Origin: Opitutia bacterium
GTDB taxonomy: Bacteria; Verrucomicrobiota; Verrucomicrobiia; Opitutales; UBA953
NCBI GenBank assembly: GCA_947470855.1
Contig: CANIUQ010000003.1
Span: 38,888 to 102,887, forward strand
Direction: 5' to 3'
DNA length: 64,000 nt
Shown: in pieces, positions 1 to 64,000 of the stretch
How the letters are laid out: each line of letters opens with the position of its first letter
Numbering within the stretch: the stretch's first letter is position 1
Made by a program: the position numbers and the translations under genes
The notes under the pieces: generated by a model
What the model saw: the letters and a program-made list of their open reading frames with translations, nothing else
Told to the model about the DNA's origin: nothing
Database searches by the model: none

Positions 1-2004
1 CAATTCATCGGAGGCACCAACTCGACAGAAAATGCGATCAACTAGACCAATCTTGGCTGACTGAGCTGGCACCCAGCAGCCCAAATGTGCCATTAAGACA
101 ATCAATGCAACTTGGCGAATATAGGTAGATTTTCCAGCCATATTCGGACCCGTAATGAGCGCAATCTGCTGACCCCGACAGCTCAAGAAAGTGTCATTAG
201 GCACAAAGGCCCCTGCACCAGCACGTGTTTGCAGCATGCGTTCCACGACGGGATGTCGTCCTTGTTTAATTTCCAGTACATCGGACTGATCCACTGTGGG
301 ACAAACCCAATTTAACTGCAGAGCACACTCGGCCCAGCCACGCAAAACATCAATCTCGGCAAGAGCTTGAGCGGTACTCAGCAGAGAAACCGTTTTGGTC
401 ATTACCTTTTCTAAAATTTGTTGAAAGAGTTCCACTTCGCGAGCGAGAGCTTGTTCATCGGCACGCAAAACTTCTTTTTCTTTAGTGCGTAATTCCTCTG
501 TCGTAAAGCGCTCGGCATTTACCATCGTTTGCTTGCGAATATAGTCAGCAGGGACGGAACCAAGATTGGATTTGGTTACTTCAATGGCATACCCAAAAGC
601 GCCATTGTACTTAACTTTTAGATTTTTTATTCCCGTACGGGTCTGTTCCTGTCGTTCAAAATCAGCAATCCACGTTTTACTGGTTGAGGCAAGATTTCTT
701 AGCCGATCCAACTCGGCATCGTACCCAGCGCGGAGAGCTCCACCCTCGGTTAAGTCGATCGGCAGTTCATCAGCGAGAGCCTTATCCAACAGCTGCAACA
801 ATTCCGTTTCACACTCAATCCGGCCTGCGTATTCCTTGGCCACATCGCTTGGTAAACTAGCGCATTCCTCTTGTAGCGCAGGGAGTATTTTTAATGTATC
901 ACGAATCCCACCGAGTTCTCGCGGATTGCGTAAACGATTTTGCAAGCGGGTTAAAATACGTGGAATATCACGAACTAAGTTGAGAGATTCGCCGAGTCGA
1001 TTGGATGAACCGCGGTGTTTGTGCAACACTCCAACCATCGCTTGACGTTGTTGGATAACTTTTAAATCAGTGGACGGTTCCGTCAGCCAAAGTGCGAGTA
1101 ATCGTGCACCTCCTGCTGTCACAGTGCCATCGACGGATTGTAAAAGCGAAGTCTCACGGGTACCGCCACTCGAGGTGAAAAGTTCTAAGTTCTTAGCCGA
1201 TGCTGCATCGAGTAAAACCGCAGAACCGAGTTTAGTTTCAGTAAGACGAAAAATATTTTTAGGGCGATCGCACAGAGTGTCGGTGACATAACCCAAGACG
1301 GCTCCAGCACAGCCGAGTGCAGCATTTTGCTCGTTAATGCCAAATCCAGCCAGACTGTGAACGGAGAGCGTTTGGGATACTAAGCGGGCTCCTCCTGCCA
1401 CATCAAAATTCCATCCTGGCAGACGCGTGCAGGGTCGATCCTCGAGGAAAAGACGAAGCGCCTCTCGACCTTCAGTGGGGTCATCGACGCCCTCGGCGAG
1501 AAGAACCTCTTTAGGGTCAAGAGCATGGAGCAAGGGCAGTAAACGTTGCGGAGAAGCGTCGGTACAAAGACGAAAATCGGCTGTCGATACATCGAGCCAA
1601 GCGGCATGCCAACCTTGTTTATCCCAATGAAGAGCGACGAGGTAGTTTCCGCGACGAGAGTCTAATTGAGAGTCTTCGATGGCCGTTCCAGGTGTCAGGA
1701 TACGGGTAATTCCGCGGCGCACGAGTTTACCTGTCACCGCCGCTTCGAGTTGTTCGCAAATCGCCACTTTCCATCCCGCAGCCAGCAAACGATTGATATA
1801 GGCAGGGGCAGCGTGATAGGGCAAACCTGCCATGGGAGTCTCATGACGTTTGGTCAATGTGAGTCCTAAAATTTTTGATGCGGTAACAGCGTCTTCACTA
1901 AACACCTCGTAAAAATCTCCCAAGCGAAAGAGCAATAAAGTACCGGGCGCCAGTTTCTCTCGAAACTCACGGTACTGACGTTGCATGGGGGTTTCTTTTT
2001 CCAC
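1..2004 (-). CDS. mutS: DNA mismatch repair protein MutS, 3' part outside window
   Basis: MutS binds mismatches and small loops in DNA and starts mismatch repair as an ATP-dependent clamp. The gene is missing from the ORF track because it runs off the left edge, but the minus strand is open for 668 codons. The N-terminal mismatch-binding domain is seen in LLLFRLGDFYEVFSEDA (the FYE-type motif, here F-Y-E). The connector, lever and clamp regions follow, then the Walker A ITGPNMAGKSTYIRQ and the start of the RIFCRVGASDEL block. The Walker B region and the C-terminus lie outside. An in-frame TGA at 2008-2010 limits the start to TTG 2007, GTG 2004 or ATG 1986. I chose GTG because it keeps the family's conserved TPM near the N-terminus (VEKETPMQRQY). 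It lies 78 bp after the phoH2 gene on the same strand and may be transcribed with it. Identification is certain; the exact start is not. Confidence 0.97.
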   Translation of the reverse strand, partial: MEKETPMQRQYREFREKLAPGTLLLFRLGDFYEVFSEDAVTASKILGLTLTKRHETPMAGLPYHAAPAYINRLLAAGWKVAICEQLEAAVTGKLVRRGITRILTPGTAIEDSQLDSRRGNYLVALHWDKQGWHAAWLDVSTADFRLCTDASPQRLLPLLHALDPKEVLLAEGVDDPTEGREALRLFLEDRPCTRLPGWNFDVAGGARLVSQTLSVHSLAGFGINEQNAALGCAGAVLGYVTDTLCDRPKNIFRLTETKLGSAVLLDAASAKNLELFTSSGGTRETSLLQSVDGTVTAGGARLLALWLTEPSTDLKVIQQRQAMVGVLHKHRGSSNRLGESLNLVRDIPRILTRLQNRLRNPRELGGIRDTLKILPALQEECASLPSDVAKEYAGRIECETELLQLLDKALADELPIDLTEGGALRAGYDAELDRLRNLASTSKTWIADFERQEQTRTGIKNLKVKYNGAFGYAIEVTKSNLGSVPADYIRKQTMVNAERFTTEELRTKEKEVLRADEQALAREVELFQQILEKVMTKTVSLLSTAQALAEIDVLRGWAECALQLNWVCPTVDQSDVLEIKQGRHPVVERMLQTRAGAGAFVPNDTFLSCRGQQIALITGPNMAGKSTYIRQVALIVLMAHLGCWVPAQSAKIGLVDRIFCRVGASDEL

Positions 2005-2082
2005 CAATCAAAAGCCAAAGCCCTGCATTGAACGGGGCAAGAATGGAGTGATGTCTCGAGGCTTTGCGGAGCCCAAAGTTGC

Positions 2083-3627
2083 TCACATCACCTGTGCTGC
2101 GAGTTCAGAAAGGGCGCTTCGGACGCCGTGCAAGAGACGAACATTGGCGGTAATGCTATGTCCCTTCATGCGTTCGTAGGTATGAATAAGGCCGTTTGAT
2201 TTCCCGTCGAGATAGGGGGTGTCAACTTGATCGAGGTCGCCGATAAGGACGACTTTAGAACCCTCGCCTATTCGCGTGATAACTGTTTTTGCCTCATGAG
2301 GCGTCATATTCTGAGCCTCATCGACAATCATAAAGGCATGACCAATCGAGCGCCCGCGAATAAAGGTCATGGCCTCGATTTCAATTAAACCAGAATCAAT
2401 CAGCCATTGATAGGGCTTACGCGGTTGACCAACTTGTTGAAATTGAGAGCCGAAAATAGGCTGAGCCGATTTCATCGCTTGGGCCTTCTTCTGTTTGCGT
2501 TGTGAATCGGTAGCAATGAGTTGTTTAGAACTGGGAGATACTTGCGCTGAAGCAGGAGCACCACTTCGCGAGAAAAGCACTTCCAAGTTGTCGAAATAAG
2601 GCTGAATATAGGGAGAAAGCTTCTCCTCTTTGGTGCCGGGAAGTGCACCGATGTCTTTACCAATCTGGACAACTGGGCGAGAAACGTAGAGTTTTTTATA
2701 AGGAGCAAAATCGCTTAAGACCTGAGAAAGAGCAGCCGCAATGGAGAGAAATGTCTTTCCAGTACCAGCACGACCAAAACAAGTTACCAATTTAATTTCA
2801 GGATTAAGCAACGCATCGAGGAAGATCCATTGCTCATAGTTTTTGGGAATGACTCTCATGCCGCGAGGCATCTGAAGGCCTTTGCGAGCACCACTCTCGT
2901 TGGAAAGAAACTCGCGATATAATGAAAGCGGAACAAACGCCCCCTCCCCGACATGTCGAGCAGGCTCGCTCCACGAATCGGAAACTAACATCACATACTC
3001 ATTGATAACAGGTAAGGGCTCGGACTTGAAGCTAACGGCTACCTGAGCGAGCTCACGGAAGTCGCGCATGGCAGCAGAAGAAATTGAAATCGAACGATAA
3101 TCACCGATGTCTGTGCTTTCGATGCGGTCATTCCGGTAATCTTGAACCTCTAGGCCCAAAGCTTGCGCTTTGAGTGCCATGCACGAGTCTTTGGTGACTA
3201 AGATGACTGGATGATTGGAGGTGTCGCGAAGGTAAAGAGCCGAGGCAATGATACGATGGTCAGGCGCATCCACTTGCATAAACACACTGCGAAGCCTCTC
3301 TGCTTTAGGTCCAGTAAAATGTTCACGGATTAAACTTTCATTAACCACGACGCGTAGTTCGCCACCGTCTTTTAAGTCGGCACGCAAAGCACTTGGCTTA
3401 GAGGCATCGCCCTCGGCGATTTCTTTGAGTTTTCGATTCTCAAAGAGTGCACGAATTGATCGATTAACGCGACGTGCACTGGCACCTAATTGGCCCTGAT
3501 GGGTTTTTAACCGATCGAGTTCGGATAAAACCTCCACTGGGATTGCGACCGTATGCTCATCAAACTTAAAGAGCGATTCCGGATCATGAATTAAAACGTT
3601 CGTGTCCAGTACGTAGGTTTTTTTCAC
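2083..3627 (-). CDS. phoH2: PIN domain plus PhoH ATPase fusion protein (PhoH2 type)
   Basis: 514 residues. The first ~130 residues form a PIN nuclease domain (YVLDTNVLIHDPESL, with the early Asp and later acidic residues of the metal site, and IPVEVLSELDRLK). The C-terminal half is a PhoH-type ATPase with Walker A FGRAGTGKTFLSIAAAL, the PhoH block GALPGTKEEKLSPYIQPY, Walker B AFMIVDEAQNMTPHEA and the sensor-like LIGDLDQVDTPYLDG. Studied PIN-PhoH fusions couple ATP hydrolysis to RNA unwinding and cleavage; that activity is known for the family and only inferred here. The gene sits between a DUF971 gene (47 bp upstream) and mutS on the same strand. No defect is visible, and the length is typical of the fusion. 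Confidence 0.95.
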   Translation of the reverse strand: MKKTYVLDTNVLIHDPESLFKFDEHTVAIPVEVLSELDRLKTHQGQLGASARRVNRSIRALFENRKLKEIAEGDASKPSALRADLKDGGELRVVVNESLIREHFTGPKAERLRSVFMQVDAPDHRIIASALYLRDTSNHPVILVTKDSCMALKAQALGLEVQDYRNDRIESTDIGDYRSISISSAAMRDFRELAQVAVSFKSEPLPVINEYVMLVSDSWSEPARHVGEGAFVPLSLYREFLSNESGARKGLQMPRGMRVIPKNYEQWIFLDALLNPEIKLVTCFGRAGTGKTFLSIAAALSQVLSDFAPYKKLYVSRPVVQIGKDIGALPGTKEEKLSPYIQPYFDNLEVLFSRSGAPASAQVSPSSKQLIATDSQRKQKKAQAMKSAQPIFGSQFQQVGQPRKPYQWLIDSGLIEIEAMTFIRGRSIGHAFMIVDEAQNMTPHEAKTVITRIGEGSKVVLIGDLDQVDTPYLDGKSNGLIHTYERMKGHSITANVRLLHGVRSALSELAAQVM

Positions 3628-3674
3628 ACTTCATTTATCGTCTTTTCTTCACTCTGCGCAATAAGGAAAATGGA

Positions 3675-3980
3675 TTATCTTTTTTCTTCGGCGATTTGGC
3701 GAAGGTAAGCCCAACTGTAGATTCCTGTTTTATGTCCGTCACTAAATTCGAAACTCACCGCATAGTTACCCACTTTTTGCCATTGCGTGACAGACACCCC
3801 GGGAAATTGGCGAGGGCCGTCACCACCCCAGCGTTGTCCGAGGATATCGACTTCACCCATATTTTCAGCACTCGGCGAACGTTCTCGGAGAAATTCACCC
3901 GTTAAAAAATCTTCGCTACCATCTGGCCAAATTACCGCGATGCCTTGTCCGACGATTTCGATAGCCTTGGGCCCTAACAT
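3675..3980 (-). CDS. DUF971 domain protein
   Basis: The core PKAIEIVGQGIAVIWPDGSEDFL followed by LRERSPSAEN matches the DUF971 family, which is related to the N-terminal domain of gamma-butyrobetaine hydroxylase. DUF971 proteins are often found as small stand-alone proteins or next to Mrp-type iron-sulfur carriers; no such partner is present here. I placed the start at the internal ATG 3980 (about 101 residues), because the track start at 4049 adds 23 residues that do not look like the family and would nearly touch the divergent ybaB. The tail GIYSWAYLRQIAEEKR is the usual family ending. Biochemical role unknown. It is first in a likely minus-strand series with phoH2 and mutS. Confidence 0.85.
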   Translation of the reverse strand: MLGPKAIEIVGQGIAVIWPDGSEDFLTGEFLRERSPSAENMGEVDILGQRWGGDGPRQFPGVSVTQWQKVGNYAVSFEFSDGHKTGIYSWAYLRQIAEEKR

Positions 3981-4078
3981 CTTTTGACCACTAAAACATG
4001 TTGTCGCATTGGCAAGCGGAGAGAAAACTTGGCTGCAACCTTGACTCAAAGTCTTATCTGCGAGACTCTTAAGACACT

Positions 4079-4384
4079 ATGGCTGGCGTAGGCAAATTAC
4101 TCAAACAAGCACAAAAGATGCAACGTGGGATAGCCGAAGCCCAACAGCAACTTTCGGAAACGCGTCTCGACTTTTCCCACGGTGGCGGAGCCATCAAGAT
4201 AACTGTCAATGGCCACGGCTTGGTTTTGGCACTGTCGATTGATCCCGAATTTCTGAAAGAAGATAAAGCGGTCATCGAATCCTCTCTGGTCGCTGCCCTA
4301 CAAGAAGCAGCGAATAAAGCTCGTGAGGTTAATGAATCCGCCATGTCCAAAGCGACGGCAGGCTTCTCCCTTCCTGGGCTCTAA
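4079..4384 (+). CDS. ybaB: YbaB/EbfC family nucleoid-associated protein
   Basis: 101 residues, the usual family length. It has a helical N-terminus (GKLLKQAQKMQRGIAEAQQQL), a central beta region with GGGAIKITVNGHGLVLALSID and a helical C-terminus, as in the YbaB dimer that binds DNA without strong sequence preference. It lies directly before recR, only four bases from its GTG start, which is the classic ybaB-recR pairing seen across bacteria. It is therefore probably co-transcribed with recR and the Rsm22-like gene, and divergent from the DUF971 gene. Confidence 0.95.
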   Translation: MAGVGKLLKQAQKMQRGIAEAQQQLSETRLDFSHGGGAIKITVNGHGLVLALSIDPEFLKEDKAVIESSLVAALQEAANKAREVNESAMSKATAGFSLPGL

Positions 4385-4388
4385 AAAC

Positions 4389-4991
4389 GTGACCCCTCAT
4401 TTTGAAAAAGTTCGTCAGTTACTCCGTCAATTACCCGGATTAGGACATCGTTCAGCGGAGCGACTTGCCCTCTTTTTGCTCGTTGAAAAACCTGAGAAAC
4501 TTCACCCCATTATCGAGGCATTAGAGCAAGCAGCGAAAGTCGTTCACCGCTGCGCACGCTGCGGCAGTTTAACCGAAACTGATTTATGTGAAGTCTGTGC
4601 GGATGTTAAAAGAGAGTCCCACTCCCTCTGTATAGTGGAACAAGTTCCAGACTTAATGGCTATCGAGCGCTCCCAAGCACATCGTGGCACCTATCATGTT
4701 CTCCATGGACGTCTCTCTCCCATTAACGGCGTTGGTCCAGACAACCTTAATCTAAACTCCCTCGAAAAACGTTTACAAACTGAACCGATAACCGAAGTGG
4801 TTTTGGCCTTGGGCAATGATATTGAGGCAGAAGCAACCTGCCATTACTTGCACGAGTTAATTCTAGGCATTCAGCCCAAAATGAAAGTTTCACGTATCGG
4901 TTTTGGTTTACCCAGTGGTAGCGGTTTAACTTTTGCTGATGTCGCGACATTACGGAGCGCACTCGAGGGTCGTCGCAATGTGGGAACCTAA
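4389..4991 (+). CDS. recR: Recombination mediator protein RecR
   Basis: RecR works with RecO (and RecF) to load RecA on gapped single-stranded DNA. The protein shows the N-terminal helix-hairpin-helix (LLRQLPGLGHRSAERLALF), a four-cysteine zinc finger (CARCGSLTETDLCEVC), then a Toprim domain (SLCIVEQVPDLMAIERS, HGRLSPINGVGPDNLNL) and the C-terminal GLPSGSGLTFADVATL. The track starts upstream at 4323 inside ybaB. The GTG at 4389 gives the normal N-terminus (TPHFEKVRQLL) and a 200-residue protein, and it lies four bases after the ybaB stop. The 3' end overlaps the next gene by 14 bp. Confidence 0.95.
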   Translation: MTPHFEKVRQLLRQLPGLGHRSAERLALFLLVEKPEKLHPIIEALEQAAKVVHRCARCGSLTETDLCEVCADVKRESHSLCIVEQVPDLMAIERSQAHRGTYHVLHGRLSPINGVGPDNLNLNSLEKRLQTEPITEVVLALGNDIEAEATCHYLHELILGIQPKMKVSRIGFGLPSGSGLTFADVATLRSALEGRRNVGT

Positions 4992-6150
4992 TCCTTTTCA
5001 TCTATACCCCGAGAAAGCTGAAGCTTTTTGGCTCAAGCAAGCGGAGGAAGTAACGGGGTTACTTGAGGAGGAGGCTCTCGAGCGGATGACTCCTTATGTT
5101 TCTGAACTTTCGGATCTTTTCACCATCGATCGACCTGACACTCATTTCCCCGATTATTTCAAAGACCCCACCCTGCTCACTGCCTACGGTGTTTTCTTTT
5201 TACCCCAAAGTTTTGTCCGTACTTCTTTTGCGCTCTCTTATCTTTTGGATTTTAGACAATGGAAGTGCCTTAACCCTTGTCCGCGAATTCTCGATTTAGG
5301 CTCAGGCCCTGGTTCCTGCGGTGTCTCGGTCGCCCACCAATTCCTGCAACGTGGAGTTAAGAAAGTGGATTTGGTAGGGGTTGATAAATCTCCTTCTGCT
5401 CTCGCTGGATTCGAACAATTTGCGCAAAGTGTTCTGGGCAATAAAGCAACCATTTCGACGCGTGTTGGGGATGCCTCGCATCCACAAAATTGGCCCAGCG
5501 GGAGTTTTGATGTCGTGGTTGCTGGGTTCGTCATGAACGAGATGAAACAGCTTTCAGATAGCGATTTAATCTCTTGGATACAGGAAGTTCAAAAACACCT
5601 TCATCCTGAAGGTCTGCTGTTGATTATCGAGCCTGCGCTTCGACAGACCTCAGAGCGTCTGCAACGACTGAGTGATCACCTAGCACATCGTGGAATCATC
5701 ACTCGTCTTGGTCCCGACTTAGATGCTCACCCCTGCCCGCAACTTGCCCAAGGGCAGCATTGGTCACATGAAGTTCGCCGATGGCACATTCCAGCAACGG
5801 TCGATTTTGTTAACCGAAAGTTGCATCGTGATTTACGCGAAGTTCGTTTTTCCTTTGCCGCTTTTTCTAATCGAGCCTGTCCCCCAGTTCCAGCTCGAGC
5901 ACGCCGAATTGTTTCCGACATCCAAATGATTAAGGGTTTGATTCGTTTTATTGCAGTCTATCAAGGGCAATGCGAAACGATTGAAATCGCTACACGGGGT
6001 CACTCGAAACATGAGGTTAAACTGCTTGCAGGTCGATTGGAGCGAGGTGATGTCATCGCCCATCAGGGGGAGCACGCCCCTAAAGTCAGGCTATCATCCT
6101 TTGCCGACTTGGAGGTGCTCTACTCAGCCCATGAGAGCACTTCTCAATAA
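4978..6150 (+). CDS. Rsm22-like SAM-dependent methyltransferase
   Basis: About 390 residues from the ATG at 4978, which overlaps the recR end. The early block LLTAYGVFFLPQSFVRTSFA resembles the Y-x3-R-x-P-type region before the methyltransferase fold in mitochondrial Rsm22/METTL17 and bacterial relatives. The SAM site follows (RILDLGSGPGSCGVSVA, then LVGVDKS and DVVVAGFVMNEM). The C-terminal part has DAHPCPQLAQGQHWSHE and SNRACPP at the place where the family carries cysteines that bind an iron-sulfur cluster; here two of the four positions appear to be Gly and Ser. Rsm22 relatives associate with the small ribosomal subunit. Substrate unknown. The family call is by pattern and has not been checked by search. 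Confidence 0.75.
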   Translation: MWEPNPFHLYPEKAEAFWLKQAEEVTGLLEEEALERMTPYVSELSDLFTIDRPDTHFPDYFKDPTLLTAYGVFFLPQSFVRTSFALSYLLDFRQWKCLNPCPRILDLGSGPGSCGVSVAHQFLQRGVKKVDLVGVDKSPSALAGFEQFAQSVLGNKATISTRVGDASHPQNWPSGSFDVVVAGFVMNEMKQLSDSDLISWIQEVQKHLHPEGLLLIIEPALRQTSERLQRLSDHLAHRGIITRLGPDLDAHPCPQLAQGQHWSHEVRRWHIPATVDFVNRKLHRDLREVRFSFAAFSNRACPPVPARARRIVSDIQMIKGLIRFIAVYQGQCETIEIATRGHSKHEVKLLAGRLERGDVIAHQGEHAPKVRLSSFADLEVLYSAHESTSQ

Positions 6151-6165
6151 CATCTTTTAACCTAA

Positions 6166-6206
6166 TTGTCACTTTTGTCACTTTTAGACCACAGATGAGT
6201 GGCAAA
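6166..6206. promoter_or_regulatory. Tandem 9-bp repeat and imperfect dyad before ppk1
   Basis: TTGTCACTT occurs twice in perfect tandem (6166-6174 and 6175-6183). The second copy also forms the left arm of a dyad, TTTGTCACT (6174-6182) against AGTGGCAAA (6198-6206), nine pairs with one G-T, and the arms extend imperfectly outward (CACT/AGTG). It lies 62-100 bp before ppk1 and just after the methyltransferase gene. It could be an operator or a weak terminator without a clean T tract. The 9-bp spacing does not fit the 11-bp period of an enterobacterial Pho box. Confidence 0.4.
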
Positions 6207-6267
6207 AGAGTGAAGTTTTGGCAGTTGAGCGGGTCATTGCTGACAAACACCTTTAAAGTCGATTTAG

Positions 6268-8349
6268 TTGACGTCTATCATGTTCAATCGAGAACTCAGT
6301 TGGCTGACCTTTAATCGTCGAGTCTTAGAACTCGCCGAGGATAACTCTGTTCCACTCCTTGAACGCGTCCGCTTTCTCTCGATTGTCAGTTCTAACTTAG
6401 ATGAATTTTTTGAAATTCGTGTCGCTGGACTGATGCAGCAAGAGGAATCTGTCAGCCACCCTGCTACTAAAGAGTTCCTCGAAGAAGTTTTACAGAAAGC
6501 TCATAAACTTGTGAGTGCTCAGCAGGAGTGTTGGCATAAACAATTGCTGCCGGCTCTCGCCGAAGAGAAAATCATTTTCAAAAACATCGTGAGTCTAACG
6601 GAAGAAGATTTGCGTGAACTTTCTCAACGTTTTGATCGCGATATCTTACCTGCGCTAACGCCACTGGCGATAGATCCCTCGCACCCTTTCCCTGTTTTAA
6701 CGAATAAAGGACTCTATCTTCTTGTTTTACTGAAAGATACCACGACTGGCGAGGCTCGTCGTGCGGTTGTCCCCATTCCACGAATTTTACCTCGTGTTTT
6801 AAGTTTAGGGAACCAAGGGCAAAAATCATTCACCCTGTTGAGTTATGTCATTCAAAAGTTCATTGAACGACTTTTCACTGGTCTCGAGGTCAAGGGAGCT
6901 CATGTTTTCCGCATCACCAGAAATAGCGATTTGTATGTCGATGAAGAGGAAGCGGGTAATTTACTCGAAGTGATTGAAGAAGAAATTCGTAACCTACGCA
7001 AAGGTGCACCTGTTCGTTTAGAAATTAATGAGGGAGTTCCTGAAGAAGAGTTAAACTGGCTTTTGAAAGTGACAGGTTTGCCGAAGATGAATGCCTTCCT
7101 CTCGTCTGGCCCGGTCAACATGATGCGTCTTAGCAGCCTGATTGATTTAGCGGGTCGGCCTGACTTGCTTTATCCCAGCTTTGCCCCCGCCCTGCCGGCA
7201 GAGTTTATCGACTCTAGCAAGATTTTCTATCGCATCGCTAAACACGACATTCTTTTACACCATCCCTACGAATCATTCACACCCGTCGTGGATTTTATAC
7301 GACAAGCGGCACGTGATGAATCGGTAGTCGCCATCAAACTCACGCTCTATCGTACAAGTGGTGATTCACCTGTGGTCGAGGCGCTCAAAGAAGCAGCCCG
7401 TAATGGCAAGCAAGTTACTGCCTTAGTGGAATTGCGAGCGCGCTTTGATGAATTGAACAATATTGAATGGGCTCGCCAATTGGAAGAAGCTGGAGCTCAC
7501 GTTGTTTACGGTTTGGCGGGACTCAAAACTCACTGCAAAGCTTGCTTGGTTGTTCGTCAGGAAAAAGGCGGACTTAAACTCTACGCACATTTAGGAACTG
7601 GAAATTATAACCCAAAGACCGCCCGGCTATACACCGATTTTTCACTCTTCACCGCTGATGATGAAATCACGGCTGATGTTGGGTTACTCTTCAATGTCCT
7701 CACTGGTAACTTAGCCAAACCTAAGTTTAAACACCTGATTGTCGCGCCCTTTGATTTACAACGCCGAATTCTCGAATTGATTCAAAGTGAAATCAGTGCC
7801 GCTCAAGCTGGACGTAAAGCCACCATCTTTGCAAAAATCAATAGCCTCGTTGATCCCGATGTCATTCAGATGCTTTATCAAGCTTCGCGTGCGGGAGTAA
7901 AAATCCATCTCTTAGTCCGTGGCATCTGTTGCCTCAAACCAGGCATCCCTGGTAAGAGTGAGAATATTAGCGTACACAGCGTTCTAGGCCGATTTCTCGA
8001 GCACAGTCGCTTGTTCCGTTTTGAAAACTCTGGAGGCGAACCGATTATCCTCATGGGTAGCGCCGACTGGATGCCCCGCAATTTCCTGCGGCGCGTTGAA
8101 TGTGTTTTCCCGATTAAAAATAAGTCACTGCGCAAACGCGTTGAGCAAGAAATCCTCCAAACCTATGCCTCGAATCTCGGTGATGCCAAAGCTTTGCAGC
8201 CTGATGGAGACTATCTCGTGCTAACACCTCAAGGACGACGGGCGCCCTTGGCCCAAGACACTTTCCTTGCTTTGGCTCGTCAAGTCAGCCCAGAAAACCT
8301 TATCGAGAAGCCGAAGCGCCCAAGCAAATCCGTTCGACGGCAGAGTTAA
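6268..8349 (+). CDS. ppk1: Polyphosphate kinase 1
   Basis: Ppk1 makes polyphosphate from ATP. The 693 residues run through all four domains: the N-terminal ELSWLTFNRRVLE and LDEFFEIRVAG, the head domain, then the two phospholipase-D-like catalytic domains. The phospho-acceptor histidine lies in KLYAHLGTGNYNPKTAR and the second histidine in FLEHSRLFRF. KLTLYRTSGDSPVVEAL is also typical. The track start is TTG 6268; an ATG at 6280 would remove four residues, and no strong ribosome site decides between them. The last 50 bp overlap the convergent lpxK. A Ppx/GppA phosphatase, the usual opposing enzyme, is about 31 kb away at 38.8-39.7 kb and not in an operon with it. Upstream lies a repeat and dyad that could regulate it. 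Confidence 0.97.
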   Translation: MTSIMFNRELSWLTFNRRVLELAEDNSVPLLERVRFLSIVSSNLDEFFEIRVAGLMQQEESVSHPATKEFLEEVLQKAHKLVSAQQECWHKQLLPALAEEKIIFKNIVSLTEEDLRELSQRFDRDILPALTPLAIDPSHPFPVLTNKGLYLLVLLKDTTTGEARRAVVPIPRILPRVLSLGNQGQKSFTLLSYVIQKFIERLFTGLEVKGAHVFRITRNSDLYVDEEEAGNLLEVIEEEIRNLRKGAPVRLEINEGVPEEELNWLLKVTGLPKMNAFLSSGPVNMMRLSSLIDLAGRPDLLYPSFAPALPAEFIDSSKIFYRIAKHDILLHHPYESFTPVVDFIRQAARDESVVAIKLTLYRTSGDSPVVEALKEAARNGKQVTALVELRARFDELNNIEWARQLEEAGAHVVYGLAGLKTHCKACLVVRQEKGGLKLYAHLGTGNYNPKTARLYTDFSLFTADDEITADVGLLFNVLTGNLAKPKFKHLIVAPFDLQRRILELIQSEISAAQAGRKATIFAKINSLVDPDVIQMLYQASRAGVKIHLLVRGICCLKPGIPGKSENISVHSVLGRFLEHSRLFRFENSGGEPIILMGSADWMPRNFLRRVECVFPIKNKSLRKRVEQEILQTYASNLGDAKALQPDGDYLVLTPQGRRAPLAQDTFLALARQVSPENLIEKPKRPSKSVRRQS

Positions 8350-9502
8350 AGCCATCACTATCGCCCAAGATTTCGACTTCCAATCGCACATAAACCAATG
8401 GAATTGGCGGACGGAATCTTGCCTGTAAGCGTACAGCGTCTTTTTCCGTTGTAACAATCATCTCAGCTTTTGCTCTCAGGGCGGAGTCTAAAACCTCATC
8501 CAAGTCCTGATCATTAAAGGCATGGTGATCGAGGAACCGTCGATTCGAAACAATCTTTGCCCCCTCAGCTTTAAGAGTCTCTTCAAAGCGCTCGGGGGTT
8601 GCGATACCCGAAAAAGCCGCAATTCTTTTACCAGCCAAAGTTGATAAAGGAATACCCTTACGACCTTCGACTTCAATCAACTCCTTCGCACGGTGAGCGC
8701 AGGCAATAATCTCAGCTTTCGCATTATGCTGTCGAATGAGATTCACTAATTTTTCCGAAGGAGCACCCGTAGTCTTCGTAACAAAAACATAAGTCGCACG
8801 TTTTAAACTCGATATCGGTTCACGTAAAATACCACGTGGCAAAAGGCAGCCGTTGCCAAATGGATTTTGGCTATCGACTAACAACAAATTAATTTGTCCA
8901 CGGAGAGGTAAATACTGCAAACCGTCATCGAGCAGAATGGTATCCACACCAAAACGGCGTAAGGCGAATCGTCCGCCCTCAACGCGATCTCGGTCAACAA
9001 TCACGACGACACCATCGTTCACGAGGTTGCTCGCAAGCATGTAAGGCTCGTCGCCCGCCTCATCTGGACCCGCTAAAACGGATTTACCGTCGGAGACAAC
9101 GAGGGGGTCAGGACGACTTCCTTGGGTGAGCCAACGCCAGAAACTTTTAAGCAAAGAATCGCTCGAGCCCTTATAGCCTCGTGATAAAATGGCCACTTTG
9201 CGACCACGCCGGGCCAAAATTTGGGCCATTTTCATAACAATAGGGGTTTTTCCCGTTCCTCCGACGGTTAAATTACCCACGACCACCACCTTACAACCGA
9301 GGGGTGTATCCCGAAAAAGACGATTTCGATAGAGCCAAAGTCGGAGTCGTACAATGACGTTAAAAAGACACGAAAGAACGAATAAAAATGCCCCTAAAAG
9401 CATCGCACCAAGGCCCTTTTTACGCTCATAAACGACGTCTATGGCATAGGCAGCAATTGCCTCGCCGATTGCGGAAAATAGACCTCGTTGCTTTGCTGCC
9501 AT
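8300..9502 (-). CDS. lpxK: Tetraacyldisaccharide 4'-kinase LpxK
   Basis: LpxK adds the 4'-phosphate to the lipid A disaccharide at the inner membrane. The N-terminus has a hydrophobic anchor ([19 protein letters not shown]), then the variant Walker [35 protein letters not shown] and [12 protein letters not shown], all diagnostic. The C-terminal part has [14 protein letters not shown] and the family's [11 protein letters not shown] chose the internal ATG 9502 (about 400 residues); the track start at 9538 adds 12 residues and would leave little room for a promoter between it and divergent panD. The 3' end overlaps ppk1 by 50 bp in antisense. Its presence implies a lipid A outer membrane. Confidence 0.95.
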
Positions 9503-9570
9503 GAGACAAATTGATGCAAACTTGTTTGACGCAGGCAAGCCAACCGATTGAGAAGGGACGGCTCAGGGAC

Positions 9571-9972
9571 ATGCTTTATCATCTTTTACGCACTAAATTA
9601 CTCCGTGCCGAAGTTACCGGTGCACGTCCTGATTATGAAGGTTCGCTGGCGATCGACTCCGAACTCATGGCCTTGGTTGGCACCCTGCCTTACGAAAAAA
9701 TCCTCGTAGGAAATATTACCACGGGCGAACGTTTTGAAACCTATGCCATCCCTGCTCCAGCGGGCAGTCGTCAGGTATGTCTTAATGGTGCGACAGCCCA
9801 TTTGGGTAAAGCAGGGGACTTGCTTGTCGTGATGACTTTTGCTGAAGTTACCCCCGAAGAAGCCAAAAGCTGGAAACCTAAAACCGTCACCCTAGCGGAG
9901 CGCAATCAACGTATTGTTCGTCTCGATAACCCTGAAGCACCCTCCTCACTTCTCTCCACTTTCCACCAATGA
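9571..9972 (+). CDS. panD: Aspartate 1-decarboxylase PanD
   Basis: PanD decarboxylates aspartate to beta-alanine for pantothenate and coenzyme A. It is made as a proenzyme that cuts itself between Gly and Ser to form a pyruvoyl group; the cleavage site is seen in [12 protein letters not shown]. The early lysine ([11 protein letters not shown]), the [10 protein letters not shown] block with Arg and Tyr, and CLNGATAHL are also conserved. The start at ATG 9571 (preceded by AGGG) gives [18 protein letters not shown], the normal N-terminus. The protein carries a slightly long C-terminal tail. Its stop overlaps the start of the aminotransferase gene by four bases (ATGA), so the two are probably translated together. 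Confidence 0.95.
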
Positions 9973-11048
9973 GTTACCGTCTTTATATTCCAGGACCTCT
10001 GACTGTTTCAGAGTCTATCATCAAAGCCATGGGCAAGCCCATGATTGGACACCGTTCCAAAGACTTCGTGGCTCTCTATGAAGACATGCAACCTCGTCTG
10101 AAGAAAATGTTCTTCACCCAGGATCCAGTCTATCTCGGCACTAGCTCGGCATGGGGAGTCATGGAGGGTGCCCTCCGCAATGTTTGTCGCAAGGGTGTGC
10201 TTAATTGCATGAATGGCGCTTTTTCTGATAAATGGAATGATGTAGCCAAGCGTTGTGGAAAGTACGCCGAAGCCCTCTCTTTTGAATGGGGGAAGCCCGT
10301 TGACCCTGAAGCAGTACGTAAAGCCTTAGCGACGGGCAAATTTGACTGCATCACATTCATTCACTCCGAAACATCCACAGGAACCCTTTCTCCCATTGCT
10401 GACATTATGGCCGTGGTACGAGAGTTCCCTGACGTTATCTCCATTGCCGACTCGGTCAGTTCATTCTCCACTTTGCCGATTCATAAAGATGAACTCGGGA
10501 TTGATATTTTACTTACTGGTTCGCAAAAGGCCTTAGCTCTTCCTCCTGGACTGGCTATTTTTGCGGTCAGCGAGAGAGCCCGCGAGCGCGCCAAGCAAAG
10601 TCCCGATCGCGGTTACTATTTTGATCTGATTGAATTCCATGATAACCACAGCAAGGGCATGACACCTTCCACCCCTTGTATCTCCCTTCTCTTTGGATTG
10701 CAGCAGCGACTCATCGAAGTCGAAGCCGAGGGCTTAGAAAATCGCTACGAGCGCCATCGTCGACTCAATGAACGCATCCGTGAATGGGGTTTTGCCAAAG
10801 GCTTTACCTTACTTCCTGAAATCAAGTACGCCACTCGCGGTCTCAATTGTTTCAAAAACGATCGCAATGTCGACCTCGAGCGTCTCAATAAGACCCTAAA
10901 ATCACGCCATAAATTGGTCATCGATGGTGGTTACGGAAAACTTAAAGGTAAGACATTCCGTATCTCTAATATGGGCGATGAAACGGAAGCCACCATTGCA
11001 ACGCTCATTGCGGCCTTGGATGATGCTTTCGCAGAGCAAGGAATGTAA
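9969..11048 (+). CDS. Class V PLP-dependent aminotransferase
   Basis: 359 residues of the alanine-glyoxylate/serine-pyruvate aminotransferase family. [28 protein letters not shown] is the classic N-terminus, with the PLP lysine in [14 protein letters not shown], the Asp of [11 protein letters not shown] and [14 protein letters not shown]. The fold type I chain is complete, and the C-terminal small domain ends at [14 protein letters not shown]. The amino donor and acceptor cannot be read from sequence. The four-base overlap with panD raises the possibility of a link to aspartate or beta-alanine metabolism, but this is inference. It is followed 32 bp later by topB. Confidence 0.9.
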
Positions 11049-11080
11049 CCGACTCTTGACCCTCGGTTATCATCCCACGC

Positions 11081-13798
11081 ATGCCTAAGAAATCGACCAA
11101 AACCCCCTCCGTCGAACCCGCCATCGCTGGTTCCAAGACTCTTGTCATTGCCGAGAAACCCTCGGTTGCTGCGGATCTTGCCAAAGTTCTTAAAGTACCC
11201 AAACGGGATGATTTTTTTGAAAATGACGAATGGGTCATCAGTTCAGCGGTCGGCCATTTAGTGAGACTCAAAGACCCGCAAGATTTAGATGAGAAATATA
11301 AACGGTGGTCCTTAAAAGATCTGCCCATTTTACCTGAGAAGTTCAACGGTAGCGTCTCCAGTGATATCTTAAAAATTATTACGGGTGATCGCCAAGATGG
11401 TTCCCGCTATAAACTCTTAAAAAAGCTAATTCAACGCCCAGATGTTGGCGCGATTGTCAATGCCTGCGATGCAGGACGTGAAGGTGAATTAATTCTTCAT
11501 CAAATTTATGTTTTAGCAGGACGGCAGTTACCAATTAAACGTCTTTGGCTTACCAGTATGACAGCCGAGGCGATCAAAGACAGCTTCGCCCACTTACTCA
11601 ACGCCGAAGCCAAGGCGGGACTTCTCGATTCAGCGGTGGGACGAGCTCAAGCCGACTGGCTAGTAGGCATGAATGCCAGTCGTTTTTCCACCATTCGCAT
11701 TGGCGGCGGTCGTCGTAATGAATCCTACTCAGTTGGACGCGTACAAACGCCAACGCTGATGTTAATTGTGCAACGTGAATTAGAAATTCGCGCCTTTCAG
11801 CCCAAAACATTTTGGAAAATTGAAGCAACTTTTCAGGTTAAAGCCGGACAGTATAAAGGTGTAGCCCAGGTTCCAGGAATCACCGATCGCAAAGAAGCCG
11901 AACGCTTTTTTGATGAGGCCCAAGCCAAAAAACTTGCCGAAGAATCTCAGTCCATCGGGGTTGGTACAGTTGCCGATGAGCGTAAACCCAAGAAGGAAAG
12001 TGCTCCTCGTCTTTTTGACCTAACCAGTTTACAACGAGAAGCCAACCGTCGTTTCGGGTTATCGGCCAAATCCACTTTAGGTGCTGCGCAAGCTCTTTAC
12101 GAAAAGTTTAAGGCGGTCACCTATCCACGTACGGATTCACAATATTTACCCGAGGATTATGTATCGAACGCACAAAATGTTTTATCCTCGCTGTCTGATG
12201 GACACACTGCGGGAACTCATGCACGCGAAGTTCTCTCCCAAGGTTGGGTGAAATCGGCTGGTAAACGGGTTTTTGATAACAAAAAAGTAAGCGATCACTT
12301 CGCGATTGTACCGACTGGGACGATTCCAGTTGAGATGAGTGAAGTGGAAAGAAAGATTTTTGACCTGATTGTACGTCGTTTTATTGGGGTCTTCTTCCCG
12401 ATGGCAGAATTCGAGGAAACCGTGCGGACCACAGCCGTCGGTCAACATACTTTTCGCACCACAGGTAAAGTCCTGGTGGTCGCAGGTTGGCGTGCGGTCT
12501 GGGGTCAAGAAGCCGACGCCGAGGAAGAAAAGGAAGGTTCAACTAACCTTCCCGCCCTCCAGTCTACTGATGGCACCCCACCCCAAGCGAAACTAGAAGT
12601 AGTCGAAACGAAACAAGATGCGACCAAACCTCCCGCTCGCTATAATGAAGCTTCTCTTCTTGGTGCGATGGAAAATGCGGGTAAGTTAGTGGATGACGAA
12701 GCATTGGCTGAGGCGATGAAAGAGCGCGGATTAGGGACCCCTGCAACGCGTGCTCAAACCATCGAAGGTTTACTCAATAATCAGTATATCGAACGCCAAG
12801 GCAAAGAACTCGTTCCTCTAGCGAAAGCTTTTCAACTTCATCAGTTCATTCATGCCAAAGGCTTAGCCTTTATTTCTGAACCACAGCTCACAGGCGAGTG
12901 GGAGTATCAGCTAAAACAAATCGAGCACGGTGACCTATCAGTCAAAAAGTTCATCCAAGATATTAAGGATCAAGTTCATATTATGGTGGAAAAAGGGAGT
13001 GCTGAAATTCCTCCCACCGTGGTTCAGCCTGAAATTCTTTCCCCCACTGACCACAAGCCACTACTGACTAACGGAGAAAGTTTTTTTTCGCAGGATCGCT
13101 CAGCGGATGGCAAAAAACCCATGCTGATTGTCTACGCTGGCATTAATGGACATACCGTTACTCCCGCTGAATTAGCTGAACTGATCGCCAAACGTCGCAT
13201 CGGACCATTTCACGATTTCAAATCCATGAAGTCTGGTAAAAACTTCACCGGCTTCATTGATTTAGTCGATGAAGATTCCATCGTGTCATGGAAAGATAAA
13301 CCAGCAACGACATCGGATGAGGGTGAAGCTAAGCCTAAGCGCAAAACCAAGCCAAAGCCTCCTTCTGGACGACTGAAGGCTATCTTACACCTTCCGCCGC
13401 GTGAAGGTGTAGACGGTAATCCCGATGCCTTCGACGCCGATTGGCCAGTCTTAGGCCTCTGCCCTATTTCTGGCTTACCCGTCCAACAAACACCTTCGGC
13501 CGGATACCGCGTCTGCCCCCAGAAAGCATTGGCTGCAGGAGCAAAGAAGACTTTTAGCCTTAATGCCGAGATGCTCAAAGCATCGATTACCCCCGAGGAT
13601 GTGAAGAGTTTATTGAATCAAGGTAAGACACCTCTGAAAAAGTTTATCTCTAGACGCACTAACCGTGGCTTTGAAGCCTTTCTCGTTGCTGACAAATCTA
13701 AGGGATGGTGGTTTGAGTTTCCTCCGCGTAAACCTAAAGCAGGAAAGAAGGCCGCAGTCGACTCCGACGCAAAGTCCAGCGACGGCAATCCCTTCTAA
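11081..13798 (+). CDS. topB: Type IA DNA topoisomerase (topoisomerase III-like)
   Basis: 905 residues. The Toprim domain starts with TLVIAEKPSVAADLAKVLKV and continues with the acidic motif in NACDAGREGELILHQIY. The catalytic tyrosine lies in AVTYPRTDSQYLPEDY, and SVGRVQTPTLMLIVQRE is typical of the TopB group. The chain continues through RGLGTPATRAQTIEGLL. The C-terminal ~250 residues are not classic zinc fingers. They contain FSQDRSADGKKPMLIVYAG, a basic PKRKTKPKPPSGR linker and a region with LGLCPISGLPVQQTPSAGYRVCP. The enzyme relaxes or decatenates DNA by single-strand passage. Its stop overlaps the convergent orphan by four bases. Confidence 0.93.
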   Translation: MPKKSTKTPSVEPAIAGSKTLVIAEKPSVAADLAKVLKVPKRDDFFENDEWVISSAVGHLVRLKDPQDLDEKYKRWSLKDLPILPEKFNGSVSSDILKIITGDRQDGSRYKLLKKLIQRPDVGAIVNACDAGREGELILHQIYVLAGRQLPIKRLWLTSMTAEAIKDSFAHLLNAEAKAGLLDSAVGRAQADWLVGMNASRFSTIRIGGGRRNESYSVGRVQTPTLMLIVQRELEIRAFQPKTFWKIEATFQVKAGQYKGVAQVPGITDRKEAERFFDEAQAKKLAEESQSIGVGTVADERKPKKESAPRLFDLTSLQREANRRFGLSAKSTLGAAQALYEKFKAVTYPRTDSQYLPEDYVSNAQNVLSSLSDGHTAGTHAREVLSQGWVKSAGKRVFDNKKVSDHFAIVPTGTIPVEMSEVERKIFDLIVRRFIGVFFPMAEFEETVRTTAVGQHTFRTTGKVLVVAGWRAVWGQEADAEEEKEGSTNLPALQSTDGTPPQAKLEVVETKQDATKPPARYNEASLLGAMENAGKLVDDEALAEAMKERGLGTPATRAQTIEGLLNNQYIERQGKELVPLAKAFQLHQFIHAKGLAFISEPQLTGEWEYQLKQIEHGDLSVKKFIQDIKDQVHIMVEKGSAEIPPTVVQPEILSPTDHKPLLTNGESFFSQDRSADGKKPMLIVYAGINGHTVTPAELAELIAKRRIGPFHDFKSMKSGKNFTGFIDLVDEDSIVSWKDKPATTSDEGEAKPKRKTKPKPPSGRLKAILHLPPREGVDGNPDAFDADWPVLGLCPISGLPVQQTPSAGYRVCPQKALAAGAKKTFSLNAEMLKASITPEDVKSLLNQGKTPLKKFISRRTNRGFEAFLVADKSKGWWFEFPPRKPKAGKKAAVDSDAKSSDGNPF

Positions 13799-14571
13799 AT
13801 TTTTTTCTCCCACTTTTGCCGAGGAATACGCTGTAAAAAAGGCACGTTAAGTTCCTCCTCAAAATAGCGTAAATGATTAAGATCATCGGGGCTACCATCC
13901 TCCATCGGAAGTAATTTTTCAATATACTGCTTTCGATACCAGAGGTAGGCCTCAACTTTTTTTCCACCCTCCCAATAAGATTTAGCGCAAAGGAAGTAAG
14001 CAAACCACGGGGCACCTCTCGACTCAGCTGCACGTCGATAATACTCTGCAGCCAACAGAGAATCTTTGAGTTTAATTTCAGAAAGTTGGCCTGCGGAAAT
14101 TAAGAGGCTGGGACTGCCACCAGTGTATTTCACGCCCTCTTCAAAAACCGTTAATCCGTGGCGGGCATATTTCTTAAAAATTTCATCTTGGATTTCCCGA
14201 GTAACTTTATTGTAGCCACCGCGACGACGAATTTCCCAATGTGCCATGTCATAGCCAATCACGCAGCCCGTGTTCTCCCAAAAATAACGTGAACGTGGTT
14301 CCAGTGCACAAGCCGTTCGCATTAAGGCCTCGCAAGCAGCACGATCCTTTTTTTCCCAGTAAACATAGCTACGAATCCACGTGCCATCAGCGATAATGTT
14401 ACGCAGTCCACCGAGAATACCTAAAAGTACGCCCTGCCCTAAGGATGGCTCGATTTCTTTACGACCAATTTCAGGAACGGAAGGTCGAATCTTTTGCCAG
14501 GAGGATTCGGAATACACTCCCGCGCCCAAAAGTAGCGTGCCTGCTAATAGCCATGTTGCACGATGCCACAT
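13795..14571 (-). CDS. Unrecognised membrane-anchored helical protein linked to ABC exporter
   Basis: 258 residues, not recognised. The N-terminus is hydrophobic (ATWLLAGTLLLGAGVY), so it is anchored or secreted. Further on are helical stretches that look like tetratricopeptide repeats, with ALMRTACALEPRSRYFWENTG and LLAAEYYRRAAESRGAPW as repeat-like units. The region GVLLGILGGLRNIIADGTWIRSYVYWE could be a second hydrophobic patch. It follows the ABC permease gene by two bases on the same strand, so it is very probably part of that exporter operon. Its stop overlaps the topB stop. A role as a periplasmic or membrane partner of the transporter is inference only. Confidence 0.7.
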   Translation of the reverse strand: MWHRATWLLAGTLLLGAGVYSESSWQKIRPSVPEIGRKEIEPSLGQGVLLGILGGLRNIIADGTWIRSYVYWEKKDRAACEALMRTACALEPRSRYFWENTGCVIGYDMAHWEIRRRGGYNKVTREIQDEIFKKYARHGLTVFEEGVKYTGGSPSLLISAGQLSEIKLKDSLLAAEYYRRAAESRGAPWFAYFLCAKSYWEGGKKVEAYLWYRKQYIEKLLPMEDGSPDDLNHLRYFEEELNVPFLQRIPRQKWEKKI

Positions 14572-14573
14572 CG

Positions 14574-15422
14574 TTAGATTTCGCGACGCTGAAAGGTCAA
14601 ACTCGCGAGAAACAGATAAGCGATGAGATAGAATCCGCCTGAAAGAATAGCTGCGGACACCGCCCCCGTCGCTACGGCACTCGGATCGAGTGCTAAGGCA
14701 TCACCGATATTGAATTGTTGGAGATTAGGTAAGAGACGACTAGCCAACCAGAGTAAAGCATGACTGAAAGGGTTTAATTCAGCAGGCTTAAAAAGGGCCT
14801 CTTGGGCAAGCCACTGTAATTGACCAGCCACAATCGTCATGGCACCGACAACAACCGCAAAAAGAAATGTGCGAGCAATGGTAGAAATAAGAAGAACCAT
14901 TGAGGTGACAACGCCCAGTCGGAACCACTGTAAAAGTGCGTGAGAGAAAACCCCTTCGAGACTAAACTGCGGAGCAACTTTTGCCGTTTGCTCAGCCAGA
15001 ATAACCAGCTCCTGCCAACGACCCCAAAGCATCACTCCCAGAAGGGTAGAAAGGACGAAGACAAAGAGTCCTAAGACAATCCAAATACCCGCAAACTTTC
15101 CTAGCAGAAACTCGGTCCGACTTACGGGCTTCGCGAGAAGAGTTAGAGCTGTGCGATTATCTATTTCAGCAAAAAGTAGCTGAGCCGTCATGACTAGGGC
15201 TAAAATGGATCCAAAGAAAAAGAGTCCGCCAAATCCAAAATCGGCAATGAATTTTAATTCTCCATGTCCAAAATCGAGAAAACGAAAAGCGAATGAGGAC
15301 AAAACCATCGCGGCACCGAGCACGATGAGGAAAGCGAAGAACCGTTGACGCACCGCCTCCAAGAAAGTCAATCGGGCCAACCAAAAGATTCGTAAGAGAG
15401 AGGGTTTCATTGATTTAAGCAT
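14574..15422 (-). CDS. ABC-2 type transporter permease
   Basis: 282 residues with about six hydrophobic segments (for example FFAFLIVLGAAMVLSSFAF, GGLFFFGSILALVMTAQLLFA, IWIVLGLFVFVLSTLLGVM and TFLFAVVVGAMTIVAG). AEIDNRTALTLLAKPVSRTEFLLGK is the cytosolic signature of ABC-2 permeases of the NosY/multicopper-resistance kind. The start is ATG 15422 or the in-frame ATG 15410; the first overlaps the ATPase gene end. It pairs with the ATPase encoded just before it. Substrate unknown. Confidence 0.88.
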   Translation of the reverse strand: MLKSMKPSLLRIFWLARLTFLEAVRQRFFAFLIVLGAAMVLSSFAFRFLDFGHGELKFIADFGFGGLFFFGSILALVMTAQLLFAEIDNRTALTLLAKPVSRTEFLLGKFAGIWIVLGLFVFVLSTLLGVMLWGRWQELVILAEQTAKVAPQFSLEGVFSHALLQWFRLGVVTSMVLLISTIARTFLFAVVVGAMTIVAGQLQWLAQEALFKPAELNPFSHALLWLASRLLPNLQQFNIGDALALDPSAVATGAVSAAILSGGFYLIAYLFLASLTFQRREI

Positions 15423-16272
15423 CGCGACTGCCAGTGACTAATTCGCGGAAGAGATCTTCCAGAGAACGTCGAGGGTGAGTAATAGAAGTTACGTGAGCAC
15501 CCTGTGCTTGCAATGCCGCTTCAGCCGCAGCCTGGGCCGCAGGCGTGAGATGCTCGACGGTAATGACATGCTTATCGCGACGTGCGAGCACTTCATCAAC
15601 CCGTCCTTCAAGGACGAGACGACCTCGATCCATAATCGCGATACGGTCACAAACTTGTTCAACCTGGCCCAAGAGATGTGAGCAAAGCACCACCGTCTTT
15701 CCTTTATCTCGCATGGAGTGAATCATTTTGCCGATGGCAGCTGAACCAACGGGGTCGACTCCAGCCGTTGGTTCATCGAGAATAACCAATTCGGGATCAT
15801 GGACAATCGCTTGCGCAAAACCAATGCGCTGCAACATACCCTTGGAGTAGGTAGCAATTGTCCGATTCCCCGCTTCGGACATAGACGCGAGAGCGAGGGC
15901 TTCTTCGACAGCCGAATCGAGTTGAGACGGAGCAACACCACTGAGTCTCGCACAATAGCGGACTAATTCACGACCCGTTAGAAATTTATGGAAGTAAGGA
16001 GCTTCGGGTAAAAATCCGGTGCGCTGTCGAGCAGAACTCGTCGCAGAAGGATAACCTAGAATAGAGATTTTCCCTGAAGTAGGTGCAACTAAGCCAAGAA
16101 TAATTTTTAGCGTCGTACTTTTCCCACAACCATTAGGACCTAATAATCCAAAGACCTGGCCACGGGGAATTTCCAGGCAAAGATTATCAACGGCACGAAG
16201 TTTAAGTCCGCGTATTCCAACACGAAAATCTTTAGTCAACCCTTGGACCGAAATCGCCGAATTCGCACTCAT
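15415..16272 (-). CDS. ABC transporter ATP-binding protein
   Basis: 285 residues with a complete nucleotide-binding domain: Walker A GLLGPNGCGKSTTLK, Q-loop near RQRTGFLPEAPYF, signature YSKGMLQRIGFAQA, Walker B LVILDEPTAGVDP and the switch His in VVLCSHLLGQVE. A C-terminal ~65-residue extension (VITVEHLTPAAQAAAEAAL) ends in LEDLFRELV, common in drug/lipid-type ABC-2 exporters. It overlaps the acylphosphatase gene by four bases upstream and the permease gene downstream, so the operon is translationally coupled. Substrate cannot be told from sequence. Confidence 0.92.
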   Translation of the reverse strand: MSANSAISVQGLTKDFRVGIRGLKLRAVDNLCLEIPRGQVFGLLGPNGCGKSTTLKIILGLVAPTSGKISILGYPSATSSARQRTGFLPEAPYFHKFLTGRELVRYCARLSGVAPSQLDSAVEEALALASMSEAGNRTIATYSKGMLQRIGFAQAIVHDPELVILDEPTAGVDPVGSAAIGKMIHSMRDKGKTVVLCSHLLGQVEQVCDRIAIMDRGRLVLEGRVDEVLARRDKHVITVEHLTPAAQAAAEAALQAQGAHVTSITHPRRSLEDLFRELVTGSRDA

Positions 16273-16550
16273 CGTTTAATGGTAAATTGATTCGTCGTAC
16301 GAACGCCAGAAAAGTTACGCATATCTACCTGCCGAATATGGCCATCGAGGGTAGTTAAAATACTGGCCGTGAAGGCCTCAATTTCGTTTTCCGCCCCTTC
16401 GACATGAAGGTAAACACGCCCATCAGCCAAATTTTGGACAAAGCCGGTAACATCGTATCCACGTGCGATACCTAAAACTTGGGCGCGAAAACCGACCCCC
16501 TGAACATGGCCTGTATACCAAACTTCGCGATGGGAGACATGGGTTGACAT
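16269..16550 (-). CDS. acyP: Acylphosphatase
   Basis: Small enzyme that hydrolyses acyl phosphates. The catalytic arginine lies in GHVQGVGFRAQV and the catalytic asparagine in GFVQNLADGRVYLHVEG, both in the expected places. I placed the start at ATG 16550 (about 93 residues, normal for the family) rather than the track start at 16589, which adds 13 non-family residues. It is the first gene of the acyP-ABC ATPase-permease-orphan operon. It is divergent from tatA, with 57 bp between the starts. A functional link to the ABC exporter is not evident. Confidence 0.93.
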   Translation of the reverse strand: MSTHVSHREVWYTGHVQGVGFRAQVLGIARGYDVTGFVQNLADGRVYLHVEGAENEIEAFTASILTTLDGHIRQVDMRNFSGVRTTNQFTIKR

Positions 16551-16607
16551 TTTTACGGTTTCCCCGATGTTTGGTAGGGTTTCATCCACCGCAATCCTTC
16601 TTTATCT

Positions 16608-16892
16608 ATGCATCTCCCTCTCGCCGTTCTCGATGCCCCCATTTTCTGGGCTATTATTGGTATTGGTATTTTGCTCTTCGGTGGATCCAAACTTCCCGAA
16701 CTTGCTCGTGGTTTAGGTAAGGCGAAGAAAGAATTTAAAAAGGCCTCGGAAGAGGTTGAGGATGAAGTTCGTAGTGCCGTGGAGGAAGACGAACGTCGCC
16801 AATCCCGCCTTCGTCGAATTGAAGAAGAAGAGCGTGCCAAGATTCGAGCTCGTATTGAGGAAGAAGAGCGCCTAAAAGGAAAACAAAACTAA
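16608..16892 (+). CDS. tatA: Twin-arginine translocase subunit TatA/TatB family
   Basis: 94 residues with one N-terminal membrane helix (FWAIIGIGILLFG), then the diagnostic hinge GGSKLPELARGLGKAKKEFKKA and a highly charged amphipathic tail rich in Glu and Arg (RRIEEEERAKIRARIEEEER). TatA forms the pore-like part of the Tat system for folded proteins in the inner membrane. No tatC is seen nearby. The Phe-Gly pair FGG before the amphipathic helix supports TatA over TatB. A rho-independent terminator follows directly. Confidence 0.93.
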   Translation: MHLPLAVLDAPIFWAIIGIGILLFGGSKLPELARGLGKAKKEFKKASEEVEDEVRSAVEEDERRQSRLRRIEEEERAKIRARIEEEERLKGKQN

Positions 16893-16898
16893 TACCTT

Positions 16899-16923
16899 AG
16901 GGGCCAAAAGGCCCCTTTTCTTT
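16899..16923 (+). terminator. Rho-independent terminator after tatA
   Basis: Perfect seven-pair stem AGGGGCC/GGCCCCT with an AAAA loop, followed by TTTTCTTT. It starts about six bases after the tatA stop and ends just before the ribE start, so ribE must have its own promoter or be reached by readthrough. Confidence 0.88.
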
Positions 16924-16927
16924 GGCT

Positions 16928-17518
16928 ATGTTTACGGGATTGGTTCAGGCAACAGGTAAAGTTATCGCACTCGATAAAACACCTCAGGGTGGTGTACGAT
17001 TACAGATTGAATCTACCCTCTTTGAAAAGGTTTCTCCCGGCGCAAGTATCGCGGTCAATGGTTGCTGCCTCACTGTCACCGACCCCCTGCCCTCCCGTGC
17101 CACCTTCGATTTACTTGGTACAACTTTGTCGCTGACCAATCTAGGAAATCTAAAAATAGGTTCTCTGGTTAATCTTGAACCAAGCGTTCGTCCCACTGAC
17201 CCGATGGGAGGGCATTTTGTTACGGGTCATATCGATGCTTGTGGAACCATTCTTTTTTGGGGGCCTGACGGCGCCGATTGGAGATTAGACATTAAAGCAC
17301 CCCCTGCGATTACACGCTATCTTGTCACGAAAGGCTGTATCGCAGTCGACGGAATGTCTTTAACTGTTGCCGAGCTACTCCCTGAAGGGTTTCGGATTTG
17401 GATTATTCCTCACACCCTAGAAGTAACTAATCTCGCACAACGAATTTCGGGCGATAGGGTTAACTTAGAGGCTGATTTGTTGGCAAAATATACGGAAAAA
17501 CTTTTAGCAAAAAGCTAA
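16928..17518 (+). CDS. ribE: Riboflavin synthase alpha subunit
   Basis: The enzyme dismutates two lumazine molecules to give riboflavin. Its two similar barrel halves are visible: MFTGLVQATGKV with VNGCCLTVTD and TNLGNLK in the first, then GGHFVTGHID, GCIAVDGMSLTVAELL and IPHTLEVTNLAQR in the second. Length (196 residues) is usual. The ATG at 16928 gives the canonical MFTGLVQ start; the track's TTG at 16922 adds two residues and lies inside the T tract of the terminator. The stop is only two bases from the convergent DUF374 gene stop. Confidence 0.96.
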   Translation: MFTGLVQATGKVIALDKTPQGGVRLQIESTLFEKVSPGASIAVNGCCLTVTDPLPSRATFDLLGTTLSLTNLGNLKIGSLVNLEPSVRPTDPMGGHFVTGHIDACGTILFWGPDGADWRLDIKAPPAITRYLVTKGCIAVDGMSLTVAELLPEGFRIWIIPHTLEVTNLAQRISGDRVNLEADLLAKYTEKLLAKS

Positions 17519-17520
17519 AG

Positions 17521-18183
17521 TCACGAAAGCTCATTGAGTTTTTGCTCCACTTCGCGAGCAATGGTCTCGTCATTTTGCCCACGGTCAACTGGAGGAAGCG
17601 GAACAAATGTCACTTCAACTTTTGAAAAAGGAAGCGGTAAACCAAATCGATCCCAACTTTTAAGGTAAATGGCTCGGTGAAAACGAATACCCAAAATCAA
17701 AATAGGGCTTGCCGTCAATTTGGCTAAAGAAACTAGGCCTAATTTACAGACGCGTCTTGGACCTTTGGGGCCATCGGGAGTAATTCCAGCATGGTGACCT
17801 TGGCGCACGGCTTTGGTCAGAGCGATAAGTGCCTCTGTACCACGACGACTTGAAGAGCCTCGCACGGCGTGAATTCCCATCAACTTAAAAAAGGCAACTA
17901 GCCAACCTCCATCGCGACTCGCACTGATCAGCGCAGCAATCGGACGCCCGAAAAATCGGTTACACACAAGTGAAGCAAGAAAAAGTCGATCATGCCATAA
18001 GGCGATAATGTACGGACCTTCACGATCATCGACTTTGGGCACTGAACACTGAACACGTAAAGTTGCTAGCCAAAGACGCAAAAACAACGCAAAGGGAAAA
18101 ACCCAAATCCAATGATACCAAGGTACAACTTGGGGTGTATCGTGTATCTCTGGTGAATCTGGCGCCACAATGCGATTAATCAA
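17521..18183 (-). CDS. DUF374 lysophospholipid acyltransferase-like protein
   Basis: 220 residues. There is one N-terminal hydrophobic segment (WIWVFPFALFLRLWLATL), then the acyltransferase-type motif IALWHDRLFLA, a second block ISASRDGGWLVAFF and GITPDGPKGPRRVCKLG, which is the DUF374 signature. In Gram-negative bacteria this family is placed with the LPS acyltransferase-like proteins. A role in lipid A or phospholipid acylation fits the presence of lpxK and the LpxR-like gene but is inferred. It lies 23 bp after the NUDIX gene on the same strand. Confidence 0.88.
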   Translation of the reverse strand: MINRIVAPDSPEIHDTPQVVPWYHWIWVFPFALFLRLWLATLRVQCSVPKVDDREGPYIIALWHDRLFLASLVCNRFFGRPIAALISASRDGGWLVAFFKLMGIHAVRGSSSRRGTEALIALTKAVRQGHHAGITPDGPKGPRRVCKLGLVSLAKLTASPILILGIRFHRAIYLKSWDRFGLPLPFSKVEVTFVPLPPVDRGQNDETIAREVEQKLNELS

Positions 18184-18206
18184 TAATCTCGGATAAGTTC
18201 AAACAC

Positions 18207-18749
18207 TTATCCGAGGCCGAGAGCACGTCGAATGGCAGGGCGTTCGAGCAAAAAGAGCAACGGCGTCGCAAAAATTTCCGGTTGCGCCGACGACCATACC
18301 TCAAGTTCGCGCGGGGTTCGCCATAGAACCGAGTCTACCTCTGGTTTGTGAAGCCGACAGGTAAAATCACCCCGCAGAAGATAGACACGCACAAACTCAT
18401 TACCTAAGCGACGGTGTGCCGGAACATAATCAATCTCCAGCAATTGTTCATTCATGATCGTAATTCCCATCTCTTCCCGAAATTCACGCACAGCTGCCTT
18501 TAGGTATGTTTCGCCACTATCCAGATGCCCCGCACAAGAGGTGCTTATTAGACCAGGGCTTTTATCTTTGGCATAAGATCGCTTTTGCAAACAAAGTAGT
18601 CCATCGGACCGAAGCCAAAAAATATGTACAGCACGGTGCTTCAGTCCTTGTTGGTGTATCGCGTCGCGTGACAGGGAGCCGACCACGCAATCATGGTCGT
18701 CGACGATATCAAAAATTTCTTCCGGAGACTGGCCAATTTCGTCACGCAT
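18207..18749 (-). CDS. NUDIX hydrolase (YfcD/IDI-like)
   Basis: About 180 residues from ATG 18749. The full NUDIX box is present as GHLDSGETYLKAAVREFREEMG (Gx5Ex7RExxEExG). The N-terminal part FDIVDDHDCVVGSLSRDAIHQQGLKHRAVH resembles the YfcD and type I isopentenyl-diphosphate isomerase branch. The extra 75 residues in the track ORF come from the overlapping upstream gene frame and should be dropped. The start overlaps the stop of the YgjP-like gene as TAATG, so translation is coupled. Substrate unknown. Confidence 0.88.
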   Translation of the reverse strand: MRDEIGQSPEEIFDIVDDHDCVVGSLSRDAIHQQGLKHRAVHIFWLRSDGLLCLQKRSYAKDKSPGLISTSCAGHLDSGETYLKAAVREFREEMGITIMNEQLLEIDYVPAHRRLGNEFVRVYLLRGDFTCRLHKPEVDSVLWRTPRELEVWSSAQPEIFATPLLFLLERPAIRRALGLG

Positions 18750-19474
18750 TATCGTCCCAAATCCATAATCGTATTCCAGCGTTTGGAAAGCTCGCGATCG
18801 TGTTTCTTCCATTCTGGATCCCAATCGGCGAGTTGATTCCAAAAGCGATCGGAGTGATCCATGTGTCGTCGATGCGCTAACTCGTGAAGAATCACATGGT
18901 CGTGAATCAAAGGAGGTAATAAGATTAAACGCCAATTGAGCGATAAAGTCCCTTGATGAGAGCAAGAACCCCAACGACTAGTCTGATCGCGAACACTAAC
19001 GGAACCAACCGTAACACCGACTTTTTGTGATAAACGAGCCACAGCTAAGGGCAAACCGGTATCCGCCAAACGTCTGGCCACTCGAATTGCCGCAGATTCT
19101 CGATTATCATCGGGCAACCCAAAAGTAACAACATCCTCCTCCGTCGCGAGATGCAATCTGGCACGCACACTCGAGGTAATCGAGATGGCGACCAAACGAT
19201 CATCCAGCGTAGCCCAGGGAAATTTAGTGAGATGTTTAACAATCGACGGTTGGACTGGACGAGCCTTTGCCACCACCTTCTCCAACCAAGGTAAATGATT
19301 ATTTAAAAAGGCAATGGCTGCAGCACGGCTGGTATCTGCTGGATAAGATAATTCAACTCGCGGACCAGGTTTAACGGATAATCGCACCCGACGCGAACGC
19401 TCTGAAATCTTAGGCCAAACCGATAAAGGTTTTCCTGCGACATGCAAAACAATCGGTGAATCGGGCGATGACAT
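18749..19474 (-). CDS. YgjP/DUF45-like zinc metallopeptidase-related protein
   Basis: 241 residues. The zinc site HELAHRRHMDHSDRFW (HExxH with a later His) near the C-terminus, preceded by SRWGSCSHQGTLSLNWRLIL, is the YgjP-like/DUF45 signature. The N-terminus has RSRRVRLSVKPGPRVELSYP, also typical. These proteins are often near restriction or repair genes, but here it sits between mazG and a NUDIX gene. Both junctions are TAATG one-base overlaps. The protein substrate, if any, is unknown. Confidence 0.9.
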   Translation of the reverse strand: MSSPDSPIVLHVAGKPLSVWPKISERSRRVRLSVKPGPRVELSYPADTSRAAAIAFLNNHLPWLEKVVAKARPVQPSIVKHLTKFPWATLDDRLVAISITSSVRARLHLATEEDVVTFGLPDDNRESAAIRVARRLADTGLPLAVARLSQKVGVTVGSVSVRDQTSRWGSCSHQGTLSLNWRLILLPPLIHDHVILHELAHRRHMDHSDRFWNQLADWDPEWKKHDRELSKRWNTIMDLGR

Positions 19475-20133
19475 TAGGATGAGGCATTAAGCCCCTCAGC
19501 GTTTTCCTTAACCCGAGAGGTAAATCGTCGCAAAGCAGAATCGGGGTCAATCCCTGCATCACGACAAGCAGCCACGAGCCTAAAAAGTTTTTCCCCTGCT
19601 TTTTGCTCATCGAGATCCTTTGCTTCACGAGCAATCGACTCTTTGTTTACGACCGACCCCACGGTTAATTGCTTTTTCTGAATCTGCTTCCATAACTCAC
19701 GCGCAACCAAAAGGGCATCGAGTGACTTGGGAAGTTGTTTAAAAAGTGTGGGAGCTGCTGCCCCTTTTTCTCGGGCTTTGATTTGTTCCCATTGCTGAAC
19801 AACCGCATCCGCCGAACCTAATTTTTGTCCAGTACCAAAAACATGAGGGTGGCGACGAACCATTTTTTCGTTCACCTCTTCAGCCACATCATCAAAAGTA
19901 AAATGACCTGCTTCGGCTGCCATTTGCGCATGGAGAGCCACATGAAAAAGTAAATCGCCGAGCTCCTCGCGCAGATTTGCCATATCCTTGCGGTCAATCG
20001 CCTCTAGAACTTCGGCAACTTCTTCGACGAGGCAGTCACAAATCGATTGATGATTTTGCGCACGATCCCATGGACAGCCATCGGGGGCACGCAAACGGGC
20101 CGTAGTTTCAAGGAGCTTTTGGATACCTGACAT
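19474..20133 (-). CDS. mazG: Nucleoside triphosphate pyrophosphohydrolase MazG
   Basis: MazG hydrolyses (d)NTPs to monophosphates and is a house-cleaning enzyme. The conserved LRAPDGCPWDRAQNHQSI, EEVAEVLEAI and LREELGDLLFHVALHAQMA give the metal-binding EExxE and ExxD pattern, and MVRRHPHVFG is typical. I chose ATG 20133 (MSGIQKLLETTARLRA) because the track start at 20187 adds 18 residues with no family match. First gene of the coupled mazG-YgjP-NUDIX series, divergent from trpC. Pairing with NUDIX makes a nucleotide-sanitising cluster plausible. Confidence 0.94.
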   Translation of the reverse strand: MSGIQKLLETTARLRAPDGCPWDRAQNHQSICDCLVEEVAEVLEAIDRKDMANLREELGDLLFHVALHAQMAAEAGHFTFDDVAEEVNEKMVRRHPHVFGTGQKLGSADAVVQQWEQIKAREKGAAAPTLFKQLPKSLDALLVARELWKQIQKKQLTVGSVVNKESIAREAKDLDEQKAGEKLFRLVAACRDAGIDPDSALRRFTSRVKENAEGLNASS

Positions 20134-20207
20134 AGGCACGATGGAGTGGCTTATCGAACGAGAGTCAAAACGATTGCCAGAACTCAATAGCTTGTTTCCG
20201 TAGGGGG

Positions 20208-20999
20208 GTGGACAAGTTAACGGAAATCATGAATGCCAAACGTAAGGAAATAGCCCCTTACGCTCGTCTGGTTACAGAAGCCGAGCTCGCCGTCTTCGCC
20301 CAGCACACCCTGCCCCCAGGTTTTCGAGCCTCTTTAGTCAACCCCCATCGTCTCACGATTATTGCGGAGGTTAAACGAGCCTCTCCCAGTGTGGGAGATA
20401 TCGCCCAATCCATCAATGCGGTCGAACAGGCTCGCCTCTATGCGGATGCTGGTGCCGACTGTCTTTCCGTGTTAACGGAGTCCCGGTATTTCAAAGGTCA
20501 CCTGCAAGATTTAATTACCGTCGTCCAGGATCAAGCTCGTCGCTCCAAGCCCCTGCCCTGCATTCGCAAAGACTTCATGGTACACCCGTACCAAGTCTTT
20601 GAGGCTGCTCAAGCGGGAGCTCGCTGTATTCTCATCATCGTGCGCGGATTAACGGATGACGAAATTCGCCCGCTGCACCACGCTGCGCAAATTGCTGGGT
20701 TGGATGTTTTATTCGAAGTTCACGATGAAGCTGAATTGGAACGTGCATTGAAGCATAACCCTACGATGGTTGGAGTAAATAACCGCAATCTTTCGACTTT
20801 CCAAATCGATCTTTCTTTCGCCGAACGCGTGCTTCCGCAAATGCCTTCCCACATTTTAAAAGTAGCAGAAAGTGGTATTAAGACCGTGGACGATGCTCGA
20901 CGCATGCGTCAAGCAGGAGCTCAAGCCTTGCTCGTCGGGGAATCGCTTATGCGATCCCCAAATCCTCAAGCACTTTTATCTGCTTTTCGAGAAGTATGA
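20208..20999 (+). CDS. trpC: Indole-3-glycerol phosphate synthase
   Basis: Tryptophan pathway enzyme with a TIM barrel. The catalytic and binding motifs IIAEVKRASPSVGDI, CIRKDFMVHPYQV, VGVNNRNLSTF and VAESGIKT are all present, and the length is normal (263 residues). The start is GTG 20208, preceded closely by AGGGGG. No other trp gene is nearby, so the pathway is scattered. The stop overlaps the rsmA start (ATGA). Confidence 0.96.
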   Translation: MDKLTEIMNAKRKEIAPYARLVTEAELAVFAQHTLPPGFRASLVNPHRLTIIAEVKRASPSVGDIAQSINAVEQARLYADAGADCLSVLTESRYFKGHLQDLITVVQDQARRSKPLPCIRKDFMVHPYQVFEAAQAGARCILIIVRGLTDDEIRPLHHAAQIAGLDVLFEVHDEAELERALKHNPTMVGVNNRNLSTFQIDLSFAERVLPQMPSHILKVAESGIKTVDDARRMRQAGAQALLVGESLMRSPNPQALLSAFREV

Positions 21000-21829
21000 A
21001 CGACGGCCCCTTGTCGCTCTCGGAGACTCGCGAGTTGCTCGCACGTCTTTCGCACATGCCCAAAAAATGGTTAGGGCAAAACTTTTTAGTCGATGGCAAT
21101 ATCGTTCGTAAATCTCTCGAGTTAGGTGAAGTAAAACCGGGAGACGTTGTGGTCGAAATTGGTCCGGGGTTAGGAACACTGAGTCGCACACTTTTGGGAG
21201 CAGGGGCTGATTTACATGCCGTTGAAGCCGACTCCACCATGGTCTATCATTTGCAAAGTTCACTCCAGTCACGTTGGCCTCAAAGCTTTCATTTAATGGA
21301 GGGTGACGCTGTTGAACACCCCTTAGCCGATTTAGTAAATCCCCCCGAAGGAACCTTTAAGGTTATCGCCAATTTACCTTACGCCATCTCCACTCCTTGG
21401 ATTGAAGCCATTTGTCAGGGGCCACTTCCATCGGTGATGGTTTTGATGTTACAACGAGAAGCTGCCGAGAGGTTAACCGCTGAAGTAGGAACCAAGCATT
21501 GGTCAGCTGTTACCGCACAAGTGCAACTGGCGTTCGAAAAAGTAAAAGTTCACCCCGTACCTGCTCAATCATTCAATCCTCCTCCACGGGTTGATTCCTG
21601 TCTTTTGGTTTTGAAAAAACGACCCGATGCACAGCGACTCAGTCAACGTGCTCGAGAAGTTGCTCGAGGGCTTTTCACCCAACGCAGAAAGCAAGTTGGG
21701 TCGTCAGCAAAAAAGTTGTTTCTGGGTGCATCCGATGTCACAGATTGGCTAAATAACCTGCCAAACTATGGTTTAACGACACAAGCTCGCCCCGAGGACA
21801 TTCCTGCCGAAGCCTGGCTTAACCTTTAA
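20996..21829 (+). CDS. rsmA: 16S rRNA dimethyladenosine transferase RsmA/KsgA
   Basis: Dimethylates two adjacent adenines in the 3'-terminal helix of 16S rRNA during 30S assembly. It shows PKKWLGQNFLVDGNIV, the SAM site VVVEIGPGLGTLSRTLL, the catalytic NLPYAIST and the C-terminal FNPPPRVDSCLL. The first ~20 residues (NDGPLSLSETRELLARL) are a common extension. Translation is probably coupled to trpC. About 280 residues, normal. Confidence 0.96.
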   Translation: MNDGPLSLSETRELLARLSHMPKKWLGQNFLVDGNIVRKSLELGEVKPGDVVVEIGPGLGTLSRTLLGAGADLHAVEADSTMVYHLQSSLQSRWPQSFHLMEGDAVEHPLADLVNPPEGTFKVIANLPYAISTPWIEAICQGPLPSVMVLMLQREAAERLTAEVGTKHWSAVTAQVQLAFEKVKVHPVPAQSFNPPPRVDSCLLVLKKRPDAQRLSQRAREVARGLFTQRRKQVGSSAKKLFLGASDVTDWLNNLPNYGLTTQARPEDIPAEAWLNL

Positions 21830-21876
21830 ATCCACGTTGGATTGCCTTTCGGCAAATCTCTGCTCTTTGTCTGCCT

Positions 21877-23256
21877 ATGTCTGTTAAAGTAGGATTAGTT
21901 TCCCTCGGTTGTGCTAAAAATCTCATCGATTCTGAGATCATGATTGGCCATCTCGCCAAGGCGGGGATGTCCATGACCAGTAATGCTGCGGAGGCCGACG
22001 TCGTCATTGTTAATACCTGCTCATTTATCGATGCCTCTAAGCATGAAGCGCTAGAAGCCATTTACGAAATGAGTGATGGCAAAGCGAAGGCACGAAAGAA
22101 AAACCAAAAACTTATCGTCGCGGGATGCATGTCGCAAAGGTATCAAGGAGCCCTTCCCGTGGTCGAAGGAGTCAAGGGTCGAGTCGAGCTACCCAAAGTT
22201 GATGCCTTTATTGGTTTAGACCAGGTAACCAACATTGTTCCCGTTATCGAAAAAGTGATGGGCGGTTCCGCTGGTCGTACCGAGTTTGTCGCCAAAACGA
22301 CAACGTTTATTCCTGATTACGATACACCACGTTTTCGTTTAACCCCAAAACATTCCGCCTACATCAAAATTGCTGAAGGTTGTAATCACCCTTGTACCTT
22401 TTGCATCATCCCTCGCATTCGCGGTCGCCACCGTAGTCGTACCATTGACTCTGTGGTCAAAGAAGCTCAGCAACTGGTTAAAGAAGGGGTTAAAGAAATT
22501 AACCTCATTTCTCAGGATACTACCTATTTCGGCATGGATCGCTGGACCGATGAACGTCCTAATCCTCGCAGTAAAGTCGACTCATCTAAAGGCGAATCGT
22601 TGGCCTCCCTCTTACGTGAGTTAGATAAAATCGAAGGCGATTTCTGGATACGTTTACTTTATACACACCCAGCACACTGGAGCGATGAGTTGATTGAAAC
22701 CATTGCACAATCACGTCACATCGCTCGCTATGTTGATATACCTCTGCAGCATATTTCGAATAAGATGCTGACGGCGATGCAGCGTGAAACCAGTGGTGAC
22801 TATATTCGCGACCTGATTACCCGCATGCGTCGTGGCGTTCCCGATATGGTGATTCGAACGACTTTCATCGTCGGTTTCCCGGGGGAAACCGAGGAAGACT
22901 TTAATGAACTCTTGAACTTCTTAGAAAATACCCGCTTCGATCGAGTTGGTATTTTCAAGTATTCCAAAGAGGAAGGCACTAAGGCAGCCAAGATGGAAGG
23001 TCATCTTTCTGATGAAGTTAAAACCGATCGTCACGCACGGGCGATGCTTTTACTGCAACGTCTGTCTAAAGAACGTGGCAAGCGTTTCATCGGTCGTAAG
23101 CTACGCGTGCTCATTGAAAACCCTGGAGTGGGACGAAGCGAAGGTGACGCCATGGATATCGACGGCGTGGTTAAAGTGCCTACCCAATATCCTGTAGGAC
23201 AATTTGCCGATGTTGTCATTACAGGCGCGGAAGAGTACGACTTACTTGCCAAATAA
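21877..23256 (+). CDS. rimO: Ribosomal protein S12 methylthiotransferase RimO
   Basis: Radical-SAM enzyme that methylthiolates an Asp of ribosomal protein S12. Two [4Fe-4S] clusters are expected: the N-terminal cysteines in SLGCAKNLIDSE, VNTCSFIDAS and AGCMSQRYQG, and the radical-SAM triad in GCNHPCTFCIIP. IRTTFIVGFPGETEEDF is typical, and a TRAM RNA-binding domain forms the C-terminus (LRVLIENPG...). RimO is favoured over MiaB by the GLVSLGCAKNLIDSE start and the IPRIRGRHRSR block. It lies 47 bp after rsmA in the same direction and converges on the SNF2 gene with eight bases between stops. Confidence 0.95.
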   Translation: MSVKVGLVSLGCAKNLIDSEIMIGHLAKAGMSMTSNAAEADVVIVNTCSFIDASKHEALEAIYEMSDGKAKARKKNQKLIVAGCMSQRYQGALPVVEGVKGRVELPKVDAFIGLDQVTNIVPVIEKVMGGSAGRTEFVAKTTTFIPDYDTPRFRLTPKHSAYIKIAEGCNHPCTFCIIPRIRGRHRSRTIDSVVKEAQQLVKEGVKEINLISQDTTYFGMDRWTDERPNPRSKVDSSKGESLASLLRELDKIEGDFWIRLLYTHPAHWSDELIETIAQSRHIARYVDIPLQHISNKMLTAMQRETSGDYIRDLITRMRRGVPDMVIRTTFIVGFPGETEEDFNELLNFLENTRFDRVGIFKYSKEEGTKAAKMEGHLSDEVKTDRHARAMLLLQRLSKERGKRFIGRKLRVLIENPGVGRSEGDAMDIDGVVKVPTQYPVGQFADVVITGAEEYDLLAK

Positions 23257-23264
23257 ACGGAGAC

Positions 23265-25769
23265 TCACTCGCGTTCTGGCGTAAAGTCAGCTGGCTCCGA
23301 TAAAGCAGCAGAGTCACTCAGTCTAATTAATGAATCCAAGGAACTGAAGTGACGTGTCCAGTCGGTCATATCAGGAATATCGCCGACCACCGTCGAAAAC
23401 AGCTCACGTTTCTCTTGTTTTAAATCTTCAATACGCTCCTCCACGGTTCCGGGAGCAATCATACGATAAATTAAGACAGGGTTTTTTTGTCCAATACGAT
23501 GCACCCGATCCACCGCTTGTGCTTCAACGGCGGGATTCCACCACGGATCCATCAAGAAAACATATTCGGCTGTATTGAGGGTAATACCCGTGCCACCAGC
23601 CTTTAATGAAGCGAGAAACACCGCTGGGCCTTTTGTTTCCTTGAATTGCTCGACAGGGGTTGAGCGATCTTTGGTTTCCCCCGTTAATTCAAAGATGGGA
23701 AGATTGGGTAAATCTTTGTGGATGGCCGACTTCACCCGATCGAGTAGTGAAACAAACTGGGAAAAAATAACGGCTTTGGAATCGTTCGCTGCTATCTCAG
23801 AAAGTTTGGAAACCAGAAGAGTCACTTTTCCTGAATGAAGACTCGGGGAGTGTTCGTTTTCAGGAAGCAGACCAGGGTCACAACAAACTTGTCGAAGACG
23901 CATTAAAAGCGTGAGAACCGAAGCTGCATCGCGCGACAGTAATGAAGCGAGTTCCCCGGAAAGCCCACTCCCCTGCGACAAATGCTGATAAAGAGCTCGT
24001 TGCTCGACCGTCAAAGGACACGGCAAGACGACCTCCATCTTAGGCGGAATATCGGAAGCCACATGTCGCTTTAATCGTCTTAAAATAAACGGCGAAACTT
24101 GACGGCGCACTTTCACTAAAGCGGTGGCCGAATCGCGCAGCATGATGCGCTCGAAGTGTGCACGTTTACCCAAGAGACCTGGCATCAAAAAACGAAAAAT
24201 CGTCCATAAATCCGTCGGTCGATTCTCTAAGGGTGTCCCCGTGATGGCGAGACGGTGCTGTGCTTGAACACTTAAGCATGTTTGAGTCGTTTTAGCCTCA
24301 GGATTTTTAATCGCTTGGGCTTCATCTAAAACAATGTAGCCGAATTTTGTTTTACCGAGAAGGTCGGCATGACGGCGAAGTTGCGTGTAACTTGAAATCC
24401 ACAACTTGGGCTCAGGGTTTTTTGTAAAATCGTTCTCCGCCGTCAAAACGGAAGCCTGCAACTCAGGGTGAAAACGTTTTATTTCCCCAAGCCACACGGG
24501 AATGACACTGGCAGGACATACAATGATGGATCGCTCTTCCAGCGGACGTGAAGCTAAGAGTGCCAAAACTTGTACAGTTTTTCCTAACCCCATTTCATCG
24601 GCCAATAGGGGGTGTGAACCTAAATCACAGAGACGCGCCAACCATGCGACACCTTTAGCCTGATAGGGTCGAAGATGTGCAGGCAGACCCTCTGGAGGTG
24701 GAGGCTCTTGCAGTAGGCTATCTTTCCAAGCTTTTAACTCATCATTGAGTTTAAGTGAGCCTACGGCGGCGTGATCAAAGAGCGAAAGTAACAAGTAGCG
24801 AGGAATCTCACCCTCCTTCGCTTTCCAATCCTCCGAAAAATCGGCTACCGCCGCGTTGTAGGCCACGACTCCCTTACCGGGAAGAATCACCGGACGTCCA
24901 CCCGCCTTTAATAACAGTTTTTGTTCATGCTCCTGCAGAGGATGTGAACCGGCACGCAGATTCCAATTAAGGCGAAACGATTTCTTATCCTCGGTTGATT
25001 CAACCTGAGCCTCTACAGCCACTTGCAATTGTTCATTTTTAAAAATAGTAAGAACCTCTTCACCAGATAGACGAAAACGCTTACGCCATTCATTAAGATC
25101 TTCGCGAACAAACCGTTCGATTTTACCGATGTTATCCATCGTCCACGTGCCTGATGATTTCGTGTAAACAAATCCCGCTCGATGAGCAGCGGTGTTAAAG
25201 CGAAACAACATTTGACGTTGTTCATCGGACAGTTCCTCACTGGGAATTGATCCAGGCCCGAAACAATTATACGAATGCCCACCGCGACCAGCCCACGAGG
25301 CTGAGCAAGTCAAACCATCGGAAGTTAGTTCAAAGGCGACCTGTAGTTTTAAACTTGAGCGCGAACCTGAATCTTTTTTCCCTGGCTCAATCGCTACCGT
25401 CGGCTCAGGAGCGACAGCTGAATCATCAATCGCTTTGATTTCATCAGCGAGCAATTCTTCAATCTCGTAAATCGCTGCGATGGCAAAGGGTGCACCATTT
25501 TCCTCCTCAGGCAAAGAGGTACGCCATTCGATTTTTCCGTTCTTGAGTTCAATGACTGCCCGAACTGTCTGACTTTCTGTCTTCGTCACAACTTCTCCAG
25601 TTTGTACCTTCAATTCAACGGAGCGGACAAGCCCGTCGGTGTAAAGTCCGCGACCCTTGGTGAGGTCTTTGGGCCTAAAAAGACTCTCCCATTCCGCTGG
25701 AAGTGCCTCAAACCAGTATTCGAGGGCTTCAGTGGAGTAGGAACGATTAGCCGGCCTTGGGGTGGACAT
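23265..25769 (-). CDS. SNF2-family DNA helicase/ATPase
   Basis: 834 residues. The C-terminal ~470 residues are a full SNF2 motor: motif I ADEMGLGKTVQVL, Ia SIIVCPASVIPVW, II VLDEAQAIKN, III AITGTPLENR, then helicase C with VIFSQFVSLLDRV, FLASLKAGGTGITLN and the VI block AVDRVHRIGQ. Bacterial SNF2 proteins of this layout usually begin with a SWIM zinc finger. Here the equivalent N-terminal part (KGRGLYTDGLVRSVEL to EENGAPFAIAAIYEIEELL) has the surrounding pattern but no zinc-binding Cys or His. The middle part is the usual poorly conserved bacterial SNF2-associated region. Role probably in chromatin-like protein or polymerase remodelling; target unknown. It diverges from sucA with 128 bp between. 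Confidence 0.93.
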   Translation of the reverse strand: MSTPRPANRSYSTEALEYWFEALPAEWESLFRPKDLTKGRGLYTDGLVRSVELKVQTGEVVTKTESQTVRAVIELKNGKIEWRTSLPEEENGAPFAIAAIYEIEELLADEIKAIDDSAVAPEPTVAIEPGKKDSGSRSSLKLQVAFELTSDGLTCSASWAGRGGHSYNCFGPGSIPSEELSDEQRQMLFRFNTAAHRAGFVYTKSSGTWTMDNIGKIERFVREDLNEWRKRFRLSGEEVLTIFKNEQLQVAVEAQVESTEDKKSFRLNWNLRAGSHPLQEHEQKLLLKAGGRPVILPGKGVVAYNAAVADFSEDWKAKEGEIPRYLLLSLFDHAAVGSLKLNDELKAWKDSLLQEPPPPEGLPAHLRPYQAKGVAWLARLCDLGSHPLLADEMGLGKTVQVLALLASRPLEERSIIVCPASVIPVWLGEIKRFHPELQASVLTAENDFTKNPEPKLWISSYTQLRRHADLLGKTKFGYIVLDEAQAIKNPEAKTTQTCLSVQAQHRLAITGTPLENRPTDLWTIFRFLMPGLLGKRAHFERIMLRDSATALVKVRRQVSPFILRRLKRHVASDIPPKMEVVLPCPLTVEQRALYQHLSQGSGLSGELASLLSRDAASVLTLLMRLRQVCCDPGLLPENEHSPSLHSGKVTLLVSKLSEIAANDSKAVIFSQFVSLLDRVKSAIHKDLPNLPIFELTGETKDRSTPVEQFKETKGPAVFLASLKAGGTGITLNTAEYVFLMDPWWNPAVEAQAVDRVHRIGQKNPVLIYRMIAPGTVEERIEDLKQEKRELFSTVVGDIPDMTDWTRHFSSLDSLIRLSDSAALSEPADFTPERE

Positions 25770-25847
25770 CGACGGGTCGTTGATTAAAGTTCATCATTTT
25801 AGCCAGTTCAACCCTCAAAGTCTGATAATTATTCATAGGGTCTGGAC

Positions 25848-25875
25848 TTGTTTAACTGACCATTTTCTCTTTAAT
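25848..25875 (+). promoter_or_regulatory. Candidate sigma70-type promoter for sucA
   Basis: TTGTTT (25848-25853) and TTTAAT (25870-25875) are 16 bp apart, about 25 bp before the sucA ATG. The -10 fits well, the -35 only partly. No transcription data; low confidence. Confidence 0.3.
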
Positions 25876-25897
25876 CTTAAGAACTTTTTAATCAAAA

Positions 25898-28627
25898 ATG
25901 AAACATCTTAGCGTAGGATCACGATGGAATGCCGACCTTGTCGCGCAATTGCACGAGCAATGGAAGCAAGACCCGAAGTCCGTTGACTCCGATTGGCAGT
26001 CATTTTTTGAGGGTTTTGAGCTCGGATTAGCTCTTCCGCCCAAGCCAGGGAAACCAGGCGCTGCCCCTGCATCGGGTGGGGTTGATGCCATTGCTCAAGC
26101 CAAAGTTCTCGCAGCAATCCATGCCTACCGAACATTGGGCCATCTCCAAACTAAAACCAACCCTCTGGCTGAGCCCTTCCCTCATTTTGAATTAACCGAC
26201 AAAGCACTCGGGCTCGATACCATTCCTGCCAATCATGTCTTCTACACAGGCGATTTTCTTGGTGGCACCAATCTCCCTCTCTCAGAAATCCTCGCAAAAC
26301 TAAAGTCCATCTACTGTAACACTATCGGTGTAGAGTATACGCATATTCAGGATGGCGATCGTCGTCGTTGGCTCCAGGAGCGTGTCGAATCCTCTGGATT
26401 ACGCGCCAACTACGATACCGCAACACGTCGTTTTTTCCTCCGCACCATTGTGCAAGGTGAACAATTTGAGCGATTCCTTCATCGCACCTTTGTGGGTGCT
26501 AAACGCTTCTCGATTGAAGGAGGAGAAAGTTTATTAGCCGCTATCGAACGCGTGATTCAACGCGCACCAGGATTGAGTATTTCTGATATTATTATTGGTA
26601 TGGCCCACCGTGGTCGGCTCAATATCTTGGTTAATGTTCTTGGAAAAAAACCCGAACAACTCTTCAAGGCATTTTCCGAAAGCTACGTTCCCGATACAAC
26701 CAATGGCGACGGCGATGTAAAATATCACCTCGGCTATGAAAACAGTCGAACCGTTGACGGTAAATCTGTCGCATTAACTTTAGCTTATAACCCGAGCCAC
26801 CTCGAGGCTGTTAACCCTGTGGCTCTTGGTCGTGCTCGCGCACGGGTGGACTTGCAGAACGGATCTAATCGTTCACAGCTTCTCCCTATTCTGGTTCACG
26901 GTGACGCCGCGTTTGCTGGACAAGGCATTGTCATGGAGACTTTGAATCTCTCGGGAGTCAAAGGATACTCCGTTGGTGGCACCTTACACTTTGTGACGAA
27001 TAATCAGGTTGGATTCACCACCAATCCTGACGAAGCTCGCACTGGTCGTCACTGCACTGAAATCGCCAAGTTTGTCGAAGCTCCTATCTTGCATGTGAAT
27101 GGAGACGATCCTGACTCTGTAGCTTTAGCGACCGAAATCGCTTTAGAATATCGTCAAAAATTCTCCGCTGATGTCGTGGTGGATATCGTTTGTTATCGTC
27201 GCTACGGTCACAACGAAGCCGACGAGCCTCTTTTTACTCAGCCCATTCTCTATAAATCCATTTCCAGCCACCCCACCGTCTCCGAGCTATACGCTAAACG
27301 CCTCGTCGAGTCGGGGTCGGCACCCGATGGCGAGTTAATGTCGCTACGAAATGAATTTGATGTTACTTTAAACGCCGCCCAAGAACGTGCCGTAGCAGCG
27401 GCAAAAAAAGAAGAGGAGCAAAACAAAGGCGCTCCTTCTCTCTTACGTCCATTTAAGTCTCCCTACGACACCTCGGTCGAAACAAAGGCTGCAAAAGAAT
27501 TAATCGACAAAGTGGCTCCATCACTTTGGCAGATGCCTCCTGATTTCTCACCGAATCACAAGATTAAGCGCTCCTTGGATATTCGCGCTGAAGCATTCAA
27601 ATCAGGTATTAATTTTGATTGGACTCTCGGCGAGGCTTTAGCCTTTGGTACCCTTTTAGCAGAGGGCCACCCTATCCGCATTTCTGGACAGGATTGTGAA
27701 CGTGGCACCTTTGCCCACCGCCATGCGGTTTTACATGATCCTTCCAATGACGCTGAGTACACGCCGCTCAATTCAGTCGCTGGCGGTGAATCCATCGAAC
27801 TCGTAAATTCAACGCTTTCTGAGTATGCTGTTTTAGGTTTTGACTACGGATACTCTCTCGAAGCTCCCGATTCCTTAGTCATCTGGGAAGCACAGTTTGG
27901 CGACTTCTCTAACGGTGCACAAATCATCATCGATCAATTCATCGCCTCCGCCGAATCGAAATGGGGTCAAACCAGTGGCCTCGTCCTTTTACTGCCTCAC
28001 GGTTACGAGGGTCAAGGCCCCGAGCACTCTTCGGCTCGCATAGAACGCTACCTACAATTGTGTGCCGAAAATAATATTCAAGTGATTCAACCCAGCACAC
28101 CGGCTCAGTTATTCCATGCCCTTCGTCGACAAGTGAAGTCTGAACATCGTAAGCCCTTAGTGGTGATGACTCCCAAGAGTCTCTTAAGACACAAAGCTTG
28201 CGTCAGCGTCTTAACCGATTTCACCCAAGGATCTTTCCGAGCTTTCTTGCCTGATTCAACTCCAGCCACAAAGACCGAACGCTTACTCATCTGCTCTGGA
28301 AAAGTGTTCTATGATTTAGAAGCGGAACGCGCGCAGCGCAAAGATACGACAACAACCATCGTTCGGGCTGAGCAATTCTATCCGTTTGATGCAGCAACCA
28401 TTAAAAAGTTGTATCAGCAGTACGGCTCACCAGCCAAAGTTGCCTGGGTTCAGGATGAGCCTCAGAATATGGGTGCTTGGACCTTCATCGCACCTCTGCT
28501 CGAATCCACTTTAGGTATTAAACCCCACTATGCTGGTCGCGATGCTGCAGCTTCGCCTGCCGTCGGAGCACTCTCCGTTCACCGCTTAGAGCAAGCGGAC
28601 CTCATAAAACAGGCTTTTTCTATCTAA
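25898..28627 (+). CDS. sucA: 2-oxoglutarate dehydrogenase E1 component
   Basis: The thiamine diphosphate-dependent E1 decarboxylates 2-oxoglutarate and passes the succinyl group to E2. The 909-residue protein begins with the short E1o N-terminal helix (NADLVAQLHEQWKQDPKSVDSDWQSFF) and has IGMAHRGRLNILVNVLGK, HGDAAFAGQGIVMETLNL, DVVVDIVCYRRYGHNEADEP and the C-terminal VWEAQFGDFSNGAQIIIDQF and LLPHGYEGQGPEHSSARIER. All key blocks are intact. A short Pro/Gly/Ala linker (GKPGAAPASGG) separates the N-terminal helix from the core. First gene of sucA-sucB-lpdA, which supplies the complete complex of the TCA cycle. Confidence 0.97.
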   Translation: MKHLSVGSRWNADLVAQLHEQWKQDPKSVDSDWQSFFEGFELGLALPPKPGKPGAAPASGGVDAIAQAKVLAAIHAYRTLGHLQTKTNPLAEPFPHFELTDKALGLDTIPANHVFYTGDFLGGTNLPLSEILAKLKSIYCNTIGVEYTHIQDGDRRRWLQERVESSGLRANYDTATRRFFLRTIVQGEQFERFLHRTFVGAKRFSIEGGESLLAAIERVIQRAPGLSISDIIIGMAHRGRLNILVNVLGKKPEQLFKAFSESYVPDTTNGDGDVKYHLGYENSRTVDGKSVALTLAYNPSHLEAVNPVALGRARARVDLQNGSNRSQLLPILVHGDAAFAGQGIVMETLNLSGVKGYSVGGTLHFVTNNQVGFTTNPDEARTGRHCTEIAKFVEAPILHVNGDDPDSVALATEIALEYRQKFSADVVVDIVCYRRYGHNEADEPLFTQPILYKSISSHPTVSELYAKRLVESGSAPDGELMSLRNEFDVTLNAAQERAVAAAKKEEEQNKGAPSLLRPFKSPYDTSVETKAAKELIDKVAPSLWQMPPDFSPNHKIKRSLDIRAEAFKSGINFDWTLGEALAFGTLLAEGHPIRISGQDCERGTFAHRHAVLHDPSNDAEYTPLNSVAGGESIELVNSTLSEYAVLGFDYGYSLEAPDSLVIWEAQFGDFSNGAQIIIDQFIASAESKWGQTSGLVLLLPHGYEGQGPEHSSARIERYLQLCAENNIQVIQPSTPAQLFHALRRQVKSEHRKPLVVMTPKSLLRHKACVSVLTDFTQGSFRAFLPDSTPATKTERLLICSGKVFYDLEAERAQRKDTTTTIVRAEQFYPFDAATIKKLYQQYGSPAKVAWVQDEPQNMGAWTFIAPLLESTLGIKPHYAGRDAAASPAVGALSVHRLEQADLIKQAFSI

Positions 28628-28637
28628 AAAGATGCTC

Positions 28638-28657
28638 AAGTCCCTTAATCAGGACTT
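28638..28657 (+). other. Small hairpin between sucA and sucB
   Basis: Six-pair stem AAGTCC/GGACTT with an eight-base loop, eleven bases after the sucA stop. There is no U tract after it, so it is not a normal terminator. It could be an RNA stability or processing element that sets the sucA to sucB ratio; the stem is short and chance is possible. Confidence 0.35.
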
Positions 28658-28761
28658 TCGGCGGATTCCCAACCATCCTTTCACCGAAAAATTGGTAATA
28701 ATTACCCTATTTCCCCGTTGAAACTCGGGCGAAGGGCTTCCAAGGTAAATTATCTAACTTT

Positions 28762-30024
28762 ATGGCTCTAGAAGTCAAAATTCCCTCGATGGGAGAATCC
28801 ATCACCGGTGGCCTGTTGGCCTCTTGGTCAGTCAAAAGCGGCGATGCCGTGAAAAAAGGCCAAAACCTTTATTCTTATGAGACTGACAAGATTACCTCGG
28901 AAGGCACCGCAGAAGCTGATGGAAAAATTACCATTTTAGTAAACGCGGGAACGGAAGTTCTCGTAGGCCAAGTGGTTGCAACCATTGAGATCGGAGCAGC
29001 TGGATCTAGCCCCACACCTGCTGCTTCTCCAGCAACCTCTGCACCGGCTCCTGCGGCGAAACCTGCCACAGCGACACCAGCTCCACAACCCATCGCCGCA
29101 AAATCCGTAGACGTTGGCGATGTCTCTCCAGCCGTTCGTCGTATTGCAGCTGAAACGGGACTTAACCCAGCCTCGATTCCTGGCACGGGCAAAGATGGTC
29201 GTGTTACCAAAGGCGACATGCTTGCCGCACTTGATGGTCAAACGCCGATTCAAGCAGTCGCCCCATCGGCTCCTGCACCCTCAACTGCTAAAGCACCTGC
29301 TATTGAAATCCCTTCGCGAGATGGTCGCACGACGCGCAAACGCATGTCTCCACTTCGTCGTAAAATTGCAGAACGCTTAGTTCAGGCAAAATCAGAAACG
29401 GCGATGCTGACCACCTTTAATGAGGTCAACATGGCTCCGGTGATGGAATTGCGTAAACGCCACGGTGAAGAATTCCTCAAGAAATACGGGGTCAAACTCG
29501 GTTTCATGTCTTTCTTTGTCAAAGCAGCTGTACAAGCCTTGAAAGATGTTCCGCAGGTTAACGCGCAACTCGACGGAGAAGATATTATCGAAAATCATTT
29601 TTATGATATCGGTGTCGCTGTGGGAACTGACAAAGGTCTCATGGTTCCAGTCGTTCGCGACTGCGATCAACTCTCCTTTGCTGGCATCGAAAAAGCCATT
29701 GGCGATTTCGGAAAACGTGCTCGCGATGGAAAAATTCAGTTACCTGAATTACAAGGCGGAGTCTTCACCATTTCCAATGGTGGCATTTATGGCTCGATGC
29801 TCTCCACGCCCATTCTTAACCACCCACAAGCGGCGATTATGGGTCTACACAACATCGTTGAGCGTGCGGTCGTTGAAAAAGGACAAGTCGTTGTTCGCCC
29901 CATCATGTATCTCGCTCTGTCTTACGACCATCGTATCATTGATGGTAAAGAAGCTGTAACATTCTTGGTTAAAGTACGTCAGTACATCGAAGAACCACAA
30001 ACCCTACTCTTTGGTATTTCTTAA
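28762..30024 (+). CDS. sucB: Dihydrolipoamide succinyltransferase, E2 of 2-oxoglutarate dehydrogenase
   Basis: 420 residues. One lipoyl domain with the lipoyl lysine in [11 protein letters not shown], a long Ala/Pro/Thr linker, the peripheral subunit-binding domain ([23 protein letters not shown]) and the acyltransferase core. The core shows [24 protein letters not shown] and the catalytic [20 protein letters not shown] and the single lipoyl domain fit the succinyl rather than the acetyl enzyme. It follows sucA by 134 bp and precedes lpdA by 14 bp. Confidence 0.96.
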
Positions 30025-30038
30025 TTCCTTACCCTCAC

Positions 30039-31439
30039 ATGTCTCAACTCGATCTCGTTGTCATTGGTTCAGGCCCAGGCGGTTATGTTGCTGCCATCAA
30101 AGCCGCTCAACTTGGACTGAAAGTCGCCCTCGTTGAAAAAGACCCTACTTTAGGTGGTACTTGCCTTAATGTTGGATGTATTCCTTCCAAGGCTCTACTT
30201 CACTCGACTGAAGTCTACCAACAAGCTCTGCACGGTAAAAAACATGGCTTAGTGGGTGCCGAAAAAATTACTTTTGATGTCAGTGCGATGCTGGCGAACA
30301 AAGATAAAGTCGTCGCTCAGTTAAACAAAGGCGTCGAGTACTTGGTCTCGAAACGTGGGATTGAAATTGTCCGCGGTCTAGGTCGCTTAGATAAGCCAGG
30401 CAAAGTTTTGGTGCGTAGCACTGGTGGAGAACGCACTCTGGAGACCAAAAATATCTTGATCGCTACTGGCTCAACAGTTGTCGAATTACCTTTCCTCAAG
30501 TTTGATGGCGAAACCATCATTTCCTCGGATCACGGTATTGCGCTCGATAAAGTACCAGAAAAAATGGTTGTCGTTGGTGCAGGTGCGATTGGCCTCGAAC
30601 TCGGTTCCGTATGGTCTCGCCTCGGGTCACAAGTCACCGTGGTTGAAATGATGACCAGCATTGGTGGTCCTGCATACGACGCCGATGTCACCAAAGTCGC
30701 CCAAGCCGCTTTTGAAAAACAAGGTCTCAAATTTGAGCTCGGTGCTAAAGTCACTGGCGTAAAGAAAGCTTCCGCTGGTGTCTCTCTTACGGCTGAACGC
30801 GATGGCAAAGTTCTCGAATTCCCTGCCAATAAAATCCTCGTTGCGGTGGGTCGTAAACCTAACACCACAGGACTGGGCGCACAAGAAGCTGGTCTTAAAT
30901 TAGACGAACGTCAGCGCATCGTCATCGACGATCACTTCCGTACTAACATTCCTGGTGTCTACGCTATTGGTGATGTGGTGGCTGGTCCCATGCTCGCACA
31001 CAAAGCGGAAGAAGAAGGTGTTGCCGCTGCCGAAATTATTGCCGGCAAATCGGGTCACGTGAATTATCATATCATCCCTGGGGTAATCTACACTGAGCCC
31101 GAAGTTGCGGGCGTCGGTATGATTGAATCAGAGGCGAAGTCCAAGAACGTCGAAGTCAAAGTCGGTAAATTCCAGCTTGCAGGAAATGGTCGTGCCATCG
31201 CCACCGATGCTACCACGGGCTTTGTTAAAGTAATTGCTGATGCAAAATCTGACAAAGTTCTAGGTGTTCAAATCGTCGCACGAGGCGCTTCAGAAATGAT
31301 TGCTGCAGCCTGTGCTCATATGGAATACGGTGGCAGCTCGGAAGACATCGCTCGCACTTGCTTTGCTCACCCGACCGTAAGTGAATCCTTCAAAGAAGCT
31401 GCCATGGCGGTTTCCAAGATGAGCATTCACTCGCTGTAA
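30039..31439 (+). CDS. lpdA: Dihydrolipoyl dehydrogenase E3
   Basis: Flavoprotein that reoxidises the lipoyl group and reduces NAD+. It has the FAD site LVVIGSGPGGYVAAIKAAQLG, the redox disulfide GGTCLNVGCIPSKALL, the NAD site VVVGAGAIGLELGSVW, AIGDVVAGPMLAHKAEEEG and the C-terminal His-Glu pair in CFAHPTVSESFKEA. 466 residues, normal. Last gene of the 2-oxoglutarate dehydrogenase operon, and it may also serve other lipoyl complexes. A strong terminator follows. Confidence 0.97.
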   Translation: MSQLDLVVIGSGPGGYVAAIKAAQLGLKVALVEKDPTLGGTCLNVGCIPSKALLHSTEVYQQALHGKKHGLVGAEKITFDVSAMLANKDKVVAQLNKGVEYLVSKRGIEIVRGLGRLDKPGKVLVRSTGGERTLETKNILIATGSTVVELPFLKFDGETIISSDHGIALDKVPEKMVVVGAGAIGLELGSVWSRLGSQVTVVEMMTSIGGPAYDADVTKVAQAAFEKQGLKFELGAKVTGVKKASAGVSLTAERDGKVLEFPANKILVAVGRKPNTTGLGAQEAGLKLDERQRIVIDDHFRTNIPGVYAIGDVVAGPMLAHKAEEEGVAAAEIIAGKSGHVNYHIIPGVIYTEPEVAGVGMIESEAKSKNVEVKVGKFQLAGNGRAIATDATTGFVKVIADAKSDKVLGVQIVARGASEMIAAACAHMEYGGSSEDIARTCFAHPTVSESFKEAAMAVSKMSIHSL

Positions 31440-31460
31440 ATTCGAGTACATCTCCTTCAC

Positions 31461-31484
31461 AGGGTGCTCCGGCACCCTTTTTTT
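31461..31484 (+). terminator. Rho-independent terminator of the sucA-sucB-lpdA operon
   Basis: Seven-pair stem AGGGTGC/GCACCCT with a TCCG tetraloop, then an uninterrupted run of T. It lies 22 bases after the lpdA stop. Confidence 0.92.
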
Positions 31485-31524
31485 GTATCCCCATACTTTC
31501 AAGGGAACCACTGAGCCGCTAAAA

Positions 31525-31623
31525 TGGGGGCCAGGCTGACCACGGCACACGGGGAACCTGACTGCCGTTGCTTCCTTCCGGACCTGGCGGGGTTCGTCGG
31601 CACCCATTGCATGGGGCCTGGCT
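31525..31623 (-). ncRNA. ffs: Signal recognition particle RNA, small bacterial (4.5S) type
   Basis: On the minus strand the sequence contains the universally conserved SRP helix 8 segment GGTCCGGAAGGAAGCA, flanked by GAACCCCGCCAG and CGGCAGTCAGGTTC. The ends pair: GCCAGGC at the 5' side with GCCTGGC at the 3' side. The RNA is about 99 nt, so it lacks the Alu domain, as usual in Gram-negative groups. It forms SRP with Ffh to target membrane proteins. It lies between the lpdA terminator and valS, antisense to the space in front of valS. Ends are estimated to within a few bases. Confidence 0.95.
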
Positions 31624-31695
31624 GACTTGTATTCCTAGTCCGTTATTCCCTTCTTTTCAATCACCAACTTCCCCTCTAATGATTCGACCTTAAAC

Positions 31696-34419
31696 ATGGC
31701 CGAAATTCCAAAGTCCTACGAACCTCAAGGTGTCGAACAAAAGTGGTATCCCCGGTGGGTCGATGCTGGTTGCTTTGCGGGTAAGGTCGACCCCTCCCGT
31801 GAGCCTTTTGCGGTCATGATTCCGCCTCCTAATGTGACAGGAGTTTTGCACATGGGACACCTGCTCAACAACACCTTGCAAGACATCATGATTCGTCGAG
31901 CGCGGCAGGAAGGTAAATCGGCCCTTTGGCTCCCTGGCACCGACCACGCAGGAATTGCGACACAATCTCGTGTCGAAAAAGAGTTAAAACAAAAACATGG
32001 AAAAACTCGGCACGACCTCGGTCGAGAAAAGTTTATCGAAATGGCCTCCGCTTGGCGCGATAAGCATGGAGGTATTATTTTAGACCAGTTGCGCAAACTG
32101 GGAGCTTCTTGCGATTGGGATCGTAAAGTACACACACTGGATGAGGGATACTCGCAAGCCGTACTCCAAGCCTTTGTTACCTTATACGAGCGTGGCTATG
32201 TTTATCGCGGTAAACGTATGGTGAATTGGTGCCCTGTCTCGCAAACAGGCTTGTCGGATGAGGAAGTTATCATGAAGCCCTCGCAGGGGTTTCTTTACAA
32301 AATGCGCTACGAGGTGGTGGAAAAGCCTGGTACATTTTTGGAAATTTCGACAACTCGACCTGAAACGATTCCTGGCGATACGGGTGTTGCAGTTCATCCC
32401 GAAGACGAGAGATATAAAGACCTGATTGGTCTTCACGTTTGGCGCCCCTTCCCTCGCAGTCCTATTCCCATCGTTGGAGATACCGCAGTGGATAGAACAT
32501 TTGGCACAGGTGTTCTCAAGGTAACTCCGGCTCATGATCGAACTGACTTCGATATCGGAAAACGCCATCAGCTACCCGTACTCGATGTCATGAATCCTGA
32601 TGGCACGATGAACGCAGAAGCTGGACCTCTCGCTGGGCTAGAGAGATTTAAAGCCCGCACCGTGGCGGCCAAACTTCTGGAAGAACTGGGTGCTCTTGTA
32701 AGAATAGAACCCTACGAAAACACCGTCGGATTCTCCGAGCGGGCCGATGTACCCATCGAACCACGTCTCAGCGAGCAGTGGTTCATTCATTATCCAAAAA
32801 TCGAAGAAGCTAAACGCGCCGTTACCTCAGGCATGATTCGATTCCATCCCGAACGCTGGACTAAAACTTATTTGCATTGGCTCGAAAATATCCAGGATTG
32901 GTGTGTCAGTCGCCAGCTCTGGTGGGGACATCGTATTCCAGTGTGGTATCGCAAAGGAGCCGATCGCAATGATCCGAAGAACCGTCACGTTTCGTTGCAA
33001 CCTCCCGCTGATTTAAGCAATTGGGAGCAAGATTCCGACGTGCTCGATACCTGGGCCTCTTCATGGCTTTGGTGTCTAGCAACAATTGGTTGGCGTAAGC
33101 CCAGCGAAACAACTCCTGAGCTGAAACACTGGTACCCAACAGGTGCTTTAGCCACTGGACCCGATATTATTTTCCTCTGGGTAGCTCGAATGATTATTGC
33201 TGGACTTGAGTTACATGGACCCGAAAAGAAAACTCTAACCGATGAAGAAATTCGTGCACGAATCCCCTTCAAGCGTGTCTACTTCAATGGTATCATTCGT
33301 GATAAACTTGGACGCAAGATGTCCAAATCTTTGGGCAACTCTCCTGAGCCTTTAGACTTGATTGCTAAATTTGGTGCCGATGGCTTGCGCTTTGGTCTGC
33401 TCTCGATTGCACCCAAAGGACAGGATATTCTTTTTGACGAGGAACGGGTTTCCCAAGGTCGCAATTTCTGTAATAAAATTTGGAACGCAGCCCGATTCCG
33501 ACAAATGTCGGGGCCGATGTCGGACAACCACTCGCTGGAGGCCGTGGTAAAACGTCTGCAGGCAAATCTAATGGATGATGATGATTATGCCATCATTCAT
33601 GGGTTGGCCGAGTTGACTGATGTAACAGCTCAGAAACTCAATGAACACGAATTTACTGCCTATGTCCAAGCACTCTACGCCTTCTTCTGGGGAGATTTTT
33701 GCGATTGGTATGTTGAAGCCTCTAAAGCACGTTTGGCAGACCCCGCCCTGCGCGATCACGGTTTAGCCGTGCAGGACCTGGTTTTACGTCAATTCCTACT
33801 CCTGCTTCACCCCATAGCCCCCTTTATTACCGAAGAGCTTTGGCATTTATTAGGATACGGTACGGAAAAAGAATTTATTCAAAATCAGTCTCCTGGCCTA
33901 GGCGGCGATTTGCTCAAGGCTCTCCGAGGCCACGGAATTAAACTGCAGAATTCTAAAGTGACTGATGTCGCCCACCTGCGTGAATTTGTCGCCGCTATTC
34001 GCGCGCTCAAATCACAAGCGAATCAAGCTAATCGTCGAGACTCCTCTATCACGGTTGTCGTTAAAGATGAATCAGCACAAAAAACTTTAGAGACCAATCG
34101 TGATAAGATTTACCGTTTAGCAGGTTTACAGGAAATGAAACTAACGGCACAATCGGGGGATCGTCCAGGATCCTTAACCTCCTTAGGAACGGTTATTCTG
34201 GAGATTGGTGACCATCGCGATATGGCCGCAGAGCGAGCACGCTTGACGAAAGAACTTGAGAAAATCGAAAAAGCTGTAGCAGCCGGCGAAGCAAAACTCG
34301 CTAACGAAGTTTTCGTCTCCAAAGCACCACCAGCAATTCTTGAGGGCGCTCGCAAACAACTCGCCGAAGCATTAGCCAAGAGAGAAGAAATTGCCCGAAT
34401 GTTAACTTCGCTTAGTTAA
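31696..34419 (+). CDS. valS: Valyl-tRNA synthetase
   Basis: Class I synthetase, 907 residues. It shows the HIGH-type motif NVTGVLHMGHLLNNTLQD, the editing domain (STTRPETIPGDTGVAVHP), DTWASSWLW, the KMSKS motif in GRKMSKSLGNSPEPLDL and a C-terminal coiled coil (RLTKELEKIEKAVAAGE). PGTDHAGIATQ and the WCVSRQLWWGHRIPVWY block are typical of ValS. The PIG-L gene follows 20 bp after the stop and may be co-transcribed. Confidence 0.97.
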   Translation: MAEIPKSYEPQGVEQKWYPRWVDAGCFAGKVDPSREPFAVMIPPPNVTGVLHMGHLLNNTLQDIMIRRARQEGKSALWLPGTDHAGIATQSRVEKELKQKHGKTRHDLGREKFIEMASAWRDKHGGIILDQLRKLGASCDWDRKVHTLDEGYSQAVLQAFVTLYERGYVYRGKRMVNWCPVSQTGLSDEEVIMKPSQGFLYKMRYEVVEKPGTFLEISTTRPETIPGDTGVAVHPEDERYKDLIGLHVWRPFPRSPIPIVGDTAVDRTFGTGVLKVTPAHDRTDFDIGKRHQLPVLDVMNPDGTMNAEAGPLAGLERFKARTVAAKLLEELGALVRIEPYENTVGFSERADVPIEPRLSEQWFIHYPKIEEAKRAVTSGMIRFHPERWTKTYLHWLENIQDWCVSRQLWWGHRIPVWYRKGADRNDPKNRHVSLQPPADLSNWEQDSDVLDTWASSWLWCLATIGWRKPSETTPELKHWYPTGALATGPDIIFLWVARMIIAGLELHGPEKKTLTDEEIRARIPFKRVYFNGIIRDKLGRKMSKSLGNSPEPLDLIAKFGADGLRFGLLSIAPKGQDILFDEERVSQGRNFCNKIWNAARFRQMSGPMSDNHSLEAVVKRLQANLMDDDDYAIIHGLAELTDVTAQKLNEHEFTAYVQALYAFFWGDFCDWYVEASKARLADPALRDHGLAVQDLVLRQFLLLLHPIAPFITEELWHLLGYGTEKEFIQNQSPGLGGDLLKALRGHGIKLQNSKVTDVAHLREFVAAIRALKSQANQANRRDSSITVVVKDESAQKTLETNRDKIYRLAGLQEMKLTAQSGDRPGSLTSLGTVILEIGDHRDMAAERARLTKELEKIEKAVAAGEAKLANEVFVSKAPPAILEGARKQLAEALAKREEIARMLTSLS

Positions 34420-34439
34420 CTCTCAGCGAGGCTTGAACG

Positions 34440-35303
34440 ATGACACCCTTAAGCCTCAATCCATTAGCCAAAGTTTTTTTACCTGAAGGGGGCGATTTTA
34501 CAAAAGCCCTTCAAAAAACCACACACCTAGGAATCGGTGCTCACCAAGACGACCTAGAGTTCATGGCATACGAGGGCATCCAAACGTGTTATCAAAAGAA
34601 TGACCTTTGGTTTAGTGGTGTGATTTTGACGGATGGACGTGGCAGCTCTCGGTCTGGTCTTTATCGTGACTGGACAGATAATCAAATCGCCGCCGAGCGA
34701 ATCAAAGAACAGGAACAGGCTGCAACCGTAGGTCAATACGCCTGCCTCGCTCAATTAGGATATCGGAGTAGTGATGTGAAAAATTCCCAGGATCCCTCTT
34801 TGCAAAAAGACCTCGTAACGATTTTATCGCAGACCAAGCCCCAAGTCGTCTATCTCCATAACCCCGCAGATAAACATGACACGCACGTCGCCTCGTTCAT
34901 TCACTGCATTCATGCCTTGCGTGAAATTCCTAAACCACATCGACCTCGTCGAGTTTTAGGCTGTGAGGTTTGGCGGAGTCTAGACTGGCTAGTCGATAAC
35001 GACAAAATCTTAATGAATGTTTCCGGCTTTCCCGATCTTGCCGCACAGTTAAATGCTATTTTTCAAACCCAGATTGCGGGCGGGAAAAACTACCCTCAGG
35101 GCATTACGGGTCGACGTCTGGCTAACGCTACTTTTCACCAGTCACATCAGCCTGATAAAGCCTCTGCCATCCAGTGGGCGATGGATTTAACCCCCCTCAT
35201 CCTCAACGACTCGCTGGACATCGCTGAATTTACGGCTCAGTATCTTGACCGATTCAGGTGCGACGTACTTCAGCGCCTCTCTCGCTTTACCCCTCCCCAA
35301 TGA
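34440..35303 (+). CDS. PIG-L/LmbE family deacetylase
   Basis: 287 residues. Zinc site motif LGIGAHQDDLEFMAYEG (AHxDDxE; Gln replaces the usual Pro) and VYLHNPADKHDTHVA, which keeps the later zinc His. TDGRGSSRSGLY is the characteristic second loop. PIG-L enzymes remove N-acetyl groups from amino sugars such as GlcNAc. The next two genes encode a nucleotidyltransferase and a sugar-nucleotide epimerase, joined by an ATGA overlap and a one-base gap, so it may act on a sugar in the same route; that is inference. Substrate unknown. Confidence 0.88.
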   Translation: MTPLSLNPLAKVFLPEGGDFTKALQKTTHLGIGAHQDDLEFMAYEGIQTCYQKNDLWFSGVILTDGRGSSRSGLYRDWTDNQIAAERIKEQEQAATVGQYACLAQLGYRSSDVKNSQDPSLQKDLVTILSQTKPQVVYLHNPADKHDTHVASFIHCIHALREIPKPHRPRRVLGCEVWRSLDWLVDNDKILMNVSGFPDLAAQLNAIFQTQIAGGKNYPQGITGRRLANATFHQSHQPDKASAIQWAMDLTPLILNDSLDIAEFTAQYLDRFRCDVLQRLSRFTPPQ

Positions 35304-36205
35304 AACCAACACTTCTTGTTATGGCAGCAGGCATGGGCAGTCGCTACGGCGGGCTCAAACAAATCGATGCCATGGGCCCTTCCGGAGAAACCATCTTAGA
35401 CTACTCTGTTTTTGATGCGATTCGGGCTGGTTTTGGTAAAGTGGTTTTTATTATTCGTCCTGATTTTGCCCAAGATTTTCGCGAAAGAATCGGAACAAAG
35501 TTTTCTGGGAAAATTGAAGTCGACTACGCTTTCCAAACTTTGGACAGACTCCCCGCTGGCTTTAGTGTTCCTGCGGGTCGCGAAAAACCTTGGGGAACGA
35601 CACACGCCATCCTTTGCGCCCGTGACGTCGTCAAAACACCTTTCGCTGTTATCAATGCCGACGACTTTTACGGACAAGATTCCTATGCAGTCTTAGCCAA
35701 AAAATTGCAAAACACTGCATCCGATGCCTCTCATTATTGCATGGTTGGCTTTACGCTCAAAAATACTCTGTCCGACCACGGTACCGTCGCTCGAGGAGTC
35801 TGTCGCGTCAACGAACGTGGATTCTTAACCGATATCCAAGAACTACTCAAAGTCGCTAAGACTGCTCAAGGTGCACAAAACACCCAAGAAGATGGGTCAG
35901 TTATCACGCTGACAGGAAACGAGCCCGTTTCGCTAAACATGTGGGGTTTTACTCCACACATCTTCCCACAGCTTGAGGTTTTATTCAAAGACTTCTTGAA
36001 GCATAAGGGACAGGAGATGAAGAGCGAATGCTATATACCTCTCAGCCTCGGTGAAATTGTTCGCACTGGCCAGGGCGATTGCGCTGTCTTGCGCACCACC
36101 TCCTCGTGGTTCGGTGTCACCTACCGCGAAGACAAGCCAATCGTGCAAGAAAATATCCGCCAACTGGTCAATCAAGGTTTCTATCCTGTTAATCTCTGGG
36201 CTTAA
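35300..36205 (+). CDS. Sugar-phosphate nucleotidyltransferase-like protein
   Basis: 301 residues from ATG 35300, which overlaps the PIG-L stop (ATGA). The nucleotide-binding N-terminus LLVMAAGMGSRYGGLKQID is a variant of the G-x-G-x-R pattern of sugar nucleotidyltransferases. INADDFYGQDSYAVLA gives the metal-binding Asp. The protein belongs to the NTP_transferase group that activates sugar 1-phosphates, and the tail IRQLVNQGFYPVNLW is typical of a subgroup often annotated only as nucleotidyltransferase. Substrate not determinable. The following epimerase gene starts one base after the stop. Confidence 0.85.
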   Translation: MKPTLLVMAAGMGSRYGGLKQIDAMGPSGETILDYSVFDAIRAGFGKVVFIIRPDFAQDFRERIGTKFSGKIEVDYAFQTLDRLPAGFSVPAGREKPWGTTHAILCARDVVKTPFAVINADDFYGQDSYAVLAKKLQNTASDASHYCMVGFTLKNTLSDHGTVARGVCRVNERGFLTDIQELLKVAKTAQGAQNTQEDGSVITLTGNEPVSLNMWGFTPHIFPQLEVLFKDFLKHKGQEMKSECYIPLSLGEIVRTGQGDCAVLRTTSSWFGVTYREDKPIVQENIRQLVNQGFYPVNLWA

Positions 36206-36206
36206 G

Positions 36207-37127
36207 ATGCGTGTTTTAATAACAGGTGGATCTGGTTTTATCGGTTCACATATCGTTGAGCACTTTCAAGGAAAAGCCGAGGTAGTGGTCTTGGATAACT
36301 TCCGCTCGGGTCATCGTTCACATTGCTCCTCTTTTGCCTGTGAAATCATTGAGGGCTCGGTCCTCGATTCCAAGAAACTCTCGCAAGCGATGCGCGGGGT
36401 TGATCAAGTTTATCACTTGGCCGCGATGATTTCTGTGCCCGAGTCGATGCTACATCCTCGGGAGTGTGTTGAAATTAATACTGTTGGCACATTGCAGGTG
36501 CTTGAAGCTGCCGTGGCTGCGAAGGTTAAAAAAGTCGTCCTCGCTTCCTCGGCTGCCATCTATGGTGACAACCCTATTATTCCTAAAGTGGAGACGATGA
36601 CTCCTGAGCCGAAGTCTCCCTACGCCATTACAAAGCTCGATGGTGAATACTACCTCGAACTATTTCGCCGGGAGCATCAATTAGCCACCACGAGTCTACG
36701 TTTCTTCAATGTTTTTGGTCCACGACAAGACCCCAAGTCACCCTATGCAGCCGCCGTTCCAATTTTTATCGAAAAAGCTCTTCGCGGAGAAGCTATCACG
36801 ATTTTTGGTGATGGTGAACAAACCCGCGACTTCATCTATGTTAAAGACATTGTGCGAGCACTGGTTTTCGCCGCCAACGAAACTCCACTTTCAGGTACTT
36901 TTAATGTCGGTTATGGTAAAAAAATAACCATCCGAAGCTTGGCAGAAGAAATTGTTCGTCGCACTCAGTCACGCTCTCGATTGATTTTCCAACCTGAACG
37001 TTTAGGCGATGTGAAGCATTCGATGGCTTCATCCGATAAACTCCAAAAGGCTGGCTGGAAACCTGAGTACTCAGTGGAAAGCGGTCTAGAGTCGACGATT
37101 GATTACTTTAAGAAACTTAGGGCTTAA
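36207..37127 (+). CDS. NAD-dependent sugar-nucleotide epimerase/dehydratase
   Basis: 306 residues from ATG 36207; the longer track ORF runs through the previous gene in another frame. Extended short-chain dehydrogenase with the NAD site ITGGSGFIGSHIVEHF, VYHLAAMISVPES, the serine of ASSAAIYGD, the YxxxK pair in SPYAITKLDGE and SLRFFNVFGPRQDP. Closest in look to UDP-glucose or UDP-GlcNAc 4-epimerases. Together with the two genes before it, it would prepare an activated sugar for envelope glycans. The 3' end overlaps the convergent secreted protein gene by 11 bp. Confidence 0.88.
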   Translation: MRVLITGGSGFIGSHIVEHFQGKAEVVVLDNFRSGHRSHCSSFACEIIEGSVLDSKKLSQAMRGVDQVYHLAAMISVPESMLHPRECVEINTVGTLQVLEAAVAAKVKKVVLASSAAIYGDNPIIPKVETMTPEPKSPYAITKLDGEYYLELFRREHQLATTSLRFFNVFGPRQDPKSPYAAAVPIFIEKALRGEAITIFGDGEQTRDFIYVKDIVRALVFAANETPLSGTFNVGYGKKITIRSLAEEIVRRTQSRSRLIFQPERLGDVKHSMASSDKLQKAGWKPEYSVESGLESTIDYFKKLRA

Positions 37128-37983
37128 CCGTAATCGGTGCACTGAGGTAGTCCTCGGCACCATCATTGATGTTAATCCATAAATCATAGTGGCCTGCCTT
37201 GGGTAGACGTAGACGGAAAGAGAGGGTTGGCTGAGGATCATACTCTTTCCCTTCAAAGGAGGGATGGATATGGGCGTACCCAGGATTTTCCTTCGCCTCA
37301 CCAAACAACACCGCATGACCCAAAGCACCCATGATGGGCATTAACTTGAGCGTGCCTGGCTCCTGGGCAGACTTCAACTGCACTCGAATATAGGCAGACT
37401 CTCCTGCTTTATCCGTCGTCATTTGCAAAGACTTGATTTGGTTGCGAGAAGTTCGAGATGTGGGATTAACGGTAGGATGTTGCCACTGGACAGAGGATTG
37501 AGCCAGCATCGCACGCCCAGTACGCAAGGGGACAAAATCGACAAAGGCTTGAAAATATCCTCCAGGGTTTCCGGCCATAAAAGCTTCAGGAAAGGTGAAT
37601 TCCCAAACTCCCTCCTCCTTCGATGCGGGGTGTAGGTGAATGTAATCCGAACGGCCGCTAATCTGACGTAAATGCAGGTGTATCTTCTCCGTATGGGAAA
37701 TACCTATTTCATAATCTGTAAATGGTCGTCCATCCTCTTTCAGTAATCGAAGATGACCGCCCTGTCCTTCTATTTTTATATCTAATTTGACTGGAAACTG
37801 CATCACCTGCGGTTGGTAATAATTCGCCTCCTCATTGACCCCACAAAACTCTACCCCATTAAAAATGACTGGCTGATGGTCAGCATGTAAAAAGGCACAG
37901 TGCGTATCAGGCAATGAACGAAGACCAAAAAAAAGTAGGACCGCCCCAGCGGTAAGCCAAAGGGTTTGTCGTAAAGGACTCAT
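37117..37983 (-). CDS. Unrecognised secreted protein next to SCO-like gene
   Basis: 288 residues with an N-terminal signal or anchor (LWLTAGAVLLFFGLRSL). The mature part has His-containing beta-rich blocks: SDYIHLHPASKEEGVWEF, ALGHAVLFGEA, YAHIHPSFEG and a final LRLPKAGHYDLWININ. The paired IHLHP/IHPS motifs suggest metal binding, possibly copper, and similar proteins occur with SCO and cytochrome oxidase genes, but I cannot name the family. Its start overlaps the SCO-like stop by four bases, so a joint function is likely. Last gene of the minus-strand operon. Confidence 0.72.
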   Translation of the reverse strand: MSPLRQTLWLTAGAVLLFFGLRSLPDTHCAFLHADHQPVIFNGVEFCGVNEEANYYQPQVMQFPVKLDIKIEGQGGHLRLLKEDGRPFTDYEIGISHTEKIHLHLRQISGRSDYIHLHPASKEEGVWEFTFPEAFMAGNPGGYFQAFVDFVPLRTGRAMLAQSSVQWQHPTVNPTSRTSRNQIKSLQMTTDKAGESAYIRVQLKSAQEPGTLKLMPIMGALGHAVLFGEAKENPGYAHIHPSFEGKEYDPQPTLSFRLRLPKAGHYDLWININDGAEDYLSAPITVKP

Positions 37984-38825
37984 GGTTGGGCAGAAAGTTC
38001 ATTCAGTGTTTTGAAGTAACGCGCCACGGCGACGGCGTCAAAAACCGCCCCCTCCCTTCTCTGTAAGATTCGCCCCTCGGCACTGACAAGAATCAGCGCA
38101 GCATTATGGACAATGGTTCCATCTTCGCGCGTAGTAATAATACCATATTGGCGCATTAAATGATTAATTTGTGCCAAATTACCTGTGAGGAACTCATGTC
38201 GTGCGAGAGGGATTTTTCGACTATCGGCATAGGTGCGAAGCACCCCTGGAGAGTCATAGGTCGGATCAAAGGAAATAGTAAGTAACTTAACGTTAGCGAG
38301 CTGTGAATCCTTATCCAATTCCTCCGCTAACCGTTGCATGGCCTGCGTCGAGGCAGGACACATTCGTGCATTCGCACAGCGGGTAAAAATAAAATTAATC
38401 GCCAAGGGATGCCCTAAGAAATCTTTTTTCAGACGAAATTCACCAGCTTGATTCCAAAGTGCCATGGGAGGCATGAGGTCTTTCGCTCCGCGAGTAACGG
38501 CTCGACTACGTTCCATAATGTCGCGATTTAGCGCCTCCGTAATTTCTGCCATTTGTCGAAGTTCAACGGGTTCTGCGGGAAAAATTCGCTCCGCCCGCAA
38601 AGACCCCTCGGAATTTACAAGCTCGACCGAGACCCGACGTTTCTTCCAACCGATTGCTACATCGCCCGAGGAGATTTTGACAGGACGAGTCAGTGAGCCA
38701 CTCTCCCAGGAGGCTTCGTTTGAAGATTCAGCCGTGATTTGCAAATAACCTTCCTCCCTGACTACCTCCGCCTCTAAATATGAGGCTAAAAGTAAAAAAA
38801 ACCCGAGAGTGAAAAATTTATTCAT
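37980..38825 (-). CDS. SCO1/SenC-like copper/thioredoxin-fold protein
   Basis: 281 residues with a signal peptide (FFTLGFFLLLASYLEAE). An N-terminal ~120-residue region of unknown role contains a CopC-like or copper-helper pattern (SVELVNSEGSLRAERIFP). The thioredoxin-like SCO domain follows, with the metal site FIFTRCANARMCPASTQAM (two cysteines separated by five residues instead of the usual three) and the distal His in GTIVHNAALILVS. SCO proteins insert copper into cytochrome oxidase or act as periplasmic thiol reductants. The neighbour downstream is a secreted His-rich protein. It overlaps the Ppx/GppA gene by eight bases. Confidence 0.85.
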   Translation of the reverse strand: MNKFFTLGFFLLLASYLEAEVVREEGYLQITAESSNEASWESGSLTRPVKISSGDVAIGWKKRRVSVELVNSEGSLRAERIFPAEPVELRQMAEITEALNRDIMERSRAVTRGAKDLMPPMALWNQAGEFRLKKDFLGHPLAINFIFTRCANARMCPASTQAMQRLAEELDKDSQLANVKLLTISFDPTYDSPGVLRTYADSRKIPLARHEFLTGNLAQINHLMRQYGIITTREDGTIVHNAALILVSAEGRILQRREGAVFDAVAVARYFKTLNELSAQP

Positions 38826-39744
38826 GACTGAAAAAGTGTGGCTCTTGTAAGAGGATGTGAATCACGCCATGACGCAAGCCGCGGGAGGTAAAATAAAACG
38901 CTTCGGCTTTCGTTAAATCGGCTAATGCACAAATCGTTATTAAAGCTGCAGGCATGATATCCAGGCGATCCGCAGGAATCCCTGGCACCGAAGATCGCTC
39001 ACTCGCCGAGAGTGAACAGAGACGGTCTTTCAACTCGCGAATTCGCAAAATCGGTAAACGCCCATTCGCCGGCTTCTCGCCGATAGCTTCTAAATAAAGA
39101 CCTAAGGCAACAAAACCACCGCCCGCGCCAACAACTAAGTACTCTTCGGGATGAGAAACCTGAAGAAAATCTTGCACATTACGCACGACCTCGGTCGAGA
39201 TATCGAGTTCTTTTTGAGCATCAATTTTACCTAATTCACCCTGTAAAAAAGCCTGCGTCAAACGTACCGAACCCAAGGGAAAACTTTTCGCACGAAGACA
39301 GATATCACGATTCAAAATCATCGCTTCTAAACTTCCTCCGCCTAAATCAAAAACAATCATCTTGGAGTAAGAAGAAAAAGCGGGATCGCTTCTCACTCCC
39401 TCCGCCGTTAAACGTGCTTCAACCTCACCAGAAATAACCGTCAGTGGTAAATGGGTGAGAACCTTAACACGTTGAATCAAATCCATTCGATTCGAACATT
39501 CCCGCAACGCACTGGTACCCACAATTGCGATATCCTTAGCTCCATTCTCTCTGGCGAAATCCACCAGACGCGCGATCGCATTAGCAGCCATCTCCACCCG
39601 GTCGGGCGTTAGTTCCATCTTAGGACCTACGGGGTAGATGCGAACGGACTCCGTTTTTCGCGCGATATCTTGATCAGTCAAAGCGTCAACCACCACCGCT
39701 TTGATTGAGTTTGAACCCACATCAATAACAGCCAAACGTTTCAT
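38818..39744 (-). CDS. Ppx/GppA family phosphatase
   Basis: 308 residues of the actin-like ATPase fold: VIDVGSNSIKAVVVDA, IVGTSALRECSNR, VISGEVEARL, IVFDLGGGSLEAMI and VVGAGGGFVALG. It is the short form (about 300 residues), lacking the C-terminal HD-type domain of E. coli Ppx. It may degrade polyphosphate or the guanosine pentaphosphate alarmone; which one cannot be decided. It sits five bases after the LpxR-like gene. Confidence 0.92.
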   Translation of the reverse strand: MKRLAVIDVGSNSIKAVVVDALTDQDIARKTESVRIYPVGPKMELTPDRVEMAANAIARLVDFARENGAKDIAIVGTSALRECSNRMDLIQRVKVLTHLPLTVISGEVEARLTAEGVRSDPAFSSYSKMIVFDLGGGSLEAMILNRDICLRAKSFPLGSVRLTQAFLQGELGKIDAQKELDISTEVVRNVQDFLQVSHPEEYLVVGAGGGFVALGLYLEAIGEKPANGRLPILRIRELKDRLCSLSASERSSVPGIPADRLDIMPAALITICALADLTKAEAFYFTSRGLRHGVIHILLQEPHFFSHE

Positions 39745-39749
39745 CGAGA

Positions 39750-40700
39750 TTAAAATTTAACTTCCCCTCTAAAGCCACCGAAGTAATGCGGATCGAGTTG
39801 TGTCTCAAACTCCTTGCTGCGCATGGCGAGGTAATACGACAACTCAACGCTATGGACACACATCGTAGCCCCGATGGCTAACTGTCCTACGACTGGATTG
39901 CGGGCTACACTGCGTGATTCACGAAAGTTTGTCCCATCGGTCGCATAATTTCTCATTACCACTTCCACTTGTGCATCAGCAAAAAACCAAGAAGAGAATT
40001 TATCTAAACTCGCATCAGAAAAATTGGGATTATAAGCAGAGCCATGACGAATAAAAGTTTGCCCCCAATTCCGCTCAAAGCCTACCCCCCAGCGAAATTG
40101 TGTGCCAAAAATAGCCTCAGTTCGCATCGTGCCAAATTGCAATGCCCCACGTGTAATTAAATCCCGCAAACCCAAACCTGACTGGTCAAAAAGAAACCGG
40201 CGTCGAAACTCGATATCGACATTGAGCACAATTTCATTGGGCACTTGAGTACCCCAACCCGCAGTTGTCGGCGTACCAACTAAATCATGAAAACGATTTT
40301 GTATCGTTTCGCCTAAGGCCGATGGACCAATGACACCGAGGTTTCCCTCGACGATGAACAAACAATCTTTTCGACCACCGCGATCGAGAACCTGTCCATA
40401 ACCGTAGGTCAAATACAAGGCGGCTGAATAAGGTAAGTCGGTATCAGGTGGATTCGGATTCGAAGTATCCGATGGCGTATTAATCTCTTGGGTAAGTGCC
40501 CAAAAATGATGCGCATCACCTTGGTAGGAAATTCTTAGACCCTGGGTGTAGTAGCGGTCTTGATTCTTGATGGCAAATTTATCATTCTCTTCCCAAATCG
40601 AAACAATCCCTTTGAGACCCGAGGCAACCGGCAAAGAAGGCACTGTTTCCTGTGCCCAAAGTGTGCCTATCGTCGCGATGAATAAGGGAAGTTTTTTCAT
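39750..40700 (-). CDS. LpxR-like outer-membrane lipid A deacylase (DUF2219)
   Basis: About 316 residues with a signal peptide (KKLPLFIATIGTLWAQ). The family hallmark is WEENDKFAIKNQDRYYTQGLRISY, with the Asn, Asp and Thr/Gln of the active region, followed by a pattern of alternating polar and apolar residues that fits a 12-strand beta barrel and an aromatic C-terminus (FRGEVKF). LpxR removes the 3'-acyloxyacyl group of lipid A. ATG 40700 was chosen over 40718 because it starts the signal peptide directly. First gene of the minus-strand operon and divergent from mlaE. Whether it is active on lipid A is inferred. Confidence 0.85.
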   Translation of the reverse strand: MKKLPLFIATIGTLWAQETVPSLPVASGLKGIVSIWEENDKFAIKNQDRYYTQGLRISYQGDAHHFWALTQEINTPSDTSNPNPPDTDLPYSAALYLTYGYGQVLDRGGRKDCLFIVEGNLGVIGPSALGETIQNRFHDLVGTPTTAGWGTQVPNEIVLNVDIEFRRRFLFDQSGLGLRDLITRGALQFGTMRTEAIFGTQFRWGVGFERNWGQTFIRHGSAYNPNFSDASLDKFSSWFFADAQVEVVMRNYATDGTNFRESRSVARNPVVGQLAIGATMCVHSVELSYYLAMRSKEFETQLDPHYFGGFRGEVKF

Positions 40701-40790
40701 TTCCGAGAGTATCAGCAAATGCGGTTAAGCCTGCGGGACAATGCCTTTCTGCTTGAGAATCCAACGAGTCCCAAGTATTTGGCTATCAGG

Positions 40791-41885
40791 ATGTCACAAA
40801 CTCAACCCGTACCTCCTCGTGCCATCGTCGAAGTCGATAGCCATGGTACGGTCCACATAACACTTTCGGGAGAGTGGAAAATTTCCAACCCATTACCGAG
40901 TATCTCATTCAAGGGGGATAAAGTTAAACTCCGGGTCGAAGATTTAGACGGTTTCGACTCCTCTCTGCCCGCATGGATTCATCATCATTTCCAAAATGTT
41001 CGGCAACTCGACCTTGAGTCATTACCGCCTCGCCTAAAATCTCTGGTCAATCTTGCCGAGAAATCAACAACTTGGGATTCCAGTTCGCGTCCACCTACCT
41101 TCGTCGAAAAATTTGGTATTTGGGGAATTGATAGCTTTCTCTCATGGCAAAGAGCTATGGATCATATCGGCCAAACGGCTGTCGGCTTGTGGCGTACTTT
41201 ATTAGGTCGAGGGCGGGTCAACTGGAACGACTTCACTCTGCAACTTCAATCGTCAGGTGTCGATGCCTTGCCCATTGTCGCGCTCTTAGGATTTCTAACT
41301 GGCCTTATCATGGCTTATGTAGGGCTTATTCAGTTACGACAGGTCGGTGCGACCATTTACGTAGCCAACCTCGTTGCACTGGCGATGACTCGTGAAATGG
41401 GTGCACTGATGACAGGAGTGATTACCTGCGGACGCACTTCGACCGCTTTCGCCTCCCAACTAGGTAGCATGAATGTCAGTCAAGAGACTGATGCATTGCG
41501 TGCTCTAGGAATCAATCCCGTGGAGTATCTCGCCGTGCCAAGAATTCTGGCAGTAACATTGATGGTACCTCTGCTCAGTATTTTTGCGGCCTTTATCGGT
41601 ATTTTTGGAGGTATGGTCGTGGCCTGTGCAGGCGACCTCAGTGTTAATCAGTACCTTACTCAGGCCATCAAAGCCATCAGCTTTAAAAGTTTCTTGGTAG
41701 GTTTTTATAAATCAATCGCCTTTGCTTTCATCGCTGCTTGGGCGGGATGTTACCGAGGGTATGTTGCCCAACGCTCTGCCTTAGGAGTGGGAGATGCTGC
41801 CACAACCGCAGCCGTTTTAGGCATCACTCTCATCGTCATCGCTGACGCACTCTTTGCGGTTATTTTTAATCTTTATAATTTCTAA
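40791..41885 (+). CDS. mlaE: MlaE-family lipid ABC permease with N-terminal STAS-like domain
   Basis: About 364 residues from ATG 40791. The N-terminal ~90 residues (VEVDSHGTVHITLSGEWKI, LRVEDLDGFDSSLPAWI) look like a STAS domain, the fold of the separate E. coli MlaB. The rest is MlaE: LPIVALLGFLTGLIMAYVG, TREMGALMTGVITCGRTSTAFAS and VEYLAVPRILAVTLMVP. The permease forms the inner-membrane part of a retrograde/anterograde phospholipid transporter. The 3' end overlaps mlaF as TAATG. First gene of a long plus-strand operon. Confidence 0.93.
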   Translation: MSQTQPVPPRAIVEVDSHGTVHITLSGEWKISNPLPSISFKGDKVKLRVEDLDGFDSSLPAWIHHHFQNVRQLDLESLPPRLKSLVNLAEKSTTWDSSSRPPTFVEKFGIWGIDSFLSWQRAMDHIGQTAVGLWRTLLGRGRVNWNDFTLQLQSSGVDALPIVALLGFLTGLIMAYVGLIQLRQVGATIYVANLVALAMTREMGALMTGVITCGRTSTAFASQLGSMNVSQETDALRALGINPVEYLAVPRILAVTLMVPLLSIFAAFIGIFGGMVVACAGDLSVNQYLTQAIKAISFKSFLVGFYKSIAFAFIAAWAGCYRGYVAQRSALGVGDAATTAAVLGITLIVIADALFAVIFNLYNF

Positions 41886-42643
41886 TGACCGCCGACTCAT
41901 CCATTTTGCGCTGTAACGATTTAGCCGTAGGCTATGGCGACAAGCCCGTGATGAGTCATTTGAGTTTCACTTTAGAACCTGGAAAAATACTAGCGATTGT
42001 CGGTCCGAGTGGTTGCGGGAAAAGCACCTTAATGCGAGTACTTGGTGGCCTTGATCAACCAATCGAGGGTGAATGCTTCTTACTCCAACATAATTTAGTC
42101 ACCGCCACAGCTCGCGAAAAAGAGGAGACTTTAAAACAAACCGGATTTTTATTCCAAGGCTCGGCTCTCTTTTCCTCCTTAACATTGAGGGAAAATGTCG
42201 AAATGCCGATGCGGGAATTCCTCAAAGTTTCACCCGCCCAAATACGTCAACTCGCTGAATATAAATTAGCGTTGGTTGGCTTAGCGGATGCGATGGATAA
42301 ACTTCCCTCTGAAATCAGTGGCGGTATGGCCAAACGAGCTGGCATAGCCCGCGCCATGGCCCTGGATCCTGAAATCATCTTTTTGGATGAACCCAGTGCG
42401 GGTCTCGACCCCATTACCTCGGCAAGGTTAGACGAACTTATTCTCAAATTACGCGAGTCTTTTGGCACTACCATTGTTCTAGTAAGCCACGAGGTCCCCA
42501 GCATTTTACGTACGGCCGACTTCTGCGTTTACCTTGACCCCGACACGGGCACGATGAGCGCCTACGGACCACCTAAGACACTGCTCCATAATCAATCGAA
42601 TCGTAAAGTTCACGACTTCTTCTTCCGCCCTACTATTTCGTAA
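41885..42643 (+). CDS. mlaF: MlaF-like ABC ATPase
   Basis: 252 residues. Walker A IVGPSGCGKSTLMRVL, signature EISGGMAKRAGIARAMA, Walker B EIIFLDEPSAGLDPIT and switch His in VLVSHEVPSIL. SGGMAKRA is the MlaF form of the ABC signature. It is encoded between the permease and the MCE protein and powers lipid transport. Coupled to mlaE by a one-base overlap and followed by mlaD after two bases. Confidence 0.95.
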   Translation: MTADSSILRCNDLAVGYGDKPVMSHLSFTLEPGKILAIVGPSGCGKSTLMRVLGGLDQPIEGECFLLQHNLVTATAREKEETLKQTGFLFQGSALFSSLTLRENVEMPMREFLKVSPAQIRQLAEYKLALVGLADAMDKLPSEISGGMAKRAGIARAMALDPEIIFLDEPSAGLDPITSARLDELILKLRESFGTTIVLVSHEVPSILRTADFCVYLDPDTGTMSAYGPPKTLLHNQSNRKVHDFFFRPTIS

Positions 42644-42645
42644 TC

Positions 42646-43695
42646 ATGCGTCGAACCGCCAATAAATCTCTCATCGGTGCCTTTGTTGCAAGTGGCATCG
42701 TGCTTTTTATTGTCGCATTTATCTTATTAGGCGCTGGCTCTTTCTCTGGCTCACGTCCCAATGCTCTGGCTTACTTTGATGACTCAGTCAGTGGCTTAGA
42801 TATCGGAGCTCCCGTTAAATTTCGCGGAGTGACTATTGGACGCGTTTCTCAGGTTTTATTGCGTACTGCCGGCCAAACCAATACCGACTACGCGATCCCC
42901 GTGGTTCTCGAGTTCACCCCCGACCTCATGAATCGTCGTGGTCTCGACCAAACGCTACTCGATAAAGAAGGTCTTCGTCTTTCGATTGAAAAAGGATTAC
43001 GCGCCAAACTCCAACAACAGTCGGTTATCACTGGAGTACTCTATGTTGAACTCGATTACTTTCCTGATACCACGTATCGCTTGCACGACACTCGCAGCGA
43101 ACAGCCTGAAATCCCGACCCTGCCTTCGAATTTGGGCGCTCTCACCAAAGCCGTTTCTCAAACTCTCGATCAGTTAAGTCGAGTCGACTTCGTCTCCATC
43201 ACCAAAAAAGTAGATTCTATTCTCACCCGAATTGATAAGGGAACGGCACAAATTGAATTTGAGAAAATCAACGGCAACCTAGTTCAGGCTTCAAGTAATA
43301 TTGCCCGAATTACGAGTGACCCTGCCATTACCCAAGCCATCAATGATTTTTCTGCAGCCATGCAATCCGTTGATGCTTTAGTTAAACGCATTAGCGCTAA
43401 TGCTGACCCGATGGTGGATGATTTAAAAGGCATGGCTACAGCGGGTCGTAAAGCCCTAGAAAGACTCAATGAGGCCGCTGAAAATGTCCGCGCACTGACC
43501 AAGGCCGGATCGCCCACCCGCCGGGAACTCGATACAGCCTTAGCCGATGTTTCTGAAGCGGCTAATGCGATTCGTTCATTTGCAGACTTTATCGAACGCA
43601 ACCCCGAAACCATTATTCAAGGGCGAGGCCCTAAATCCGCTCTCCCCGAAATTCCGGAAGTGGATTTAAAGAAAAAAGAAAATGCCCAGCCATGA
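42646..43695 (+). CDS. mlaD: MlaD-like MCE-domain protein
   Basis: 349 residues. One N-terminal membrane helix (FVASGIVLFIVAFILLGAG), then a single MCE domain (YFDDSVSGLDIGAPVKFRGVTIGRV) to about residue 120, and a long helical C-terminus (residues ~170-320) with coiled-coil-like AAENVRALTKAGSPTRRELD. Longer than E. coli MlaD and closer to PqiB/Mce-type proteins that form a periplasmic channel. Partner of mlaE/mlaF. Confidence 0.93.
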   Translation: MRRTANKSLIGAFVASGIVLFIVAFILLGAGSFSGSRPNALAYFDDSVSGLDIGAPVKFRGVTIGRVSQVLLRTAGQTNTDYAIPVVLEFTPDLMNRRGLDQTLLDKEGLRLSIEKGLRAKLQQQSVITGVLYVELDYFPDTTYRLHDTRSEQPEIPTLPSNLGALTKAVSQTLDQLSRVDFVSITKKVDSILTRIDKGTAQIEFEKINGNLVQASSNIARITSDPAITQAINDFSAAMQSVDALVKRISANADPMVDDLKGMATAGRKALERLNEAAENVRALTKAGSPTRRELDTALADVSEAANAIRSFADFIERNPETIIQGRGPKSALPEIPEVDLKKKENAQP

Positions 43696-44267
43696 GACTG
43701 ATTATCTTTATTCTATTAAGTTCACTTTGGCTCACGGGCTGTATCGTTTTTGATAAAAAAAGCACCTCGGTTAATTTTTATCAACTTTCTGCTCCGGCAG
43801 CCTCTCCGCAAAAAGATAGCCCCATCATTTTCGTTCCGCGTGCACAAATTCCTTCCAGCCTGCGACGTCCAAACTTGGTACTAACCGAAGAAAAAGGTGA
43901 ATTATCCCTCAACGATAATACACGCTGGGTATCTCCATTGGATCGCGCCATCAGCGAAACCATTGCAAGAAACATTACACTTAACACCCAATTACCTACC
44001 ACAGCACAGACTCCCTCTGGTGACTACTTTGTCCTACTGATCGATATCTCCGAGTTTAACCTCGGCCGCCAAGGTGCAACCCTGCATCTCTCTTATCGAT
44101 TAGAGACCGACAAAGGGGATTTAATTAAGCAAGGTTACGGGAAATGGGAGAATAAAGCTAACAACGATCCTGCAAGTTTAGTGAAAGCACAGTCTATTAA
44201 CCTTGCCAATGCAGCCGGAGAAATCAGCCAAGTGATTATCGATCACACTCCATCACCCGCCCGATGA
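43692..44267 (+). CDS. PqiC/DUF330-type ABC transport auxiliary lipoprotein
   Basis: 191 residues with a lipoprotein signal (IFILLSSLWLTGC, lipobox LTGC). VNFYQLSAP and RWVSPLDRAISETIARNI are the hallmarks of the PqiC/ABC-type auxiliary family, which completes MCE transporters at the outer membrane. It overlaps mlaD by ATGA. It takes the place that MlaC/MlaA hold in E. coli, which are not found here, so the operon is a mixed Mla/Pqi type. Confidence 0.88.
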   Translation: MRLIIFILLSSLWLTGCIVFDKKSTSVNFYQLSAPAASPQKDSPIIFVPRAQIPSSLRRPNLVLTEEKGELSLNDNTRWVSPLDRAISETIARNITLNTQLPTTAQTPSGDYFVLLIDISEFNLGRQGATLHLSYRLETDKGDLIKQGYGKWENKANNDPASLVKAQSINLANAAGEISQVIIDHTPSPAR

Positions 44268-44737
44268 ACACATCCCCCACGCCTAGACCAAATGGCTATA
44301 GTGAAGCCACGGGAGAAATCTGTTACGATTTACCATCGTCTTATATTCCTCATTCTGCAACTGGACTGTTACATTTACCGCGTTTCATTGCCAAAATTCG
44401 CAAACACCTCAAAGGCGAACTGCCCAAGTCCTACCAAAGGAATTTTTGTAAAGGTTTTGACCGTTTCCTCTGCCTCCATCTCGGAGTCGACCCCGAGCAA
44501 GTGATTCAATGCGTTCGTGAATCACATTCCGACGAGGAATTAACCACTAGACTACTCAACTTGTTTCCCGCCGACCTTAGGGTACACGTCTGGAATCGTG
44601 AATTAGTGCAAAAAGGAATGAGCGAAATGGGCAAAGAGGCTCTCGATGACGCCAAACGAAAAATGGGCGCACAACACCGTACTGACATCATCTCGTTTGC
44701 CGATATGATTGATTTTGATGAGGGTCGAATCCTGTGA
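44264..44737 (+). CDS. DUF5069 protein
   Basis: 157 residues. The block ATGLLHLPRFIAKIRKHLKGELPKSYQRNFCKGFDRFLC matches the DUF5069 family, common in Verrucomicrobiota; function unknown. The C-terminus is charged and helical (LVQKGMSEMGKEALDDAKRK) and longer than some relatives. It overlaps the PqiC-like gene (ATGA) and the SpoU-like gene (GTGA), so it is embedded in the operon. Confidence 0.8.
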   Translation: MNTSPTPRPNGYSEATGEICYDLPSSYIPHSATGLLHLPRFIAKIRKHLKGELPKSYQRNFCKGFDRFLCLHLGVDPEQVIQCVRESHSDEELTTRLLNLFPADLRVHVWNRELVQKGMSEMGKEALDDAKRKMGAQHRTDIISFADMIDFDEGRIL

Positions 44738-45549
44738 GCACCGATTCGCATAATCCGCATCGTTTGATTCTTCGAGGTAAAGAAGCTGTCTTAGCCTGTA
44801 TCAAACTTCACCCTAAATCACTCCGCGAAATTCACGCCTCAGCCAAATTTGTAGCAGAACTTTCCCCCCATATTATTGAGCTAGAGTCACAAGGTGTAAA
44901 ATTTCGTACCTCCTCCCCTGAGGACATGTCCCATTTATGCCAGACGCTCTGTCAGGATATGTGTGCCATAACCCAACGCCCTGACCCTGCCCACGTGCGC
45001 GTAGCAGACTTTGCGGAATGGCGAGAAAAACGAGAGACAGTTGTTATTGCAGATCATGTTTCCGACCCTCATCAGCTCGCAGCCATTGCTCGGGCAATGA
45101 GGGCTTTTGGTTTACAACGCTTATTACTTTCCTCGGGTTCAGAAAAAATTCTTTTTGATCCAGAAGTTTGGCATTTGGCGCAAGGAGCGATGGAATCAAT
45201 TCGCCCGATGCGGGCCGCAGCCTTGGGCGGACTGCTTAAATTGGTAAAAGACAAATGTTGTGTCGTTGGAGTTTGCCCTGGACTGGGACGAAAAATTGAC
45301 CTTGGCACCCCCGTGCGTGTCCCTGGACGTCACCTTGCACTCCTTCTCTCTCCACGTGAACTCGACTCTGACCTCCAACCCCGAGTCGAACACGTCTATC
45401 GTTATCCAGGTCTTTCCGACTCCGCTGGTCTTAATCTAGAAGATGTTGCTCCAATCGCGATGGCTTGGATTGCCTCGACCCCAAAACCACGTTCGGATGG
45501 ATTTATGGCCCGCAAAAAAGCACGTCATTTAAAATCCAAGAATCCCTAA
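44734..45549 (+). CDS. SpoU/TrmH-family RNA methyltransferase-like protein
   Basis: 271 residues, GTG start. Motif 1 VVIADHVSDPHQLAAIARAMRAFG is clear, followed by HLAQGAMESI. Motif 2, usually LVLGSEGxGL, reads LLLSPRELDSDLQPRVE and is degenerate in the glycine part, while motif 3 (GLSDSAGLNLEDVAPIAMAW) keeps the SLN-like region as GLN. The N-terminal domain resembles a RNA-binding substrate domain (LILRGKEAVLACIKLHPKSL). It probably methylates a 2'-hydroxyl of rRNA or tRNA, or it may have lost activity. Part of the mla operon by overlap. Confidence 0.82.
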   Translation: MSTDSHNPHRLILRGKEAVLACIKLHPKSLREIHASAKFVAELSPHIIELESQGVKFRTSSPEDMSHLCQTLCQDMCAITQRPDPAHVRVADFAEWREKRETVVIADHVSDPHQLAAIARAMRAFGLQRLLLSSGSEKILFDPEVWHLAQGAMESIRPMRAAALGGLLKLVKDKCCVVGVCPGLGRKIDLGTPVRVPGRHLALLLSPRELDSDLQPRVEHVYRYPGLSDSAGLNLEDVAPIAMAWIASTPKPRSDGFMARKKARHLKSKNP

Positions 45550-45561
45550 TTTATTATTTCC

Positions 45562-46332
45562 ATGTCTTCTGCTCAACCCAATCCCGAGGAAAACGTTATT
45601 TCTCTGCAAGGCATTAGCCGTAATTTCCTCACGGCATTACAACGTCAATACGACATGCTTGCTTTTACTCTCGCTGGCATTCGCACAGCCGACCCTAAAG
45701 CCTACGAGTATTACTCCTCCGTATCTCGTGTGATGCCTGCCCCAGGAGCTCATTTGAACCACGAACAAATGGTGGCCTACGCGCGGGGTCTCCTACTTCG
45801 CACCAGTATCAATGACCTTTTAGCCTTATCCGCTGAATGCATGAATCAGTGCCATCTGCTTTGTACCTTAATTCAACTTCGTGGACGAAATCAAAATAGC
45901 CAACCCGACATCGATAAAGTTATCGGTGAAAAACAGGAGGCCTTTGTGCACATGAAACTACAGCAAAAGTTTAATGAGTTAGAACAATCTTTCAGCATTG
46001 TTTGTGATTTAGAGGACGGTATTTTCAGTATCGCCACGGCGTTGCGGGTTTTAGCACGCGGAGGCTTAGTAACGAATGATGATCTCTCTCCCGATGGCGC
46101 CCTTACCCTTGAATTTAAGTCGATGCAAAAAACGGATGACGAAAACACATCGTCTCCTCAAGGAATCAAAACAAAACTCGTCGACACTCAACGCACTTTC
46201 CGCCCCGGGGAGACACTCGATTTAACCGATGAGGAACTTCTTAGTTTAAATATCACCGTAGCAAAATTCCTCGATGGTTTATTCCGATCAGTTGATGCTT
46301 ATGGTCGTGAACAATTAGGTACCCAATCCTAA
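45562..46332 (+). CDS. Unrecognised cytoplasmic protein
   Basis: 256 residues without signal peptide or membrane segment; no family recognised. Mainly helical (FLTALQRQYDMLAFTLAGIR, INDLLALSAECMNQCHLLCTLIQ, KFNELEQSFSIVCDLEDGIF), with an acidic, Ser/Thr-rich linker (KTDDENTSSPQG) before a final helix (TVAKFLDGLFRSVDAYG). It lies 12 bp after the SpoU-like gene and five bp before the MFS gene, in the same operon. Coding is supported by the position and normal codon use. Confidence 0.7.
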   Translation: MSSAQPNPEENVISLQGISRNFLTALQRQYDMLAFTLAGIRTADPKAYEYYSSVSRVMPAPGAHLNHEQMVAYARGLLLRTSINDLLALSAECMNQCHLLCTLIQLRGRNQNSQPDIDKVIGEKQEAFVHMKLQQKFNELEQSFSIVCDLEDGIFSIATALRVLARGGLVTNDDLSPDGALTLEFKSMQKTDDENTSSPQGIKTKLVDTQRTFRPGETLDLTDEELLSLNITVAKFLDGLFRSVDAYGREQLGTQS

Positions 46333-46337
46333 TCGCT

Positions 46338-47615
46338 ATGGTCGAAAATTCGAAGCAACCTTCCCAGCGTTTGATTTGGCTCTGGGTCTTGGCTGGCTTT
46401 CTTTTTCAAACCATTCCAGCTGCTATCCGCGATGAAGCGTTACCCGTTGCCCTTAAAAATGCTGGTTTGGCTAATACCACCATCACTCAGGTCGTCAGCA
46501 TTCTTGGCCTGATTGTCACCTGTAAAGTCCTCTGGGCGCCGATTTTAACGCTTATCGGAAAACCCCGTCGACTCATCCTTACCACCCAAATTGGAACAGC
46601 CTTGATTCTTTTTGTCTTAGCCTACGCAGTCTCCGCCCAAAGCAATCACCTCTTTCTTATTGGCACGGCTTTAGCACTTCTCAGTCTCAGTTCCGCTGCG
46701 CATGATTTCCTTTTAGATGGATATTATGTTTCATCTTTATCCGATCGACAGCGCTCTGCCCATGCTGGGTTGCTCAGTTTTTCTTCTAAGCTTGGTCAAG
46801 TATTGGCAGGTCCTGGATTAATCTGGTTAGCCGGTTATGCCCTCTCGCACCAAAGCACACCCAGCGAGGCCTGGAGTCATGCTCTCACACTCGCGGCACT
46901 CGCTACCTTAGGCATTTTACTTTTTACCATCATCGCTTTTAATCGTGAACCCAACGAAGTAGATCATCTCACTTCACCGCGGGAAAAATTAAATGAAATG
47001 AAAACGGCCGTGGTGAGTCTCATGCGTGATTCACGTATACCAGCCTTGTTGGGATTGATTGTGTTTTATCGTCTAAGCGAAGTGCATCTCATCCGGGTAG
47101 TTCCTTTATTCTCACTCGATAGCCATGCCCACGGCGGACTTTCTTTATCGAATGAACACTTTGCTTTTCTGCGTCTCATGACAGCGATTTTAGGCCTAGC
47201 TCTCGGCGGCATCATTGGGTCTTGGATTATTGCAAAACGCGGATTAGCCGAATCCCTTCTACCCCTAGGCTTTTGTATGCACCTTCCTTTACTGGGAATC
47301 GCTTGGTTATCCTATTACCCCGACCAACCCATCAGCGTGGTTAGCACTCTTTTCTTTATCGAGTATGTCGCTTTCGGTGCTGGTGTTTGTGCACTGTTGT
47401 TGGCGATGATGCGAGTAGCGAGCGGACCGCACGCAGCGGTGCGCTATGCGATACTCTCCTCGATTGCCATTATTTCAGTTTATGTTCCAGGAATTTGGGC
47501 AGGAGCACTGAGTGAACGACTCGGCTATTCGGGTTATTTTATTTTTTCTATCACACTGGCCATCCCTGGTTTAGTTTCGGCCGCGATTGCACAACGTCAA
47601 TTGCGTGAAGTTTAA
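46338..47615 (+). CDS. MFS transporter, AmpG-like
   Basis: 425 residues with about twelve membrane segments. The block SLSSAAHDFLLDGYYVSSL resembles the AmpG/SLC33 pattern (A-x-x-D-x-x-x-D-G-Y), and CKVLWAPILTLIGKPRR the typical loop after helix 2. AmpG proteins import muropeptides; relatives move other cargo, so the substrate is open. Last gene of the mla operon. Its stop overlaps that of the M16 gene by four bases. Confidence 0.82.
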   Translation: MVENSKQPSQRLIWLWVLAGFLFQTIPAAIRDEALPVALKNAGLANTTITQVVSILGLIVTCKVLWAPILTLIGKPRRLILTTQIGTALILFVLAYAVSAQSNHLFLIGTALALLSLSSAAHDFLLDGYYVSSLSDRQRSAHAGLLSFSSKLGQVLAGPGLIWLAGYALSHQSTPSEAWSHALTLAALATLGILLFTIIAFNREPNEVDHLTSPREKLNEMKTAVVSLMRDSRIPALLGLIVFYRLSEVHLIRVVPLFSLDSHAHGGLSLSNEHFAFLRLMTAILGLALGGIIGSWIIAKRGLAESLLPLGFCMHLPLLGIAWLSYYPDQPISVVSTLFFIEYVAFGAGVCALLLAMMRVASGPHAAVRYAILSSIAIISVYVPGIWAGALSERLGYSGYFIFSITLAIPGLVSAAIAQRQLREV

Positions 47616-50167
47616 CCTTTCTTAGGATAGACAATCAGTTCTTGAGCGAACTGCGGATTTAAATACTTCTCCACAAACGATTGGACAGCTTTGGGTCCAG
47701 TCAAAGCCATACGACGTTCCCACTCCGCATCGTAATTGGCACCCAATCCTACGATCTCGCGAGTCATCGCACTCATCATACGATTGCTGGCCGATTGGCG
47801 CCCCTGACGACGAGTCACTCGTAGACGACGCTTGGCATCTTCAATCTCAGTCTCACCAAACTTTCCGCGACGAAAACGTTCTAACTCGGCTTTCATTTCG
47901 GCCACTACTTCGGTTGCCGCTGTCGCCGTTGTACCTCCGTAAAGGTAAAACATACCCTGATCGATTGTTTCTAAACGACTGGCTCCTACAAAATAGGCCA
48001 GTCCCTTGGTTTCACGGACGCGATGAAAGAGCCCGCTGGCCATACCACTCAGCAGTTCTTCCGTAACATTAGCCGCCGTTACGATTTCAGGACCAAAACC
48101 ACAGTGAGGAAAAGCAAGGCAGACAACCGCTTGTTCGCCCACTGCTTCCATCGTGACTTGTTGGGCTTTAAGTGGCTGATGCTGAATTAGTTGATGAACT
48201 TTAAAAGGTGTACGGGGCAGTTTTACAAAATGTTCCTGCACAAATTGTAAAGCCTCGGTGCGATTGAAACTTCCGCTGATTCCGATGACGAGATTTTCTG
48301 GTACCACCAGAGACTGATGTAATTTTACGACATCATCCACACGGATAGTCGCCAGCGTTTCGGGAGTACCAGGGACATCAATGGATAATGGATGTTCTCC
48401 AAAAAATTGTTTCAATAAGCTTAATCGGGCTTTTTCAACGATATCATCAGCCGCTTCTCGACAAGCCGAAATCGCAGAACTTTGTTCGATCTTAAATGTC
48501 TCTAAACTTAGTTTAGGGTACAAGACTCCGTTTTTAACCAACTCCGCAATACGATTAAAATCAGAACTCAGAGCCTCTCCCCAAAGTCCGCAAGACAACT
48601 GTGAGCCACAATCACGGAACGTTGCTCCCATTTGATCAACCAACTCGGCAATCTCTTCTTTCGTTTGCATCACCGTATCCCGTGCAAGCAGCGTGGAAAG
48701 TAATCCCGTCACCCCACGCTTTTCTTTTTCCTCATAAGCGATACCCGCACCAAGGAAGACTCCAAACCCAGCCTTGGGCAAGGCATCATCAGGCTGCAAC
48801 AAAACGCGAACGCCATTCTCTAAAGTAACGACCTCAAACGTTTCTGGCATCTCACGTCTATCACGTGGAACTGGTTCGTTGTTTGATTTTTTTCCTTTGA
48901 GTGTCGCAAGCGTCACTGCCATCGGCGAAATCCATTCCCTAGCAATCTCCGTAATGCCTTCGGGAGTCGCTGCCGCTATTTCACTCACATCTCGCAATGG
49001 ACTATGGATATCATGGGCGACGCAGGCAGCATAACCAAAACGCGCACTGGCTGCATGAATTCCTTTTAACCCATTTACCATCGCCACCACGGTTTGACGG
49101 CGCGCCTTATTCAATTGTGCTTCATTGATTCCTTTCTGCAAAAGATCATCGACGACTTCAAAGACCGCTTTTTCGATTTTGGGAACATCGGCATGGGCAT
49201 CAGCAATCCAACTCAACCATGCTAATCCCAAATCATGTAACCCCGTCGCATGGATATCAATGGCATGACAAAGCTGTCGCTTCTCACGTAATTCTTGCCA
49301 AAGCCTCGAACTATTTCCTCCCCCGAGAACCGAGAGGAACAAATCAAATTCATTCCGCTTTTCCGAAAGAAAACCTGGAACACGCCAGGTGGCAATTCCC
49401 TTGGTCGTCGATACATCGCGAACACATTCAACGCGACGGGGACCAGCCTGCGGAGGTTCGGAAGGCACGAGAAGGGGTGCCGTGGATTGCCGTGAAAACC
49501 GCCCAAACCATTGTTCTGCTGTAGCAAAAACTTCTTCACTATCCATCGAACCACCGATGGCTAAAACCACATTACTTGGTACGTATCGTGAAGCATGGTA
49601 GGATCGTAAATCATCAGGCGTAATCCGAATAAATAAATCTTTGTGCCCAATAATCGGATGACGCATCGGGTGATTATGTAAAGTTTCCGCTAGGGCTTTT
49701 TCCGCCAAAATACTGTCATGCTCATCATCTCTCATCGCAATTTCGCGTAAAATAACTTCGCGCTCCATCGCGGCATCACTCTCCGTAATCAACGGATCGA
49801 AGACCATTTCCGAAATCGCCTCCATCGCCGTCGCAAAACCCTCAGCTGGTGCATCGACATAGTAGACCGTACGATCAAAAGTTGTATAGGCATTGGAATT
49901 ACCTCCCGCTTGGTGAATGGCTTCAGTCAATTCACGATTGGCGAACCGACCCGTCCCTTTGAATACCATATGTTCGAGATAATGTGAGATTCCTGAACCT
50001 TCCCACTTTCCCTCATAAACACTTCCTGTTCTCACCCAGGCTTGCACCGTGCAAAGGCCGATACCAGGACGAGATACGTAGATAACTTCCAGTCCATTTG
50101 ATAAAACTCGGCGCTCTGGCAATGGCCCAGCGATTTCCGAAAAACTTAGACCCTCGAGATAAGGCAT
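47612..50167 (-). CDS. M16 family zinc peptidase with two M16 domains
   Basis: About 851 residues. The first half is a catalytic M16 domain with inverted zinc motif SHYLEHMVFKG (HxxEH) and a distal Glu in AMEREVILREIAMRDDE. The second half has the same fold (VVTLENGVRVLLQPDDALP) but GVTGLLSTLLARDT replaces the zinc motif, so it is the inactive partner domain. These two form the clamshell chamber in one chain. The track start at 50305 overlaps the divergent prfB start, so I placed the start at ATG 50167 (MPYLEGLSFSEIAGPLPERR). No signal peptide in that form, so cytoplasmic is more likely. Confidence 0.9.
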   Translation of the reverse strand: MPYLEGLSFSEIAGPLPERRVLSNGLEVIYVSRPGIGLCTVQAWVRTGSVYEGKWEGSGISHYLEHMVFKGTGRFANRELTEAIHQAGGNSNAYTTFDRTVYYVDAPAEGFATAMEAISEMVFDPLITESDAAMEREVILREIAMRDDEHDSILAEKALAETLHNHPMRHPIIGHKDLFIRITPDDLRSYHASRYVPSNVVLAIGGSMDSEEVFATAEQWFGRFSRQSTAPLLVPSEPPQAGPRRVECVRDVSTTKGIATWRVPGFLSEKRNEFDLFLSVLGGGNSSRLWQELREKRQLCHAIDIHATGLHDLGLAWLSWIADAHADVPKIEKAVFEVVDDLLQKGINEAQLNKARRQTVVAMVNGLKGIHAASARFGYAACVAHDIHSPLRDVSEIAAATPEGITEIAREWISPMAVTLATLKGKKSNNEPVPRDRREMPETFEVVTLENGVRVLLQPDDALPKAGFGVFLGAGIAYEEKEKRGVTGLLSTLLARDTVMQTKEEIAELVDQMGATFRDCGSQLSCGLWGEALSSDFNRIAELVKNGVLYPKLSLETFKIEQSSAISACREAADDIVEKARLSLLKQFFGEHPLSIDVPGTPETLATIRVDDVVKLHQSLVVPENLVIGISGSFNRTEALQFVQEHFVKLPRTPFKVHQLIQHQPLKAQQVTMEAVGEQAVVCLAFPHCGFGPEIVTAANVTEELLSGMASGLFHRVRETKGLAYFVGASRLETIDQGMFYLYGGTTATAATEVVAEMKAELERFRRGKFGETEIEDAKRRLRVTRRQGRQSASNRMMSAMTREIVGLGANYDAEWERRMALTGPKAVQSFVEKYLNPQFAQELIVYPKKG

Positions 50168-50303
50168 AAAATAGATATGACCGTCTCGCGAGAAGGTGCA
50201 AGAGTGACTCGCAAGAAGGGAGACAATGCCATTGAAAAGCAAAGCACCTTGCGTATGACTTCCTCCCTGCACTAATCCTGCCCATCCCTTTTCTGTCCAT
50301 TTC

Positions 50304-51449
50304 ATGTATATTTCACCCGAAATTCGTCATAACCTTGAGGAAGTTGAACGTCGTTCAGGCCACCTCTGGAAGTTTCTCGACGTACCGGGCAAACAAGCCC
50401 TCATCGCCCAACTGGAAAACCAAATGGCGGCAGGCAACTTTTGGGACAATCAAAAAGCCGCCCAAAAAGTCATTAGCGAATGCAATAGTTACAAAAATAT
50501 TGTCGCCCCGCAAATGGCCTTCCGCCGTAAACTTGAAGACGCCAAAACTCTGGCAGAAATGGTAGCCGAAGCGACTGAGGCGACAGCCGAAGCAGAATGT
50601 GAGGAGTTACGTCAAGTTGCCGAAGATTTGGTTAAAGAGGTTGCTGAATTAGAAATCGCTTCATTCCTCTCGGGACCGCACGACAAATCCAACGCCATCG
50701 TGACCGTTAAAGCGGGAGCGGGTGGCACGGAGTCCAACGATTGGGCGGATATGCTTTTCCGGATGTATACACGCTGGGCTGAACGCCGTGGTTTTAAAGT
50801 AGAAGTTGAAGACGTAGCCGAAGGTGAAGGGGCTGGTATCAGCCAAGCCACTTTTCGTATCGAAGGTCCCAATGCCTATGGCTACATCAAAGCCGAACGC
50901 GGAGTCCACCGGCTCGTTCGCATTTCGCCCTTCGACGCCAATGCTCGCCGACACACCTCTTTTGCCTCGGTCGATGTCGTCGCCGAAATTGATGATGATA
51001 TTGATGTCGAAGTAAACGAAGCGGATTTACGGGTCGATGTTTACCGATCGAGCGGTAAAGGCGGACAACACGTCAATAAAACAGAATCGGCCGTTCGTCT
51101 TACCCATATTCCTACGGGTATTGTCGTTGCTTGCCAACGCGAACGCTCACAGGTCAAAAACCGTGCTCTCGCCATGAAAATTCTGCGGGCCCGAATTTAC
51201 GAAAAAATGTTGGACGACAAACGTACTGAAATGGAACGTTATTACGGTGAAAAAGGTGATATTGGCTGGGGTAATCAGATTCGCTCCTATGTTTTCCAAC
51301 CTTATCAAATGGTGAAGGACTTGCGCACAGGCGTTGAGACCGGTAACATTCAAGCCGTCATGGATGGGGATATCGATGCCTTTATCAACGGCTGGCTTCG
51401 TGCGGGTGGTCCTCGTACGCGTAATAAAGATATAAAAATCGAGGACTAA
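50304..51449 (+). CDS. prfB: Peptide chain release factor 2
   Basis: RF2 ends translation at UGA and UAA. It shows [16 protein letters not shown], the codon-recognition region [18 protein letters not shown] (SPF tripeptide of RF2), the catalytic GGQ in [16 protein letters not shown] and the C-terminal [17 protein letters not shown]. In many bacteria the gene contains an in-frame UGA near codon 25 and needs a +1 frameshift. Here the reading frame is continuous through the matching region ([10 protein letters not shown]), so the autoregulatory frameshift is absent. The ATP-grasp-like gene follows after four bases. Confidence 0.96.
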
Positions 51450-51453
51450 CCCG

Positions 51454-52842
51454 ATGCCATCGCAAGAAGAACTAAGAAAAAAATTGCTCGAGCCTCCTCT
51501 TTTTGCGGAAAAAATTTGGAAACTCTCACCTGAGCCTTGGCCCATCACTGAAGCTCAACTGAAGAGCTTAAAACTTATCGGCCAAGCTTGTTTAAGTTAT
51601 CACCGAGCTTTGGAACGTCTTTACGTTCGATCCTTTACCGATAAGAAAATCTTACGTAATCGCGATGTACACGCACGTTGGGTTGCCGATTATCTGGATC
51701 GCTACAAGCCCCAAGGCCTAGTTGAACACGGCCGACACCGCGCTATCAAGGGCCAGTGTCCCGTCGTTCTTCGACCCGACTTGCTCATCACCGATCAAGG
51801 CTTCACTCTCACCGAGTTAGATAGTGTGCCTGGCGGGGTTGGTCTGACTGCCTATCTCAATGAGGTTTATGCCGAAGATTACCCTCAAGTCATCGGTGGA
51901 ACCCAAATACCCGAGCGCTTTTTCCAAGCACTCAATCGTTTAACGCCACTTCAGCGCTTTCCGCTGGTGGCCATTGTCGTGAGTGAAGAATCTGCCACTT
52001 ACCGTCCGGAGTTCGAGTGGTTGGGCGAAAAACTTCGCTCACTTGGACACGATGTCCACGTCATCGATCCATCGCAGATTATGCAAATGGGCGAAGAGTG
52101 TTATATCCCCGTTGATGGTGCGCCGCGCAAAGTCGATTTAGTTTATCGTTTCTTTGAATTGTTTGATTTGGCTAATGTGAAGAGTGCCGATGGGATTTTT
52201 AATAGCGTCGAAGCCGGGAAACTGGTGCTCACGCCTCCCATGAAAGCTTTCCAAGAGGAAAAACTAGGACTGGCTCTCCTACACCACCCTATCCTTTCCG
52301 AATTCTGGAAAGAAAATCTGCCAGAAGATCATTACGAGGTGCTTTTTCGTTTAGTGCCCAAGACCTGGATTATGGAGCGTACCGATTTGCCACCGACCGC
52401 CGTACTCTTTGCTCCGCCCGTCAATGGCCGTCCGATTCGTGAATGGGACGAATTAGCCGAAGCCTCACAGCGAGAACGCCATTTCATCATCAAGGCCAGT
52501 GGCTTCCATGAAACCGCCTGGGGAGCACGCAGTGTAACACTCGGTAGCGATGTTTCACGTGAGGAATGGATTGAAGCCATCGATAACGCTCTCGATCCAG
52601 AGAACGAAACCTTCCACATTTTACAGGAGTATCATAAACCATCCCGACTCACGCATCCGGTTTATGCCAGCGATGGTTCGATTACTCAAGCTGAGGGTCG
52701 AGTGCGACTTTGCCCCTATTATTTTGTCGATGGCGATACTGTCGAAATCAGCGGCATTCTCTCCACCTTTTGTCCAGCGGATAAGAAGATTATCCATGGC
52801 ATGAAAGACGCTGCTTTACTGCCTTGTCATCGTATTTCTTGA
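51454..52842 (+). CDS. ATP-grasp-like protein of unknown function
   Basis: 462 residues, cytoplasmic, family not named. Several blocks resemble circularly permuted ATP-grasp/glutathionylspermidine-synthase-type enzymes: LTELDSVPGGVGLTAYLNEVY (acidic metal/substrate loop), VDLVYRFFELFDLANV, LTPPMKAFQEEKLGLALLHH, then HFIIKASGFHETAWGARSV and FHILQEYHKPS, which look like the ATP lysine and the QEY hinge. Such enzymes join a carboxylate to an amine. It lies four bases after prfB and is probably co-transcribed; no functional link is obvious. The fold call is by eye. Confidence 0.65.
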   Translation: MPSQEELRKKLLEPPLFAEKIWKLSPEPWPITEAQLKSLKLIGQACLSYHRALERLYVRSFTDKKILRNRDVHARWVADYLDRYKPQGLVEHGRHRAIKGQCPVVLRPDLLITDQGFTLTELDSVPGGVGLTAYLNEVYAEDYPQVIGGTQIPERFFQALNRLTPLQRFPLVAIVVSEESATYRPEFEWLGEKLRSLGHDVHVIDPSQIMQMGEECYIPVDGAPRKVDLVYRFFELFDLANVKSADGIFNSVEAGKLVLTPPMKAFQEEKLGLALLHHPILSEFWKENLPEDHYEVLFRLVPKTWIMERTDLPPTAVLFAPPVNGRPIREWDELAEASQRERHFIIKASGFHETAWGARSVTLGSDVSREEWIEAIDNALDPENETFHILQEYHKPSRLTHPVYASDGSITQAEGRVRLCPYYFVDGDTVEISGILSTFCPADKKIIHGMKDAALLPCHRIS

Positions 52843-52899
52843 AAAGCAAAAGCGAGTGACGCCTTGCTATCACTGCCTTTTGACGCATAAGTTTTCCCT

Positions 52900-54966
52900 A
52901 TGCGTTTCTGGGTTTTGTTTCTAATAGCACTAACCAATCTCACAACGGATTGTTTGGCTGCCGCTCGCACTCAGGTTGACTTGGTTAATCTGACGCCTGA
53001 AATCGAGCCCAAGAAAAAAATTCTCATCGGCGTGCGTTTTCGCTGCGACCCTAGTTTTCATATTTACTGGAAAGTACCTGGTGATGCAGGCCAACCCCCT
53101 TCCATTACTTGGCGTGAGAAAGCTGGATCATCCATCAGTGATTTTCTTTTCCCAGGCCCGACTCTCTACAATCAAAAAGGTATCATCAGTTTTATCCACA
53201 GCGAGGAATCTCTTTTTCTTCTCGAAGTAACCCCTCCCGCCGAGGCTAAAGGAGTTCTTAATCTCAAAGCTAAAGTGGAATGGCTCGAGTGCAATGAAGC
53301 GGGCTGCTATCCTCAAGAAAAGGAAGTCGCGTTATCTTTAAAGATCGGAGAAAAAAATGAGGCCCTCTCGTTTGATTCGCGAAAGTACCCAGATTTACAA
53401 TCTGTGTTGAGTGCCGAAATCATCGATTCGACCAATCAATCCGAATCACAGAATTTAGTCGTTTCACCACCCGCTCCAATAAACCCTGAAGAAAGAAGAA
53501 CCTATTCTTCTATCTGGTTTCCTGAGCGTAACTTCATCACCGCCAGTGCCGTCGACCAACAAAGCCAACAAGGATTCAATAAAGTGTTCAGTTTGAACGA
53601 CGCACCCGAGAAACTTGAAGCCGGTCCACTCTCCTTTATCACTCAAAGTAGCGATGGCACCTTTGTGCGAATAGTCGTAAAAAAGACGACCATAGCACCT
53701 GCCTCAGCTTCAACGAAAAAGCCCAAAGAGAGTCATTCTTTAACTTGGCAACCTTGGTCGCTAGAGTCACAAAATCGTGCACTCAACGACGGAAAAATTG
53801 TTTATATCGATTTTACCGCTCGCTGGTGTGCGACCTGCCAAGTGAATAAGCGCGTCTATACACAAGAAGATGTCCAAAATGCTCTTCTCACTCAATCAGT
53901 CGTTTTACTGAAAGCCGATTGGACCAAAAAAGATGCCGCGATTGCCGCTGAATTAAAAAAATACGGTCGGCAAGGTATTCCCCTAAATGTCTTTCTGAAG
54001 AAAGATCAGGCACCTGTCATCCTTTCCGAGGTTTTGACTGGATCCGAGGTCCTACAAGGTCTCGAAGCGATTACCACGCAAAAACCCCACCTTCTCCCGA
54101 CCACCAATCATTCTTTTTTCTTTTGGCTTAGTTTAGCTTTTCTTGGCGGTGCTATCCTCAATTTAATGCCCTGTGTCTTTCCCATGATAGGAATTAAAGT
54201 TCTGAGTATTGCCCAACAATCACGAGCAGAACCTTCAACCGTTATTCTATTGGGATTAAGTTATACGGCAGGTGTTGTCGTCAGTTTTCTTGGCTTAGCA
54301 GCCATCATTTTGGGACTCAAAGCAGGTGGCAGTTCGATTGGCTGGGGTTTCCAAATGCAGTCTCCAGGTTTTGTACTCGGTACCTCTATCTTGATGGTCA
54401 CGCTCGGACTAAGTTTACTCGGTTTGTTTGAAATCGGCACCTCACTTGCCGGTAAAGCAGGCCAAGTGGACCAATCTCAAAGTTTAGGGGGTTCTTTTTT
54501 ATCTGGAGTTTTAGCCACGGCAGTAGCCACACCCTGTACAGCTCCTGGTTTGGGTGCAGCGCTTGGCTTTGCTCTCGATGAAAATCGCTCAGGGTCAGAA
54601 ACCTTTATACTTTTTAGCGTTATCGGGCTAGGCTTGGCGTCTCCCTACCTTCTCTTCTCCCTCTTCCCCCAACTGGCTCGCTTCCTACCCGCACCAGGAC
54701 AATGGATGATTCACCTTAAGCGTATCCTTGCCTTACCGCTCTTTGCTTATGCGATTTATTTACTCTGGGTCTTAAACGGACTCTCCGAAAAGTCGCTCAA
54801 TCTAACCCAAGTCTCGGTAGGGTTTATTTTCATTACCAGTGCTTGTTGGATTTGGGGACGTTGGACAGCACCTCACTATTCAACACTCACACGATGGATT
54901 GCTGCAACATTTTCGGTCACAATCTTTGTCACTTCAGTTTACTTCCTGTTCGCTAGTTTAACTTAA
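52900..54966 (+). CDS. dsbD: DsbD-like thiol:disulfide transporter with rearranged domains
   Basis: 688 residues. Signal peptide (WVLFLIALTNLTTDCLAA), then the periplasmic n-domain with FHIYWKVPGDAGQPPSITW and its redox pair in WLECNEAGCYPQ (Cys131 and Cys136). Next comes a thioredoxin domain with YIDFTARWCATCQVNK (Cys310 and Cys313). Only after this comes the membrane domain from about residue 404 with eight helices and its two cysteines in LNLMPCVFPMIG (Cys425) and VATPCTAPGLG (Cys546). E. coli DsbD has the thioredoxin domain at the C-terminus; here the protein ends with the last helix (VTIFVTSVYFLFASL). It would still carry electrons from cytosolic thioredoxin to the periplasm. A terminator follows. 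Confidence 0.88.
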   Translation: MRFWVLFLIALTNLTTDCLAAARTQVDLVNLTPEIEPKKKILIGVRFRCDPSFHIYWKVPGDAGQPPSITWREKAGSSISDFLFPGPTLYNQKGIISFIHSEESLFLLEVTPPAEAKGVLNLKAKVEWLECNEAGCYPQEKEVALSLKIGEKNEALSFDSRKYPDLQSVLSAEIIDSTNQSESQNLVVSPPAPINPEERRTYSSIWFPERNFITASAVDQQSQQGFNKVFSLNDAPEKLEAGPLSFITQSSDGTFVRIVVKKTTIAPASASTKKPKESHSLTWQPWSLESQNRALNDGKIVYIDFTARWCATCQVNKRVYTQEDVQNALLTQSVVLLKADWTKKDAAIAAELKKYGRQGIPLNVFLKKDQAPVILSEVLTGSEVLQGLEAITTQKPHLLPTTNHSFFFWLSLAFLGGAILNLMPCVFPMIGIKVLSIAQQSRAEPSTVILLGLSYTAGVVVSFLGLAAIILGLKAGGSSIGWGFQMQSPGFVLGTSILMVTLGLSLLGLFEIGTSLAGKAGQVDQSQSLGGSFLSGVLATAVATPCTAPGLGAALGFALDENRSGSETFILFSVIGLGLASPYLLFSLFPQLARFLPAPGQWMIHLKRILALPLFAYAIYLLWVLNGLSEKSLNLTQVSVGFIFITSACWIWGRWTAPHYSTLTRWIAATFSVTIFVTSVYFLFASLT

Positions 54967-54974
54967 AACAAGAA

Positions 54975-55001
54975 ATAAAAAAGCCCGCGTTAGCGGGCTT
55001 C
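54975..55001 (-). terminator. Bidirectional rho-independent terminator between dsbD and the Pal-like gene
   Basis: Eight-pair stem AAGCCCGC/GCGGGCTT with a GTTA loop. On the minus strand it is followed by TTTTTTATTT, so it is best as the terminator of the Pal-like gene, whose stop is about 21 bases away. On the plus strand CTTGTTT follows, so it may also end dsbD transcription. Confidence 0.88.
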
Positions 55002-55021
55002 TTGTTTAATGAGAGAATCGA

Positions 55022-55606
55022 TTAGAGACTCGTGACCGGAGCAGGAGCAGCTTCAGGCGCAGACGAAGCAGACTTGCTTGCACCACCAGAAATGGGTCCG
55101 GAATAATTCGCATCAACGACAATCGCTTTACGATCCTTCGCACCAGAATCACGACCCGAAGCCGAGTGGTCAGCCTGTTGCTCACCTAGAGCCAAAACTT
55201 CGATGTTACCTTGGCTACTACCAAGTTTAACTAAATATTCGCGGACAGATTGAGCACGACGATCCGAGAGACCTAAGTTATATTCTTCAGTACCAAAATG
55301 GTCGGTGTATCCAGCGATGATTAGCTTGGTGTTAGAGGCACGTCCCGCAATGGCATCGAGTTTTGCACGCTCATTCGATTCTACGGTGTATTTATCAAAA
55401 CCAAAATAAACGGTAGTGAGAATCGCTTCAGGAGGAATATTACCACTGCGAATGGCTTCAGCCATGGCACTGAAACCAGAGCCACGCATTTCCAAACCAC
55501 CTGCACCAGCTAAACCTTCACCGTCAGAACCAGAAGGTAATTTAGAGGGGCCACAACCGACGAGAAGAGCCGCAGGTAAAAGGATTAAGAAGAAACGTTT
55601 CATCAT
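55022..55606 (-). CDS. OmpA/Pal-like peptidoglycan-associated lipoprotein
   Basis: 194 residues with a lipoprotein signal (FFLILLPAALLVGC). The OmpA domain shows VYFGFDKYTVESNERAKLDAIA, GYTDHFGTEEYNLGLSDRRAQSV and YLVKLG, with the Asp and Arg that bind diaminopimelate of peptidoglycan. ALGEQQADHS is the usual next block. The tail is Ser/Ala/Pro-rich (ASKSASSAPEAAPAP). It likely links the outer membrane to the cell wall. No tol genes are in the window. The preceding gene on the same strand is moeB (48 bp). Confidence 0.9.
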   Translation of the reverse strand: MMKRFFLILLPAALLVGCGPSKLPSGSDGEGLAGAGGLEMRGSGFSAMAEAIRSGNIPPEAILTTVYFGFDKYTVESNERAKLDAIAGRASNTKLIIAGYTDHFGTEEYNLGLSDRRAQSVREYLVKLGSSQGNIEVLALGEQQADHSASGRDSGAKDRKAIVVDANYSGPISGGASKSASSAPEAAPAPVTSL

Positions 55607-55654
55607 AGGGGCAATAAATGTATAGTTCTTTGATTCGGCAAGCCTCGACTCAAC

Positions 55655-56791
55655 CTAGTAACGCGGCACTTGTGGGTCGATTTTGAGAGACCAAGCATCG
55701 ATACCCCCCTTGACGTTAGTGGCCATTTTATAGCCTTTGCTGCGTAAAAATTGGGTTACACGCAGGCTTCTACCTCCGTGGTGGCAGTGCACCAAAAGGG
55801 GTCGATTTTTTGGAATTTCAGACAGTCTTTCGGGCACGGATGCCATCGGAATGAGTTTGGCATGGGCTATCCGACAATGGGCATACTCATCCGGTTCCCG
55901 TACATCGATAAGCAAAGGGGGGTTATCCGATTGTAAAAGATCGCGTGCTTCTTCTACAGATACTTCAAGAGGGACATCATTCATCATCGGTGCAGGACAA
56001 ATCGTGGGTTGATAGAGTTCACTTCGGATTGATTGAATCGTAGGATTAGAACCACAAAGGGGACAGTGAACATCAGGTTTAATTTGTAAAACTTTAGCCG
56101 TGCCTCCTGCAACATCGACTATTTGCAGGCGAGACTGAGTGCGTTGCCCTAACACAATCGCTAAGGCCTCGGACGCCATCCATGATCCTATCACCCCACA
56201 AGTAGCACCGAAAACACCGCTCTCCGCACAGGTTGGAACTGAGGCTGGGTCAGGCATCATCGGATAGACACAGCGATAACACCCACACTTTGGTAAAAAA
56301 ACTCCAACCTGCCCCTCATGACGCAGGATACTGCCATGAACGAGAGGCTTTTGGGCCAAAACACAAGCATCGGCAATGAGGTAACGCGTCGCAAAATTGT
56401 CCGTGCCGTCTAAAACTAAATCATAGCGCGATAATAATTCAGAAATTGTTACGGGCTTAGCACCCTCTGGATGTAGAGCGATACGAATACCAGGATTAAT
56501 TTCCGATAACGCTTCAGCTGCAGAGATTGTTTTAGGTAAACCTAAGGTATCAAAGCCATGTAAGATTTGTCGATGTAAGTTACTTAACTCAACCTCATCC
56601 GGATCTGCGACGCCAAGAGTCATTACCCCCGCAGCCGCCAAATACATGGCTGCAGGCGAACCAAGCCCACCCGCACCAACAACGAGTATTCTCGCCGATT
56701 TAATTTTCAGTTGGCCTACCTCACCTACCCCAGGAATGCGCATCTGGCGGCCATAAAGCGTACGTTCGTGCTCTCCAAGGTGACTCTCCAT
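55655..56791 (-). CDS. moeB: MoeB/ThiF-type adenylyltransferase fused to rhodanese
   Basis: About 378 residues. The E1-like domain has the nucleotide site ILVVGAGGLGSPAAMYLAAAGV, the Arg of LSNLHRQILH, the acidic DGTDNFATRYL, the cysteine VPTCAESGVFG and the zinc pairs CGCYRC and CPLCG. A C-terminal rhodanese domain has its catalytic Cys in LLVHCHHGGRSLRV. Such fusions (MoeZ type) adenylate and thiocarboxylate small sulfur carriers for molybdopterin, thiamine or thiouridine. ATG 56791 preferred; the track start is a TTG 21 bases upstream. Which carrier it serves is open. Confidence 0.92.
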   Translation of the reverse strand: MESHLGEHERTLYGRQMRIPGVGEVGQLKIKSARILVVGAGGLGSPAAMYLAAAGVMTLGVADPDEVELSNLHRQILHGFDTLGLPKTISAAEALSEINPGIRIALHPEGAKPVTISELLSRYDLVLDGTDNFATRYLIADACVLAQKPLVHGSILRHEGQVGVFLPKCGCYRCVYPMMPDPASVPTCAESGVFGATCGVIGSWMASEALAIVLGQRTQSRLQIVDVAGGTAKVLQIKPDVHCPLCGSNPTIQSIRSELYQPTICPAPMMNDVPLEVSVEEARDLLQSDNPPLLIDVREPDEYAHCRIAHAKLIPMASVPERLSEIPKNRPLLVHCHHGGRSLRVTQFLRSKGYKMATNVKGGIDAWSLKIDPQVPRY

Positions 56792-56868
56792 ACCTCCATA
56801 CACAGCAACCAACCGTCAGTGTCAAACCCCCGACAACAATTAAAGCAGAGATTGAAAAACCAACCTGA

Positions 56869-57327
56869 ATGGCACAGGGTCTGGCCGTGGCATCCATCTT
56901 TCTTGGCATCGATTATGGCACCAAACGTGTGGGACTAAGCCACGGCGATGAACTGGGCTTTGCCTTCCCCCTTCCCGCAGCCACCGCCGAAGATGCAGAA
57001 CAGCGCTTCCTTCAAATCGCTCAAGAAATTAAACGACTGAAAGTGACGCACCTCGTTCTGGGCTACCCCCTTTCATTAGAAGGAGAAAAAACCAAACGAT
57101 GTTTGGAAGTCGATGCGTTTGCTGAAGAACTTAAAAAACGTTTTCACTTACCCATCGCATTCATCGATGAAGGGCTCACGAGCCAAGCTGCCGACGATTT
57201 ATCTAAAATAAAAAAACCTAAATCAATCCAGGAGCGCCAAGCCCAAGCCAAAACGGGCGAACGCGATTCTCGTGCGGCCACCGTTTTACTGCAAGATTAC
57301 CTCAATAGCCGAGGATGGGGTGCGTAA
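56869..57327 (+). CDS. ruvX: Holliday junction resolvase-like RNase RuvX/YqgF
   Basis: 152 residues. RNase H-like fold with the acidic residues in FLGIDYGTKRVGLS, VLGYPLSLEGE, FIDEGLTSQAA and ERDSRAATVLLQDYL, in the correct order. The YqgF family is linked to 16S rRNA 5' end processing in E. coli and to junction cleavage elsewhere. It runs into truA with one base between stop and start. Confidence 0.93.
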   Translation: MAQGLAVASIFLGIDYGTKRVGLSHGDELGFAFPLPAATAEDAEQRFLQIAQEIKRLKVTHLVLGYPLSLEGEKTKRCLEVDAFAEELKKRFHLPIAFIDEGLTSQAADDLSKIKKPKSIQERQAQAKTGERDSRAATVLLQDYLNSRGWGA

Positions 57328-57328
57328 C

Positions 57329-58135
57329 ATGGGTAAAAAACAAAAACGAACCGATTTATCTCCTGAACGTTTTCTCGTCACCGTGGCTTACGATGGAACG
57401 GATTATATGGGTTGGCAGATTCAGAACGACGTTCGTACCGTCCAAGGTGAAGTCGAAGCCCGCTTAAGTCGTATCTTTAAAAAAGAAATCACCGTACAAT
57501 CCAGCGGACGCACCGATGCCGGCGTCCACAGCGAAGGACAATGTTTTCACTTCGATGCCTTTTGGCCTCACCCTACTGCTCGTTTAGTTGATGCGATGAA
57601 CACCGGTGATCAAGCGGGTTTACTCATCACCAAAATTCAGCGTGTGCATGGTCAATTTCACGCCCGCTATTCATCGATCGGCAAGCGCTACCGTTACGAA
57701 ATTAATATTGGCTACTGTAAACCGTGGGAGTCTCGCTATTGCCTCGGACGAGACTGGGATAATCTGGACGTTAAAGCCATGCAAAAGGCCGCCAAGTTAC
57801 TTTTAGGGAAACATGATTTCCGTGCTTTTGGTGCGAGCCATAGTCAAGGGATGGAAAATGAACATCCCGTAAAAGATCTTCGACGATTAGAAGTTAAACA
57901 GCGTAGTAAACGCATTACCATTACCACCGAAGCCAATGGTTATCTTTACAAGATGGTTCGACGCTTAGTGGGTGGACTCATTCGTGTCGGCGAAGGCAAG
58001 ATGCCCCCCGAACGCTTAGTCGCTTATCGCGAAGAGAAAAAAATTACTGCGGAGATTCCAACAGCTCCCGCCCGCGGACTCTTTATGGAAAAAGTTTTCT
58101 ACGATCGCAAATCGATGCGTCGAAAAAAAACTTAA
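57329..58135 (+). CDS. truA: tRNA pseudouridine synthase A
   Basis: Modifies positions 38-40 in the tRNA anticodon stem. It has VTVAYDGTDYMGWQIQ, the catalytic Asp in SGRTDAGVHSEGQ, GKHDFRAFGAS and the C-terminal FLYKMVRRLVG-type block (GYLYKMVRRLVGGLIRVG). ATG 57329 is right after the ruvX stop; the track start upstream overlaps ruvX. Convergent four-base overlap with the glutaredoxin gene. Confidence 0.95.
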   Translation: MGKKQKRTDLSPERFLVTVAYDGTDYMGWQIQNDVRTVQGEVEARLSRIFKKEITVQSSGRTDAGVHSEGQCFHFDAFWPHPTARLVDAMNTGDQAGLLITKIQRVHGQFHARYSSIGKRYRYEINIGYCKPWESRYCLGRDWDNLDVKAMQKAAKLLLGKHDFRAFGASHSQGMENEHPVKDLRRLEVKQRSKRITITTEANGYLYKMVRRLVGGLIRVGEGKMPPERLVAYREEKKITAEIPTAPARGLFMEKVFYDRKSMRRKKT

Positions 58136-58407
58136 ACCTTCAGTCCTAATTCCTGGCAGACCTGAGTATTCTTTTTTACTTTTGCGATAAACTCATCCAC
58201 CGAGAAGTCAGCGACGATAAAATCGCCATAACAAAATGAGGGACATTTGGATTGTCCCGTGGTGGCTACCAGTTGACGCATTTGATGCATGTCCGCGATG
58301 ACATCTTTAATGTCACACTTTACCCCTTGTTGGGCGAAGAATTCCAAAGCCTGAGTACACCAAGGGCAGCCAGGTTTCACGTAAAGAATCGGCAGAGTTT
58401 TTACCAT
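58132..58407 (-). CDS. Glutaredoxin-like protein
   Basis: 91 residues, one thioredoxin-fold domain. Active site ILYVKPGCPWCTQALEFF (CPWC) and the cis-proline motif KCPSFCYGDFIVADF. The extra cysteines before and after the cis-proline are slightly unusual. A general dithiol oxidoreductase; partner unknown. 110 bp lies between its start and the tRNA gene. Confidence 0.9.
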   Translation of the reverse strand: MVKTLPILYVKPGCPWCTQALEFFAQQGVKCDIKDVIADMHQMRQLVATTGQSKCPSFCYGDFIVADFSVDEFIAKVKKNTQVCQELGLKV

Positions 58408-58516
58408 AGATTCACTTATCGTAATCTTTTTCGAGTCTATGGCAACACCCCCGAATATAAACGCACCTTTTTCTTTCCACCGAGTCCGTTTTGGTATTAA
58501 AGATAAAGCATCGGAG

Positions 58517-58592
58517 GGGCCTATAGCTCAATGGTTAGAGCAGAGAACTCATAATTCTTTGGTTCCCGGTTCAAATCCGGGTGGGCCCACCA
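58517..58592 (+). tRNA. tRNA with CAU anticodon, probably Ile (lysidine type)
   Basis: Complete cloverleaf of 76 nt: acceptor GGGCCTA/TGGGCCC, D arm AGCTC...GAGC, anticodon stem GAGAA/TTCTT with loop CTCATAA, T arm CCCGG TTCAAAT CCGGG and encoded CCA. The D loop AATGGTTAGA and the region after the anticodon stem (TTTGG) look more like E. coli tRNA-Ile2 (CAU read as lysidine-modified) than elongator Met, but this is not certain. Ends four bases before the stop of the convergent methyltransferase gene. Confidence 0.95.
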
Positions 58593-58595
58593 CTT

Positions 58596-59414
58596 TTAAG
58601 GCACTTTCGACTTCTTTAATTTTAAAAAGCGATAGCTGAGGGTACCCGAAACAGCATCGCGATAAAGTCTCGAACCTTTGACACCAGCAAAATCGAAAGC
58701 CAAAGGATGCAAGAATTTAGGTAAACTTTGGGTGACCATAGTCTGATAACGCTCGGTGTTTAACTCCATCCCGCGGACAACTTCAGGGTTAATCAACCGC
58801 ATGGAATCGACGCGTAAAGCCGAAGTGTGAAAAAGATCATTCATCCACTCCTCTTCTCCAGAGGGATAACGTAAATCAGCATACAAAAAGCATCCCTCTG
58901 GTTTCAAAACCCGCGAAACTTCTCTCAGAAACCGAGCAAAATCAGGATAGCAATGCGAGGCCTCCACATTGATAACCACATCAAAAGTTTCATCAGCAAA
59001 AGGCAAAGCCATGGCATCGCCTTGCTGAAACTTTAAGTTGGGAAGGATATGCTTTTTTTGACTATAGGCAACGGCTTCAGCATTGAGATCCATCGCAATG
59101 TATTGTTGAGGATGGAAAGTGCGAGTGAGGTAAGAAGCCCCTCCGCCATGACCACCGCTGACTTCCAAAATCTTCTTACCCGACAAAGAAGCGTGGCTAG
59201 CGACAAAATGGTATAACTGGATGTTGGGACGGTTTCTCTCATCCTCAGGGGCCAAGGGAATTCTCAGAGGTGGATTGGTTTCAAAAGCATAATTCAGAAA
59301 ATCGATTCCCTGGGCACGCACCCGACGCGTAAAAAAAGGATACCACCAAGCCCACAACTTTTGTCGCCAATAGGGTCGGGCTAAAATGGATTCAATCAAT
59401 GCCATCAATGCCAA
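58596..59414 (-). CDS. Class I SAM-dependent methyltransferase
   Basis: 272 residues. SAM site KILEVSGGHGGGASYLTR (Ser instead of the more common Gly in the first loop), then YIAMDLNAEAV, GDAMALPFADETFDVVINVEAS and VLKPEGCFLYADL. An N-terminal helical region (SILARPYWRQKLWAWWYPFF) and the general look match the group that includes small-molecule and lipid methyltransferases (sterol/phthiotriolone type). Substrate unknown. It overlaps the SMUG gene by ten bases at its start. Confidence 0.85.
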   Translation of the reverse strand: MALMALIESILARPYWRQKLWAWWYPFFTRRVRAQGIDFLNYAFETNPPLRIPLAPEDERNRPNIQLYHFVASHASLSGKKILEVSGGHGGGASYLTRTFHPQQYIAMDLNAEAVAYSQKKHILPNLKFQQGDAMALPFADETFDVVINVEASHCYPDFARFLREVSRVLKPEGCFLYADLRYPSGEEEWMNDLFHTSALRVDSMRLINPEVVRGMELNTERYQTMVTQSLPKFLHPLAFDFAGVKGSRLYRDAVSGTLSYRFLKLKKSKVP

Positions 59415-60133
59415 ATCCCCTGTTCGATAAGTTCACGCGTGGCAGCCTCAGCCCATCCTCGATTAGCCACGGGACTGGCGGGACTGGGATGCAAAATACG
59501 CCCAAACTTTAAATTCATTCCTTGCAAAGCTTCACGGGCACGAGTCTTAGCATAACCACCGACACCGACGACGGTTTTAATCCCTAAAGTTTGCACCAGC
59601 TCTTGTAGGTAAAGATCGCACTCACGGTTCACCACTTGAATTGCCTGAGCTGGCAATTCCTCGGGCACAACATTTCGACCCAACTTCGTATTTTCTAAAA
59701 AAAGCAAAGGGTTGTAGTTATGAACCCAGTGTTCTCGAAAGAAATTTTCAGGCGTACCAAAACGATCACGAAACAATCCCCATAAACGTCGTCCACTCAC
59801 TTCCGAACGATGACAGGCAAAACCAGTTACTTTTTTTCGGGGGTGCTCGCGATCGGGCCGACCAACTGACATCTCTAACCCTAACCAGTCCCGTACCGCC
59901 GCCACTTCGCCAAAAGGTATACCCGTTTGAGCCATGCCAAAGGGCCCTGGATTCATGCCTAAAAATAAAACACGCTTAGAGCCCAAGGGTGCATAGCGAC
60001 TTAAATAGGCCTCATGCGGAGCCCATGCGTATTCCAATGGACTGTAGACATAATCAGCAGGCGAAGAAAATTGAATTCCCCGAAGACTTTCTCGTAACTG
60101 GAGCGTTGCTTGAATGATGCGTGTGGAGGCCAC
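59405..60133 (-). CDS. SMUG1-like single-strand-selective uracil-DNA glycosylase
   Basis: 242 residues, GTG start. Motif 1 VLFLGMNPGPFGMAQTGIPFG contains the catalytic Asn of the SMUG branch, followed by EVAAVRDWLG. Motif 2 HPSPASPVANRGW carries the His that stabilises the uracil. Removes uracil and related lesions to begin base excision repair. The SMUG1 type is less common in bacteria than Ung, but is seen in several phyla. Divergent from speA. Confidence 0.93.
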   Translation of the reverse strand: MASTRIIQATLQLRESLRGIQFSSPADYVYSPLEYAWAPHEAYLSRYAPLGSKRVLFLGMNPGPFGMAQTGIPFGEVAAVRDWLGLEMSVGRPDREHPRKKVTGFACHRSEVSGRRLWGLFRDRFGTPENFFREHWVHNYNPLLFLENTKLGRNVVPEELPAQAIQVVNRECDLYLQELVQTLGIKTVVGVGGYAKTRAREALQGMNLKFGRILHPSPASPVANRGWAEAATRELIEQGIWH

Positions 60134-60243
60134 ACCTCATCTCAGGGCAAATCACCAAGCGGGTCGAGCCGGAAGGCGTCTGACTTACGATGATTTCCCC
60201 TTGCACTCTCGGCCTGAGGATTAAAAGTTACCAATCTACAAAC

Positions 60244-62199
60244 GTGAGCAAACAATCGTCTTGGACCATTAAACACGCCGAAGATTACTACGGCTTCAAA
60301 CGCTGGGGAGGAAATAATTTCTCGGTCGACCCACAAGGGCACCTCTGCGTCCACCCCAAAGGCGATCATCGCAAAATTCGCATTACCGATATTGTCAAAG
60401 AAGCCGAAGCCTCGGGTTTAAAACCGCCGCTGACAATTCGCGTGCAGGATCTATTGCGTCACCGCGTCACGCAAATTAACGAAGCCTTCCGTCGAGCCAT
60501 TGAAGAAGAAGATTACCAAGGTCGCTACCGCGGGGTCTTCCCGATTAAGGTCAATCAACTCCGCGAAGTGGTCGAAGAAATTTTAGATGCTGGCGAGGAA
60601 TACGATTTCGGACTCGAAGCAGGCTCTAAACCTGAACTGATTATTGCCTTAGCCCTTCTCGAAAATCGCAAAGCACTCTTGGTCTGTAATGGCTACAAAG
60701 ACGAAGAATACATCGAACTCGCTTTGATGGGCCGTCGTCTCGGCAAACAAACCATTATTGTCGTCGAACAACTTTCCGAAGTAGATGCTATCATCCGCAT
60801 TGCCCGCCGTATGGGCGTGCAACCGCATATCGGAATTCGCGTAAAGTTAACCACCGCTGGAGAAGGAAAATGGGCCGACAGTACTGGAGAAAATGCTAAG
60901 TTCGGCCTCACGGCTTCTGAAATCGTTTTAGCCGCTGAGAAATTAGCGAAAGCAAAAATGAAAGAGGCTCTGCGTCTGGTTCATTTCCATATTGGCTCAC
61001 AAGTACCCAATATCGCCACCATCAAGAAAGCGGTGATTGAAGCGACTCGCTTCTATTGCGAACTCAAACGCATGGGCTTCCCCATGGGGTTACTCGATGT
61101 CGGTGGCGGACTTGGTATCGATTACGATGGCAGCCGTTCCGCTTTTGAATCTTCCATGAACTACAGCATGGAAGTCTATGCCCGCGACGTCGTCGCCAAT
61201 GTTAAGCAACTCTGCGAAGAAAGTAAGATTCCCGTTCCTGATATTGTTTCCGAGTCAGGCCGTGCCCTCGTGGCCCCGCACTCAATCCTCATTTTCGAAG
61301 CGATTGATCGAATTACGCGTGACGAGTCTTTAACTCAGGCACCGAAAGCAAAATCACACCAAATTGTTCGCGAACTCGAAGCGATTCGAAAAAATAAACG
61401 CAAGTTCGATCCTCTCGAGCGTTATCATGACGCCAAACAAAAACGCGAAGAAGCACATGCCCGTTTTAGTCTAGGCAATCTCCGTCTCGAAGACCGTGCG
61501 ATGGCCGACCGTTTATTCTGGGATATCTGTCGTCAAATTCGCCAAAGCTTAGCTAATGGTACGGAAATCCCTGATGAATTAGCTCGATTAGACTCCATGT
61601 TAGCCGAGCAATACGTCTGTAATTTCTCTGTCTTCCAATCGCTGCTCGATCACTGGGCACTCGACCAACTCTTCCCGATTGCCCCGATACATCGACTCAA
61701 TGAACGGCCTTCGGTTCAAGCCACCTTGGTTGATATTACCTGTGATTCGGATGGTAAAGTAGATGATTTTATTGATTTGGAAGATGTCCGTCGCACCTTG
61801 GCTCTTCATCCGCTGAAACCCGGACAGCCTTACTACATCGGCGCCTTTATGGTCGGTGCCTATCAAGATATCATGGGTGACTTGCATAACTTATTCGGTC
61901 GAGTGAATGAAGCCCACGTCTTCCTCGAAGATGACGAAGAGGACGGTTTCTACATTGAAGAAAGCATCCCAGGATATTCGGTAGAACGCATTCTGGATAT
62001 GATTCAGTACAATTCAGAAGACCTTTGCCGTATGCTTAAACGCCAGGTCGATAAAGCGACGAAAGCTGACTCTGTACGTCCACGTGAAGGCGTGGCCATG
62101 GTGGATCTTTACGAACGTCTCATCCGTGGACGGACTTATTTGATACCTCATCGCGAAGAGAAATCGAGCCTTCGGCAAAGCCGACCCAAGCTTAAGTAG
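60244..62199 (+). CDS. speA: Biosynthetic arginine decarboxylase SpeA
   Basis: Makes agmatine from arginine for polyamine synthesis. PLP lysine in GVFPIKVNQLREVVEE, then FGLEAGSKPELI, HFHIGSQVPN, DVGGGLGIDYDGS, the SESGRALVAPHS block and the C-terminal ADSVRPREG region. The length of about 650 residues fits SpeA. I prefer the GTG start at 60244 because it gives SKQSSWTIKHAEDYYGFKRW, close to the family N-terminus; the track ATG at 60190 adds 18 residues. The menH-like gene follows after 12 bases. Confidence 0.94.
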   Translation: MSKQSSWTIKHAEDYYGFKRWGGNNFSVDPQGHLCVHPKGDHRKIRITDIVKEAEASGLKPPLTIRVQDLLRHRVTQINEAFRRAIEEEDYQGRYRGVFPIKVNQLREVVEEILDAGEEYDFGLEAGSKPELIIALALLENRKALLVCNGYKDEEYIELALMGRRLGKQTIIVVEQLSEVDAIIRIARRMGVQPHIGIRVKLTTAGEGKWADSTGENAKFGLTASEIVLAAEKLAKAKMKEALRLVHFHIGSQVPNIATIKKAVIEATRFYCELKRMGFPMGLLDVGGGLGIDYDGSRSAFESSMNYSMEVYARDVVANVKQLCEESKIPVPDIVSESGRALVAPHSILIFEAIDRITRDESLTQAPKAKSHQIVRELEAIRKNKRKFDPLERYHDAKQKREEAHARFSLGNLRLEDRAMADRLFWDICRQIRQSLANGTEIPDELARLDSMLAEQYVCNFSVFQSLLDHWALDQLFPIAPIHRLNERPSVQATLVDITCDSDGKVDDFIDLEDVRRTLALHPLKPGQPYYIGAFMVGAYQDIMGDLHNLFGRVNEAHVFLEDDEEDGFYIEESIPGYSVERILDMIQYNSEDLCRMLKRQVDKATKADSVRPREGVAMVDLYERLIRGRTYLIPHREEKSSLRQSRPKLK

Positions 62200-62211
62200 T
62201 CGAGAGAGCCC

Positions 62212-62961
62212 ATGCCCAAGGTCGTCGCACTTCATGGTTTTACAGGCAGTGGACAGGACTTTGGACCTCTACAAGCGGCCCTCGGACCATCTTTCGAAAT
62301 TCTCTCCCCTGACTTCCCTGGCCACGGCACAAAAGTGCATCTCCGTCAGAAAGAGGATTACTCTTTAGACGCTCATCTCAAAACGATTAGCGATGTCGTT
62401 CAGAACGACACCGTCACCCTACTTGGTTACTCAATGGGCGGTCGACTTGCCTTGCACTGGGCCTTGGCTAACCCTTCACCAATTCAAAGACTTATCCTCA
62501 TCGGAGCGAGTCCTAGTTTAGCCTCACCCGAAGAACAGAGCGAACGCGTGCGAGGTGATCTCGCTTTAGCTAACTTTATCAGAACACAAGGGCTAGATGC
62601 ATTTTTTAAATACTGGAACACCAAAACTTTTTTTAAGCCATTGCTAAGTTTACCACCCGAGAAACTCGAACCGATTTTAGAGAGACGAAAAAGAAACCAA
62701 CCTGAGGCTTTGGCTCTCAGTCTCGAAAATGTCGGCACAGGCGCCCTTCCCTCTTTATGGCATCGTCTTTCCGAATGCCGTTTCCCCGTCGATTTGGTGG
62801 TCGGTGAACATGATGATAAGTTTATTCAAATCGCATATCGCATGGGTGAAAAAATCCCCCGCTCTCGCATTAGCCTCATTGAAAAATGCGGTCACTCCGT
62901 CCACCTAGAGAGCCCTCAAGATGTTGCCTCTCTGCTGAATTCGACCCTAAAAAATAAGTAA
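62212..62961 (+). CDS. Alpha/beta hydrolase, MenH-like
   Basis: 249 residues. Oxyanion region VVALHGFTGSGQDFGPL, FPGHG, nucleophile elbow LLGYSMGGRLALHWAL (Ser), DLVVGEHDDKF (Asp) and IEKCGHSVHLESP (His). GYSMGGR and FTGSGQ are typical of MenH, which forms SHCHC in menaquinone synthesis. No other men gene is in the window, so another esterase role is possible. Confidence 0.82.
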   Translation: MPKVVALHGFTGSGQDFGPLQAALGPSFEILSPDFPGHGTKVHLRQKEDYSLDAHLKTISDVVQNDTVTLLGYSMGGRLALHWALANPSPIQRLILIGASPSLASPEEQSERVRGDLALANFIRTQGLDAFFKYWNTKTFFKPLLSLPPEKLEPILERRKRNQPEALALSLENVGTGALPSLWHRLSECRFPVDLVVGEHDDKFIQIAYRMGEKIPRSRISLIEKCGHSVHLESPQDVASLLNSTLKNK

Positions 62962-62993
62962 AAAACGGAAAATTATATTTCAAGAGAGTAGTA

Positions 62994-63014
62994 AATAATT
63001 ATAAAATAATTATT
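62994..63014. promoter_or_regulatory. Perfect 21-bp AT palindrome before secreted orphan
   Basis: AATAATTAT-AAA-ATAATTATT, a perfect nine-base inverted repeat with a three-base centre, 42 bp before the orphan ATG. A TATAAA (63016-63021) directly follows and could be the -10 box, which places the palindrome over the -35 region. It may be an operator. The region is very AT-rich compared with the rest of the window. Confidence 0.45.
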
Positions 63015-63055
63015 GTATAAACTTGCTTTTTTTAACAAGGAGCAAGAATGGAGGG

Positions 63056-63610
63056 ATGATAAAGAAACCCCACCTAATTCTTTTTTGTCTTCTCTTCTCC
63101 ACTTTAGGTCTTTATGGCCAATCCCCAGCACCATCGTTAAAGCTCCTCCCCTCTTTAGAAGCGATTTCGAAAGAGAGAGTTTCCGTTCAAAACGACTTTT
63201 TAAATACCCAAAGAAAATTGGTTGTTAAAATGGATAGTAAAATAACTCCAACCGATGCGGAAATTACACAATGTCTAGAAGCGATTACTCGAATTCAAAA
63301 TCTTCGCTACTCTTTTGGACTGGATACCAGTTTTAACCTTTGTCGAATTGGTTTTAAAGAAACCAACAATCGATCCCAAAATCAATTGGGCAGAGCAGAG
63401 TTTAAGGCCGAACTAGAAAAACTCTTTTCCTATAATCTCAAAAAGGAGCCGCCACTTACCAAAAAAGACCTCGATGAGGCGGCACTCTGTCTACGCAGTA
63501 TGTTTAATCTCTTACGCTTGGAGGTTTATTTATATCTGAATAATGACTCAAACATCATGGAAAGACTGGGTTATGGTCGAAGCCGAGGTGGACCAAGTTA
63601 TCAGCAATGA
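63056..63610 (+). CDS. Small secreted protein, not recognised
   Basis: About 184 residues from ATG 63056, chosen because it starts a clear signal peptide (HLILFCLLFSTLGLYGQS); the track start is a TTG eleven codons upstream. The mature part is helical and charged, with LPSLEAISKERVSVQNDFL, KITPTDAEITQCLEAITRIQN and ELEKLFSYNLKKEPPLTKKDL. It has three cysteines and ends in RSRGGPSYQQ. No family recognised. Preceded by an AT-rich promoter-like region with a perfect palindrome and followed by a terminator, so it seems to be a single-gene unit. Confidence 0.65.
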   Translation: MIKKPHLILFCLLFSTLGLYGQSPAPSLKLLPSLEAISKERVSVQNDFLNTQRKLVVKMDSKITPTDAEITQCLEAITRIQNLRYSFGLDTSFNLCRIGFKETNNRSQNQLGRAEFKAELEKLFSYNLKKEPPLTKKDLDEAALCLRSMFNLLRLEVYLYLNNDSNIMERLGYGRSRGGPSYQQ

Positions 63611-63645
63611 GAGATTGCCTGCCATTTTGAGATCTGAGGTCGGTT

Positions 63646-63677
63646 AGTGCCTTTATTTAATAAATTTTGGCACTTTT
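63646..63677 (+). terminator. Probable terminator after secreted orphan
   Basis: AGTGCC pairs with GGCACT, and TTTATT/AATAAA inside extends the hairpin; TTTT follows directly. It lies about 35 bases after the orphan stop and just before the lexA promoter. Confidence 0.65.
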
Positions 63678-63697
63678 CTGATCATTTTAATGCTTTC

Positions 63698-63732
63698 TTG
63701 ACAGTGAACAAAGTTTCATAGAACATCCGTTC
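63698..63732 (+). promoter_or_regulatory. lexA promoter with overlapping LexA-box-like dyads
   Basis: A consensus -35 TTGACA (63698-63703) is followed by AGTTTCATAGAACA (63712-63725), which matches eight of ten fixed bases of TGTTC-N4-GAACA, the operator I recall for Verrucomicrobia. Overlapping it are GAACATCCGTTC (63721-63732), a perfect GAAC-N4-GTTC dyad of the Gram-positive type, and GAACAAAGTTTC (63706-63717). The likely -10 (TAGAAC or GAACAT) is inside these sites, as expected for autorepression. Confidence 0.65.
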
Positions 63733-63735
63733 ACT

Positions 63736-64000
63736 ATGGAATCGATGACCAAAAAGCAGAAGGCAATTTTGGACTACATGAAATCACATGTCAGCCAGCA
63801 CTCCTACTGGCCAAGCATCCGGGATATCCAAGCCAAGTTCCGCTTTGCCAGCACCAATGCCGTCTTCGGTCACTTACAGGCTCTCGAGCGCAAAGGTTTC
63901 TTACAACGTATTCCAGGTGCAGCAAGAGCTTACAAAATTGCACCAGAGTCAGTCGAAGATCTTTCTGAAACGGTCATTCGCTATGAAGGCCCTAGCGAGG
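63736..64000 (+). CDS. lexA: SOS repressor LexA, N-terminal part; runs off the right edge
   Basis: The first 88 codons are in the window. The winged helix DNA-binding domain is clear: MTKKQKAILDYMKSHV, WPSIRDIQAKFRFASTNAVF (the recognition helix area) and LQALERKGFLQRIPGAARAY. The protease domain with the Ala-Gly cleavage site lies outside. A second ATG at 63745 (MTKKQ) is an alternative start. The operator-like dyads in front support autoregulation. Confidence 0.9.
   Translation, partial: MESMTKKQKAILDYMKSHVSQHSYWPSIRDIQAKFRFASTNAVFGHLQALERKGFLQRIPGAARAYKIAPESVEDLSETVIRYEGPSE

Follow-up and report, generated by a model that had tools for sequence, protein, structure and literature searches.

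A reading frame on the forward strand of the window (the whole stretch of 64,000 nucleotides analyzed here) is open over its entire length and encodes a 688-residue protein related to ScsB and DsbD (Table 1). Three Pfam models matched the protein, namely DsbD_N (PF11412) at residues 37–145 (2.8e-10; 40.7 bits against a cut-off of 25), Thioredoxin_7 (PF13899) at residues 283–367 (2.1e-13; 50.6 bits) and DsbD_TM (PF02683) at residues 410–622 (4e-20), the latter two likewise above their curated cut-offs. Since every domain was significant by itself, chance is a poor null for their order. The gene is flanked by prfB, an ORF of 462 amino acids, a gene of the OmpA family (PAL-like) and a ThiF-rhodanese gene, with ruvX and truA assigned by reading of the sequence. 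The 462-aa ORF (51454–52842, forward strand) lies directly upstream of dsbD and had neither a Pfam match at E ≤ 1 nor a sequence match in the PDB. Its identity is 80–87% among members of genus g1; in genus g3, where dsbD is still nearby, it is about 70%. The predicted product is strongly conserved and belongs to no family.

Table 1. Features of the dsbD-like gene in the window (positions as numbered in the window).
Feature	Positions	Strand	Basis
Whole gene, 688-aa ScsB/DsbD-like transmembrane thiol-disulfide reductant transporter, alpha-gamma-beta (N-Trx-TM)	52900..54966	+	Pfam, alignment, predicted structure
Signal peptide / first hydrophobic helix, residues 1–22	52900..52965	+	Hydropathy; helix 2–19 in model
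n-domain (alpha, immunoglobulin-like beta domain), residues 24–148	52969..53343	+	Pfam DsbD_N; Foldseek nDsbD and ScsB N-domain
n-domain redox pair Cys131/Cys136	codons 53290–53292, 53305–53307	+	Both invariant in alignment
Second beta domain, residues 169–262, as in ScsB periplasmic region	53404..53685	+	Predicted strands; 6c29 match
Flexible linker between second beta domain and thioredoxin domain, residues 264–278	53689..53733	+	pLDDT <50; relatives differ in length and composition
Thioredoxin (gamma) domain ahead of membrane domain, residues 283–392	53746..54075	+	Pfam Thioredoxin_7; fold of DsbD-gamma
Thioredoxin active site WC310ATC313	codons 53827–53829, 53836–53838	+	Motif shared with canonical-order relatives
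Membrane (beta) domain, eight helices, residues 406–686	54115..54957	+	Pfam DsbD_TM; hydropathy; model
Membrane-domain Cys425, Cys546	codons 54172–54174, 54535–54537	+	Both invariant in alignment

The full-chain AlphaFold2 model (mean pLDDT 82) showed a beta domain (residues 24–148), a second beta domain (169–262), a linker of low confidence (264–278), the thioredoxin domain (283–392) and the membrane helices (406–686) in this order; with a pTM of 0.53, the relative placement of the domains is not fixed by the model. In a Foldseek search against the PDB, the top match was the N-terminal region of ScsB (6c29; E 1e-8; TM-score by target 0.59; 267 alignment columns, target length 247), followed by n-domains of E. 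coli and Neisseria and then by DsbD-gamma structures, all on one chain. The structural relatives of the thioredoxin domain were DsbD-gamma structures with TM-scores of 0.7–0.76, including 1vrs_D (0.76 by target) and 2fwh. Because the second beta domain is present, the protein is ScsB-like rather than E. coli DsbD-like.

The initial annotation had proposed the order n-domain, thioredoxin domain, membrane domain, with nothing after the last helix, in contrast to E. coli DsbD with its C-terminal thioredoxin domain. Pfam and the predicted structure bore out this order, and the contrast holds. By hydropathy and model, the eighth membrane helix ends at about residue 686, where the protein stops, and the thioredoxin fold expected around residues 280–390 was recovered by Pfam, the model and Foldseek alike. 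What had been missed is the second beta domain between the n-domain and the thioredoxin domain. The product of 52900–54966 is a ScsB-like DsbD homologue with the arrangement alpha-gamma-beta (hereafter N-Trx-TM) in place of alpha-beta-gamma (N-TM-Trx, the canonical order).

Cysteines occur at residues 18, 49, 131, 136, 310, 313, 425, 546 and 649. The six to which a redox role had been ascribed (131/136, 310/313 within WCATC, 425 and 546) were found at these positions, and all were invariant in 20 aligned N-Trx-TM relatives. Cys649 (54844–54846, seventh helix) was invariant in the same 20 relatives and lies outside the known relay cysteines; it is also present in canonical members of family f1, the window's own family, and missing from several other Opitutales.

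The protein was compared with known systems that use a DsbD-type membrane domain. ScsB of Proteus mirabilis, Salmonella and Caulobacter has the same two-beta-domain alpha region, a membrane beta domain with two cysteines and a CXXC thioredoxin gamma domain. However, the membrane domain of ScsB separates alpha from gamma (alpha-beta-gamma; PMC8900818), whereas here gamma sits between alpha and the membrane domain. The two-domain N-terminus of ScsB is thus found without that split and without adjacent scsC or scsD; scsC, scsD and copper genes were not detected among the flanking genes examined. With DsbD of E. coli and Neisseria, the protein has in common three redox modules, six relay cysteines, an eight-helix membrane domain and folds like those of nDsbD and cDsbD. 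Homology to the DsbD superfamily is given by DsbD_TM with two cysteines, DsbD_N with a cysteine pair and a gamma domain of thioredoxin fold with CXXC. E. coli DsbD, unlike the window protein, carries gamma at its C-terminus and a single N-terminal beta domain, and the NCBIfam model for DsbD (NF001419) gave 99.4 bits against a cut-off of 330, so that neither order nor score is that of E. coli-type DsbD. CcdA has a homologous membrane domain and feeds cytochrome c assembly, the use considered below also for the window protein, but is a membrane domain alone, to which n- and thioredoxin domains are added here in one chain. The best NCBIfam E-value was obtained for TsoB (NF045694), a rhodanese/DsbD fusion selenoprotein with the DsbD membrane domain in common; its score of 107.7 bits fell short of the 805-bit cut-off, and the Pfam scan contained no rhodanese. 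A named family with exactly the order seen here would have spoken against the initial annotation; no Pfam or NCBIfam model describes it, and no published family was found in the open-licence literature. Within the ScsB/DsbD superfamily, N-Trx-TM is a genuine and conserved variant in domain order, for which the search turned up no earlier name.

Relatives of the protein (L002–L081) were collected by a scan of GTDB contigs and domain mapping of the loci. Loci L002–L050, mostly from Opitutae, Opitutales and Puniceicoccales MAGs, showed N-Trx-TM; L035–L037, L044, L048 and L049 among them are fragments, some showing part of the order only. Loci L051–L081, from Akkermansiaceae, Verrucomicrobiaceae, other Opitutales and others, showed N-TM-Trx. 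Three loci (L006, L025 and L080) are titled Polynucleobacter or Akkermansia muciniphila, with a dsbD that is Opitutae-like or Akkermansiaceae-like; these MAG titles seem misfitting.

A profile of the junction between thioredoxin and membrane domain (A1) was searched against 388 genomes of the window's phylum. Among the matches listed for these genomes, an uninterrupted junction match occurred in family f1 only, and renewed searching of 80 weakly matching genomes of the phylum revealed no N-Trx-TM among the matches listed. Within f1, which NCBI titles assign to Opitutales/Opitutae, a match was present in 70 of 79 genomes and, by row count, 62 were N-Trx-TM, 7 canonical and 1 a fragment. Approximately the whole query was covered in 59 of the 62; the others were split by a frameshift, interrupted by a scaffold gap or located at a contig end (one each). 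Canonical order was shown within f1 by G397 of genus g200 and by six of the eight members of genus g2, including Candidatus Spyradosoma merdigallinarum (L073 = G398) and gut MAGs, while the other two g2 species are N-Trx-TM. The N-Trx-TM order is rare yet conserved, and rare cases elsewhere may lie beyond the matches listed. One f1 genome carries a second dsbD-like frame (L156, G395:C50, frame at 1860 on the forward strand), which encodes an n-domain followed by a thioredoxin domain with WCVTC and runs to the contig end.

The history of the order was traced in domain trees, in which the support values rest on short domains. In genus g2, the two orders were nearest relatives in the trees of the membrane domain (100/97), the thioredoxin domain (96/93), the n-domain (100/99) and the concatenated domains (100/99). 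Family f1 formed one clade in the concatenated tree (100/99), which needed at least three order changes within the family, as compared to two in the thioredoxin tree and four in the membrane-domain tree; family topology varied among the single-domain trees. A single clade of all N-Trx-TM forms was rejected (AU test, p = 0.0003). As judged from these sequence trees, the order has changed at least twice within f1. Several changes were also needed on a tree of valyl-tRNA synthetase (ValS) used as species proxy, which did not separate gain from reversal: a single gain followed by reversals came at about the same cost as several separate gains.

The survey covered the window's phylum, Planctomycetota and the phylum to which a contig labelled Rhodocyclaceae belongs. 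As had been suggested, domain orders were compared between Verrucomicrobiota and Planctomycetota, and N-Trx-TM was located in family f1 and in one planctomycete group. In Planctomycetota, searched via a contig labelled Phycisphaeraceae, 12 contiguous thioredoxin-membrane junctions were among the matches listed. The N-Trx-TM order of the planctomycete group (L178–L189) was confirmed by HMMs, by the predicted structure of L178, which comprises a beta domain, a thioredoxin domain and the membrane domain (pLDDT 75), and by Foldseek (0.77–0.80 for DsbD-gamma; 0.5–0.6 for the n-domain). These proteins resemble the window protein in order, in all redox cysteine pairs and in the DsbD-gamma fold of the thioredoxin domain, but possess one N-terminal beta domain and are very divergent in sequence. 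Because a 100/99 branch sets the group off in the membrane-domain tree, it is regarded as an independent case. Of 399 genomes in the phylum of the Rhodocyclaceae-labelled contig, 235 had a match, with none contiguous among the matches listed. A tblastn search of plasmids with the junction returned 253 records, and the two that were inspected are canonical and matched in two pieces.

In the membrane-domain tree, the planctomycete N-Trx-TM group lies closest to two canonical-order DsbD homologues of Planctomycetota, L191 (793 aa, frame 2012 on the reverse strand) and L192 (693 aa, frame 1195 on the forward strand). Both frames end at an in-frame TGA in place of the first active-site residue of the thioredoxin domain (FTGHT-TGA-QNC and FTGYT-TGA-PNC), after which the thioredoxin domain reads on, and a stem-loop is predicted shortly downstream. 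The TGA probably encodes selenocysteine; the N-Trx-TM group has cysteine at this position.

Since the window's genome encodes only one DsbD_TM protein, the window protein is its sole DsbD-family candidate for the supply of reductant from inside to outside. Cytochrom_C_asm matched twice in this genome, in a frame of 1063 amino acids read as a CcsBA fusion and in one short CcsA-like protein. Among the encoded proteins are several thioredoxins that resemble TlpA and carry WCPPC or WCGPC; two of their genes lie near the CcsA-like gene. The DsbA families PF01323 and PF13462 had no match in the genome. From this gene content, the protein is likely used as a source of reductant for TlpA/ResA-like proteins and for cytochrome c assembly, as supported by the model of reductant transfer from DsbD to CcsX in System II (PMC4222556). 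With 1.36 Mb at 96% completeness, the genome (G000) is reduced in comparison to the 2.0–2.5 Mb of most of its genus; dsbD is still kept.

The protein most likely operates an ordinary reductant relay, and we infer its electron flow, clients and topology from DsbD, for which the relay has been described (PMC3961690). By this homology, cytoplasmic thioredoxin would reduce Cys425/Cys546 of the membrane domain, this pair would reduce Cys310/Cys313 of the thioredoxin domain, and the latter would reduce Cys131/Cys136 of the n-domain. The n-domain would then reduce periplasmic clients, probably TlpA/ResA-like thioredoxins that serve the CcsBA-dependent (System II) assembly of cytochrome c. With eight helices, the membrane domain is expected to have both ends in the periplasm; the thioredoxin domain could then be attached at either end and, tethered there, would still move between its two partners, membrane domain and n-domain, leaving the order weakly constrained. 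According to Katzen and Beckwith (2000; cited in PMC6299221), E. coli DsbD still functions when its three domains are expressed separately, so the relay would not be expected to require a particular domain order. The initial annotation had stressed that the changed order alters how the relay can be arranged. Because the motifs are equal, the order changed repeatedly in the family and split DsbD is functional, the comparison rather suggests the same chemistry with order as a weak constraint.

Other explanations were weighed against this reading. Most sources are metagenome assemblies, and one relative (L047/L157) has a scaffold gap inside the thioredoxin domain, so the arrangement might be suspected to stem from faulty assembly, binning or gene calling. 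However, many independent assemblies encode N-Trx-TM within a single ORF, and the surrounding gene order is conserved in genus g1. With a thioredoxin-then-membrane match in 62 of the 70 matching f1 genomes, an artefact was rejected and is given next to no weight. In L047/L157, a stretch of N in the scaffold mimics a deletion of the thioredoxin domain. Alternatively, the domain may have been replaced instead of moved, an unrelated thioredoxin gene being inserted before the membrane domain and the original C-terminal domain being lost. Such an insertion and loss is mechanically simple, and an intermediate with thioredoxin domains at both ends was not seen among the loci compared. But the domain carries the DsbD/ScsB-type motif VDFTARWCATCQVNKR, which is also present in canonical relatives, and the WxxWSPE cap upstream of it is alike in N-Trx-TM and canonical forms. 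In the thioredoxin tree, it grouped with the domains of canonical f1 members (100/95 including G397). For these reasons, the thioredoxin domain is considered the family's own, and replacement is very improbable. Somewhat less remote, though still improbable, are two ancient paralogues, one per order, that were differentially lost after a single, long-past move of the domain. The co-occurrence of both orders within family f1, and within genus g2 as well, and the second n-domain-thioredoxin copy in G395 would agree with this. Each paralogue should then form a clade, whereas the AU test rejected a single N-Trx-TM clade and the two orders in g2 were mutually nearest in all four trees. On balance, somewhat better than even odds are given to an intragenic transposition of the thioredoxin domain in f1, several times and perhaps also back, with the relay kept and the same order arising independently in Planctomycetota.

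It is also conceivable that the new order is functional in itself, with a relay geometry or clients different from those of canonical ScsB/DsbD, e.g., a reductant line dedicated to cytochrome c. Retention in 62 genomes of several genera, the second, independent group in Planctomycetota, and a genome with CcsA/CcsBA-type and TlpA-like genes but no match to the DsbA-type families tested are in line with this idea. The catalytic motifs, however, are equal in both orders and fail to separate them, and close relatives are canonical; a functional role of the order is considered unlikely, albeit less so than replacement or ancient paralogy. With a probability of roughly 0.85, the protein is a DsbD-superfamily reductant transporter with a ScsB-like N-terminus, the gamma domain of which was moved to the N-terminal end of the membrane domain, in a family where domain order is weakly constrained and was repeatedly changed.

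Textbook drawings of DsbD and ScsB place the two periplasmic domains at opposite ends of the membrane domain. Annotation rules based on domain order will miss or misname N-Trx-TM proteins. Together with its canonical sister species, the protein with both domains at one end offers naturally matched pairs in which the influence of domain order and tether geometry on transmembrane thiol relays can be tested. The working of the relay does not seem to dictate the order of the domains. If transposition did occur repeatedly, the family would represent a natural experiment in which gamma acts as a tethered shuttle and its attachment point on the membrane domain is near neutral.
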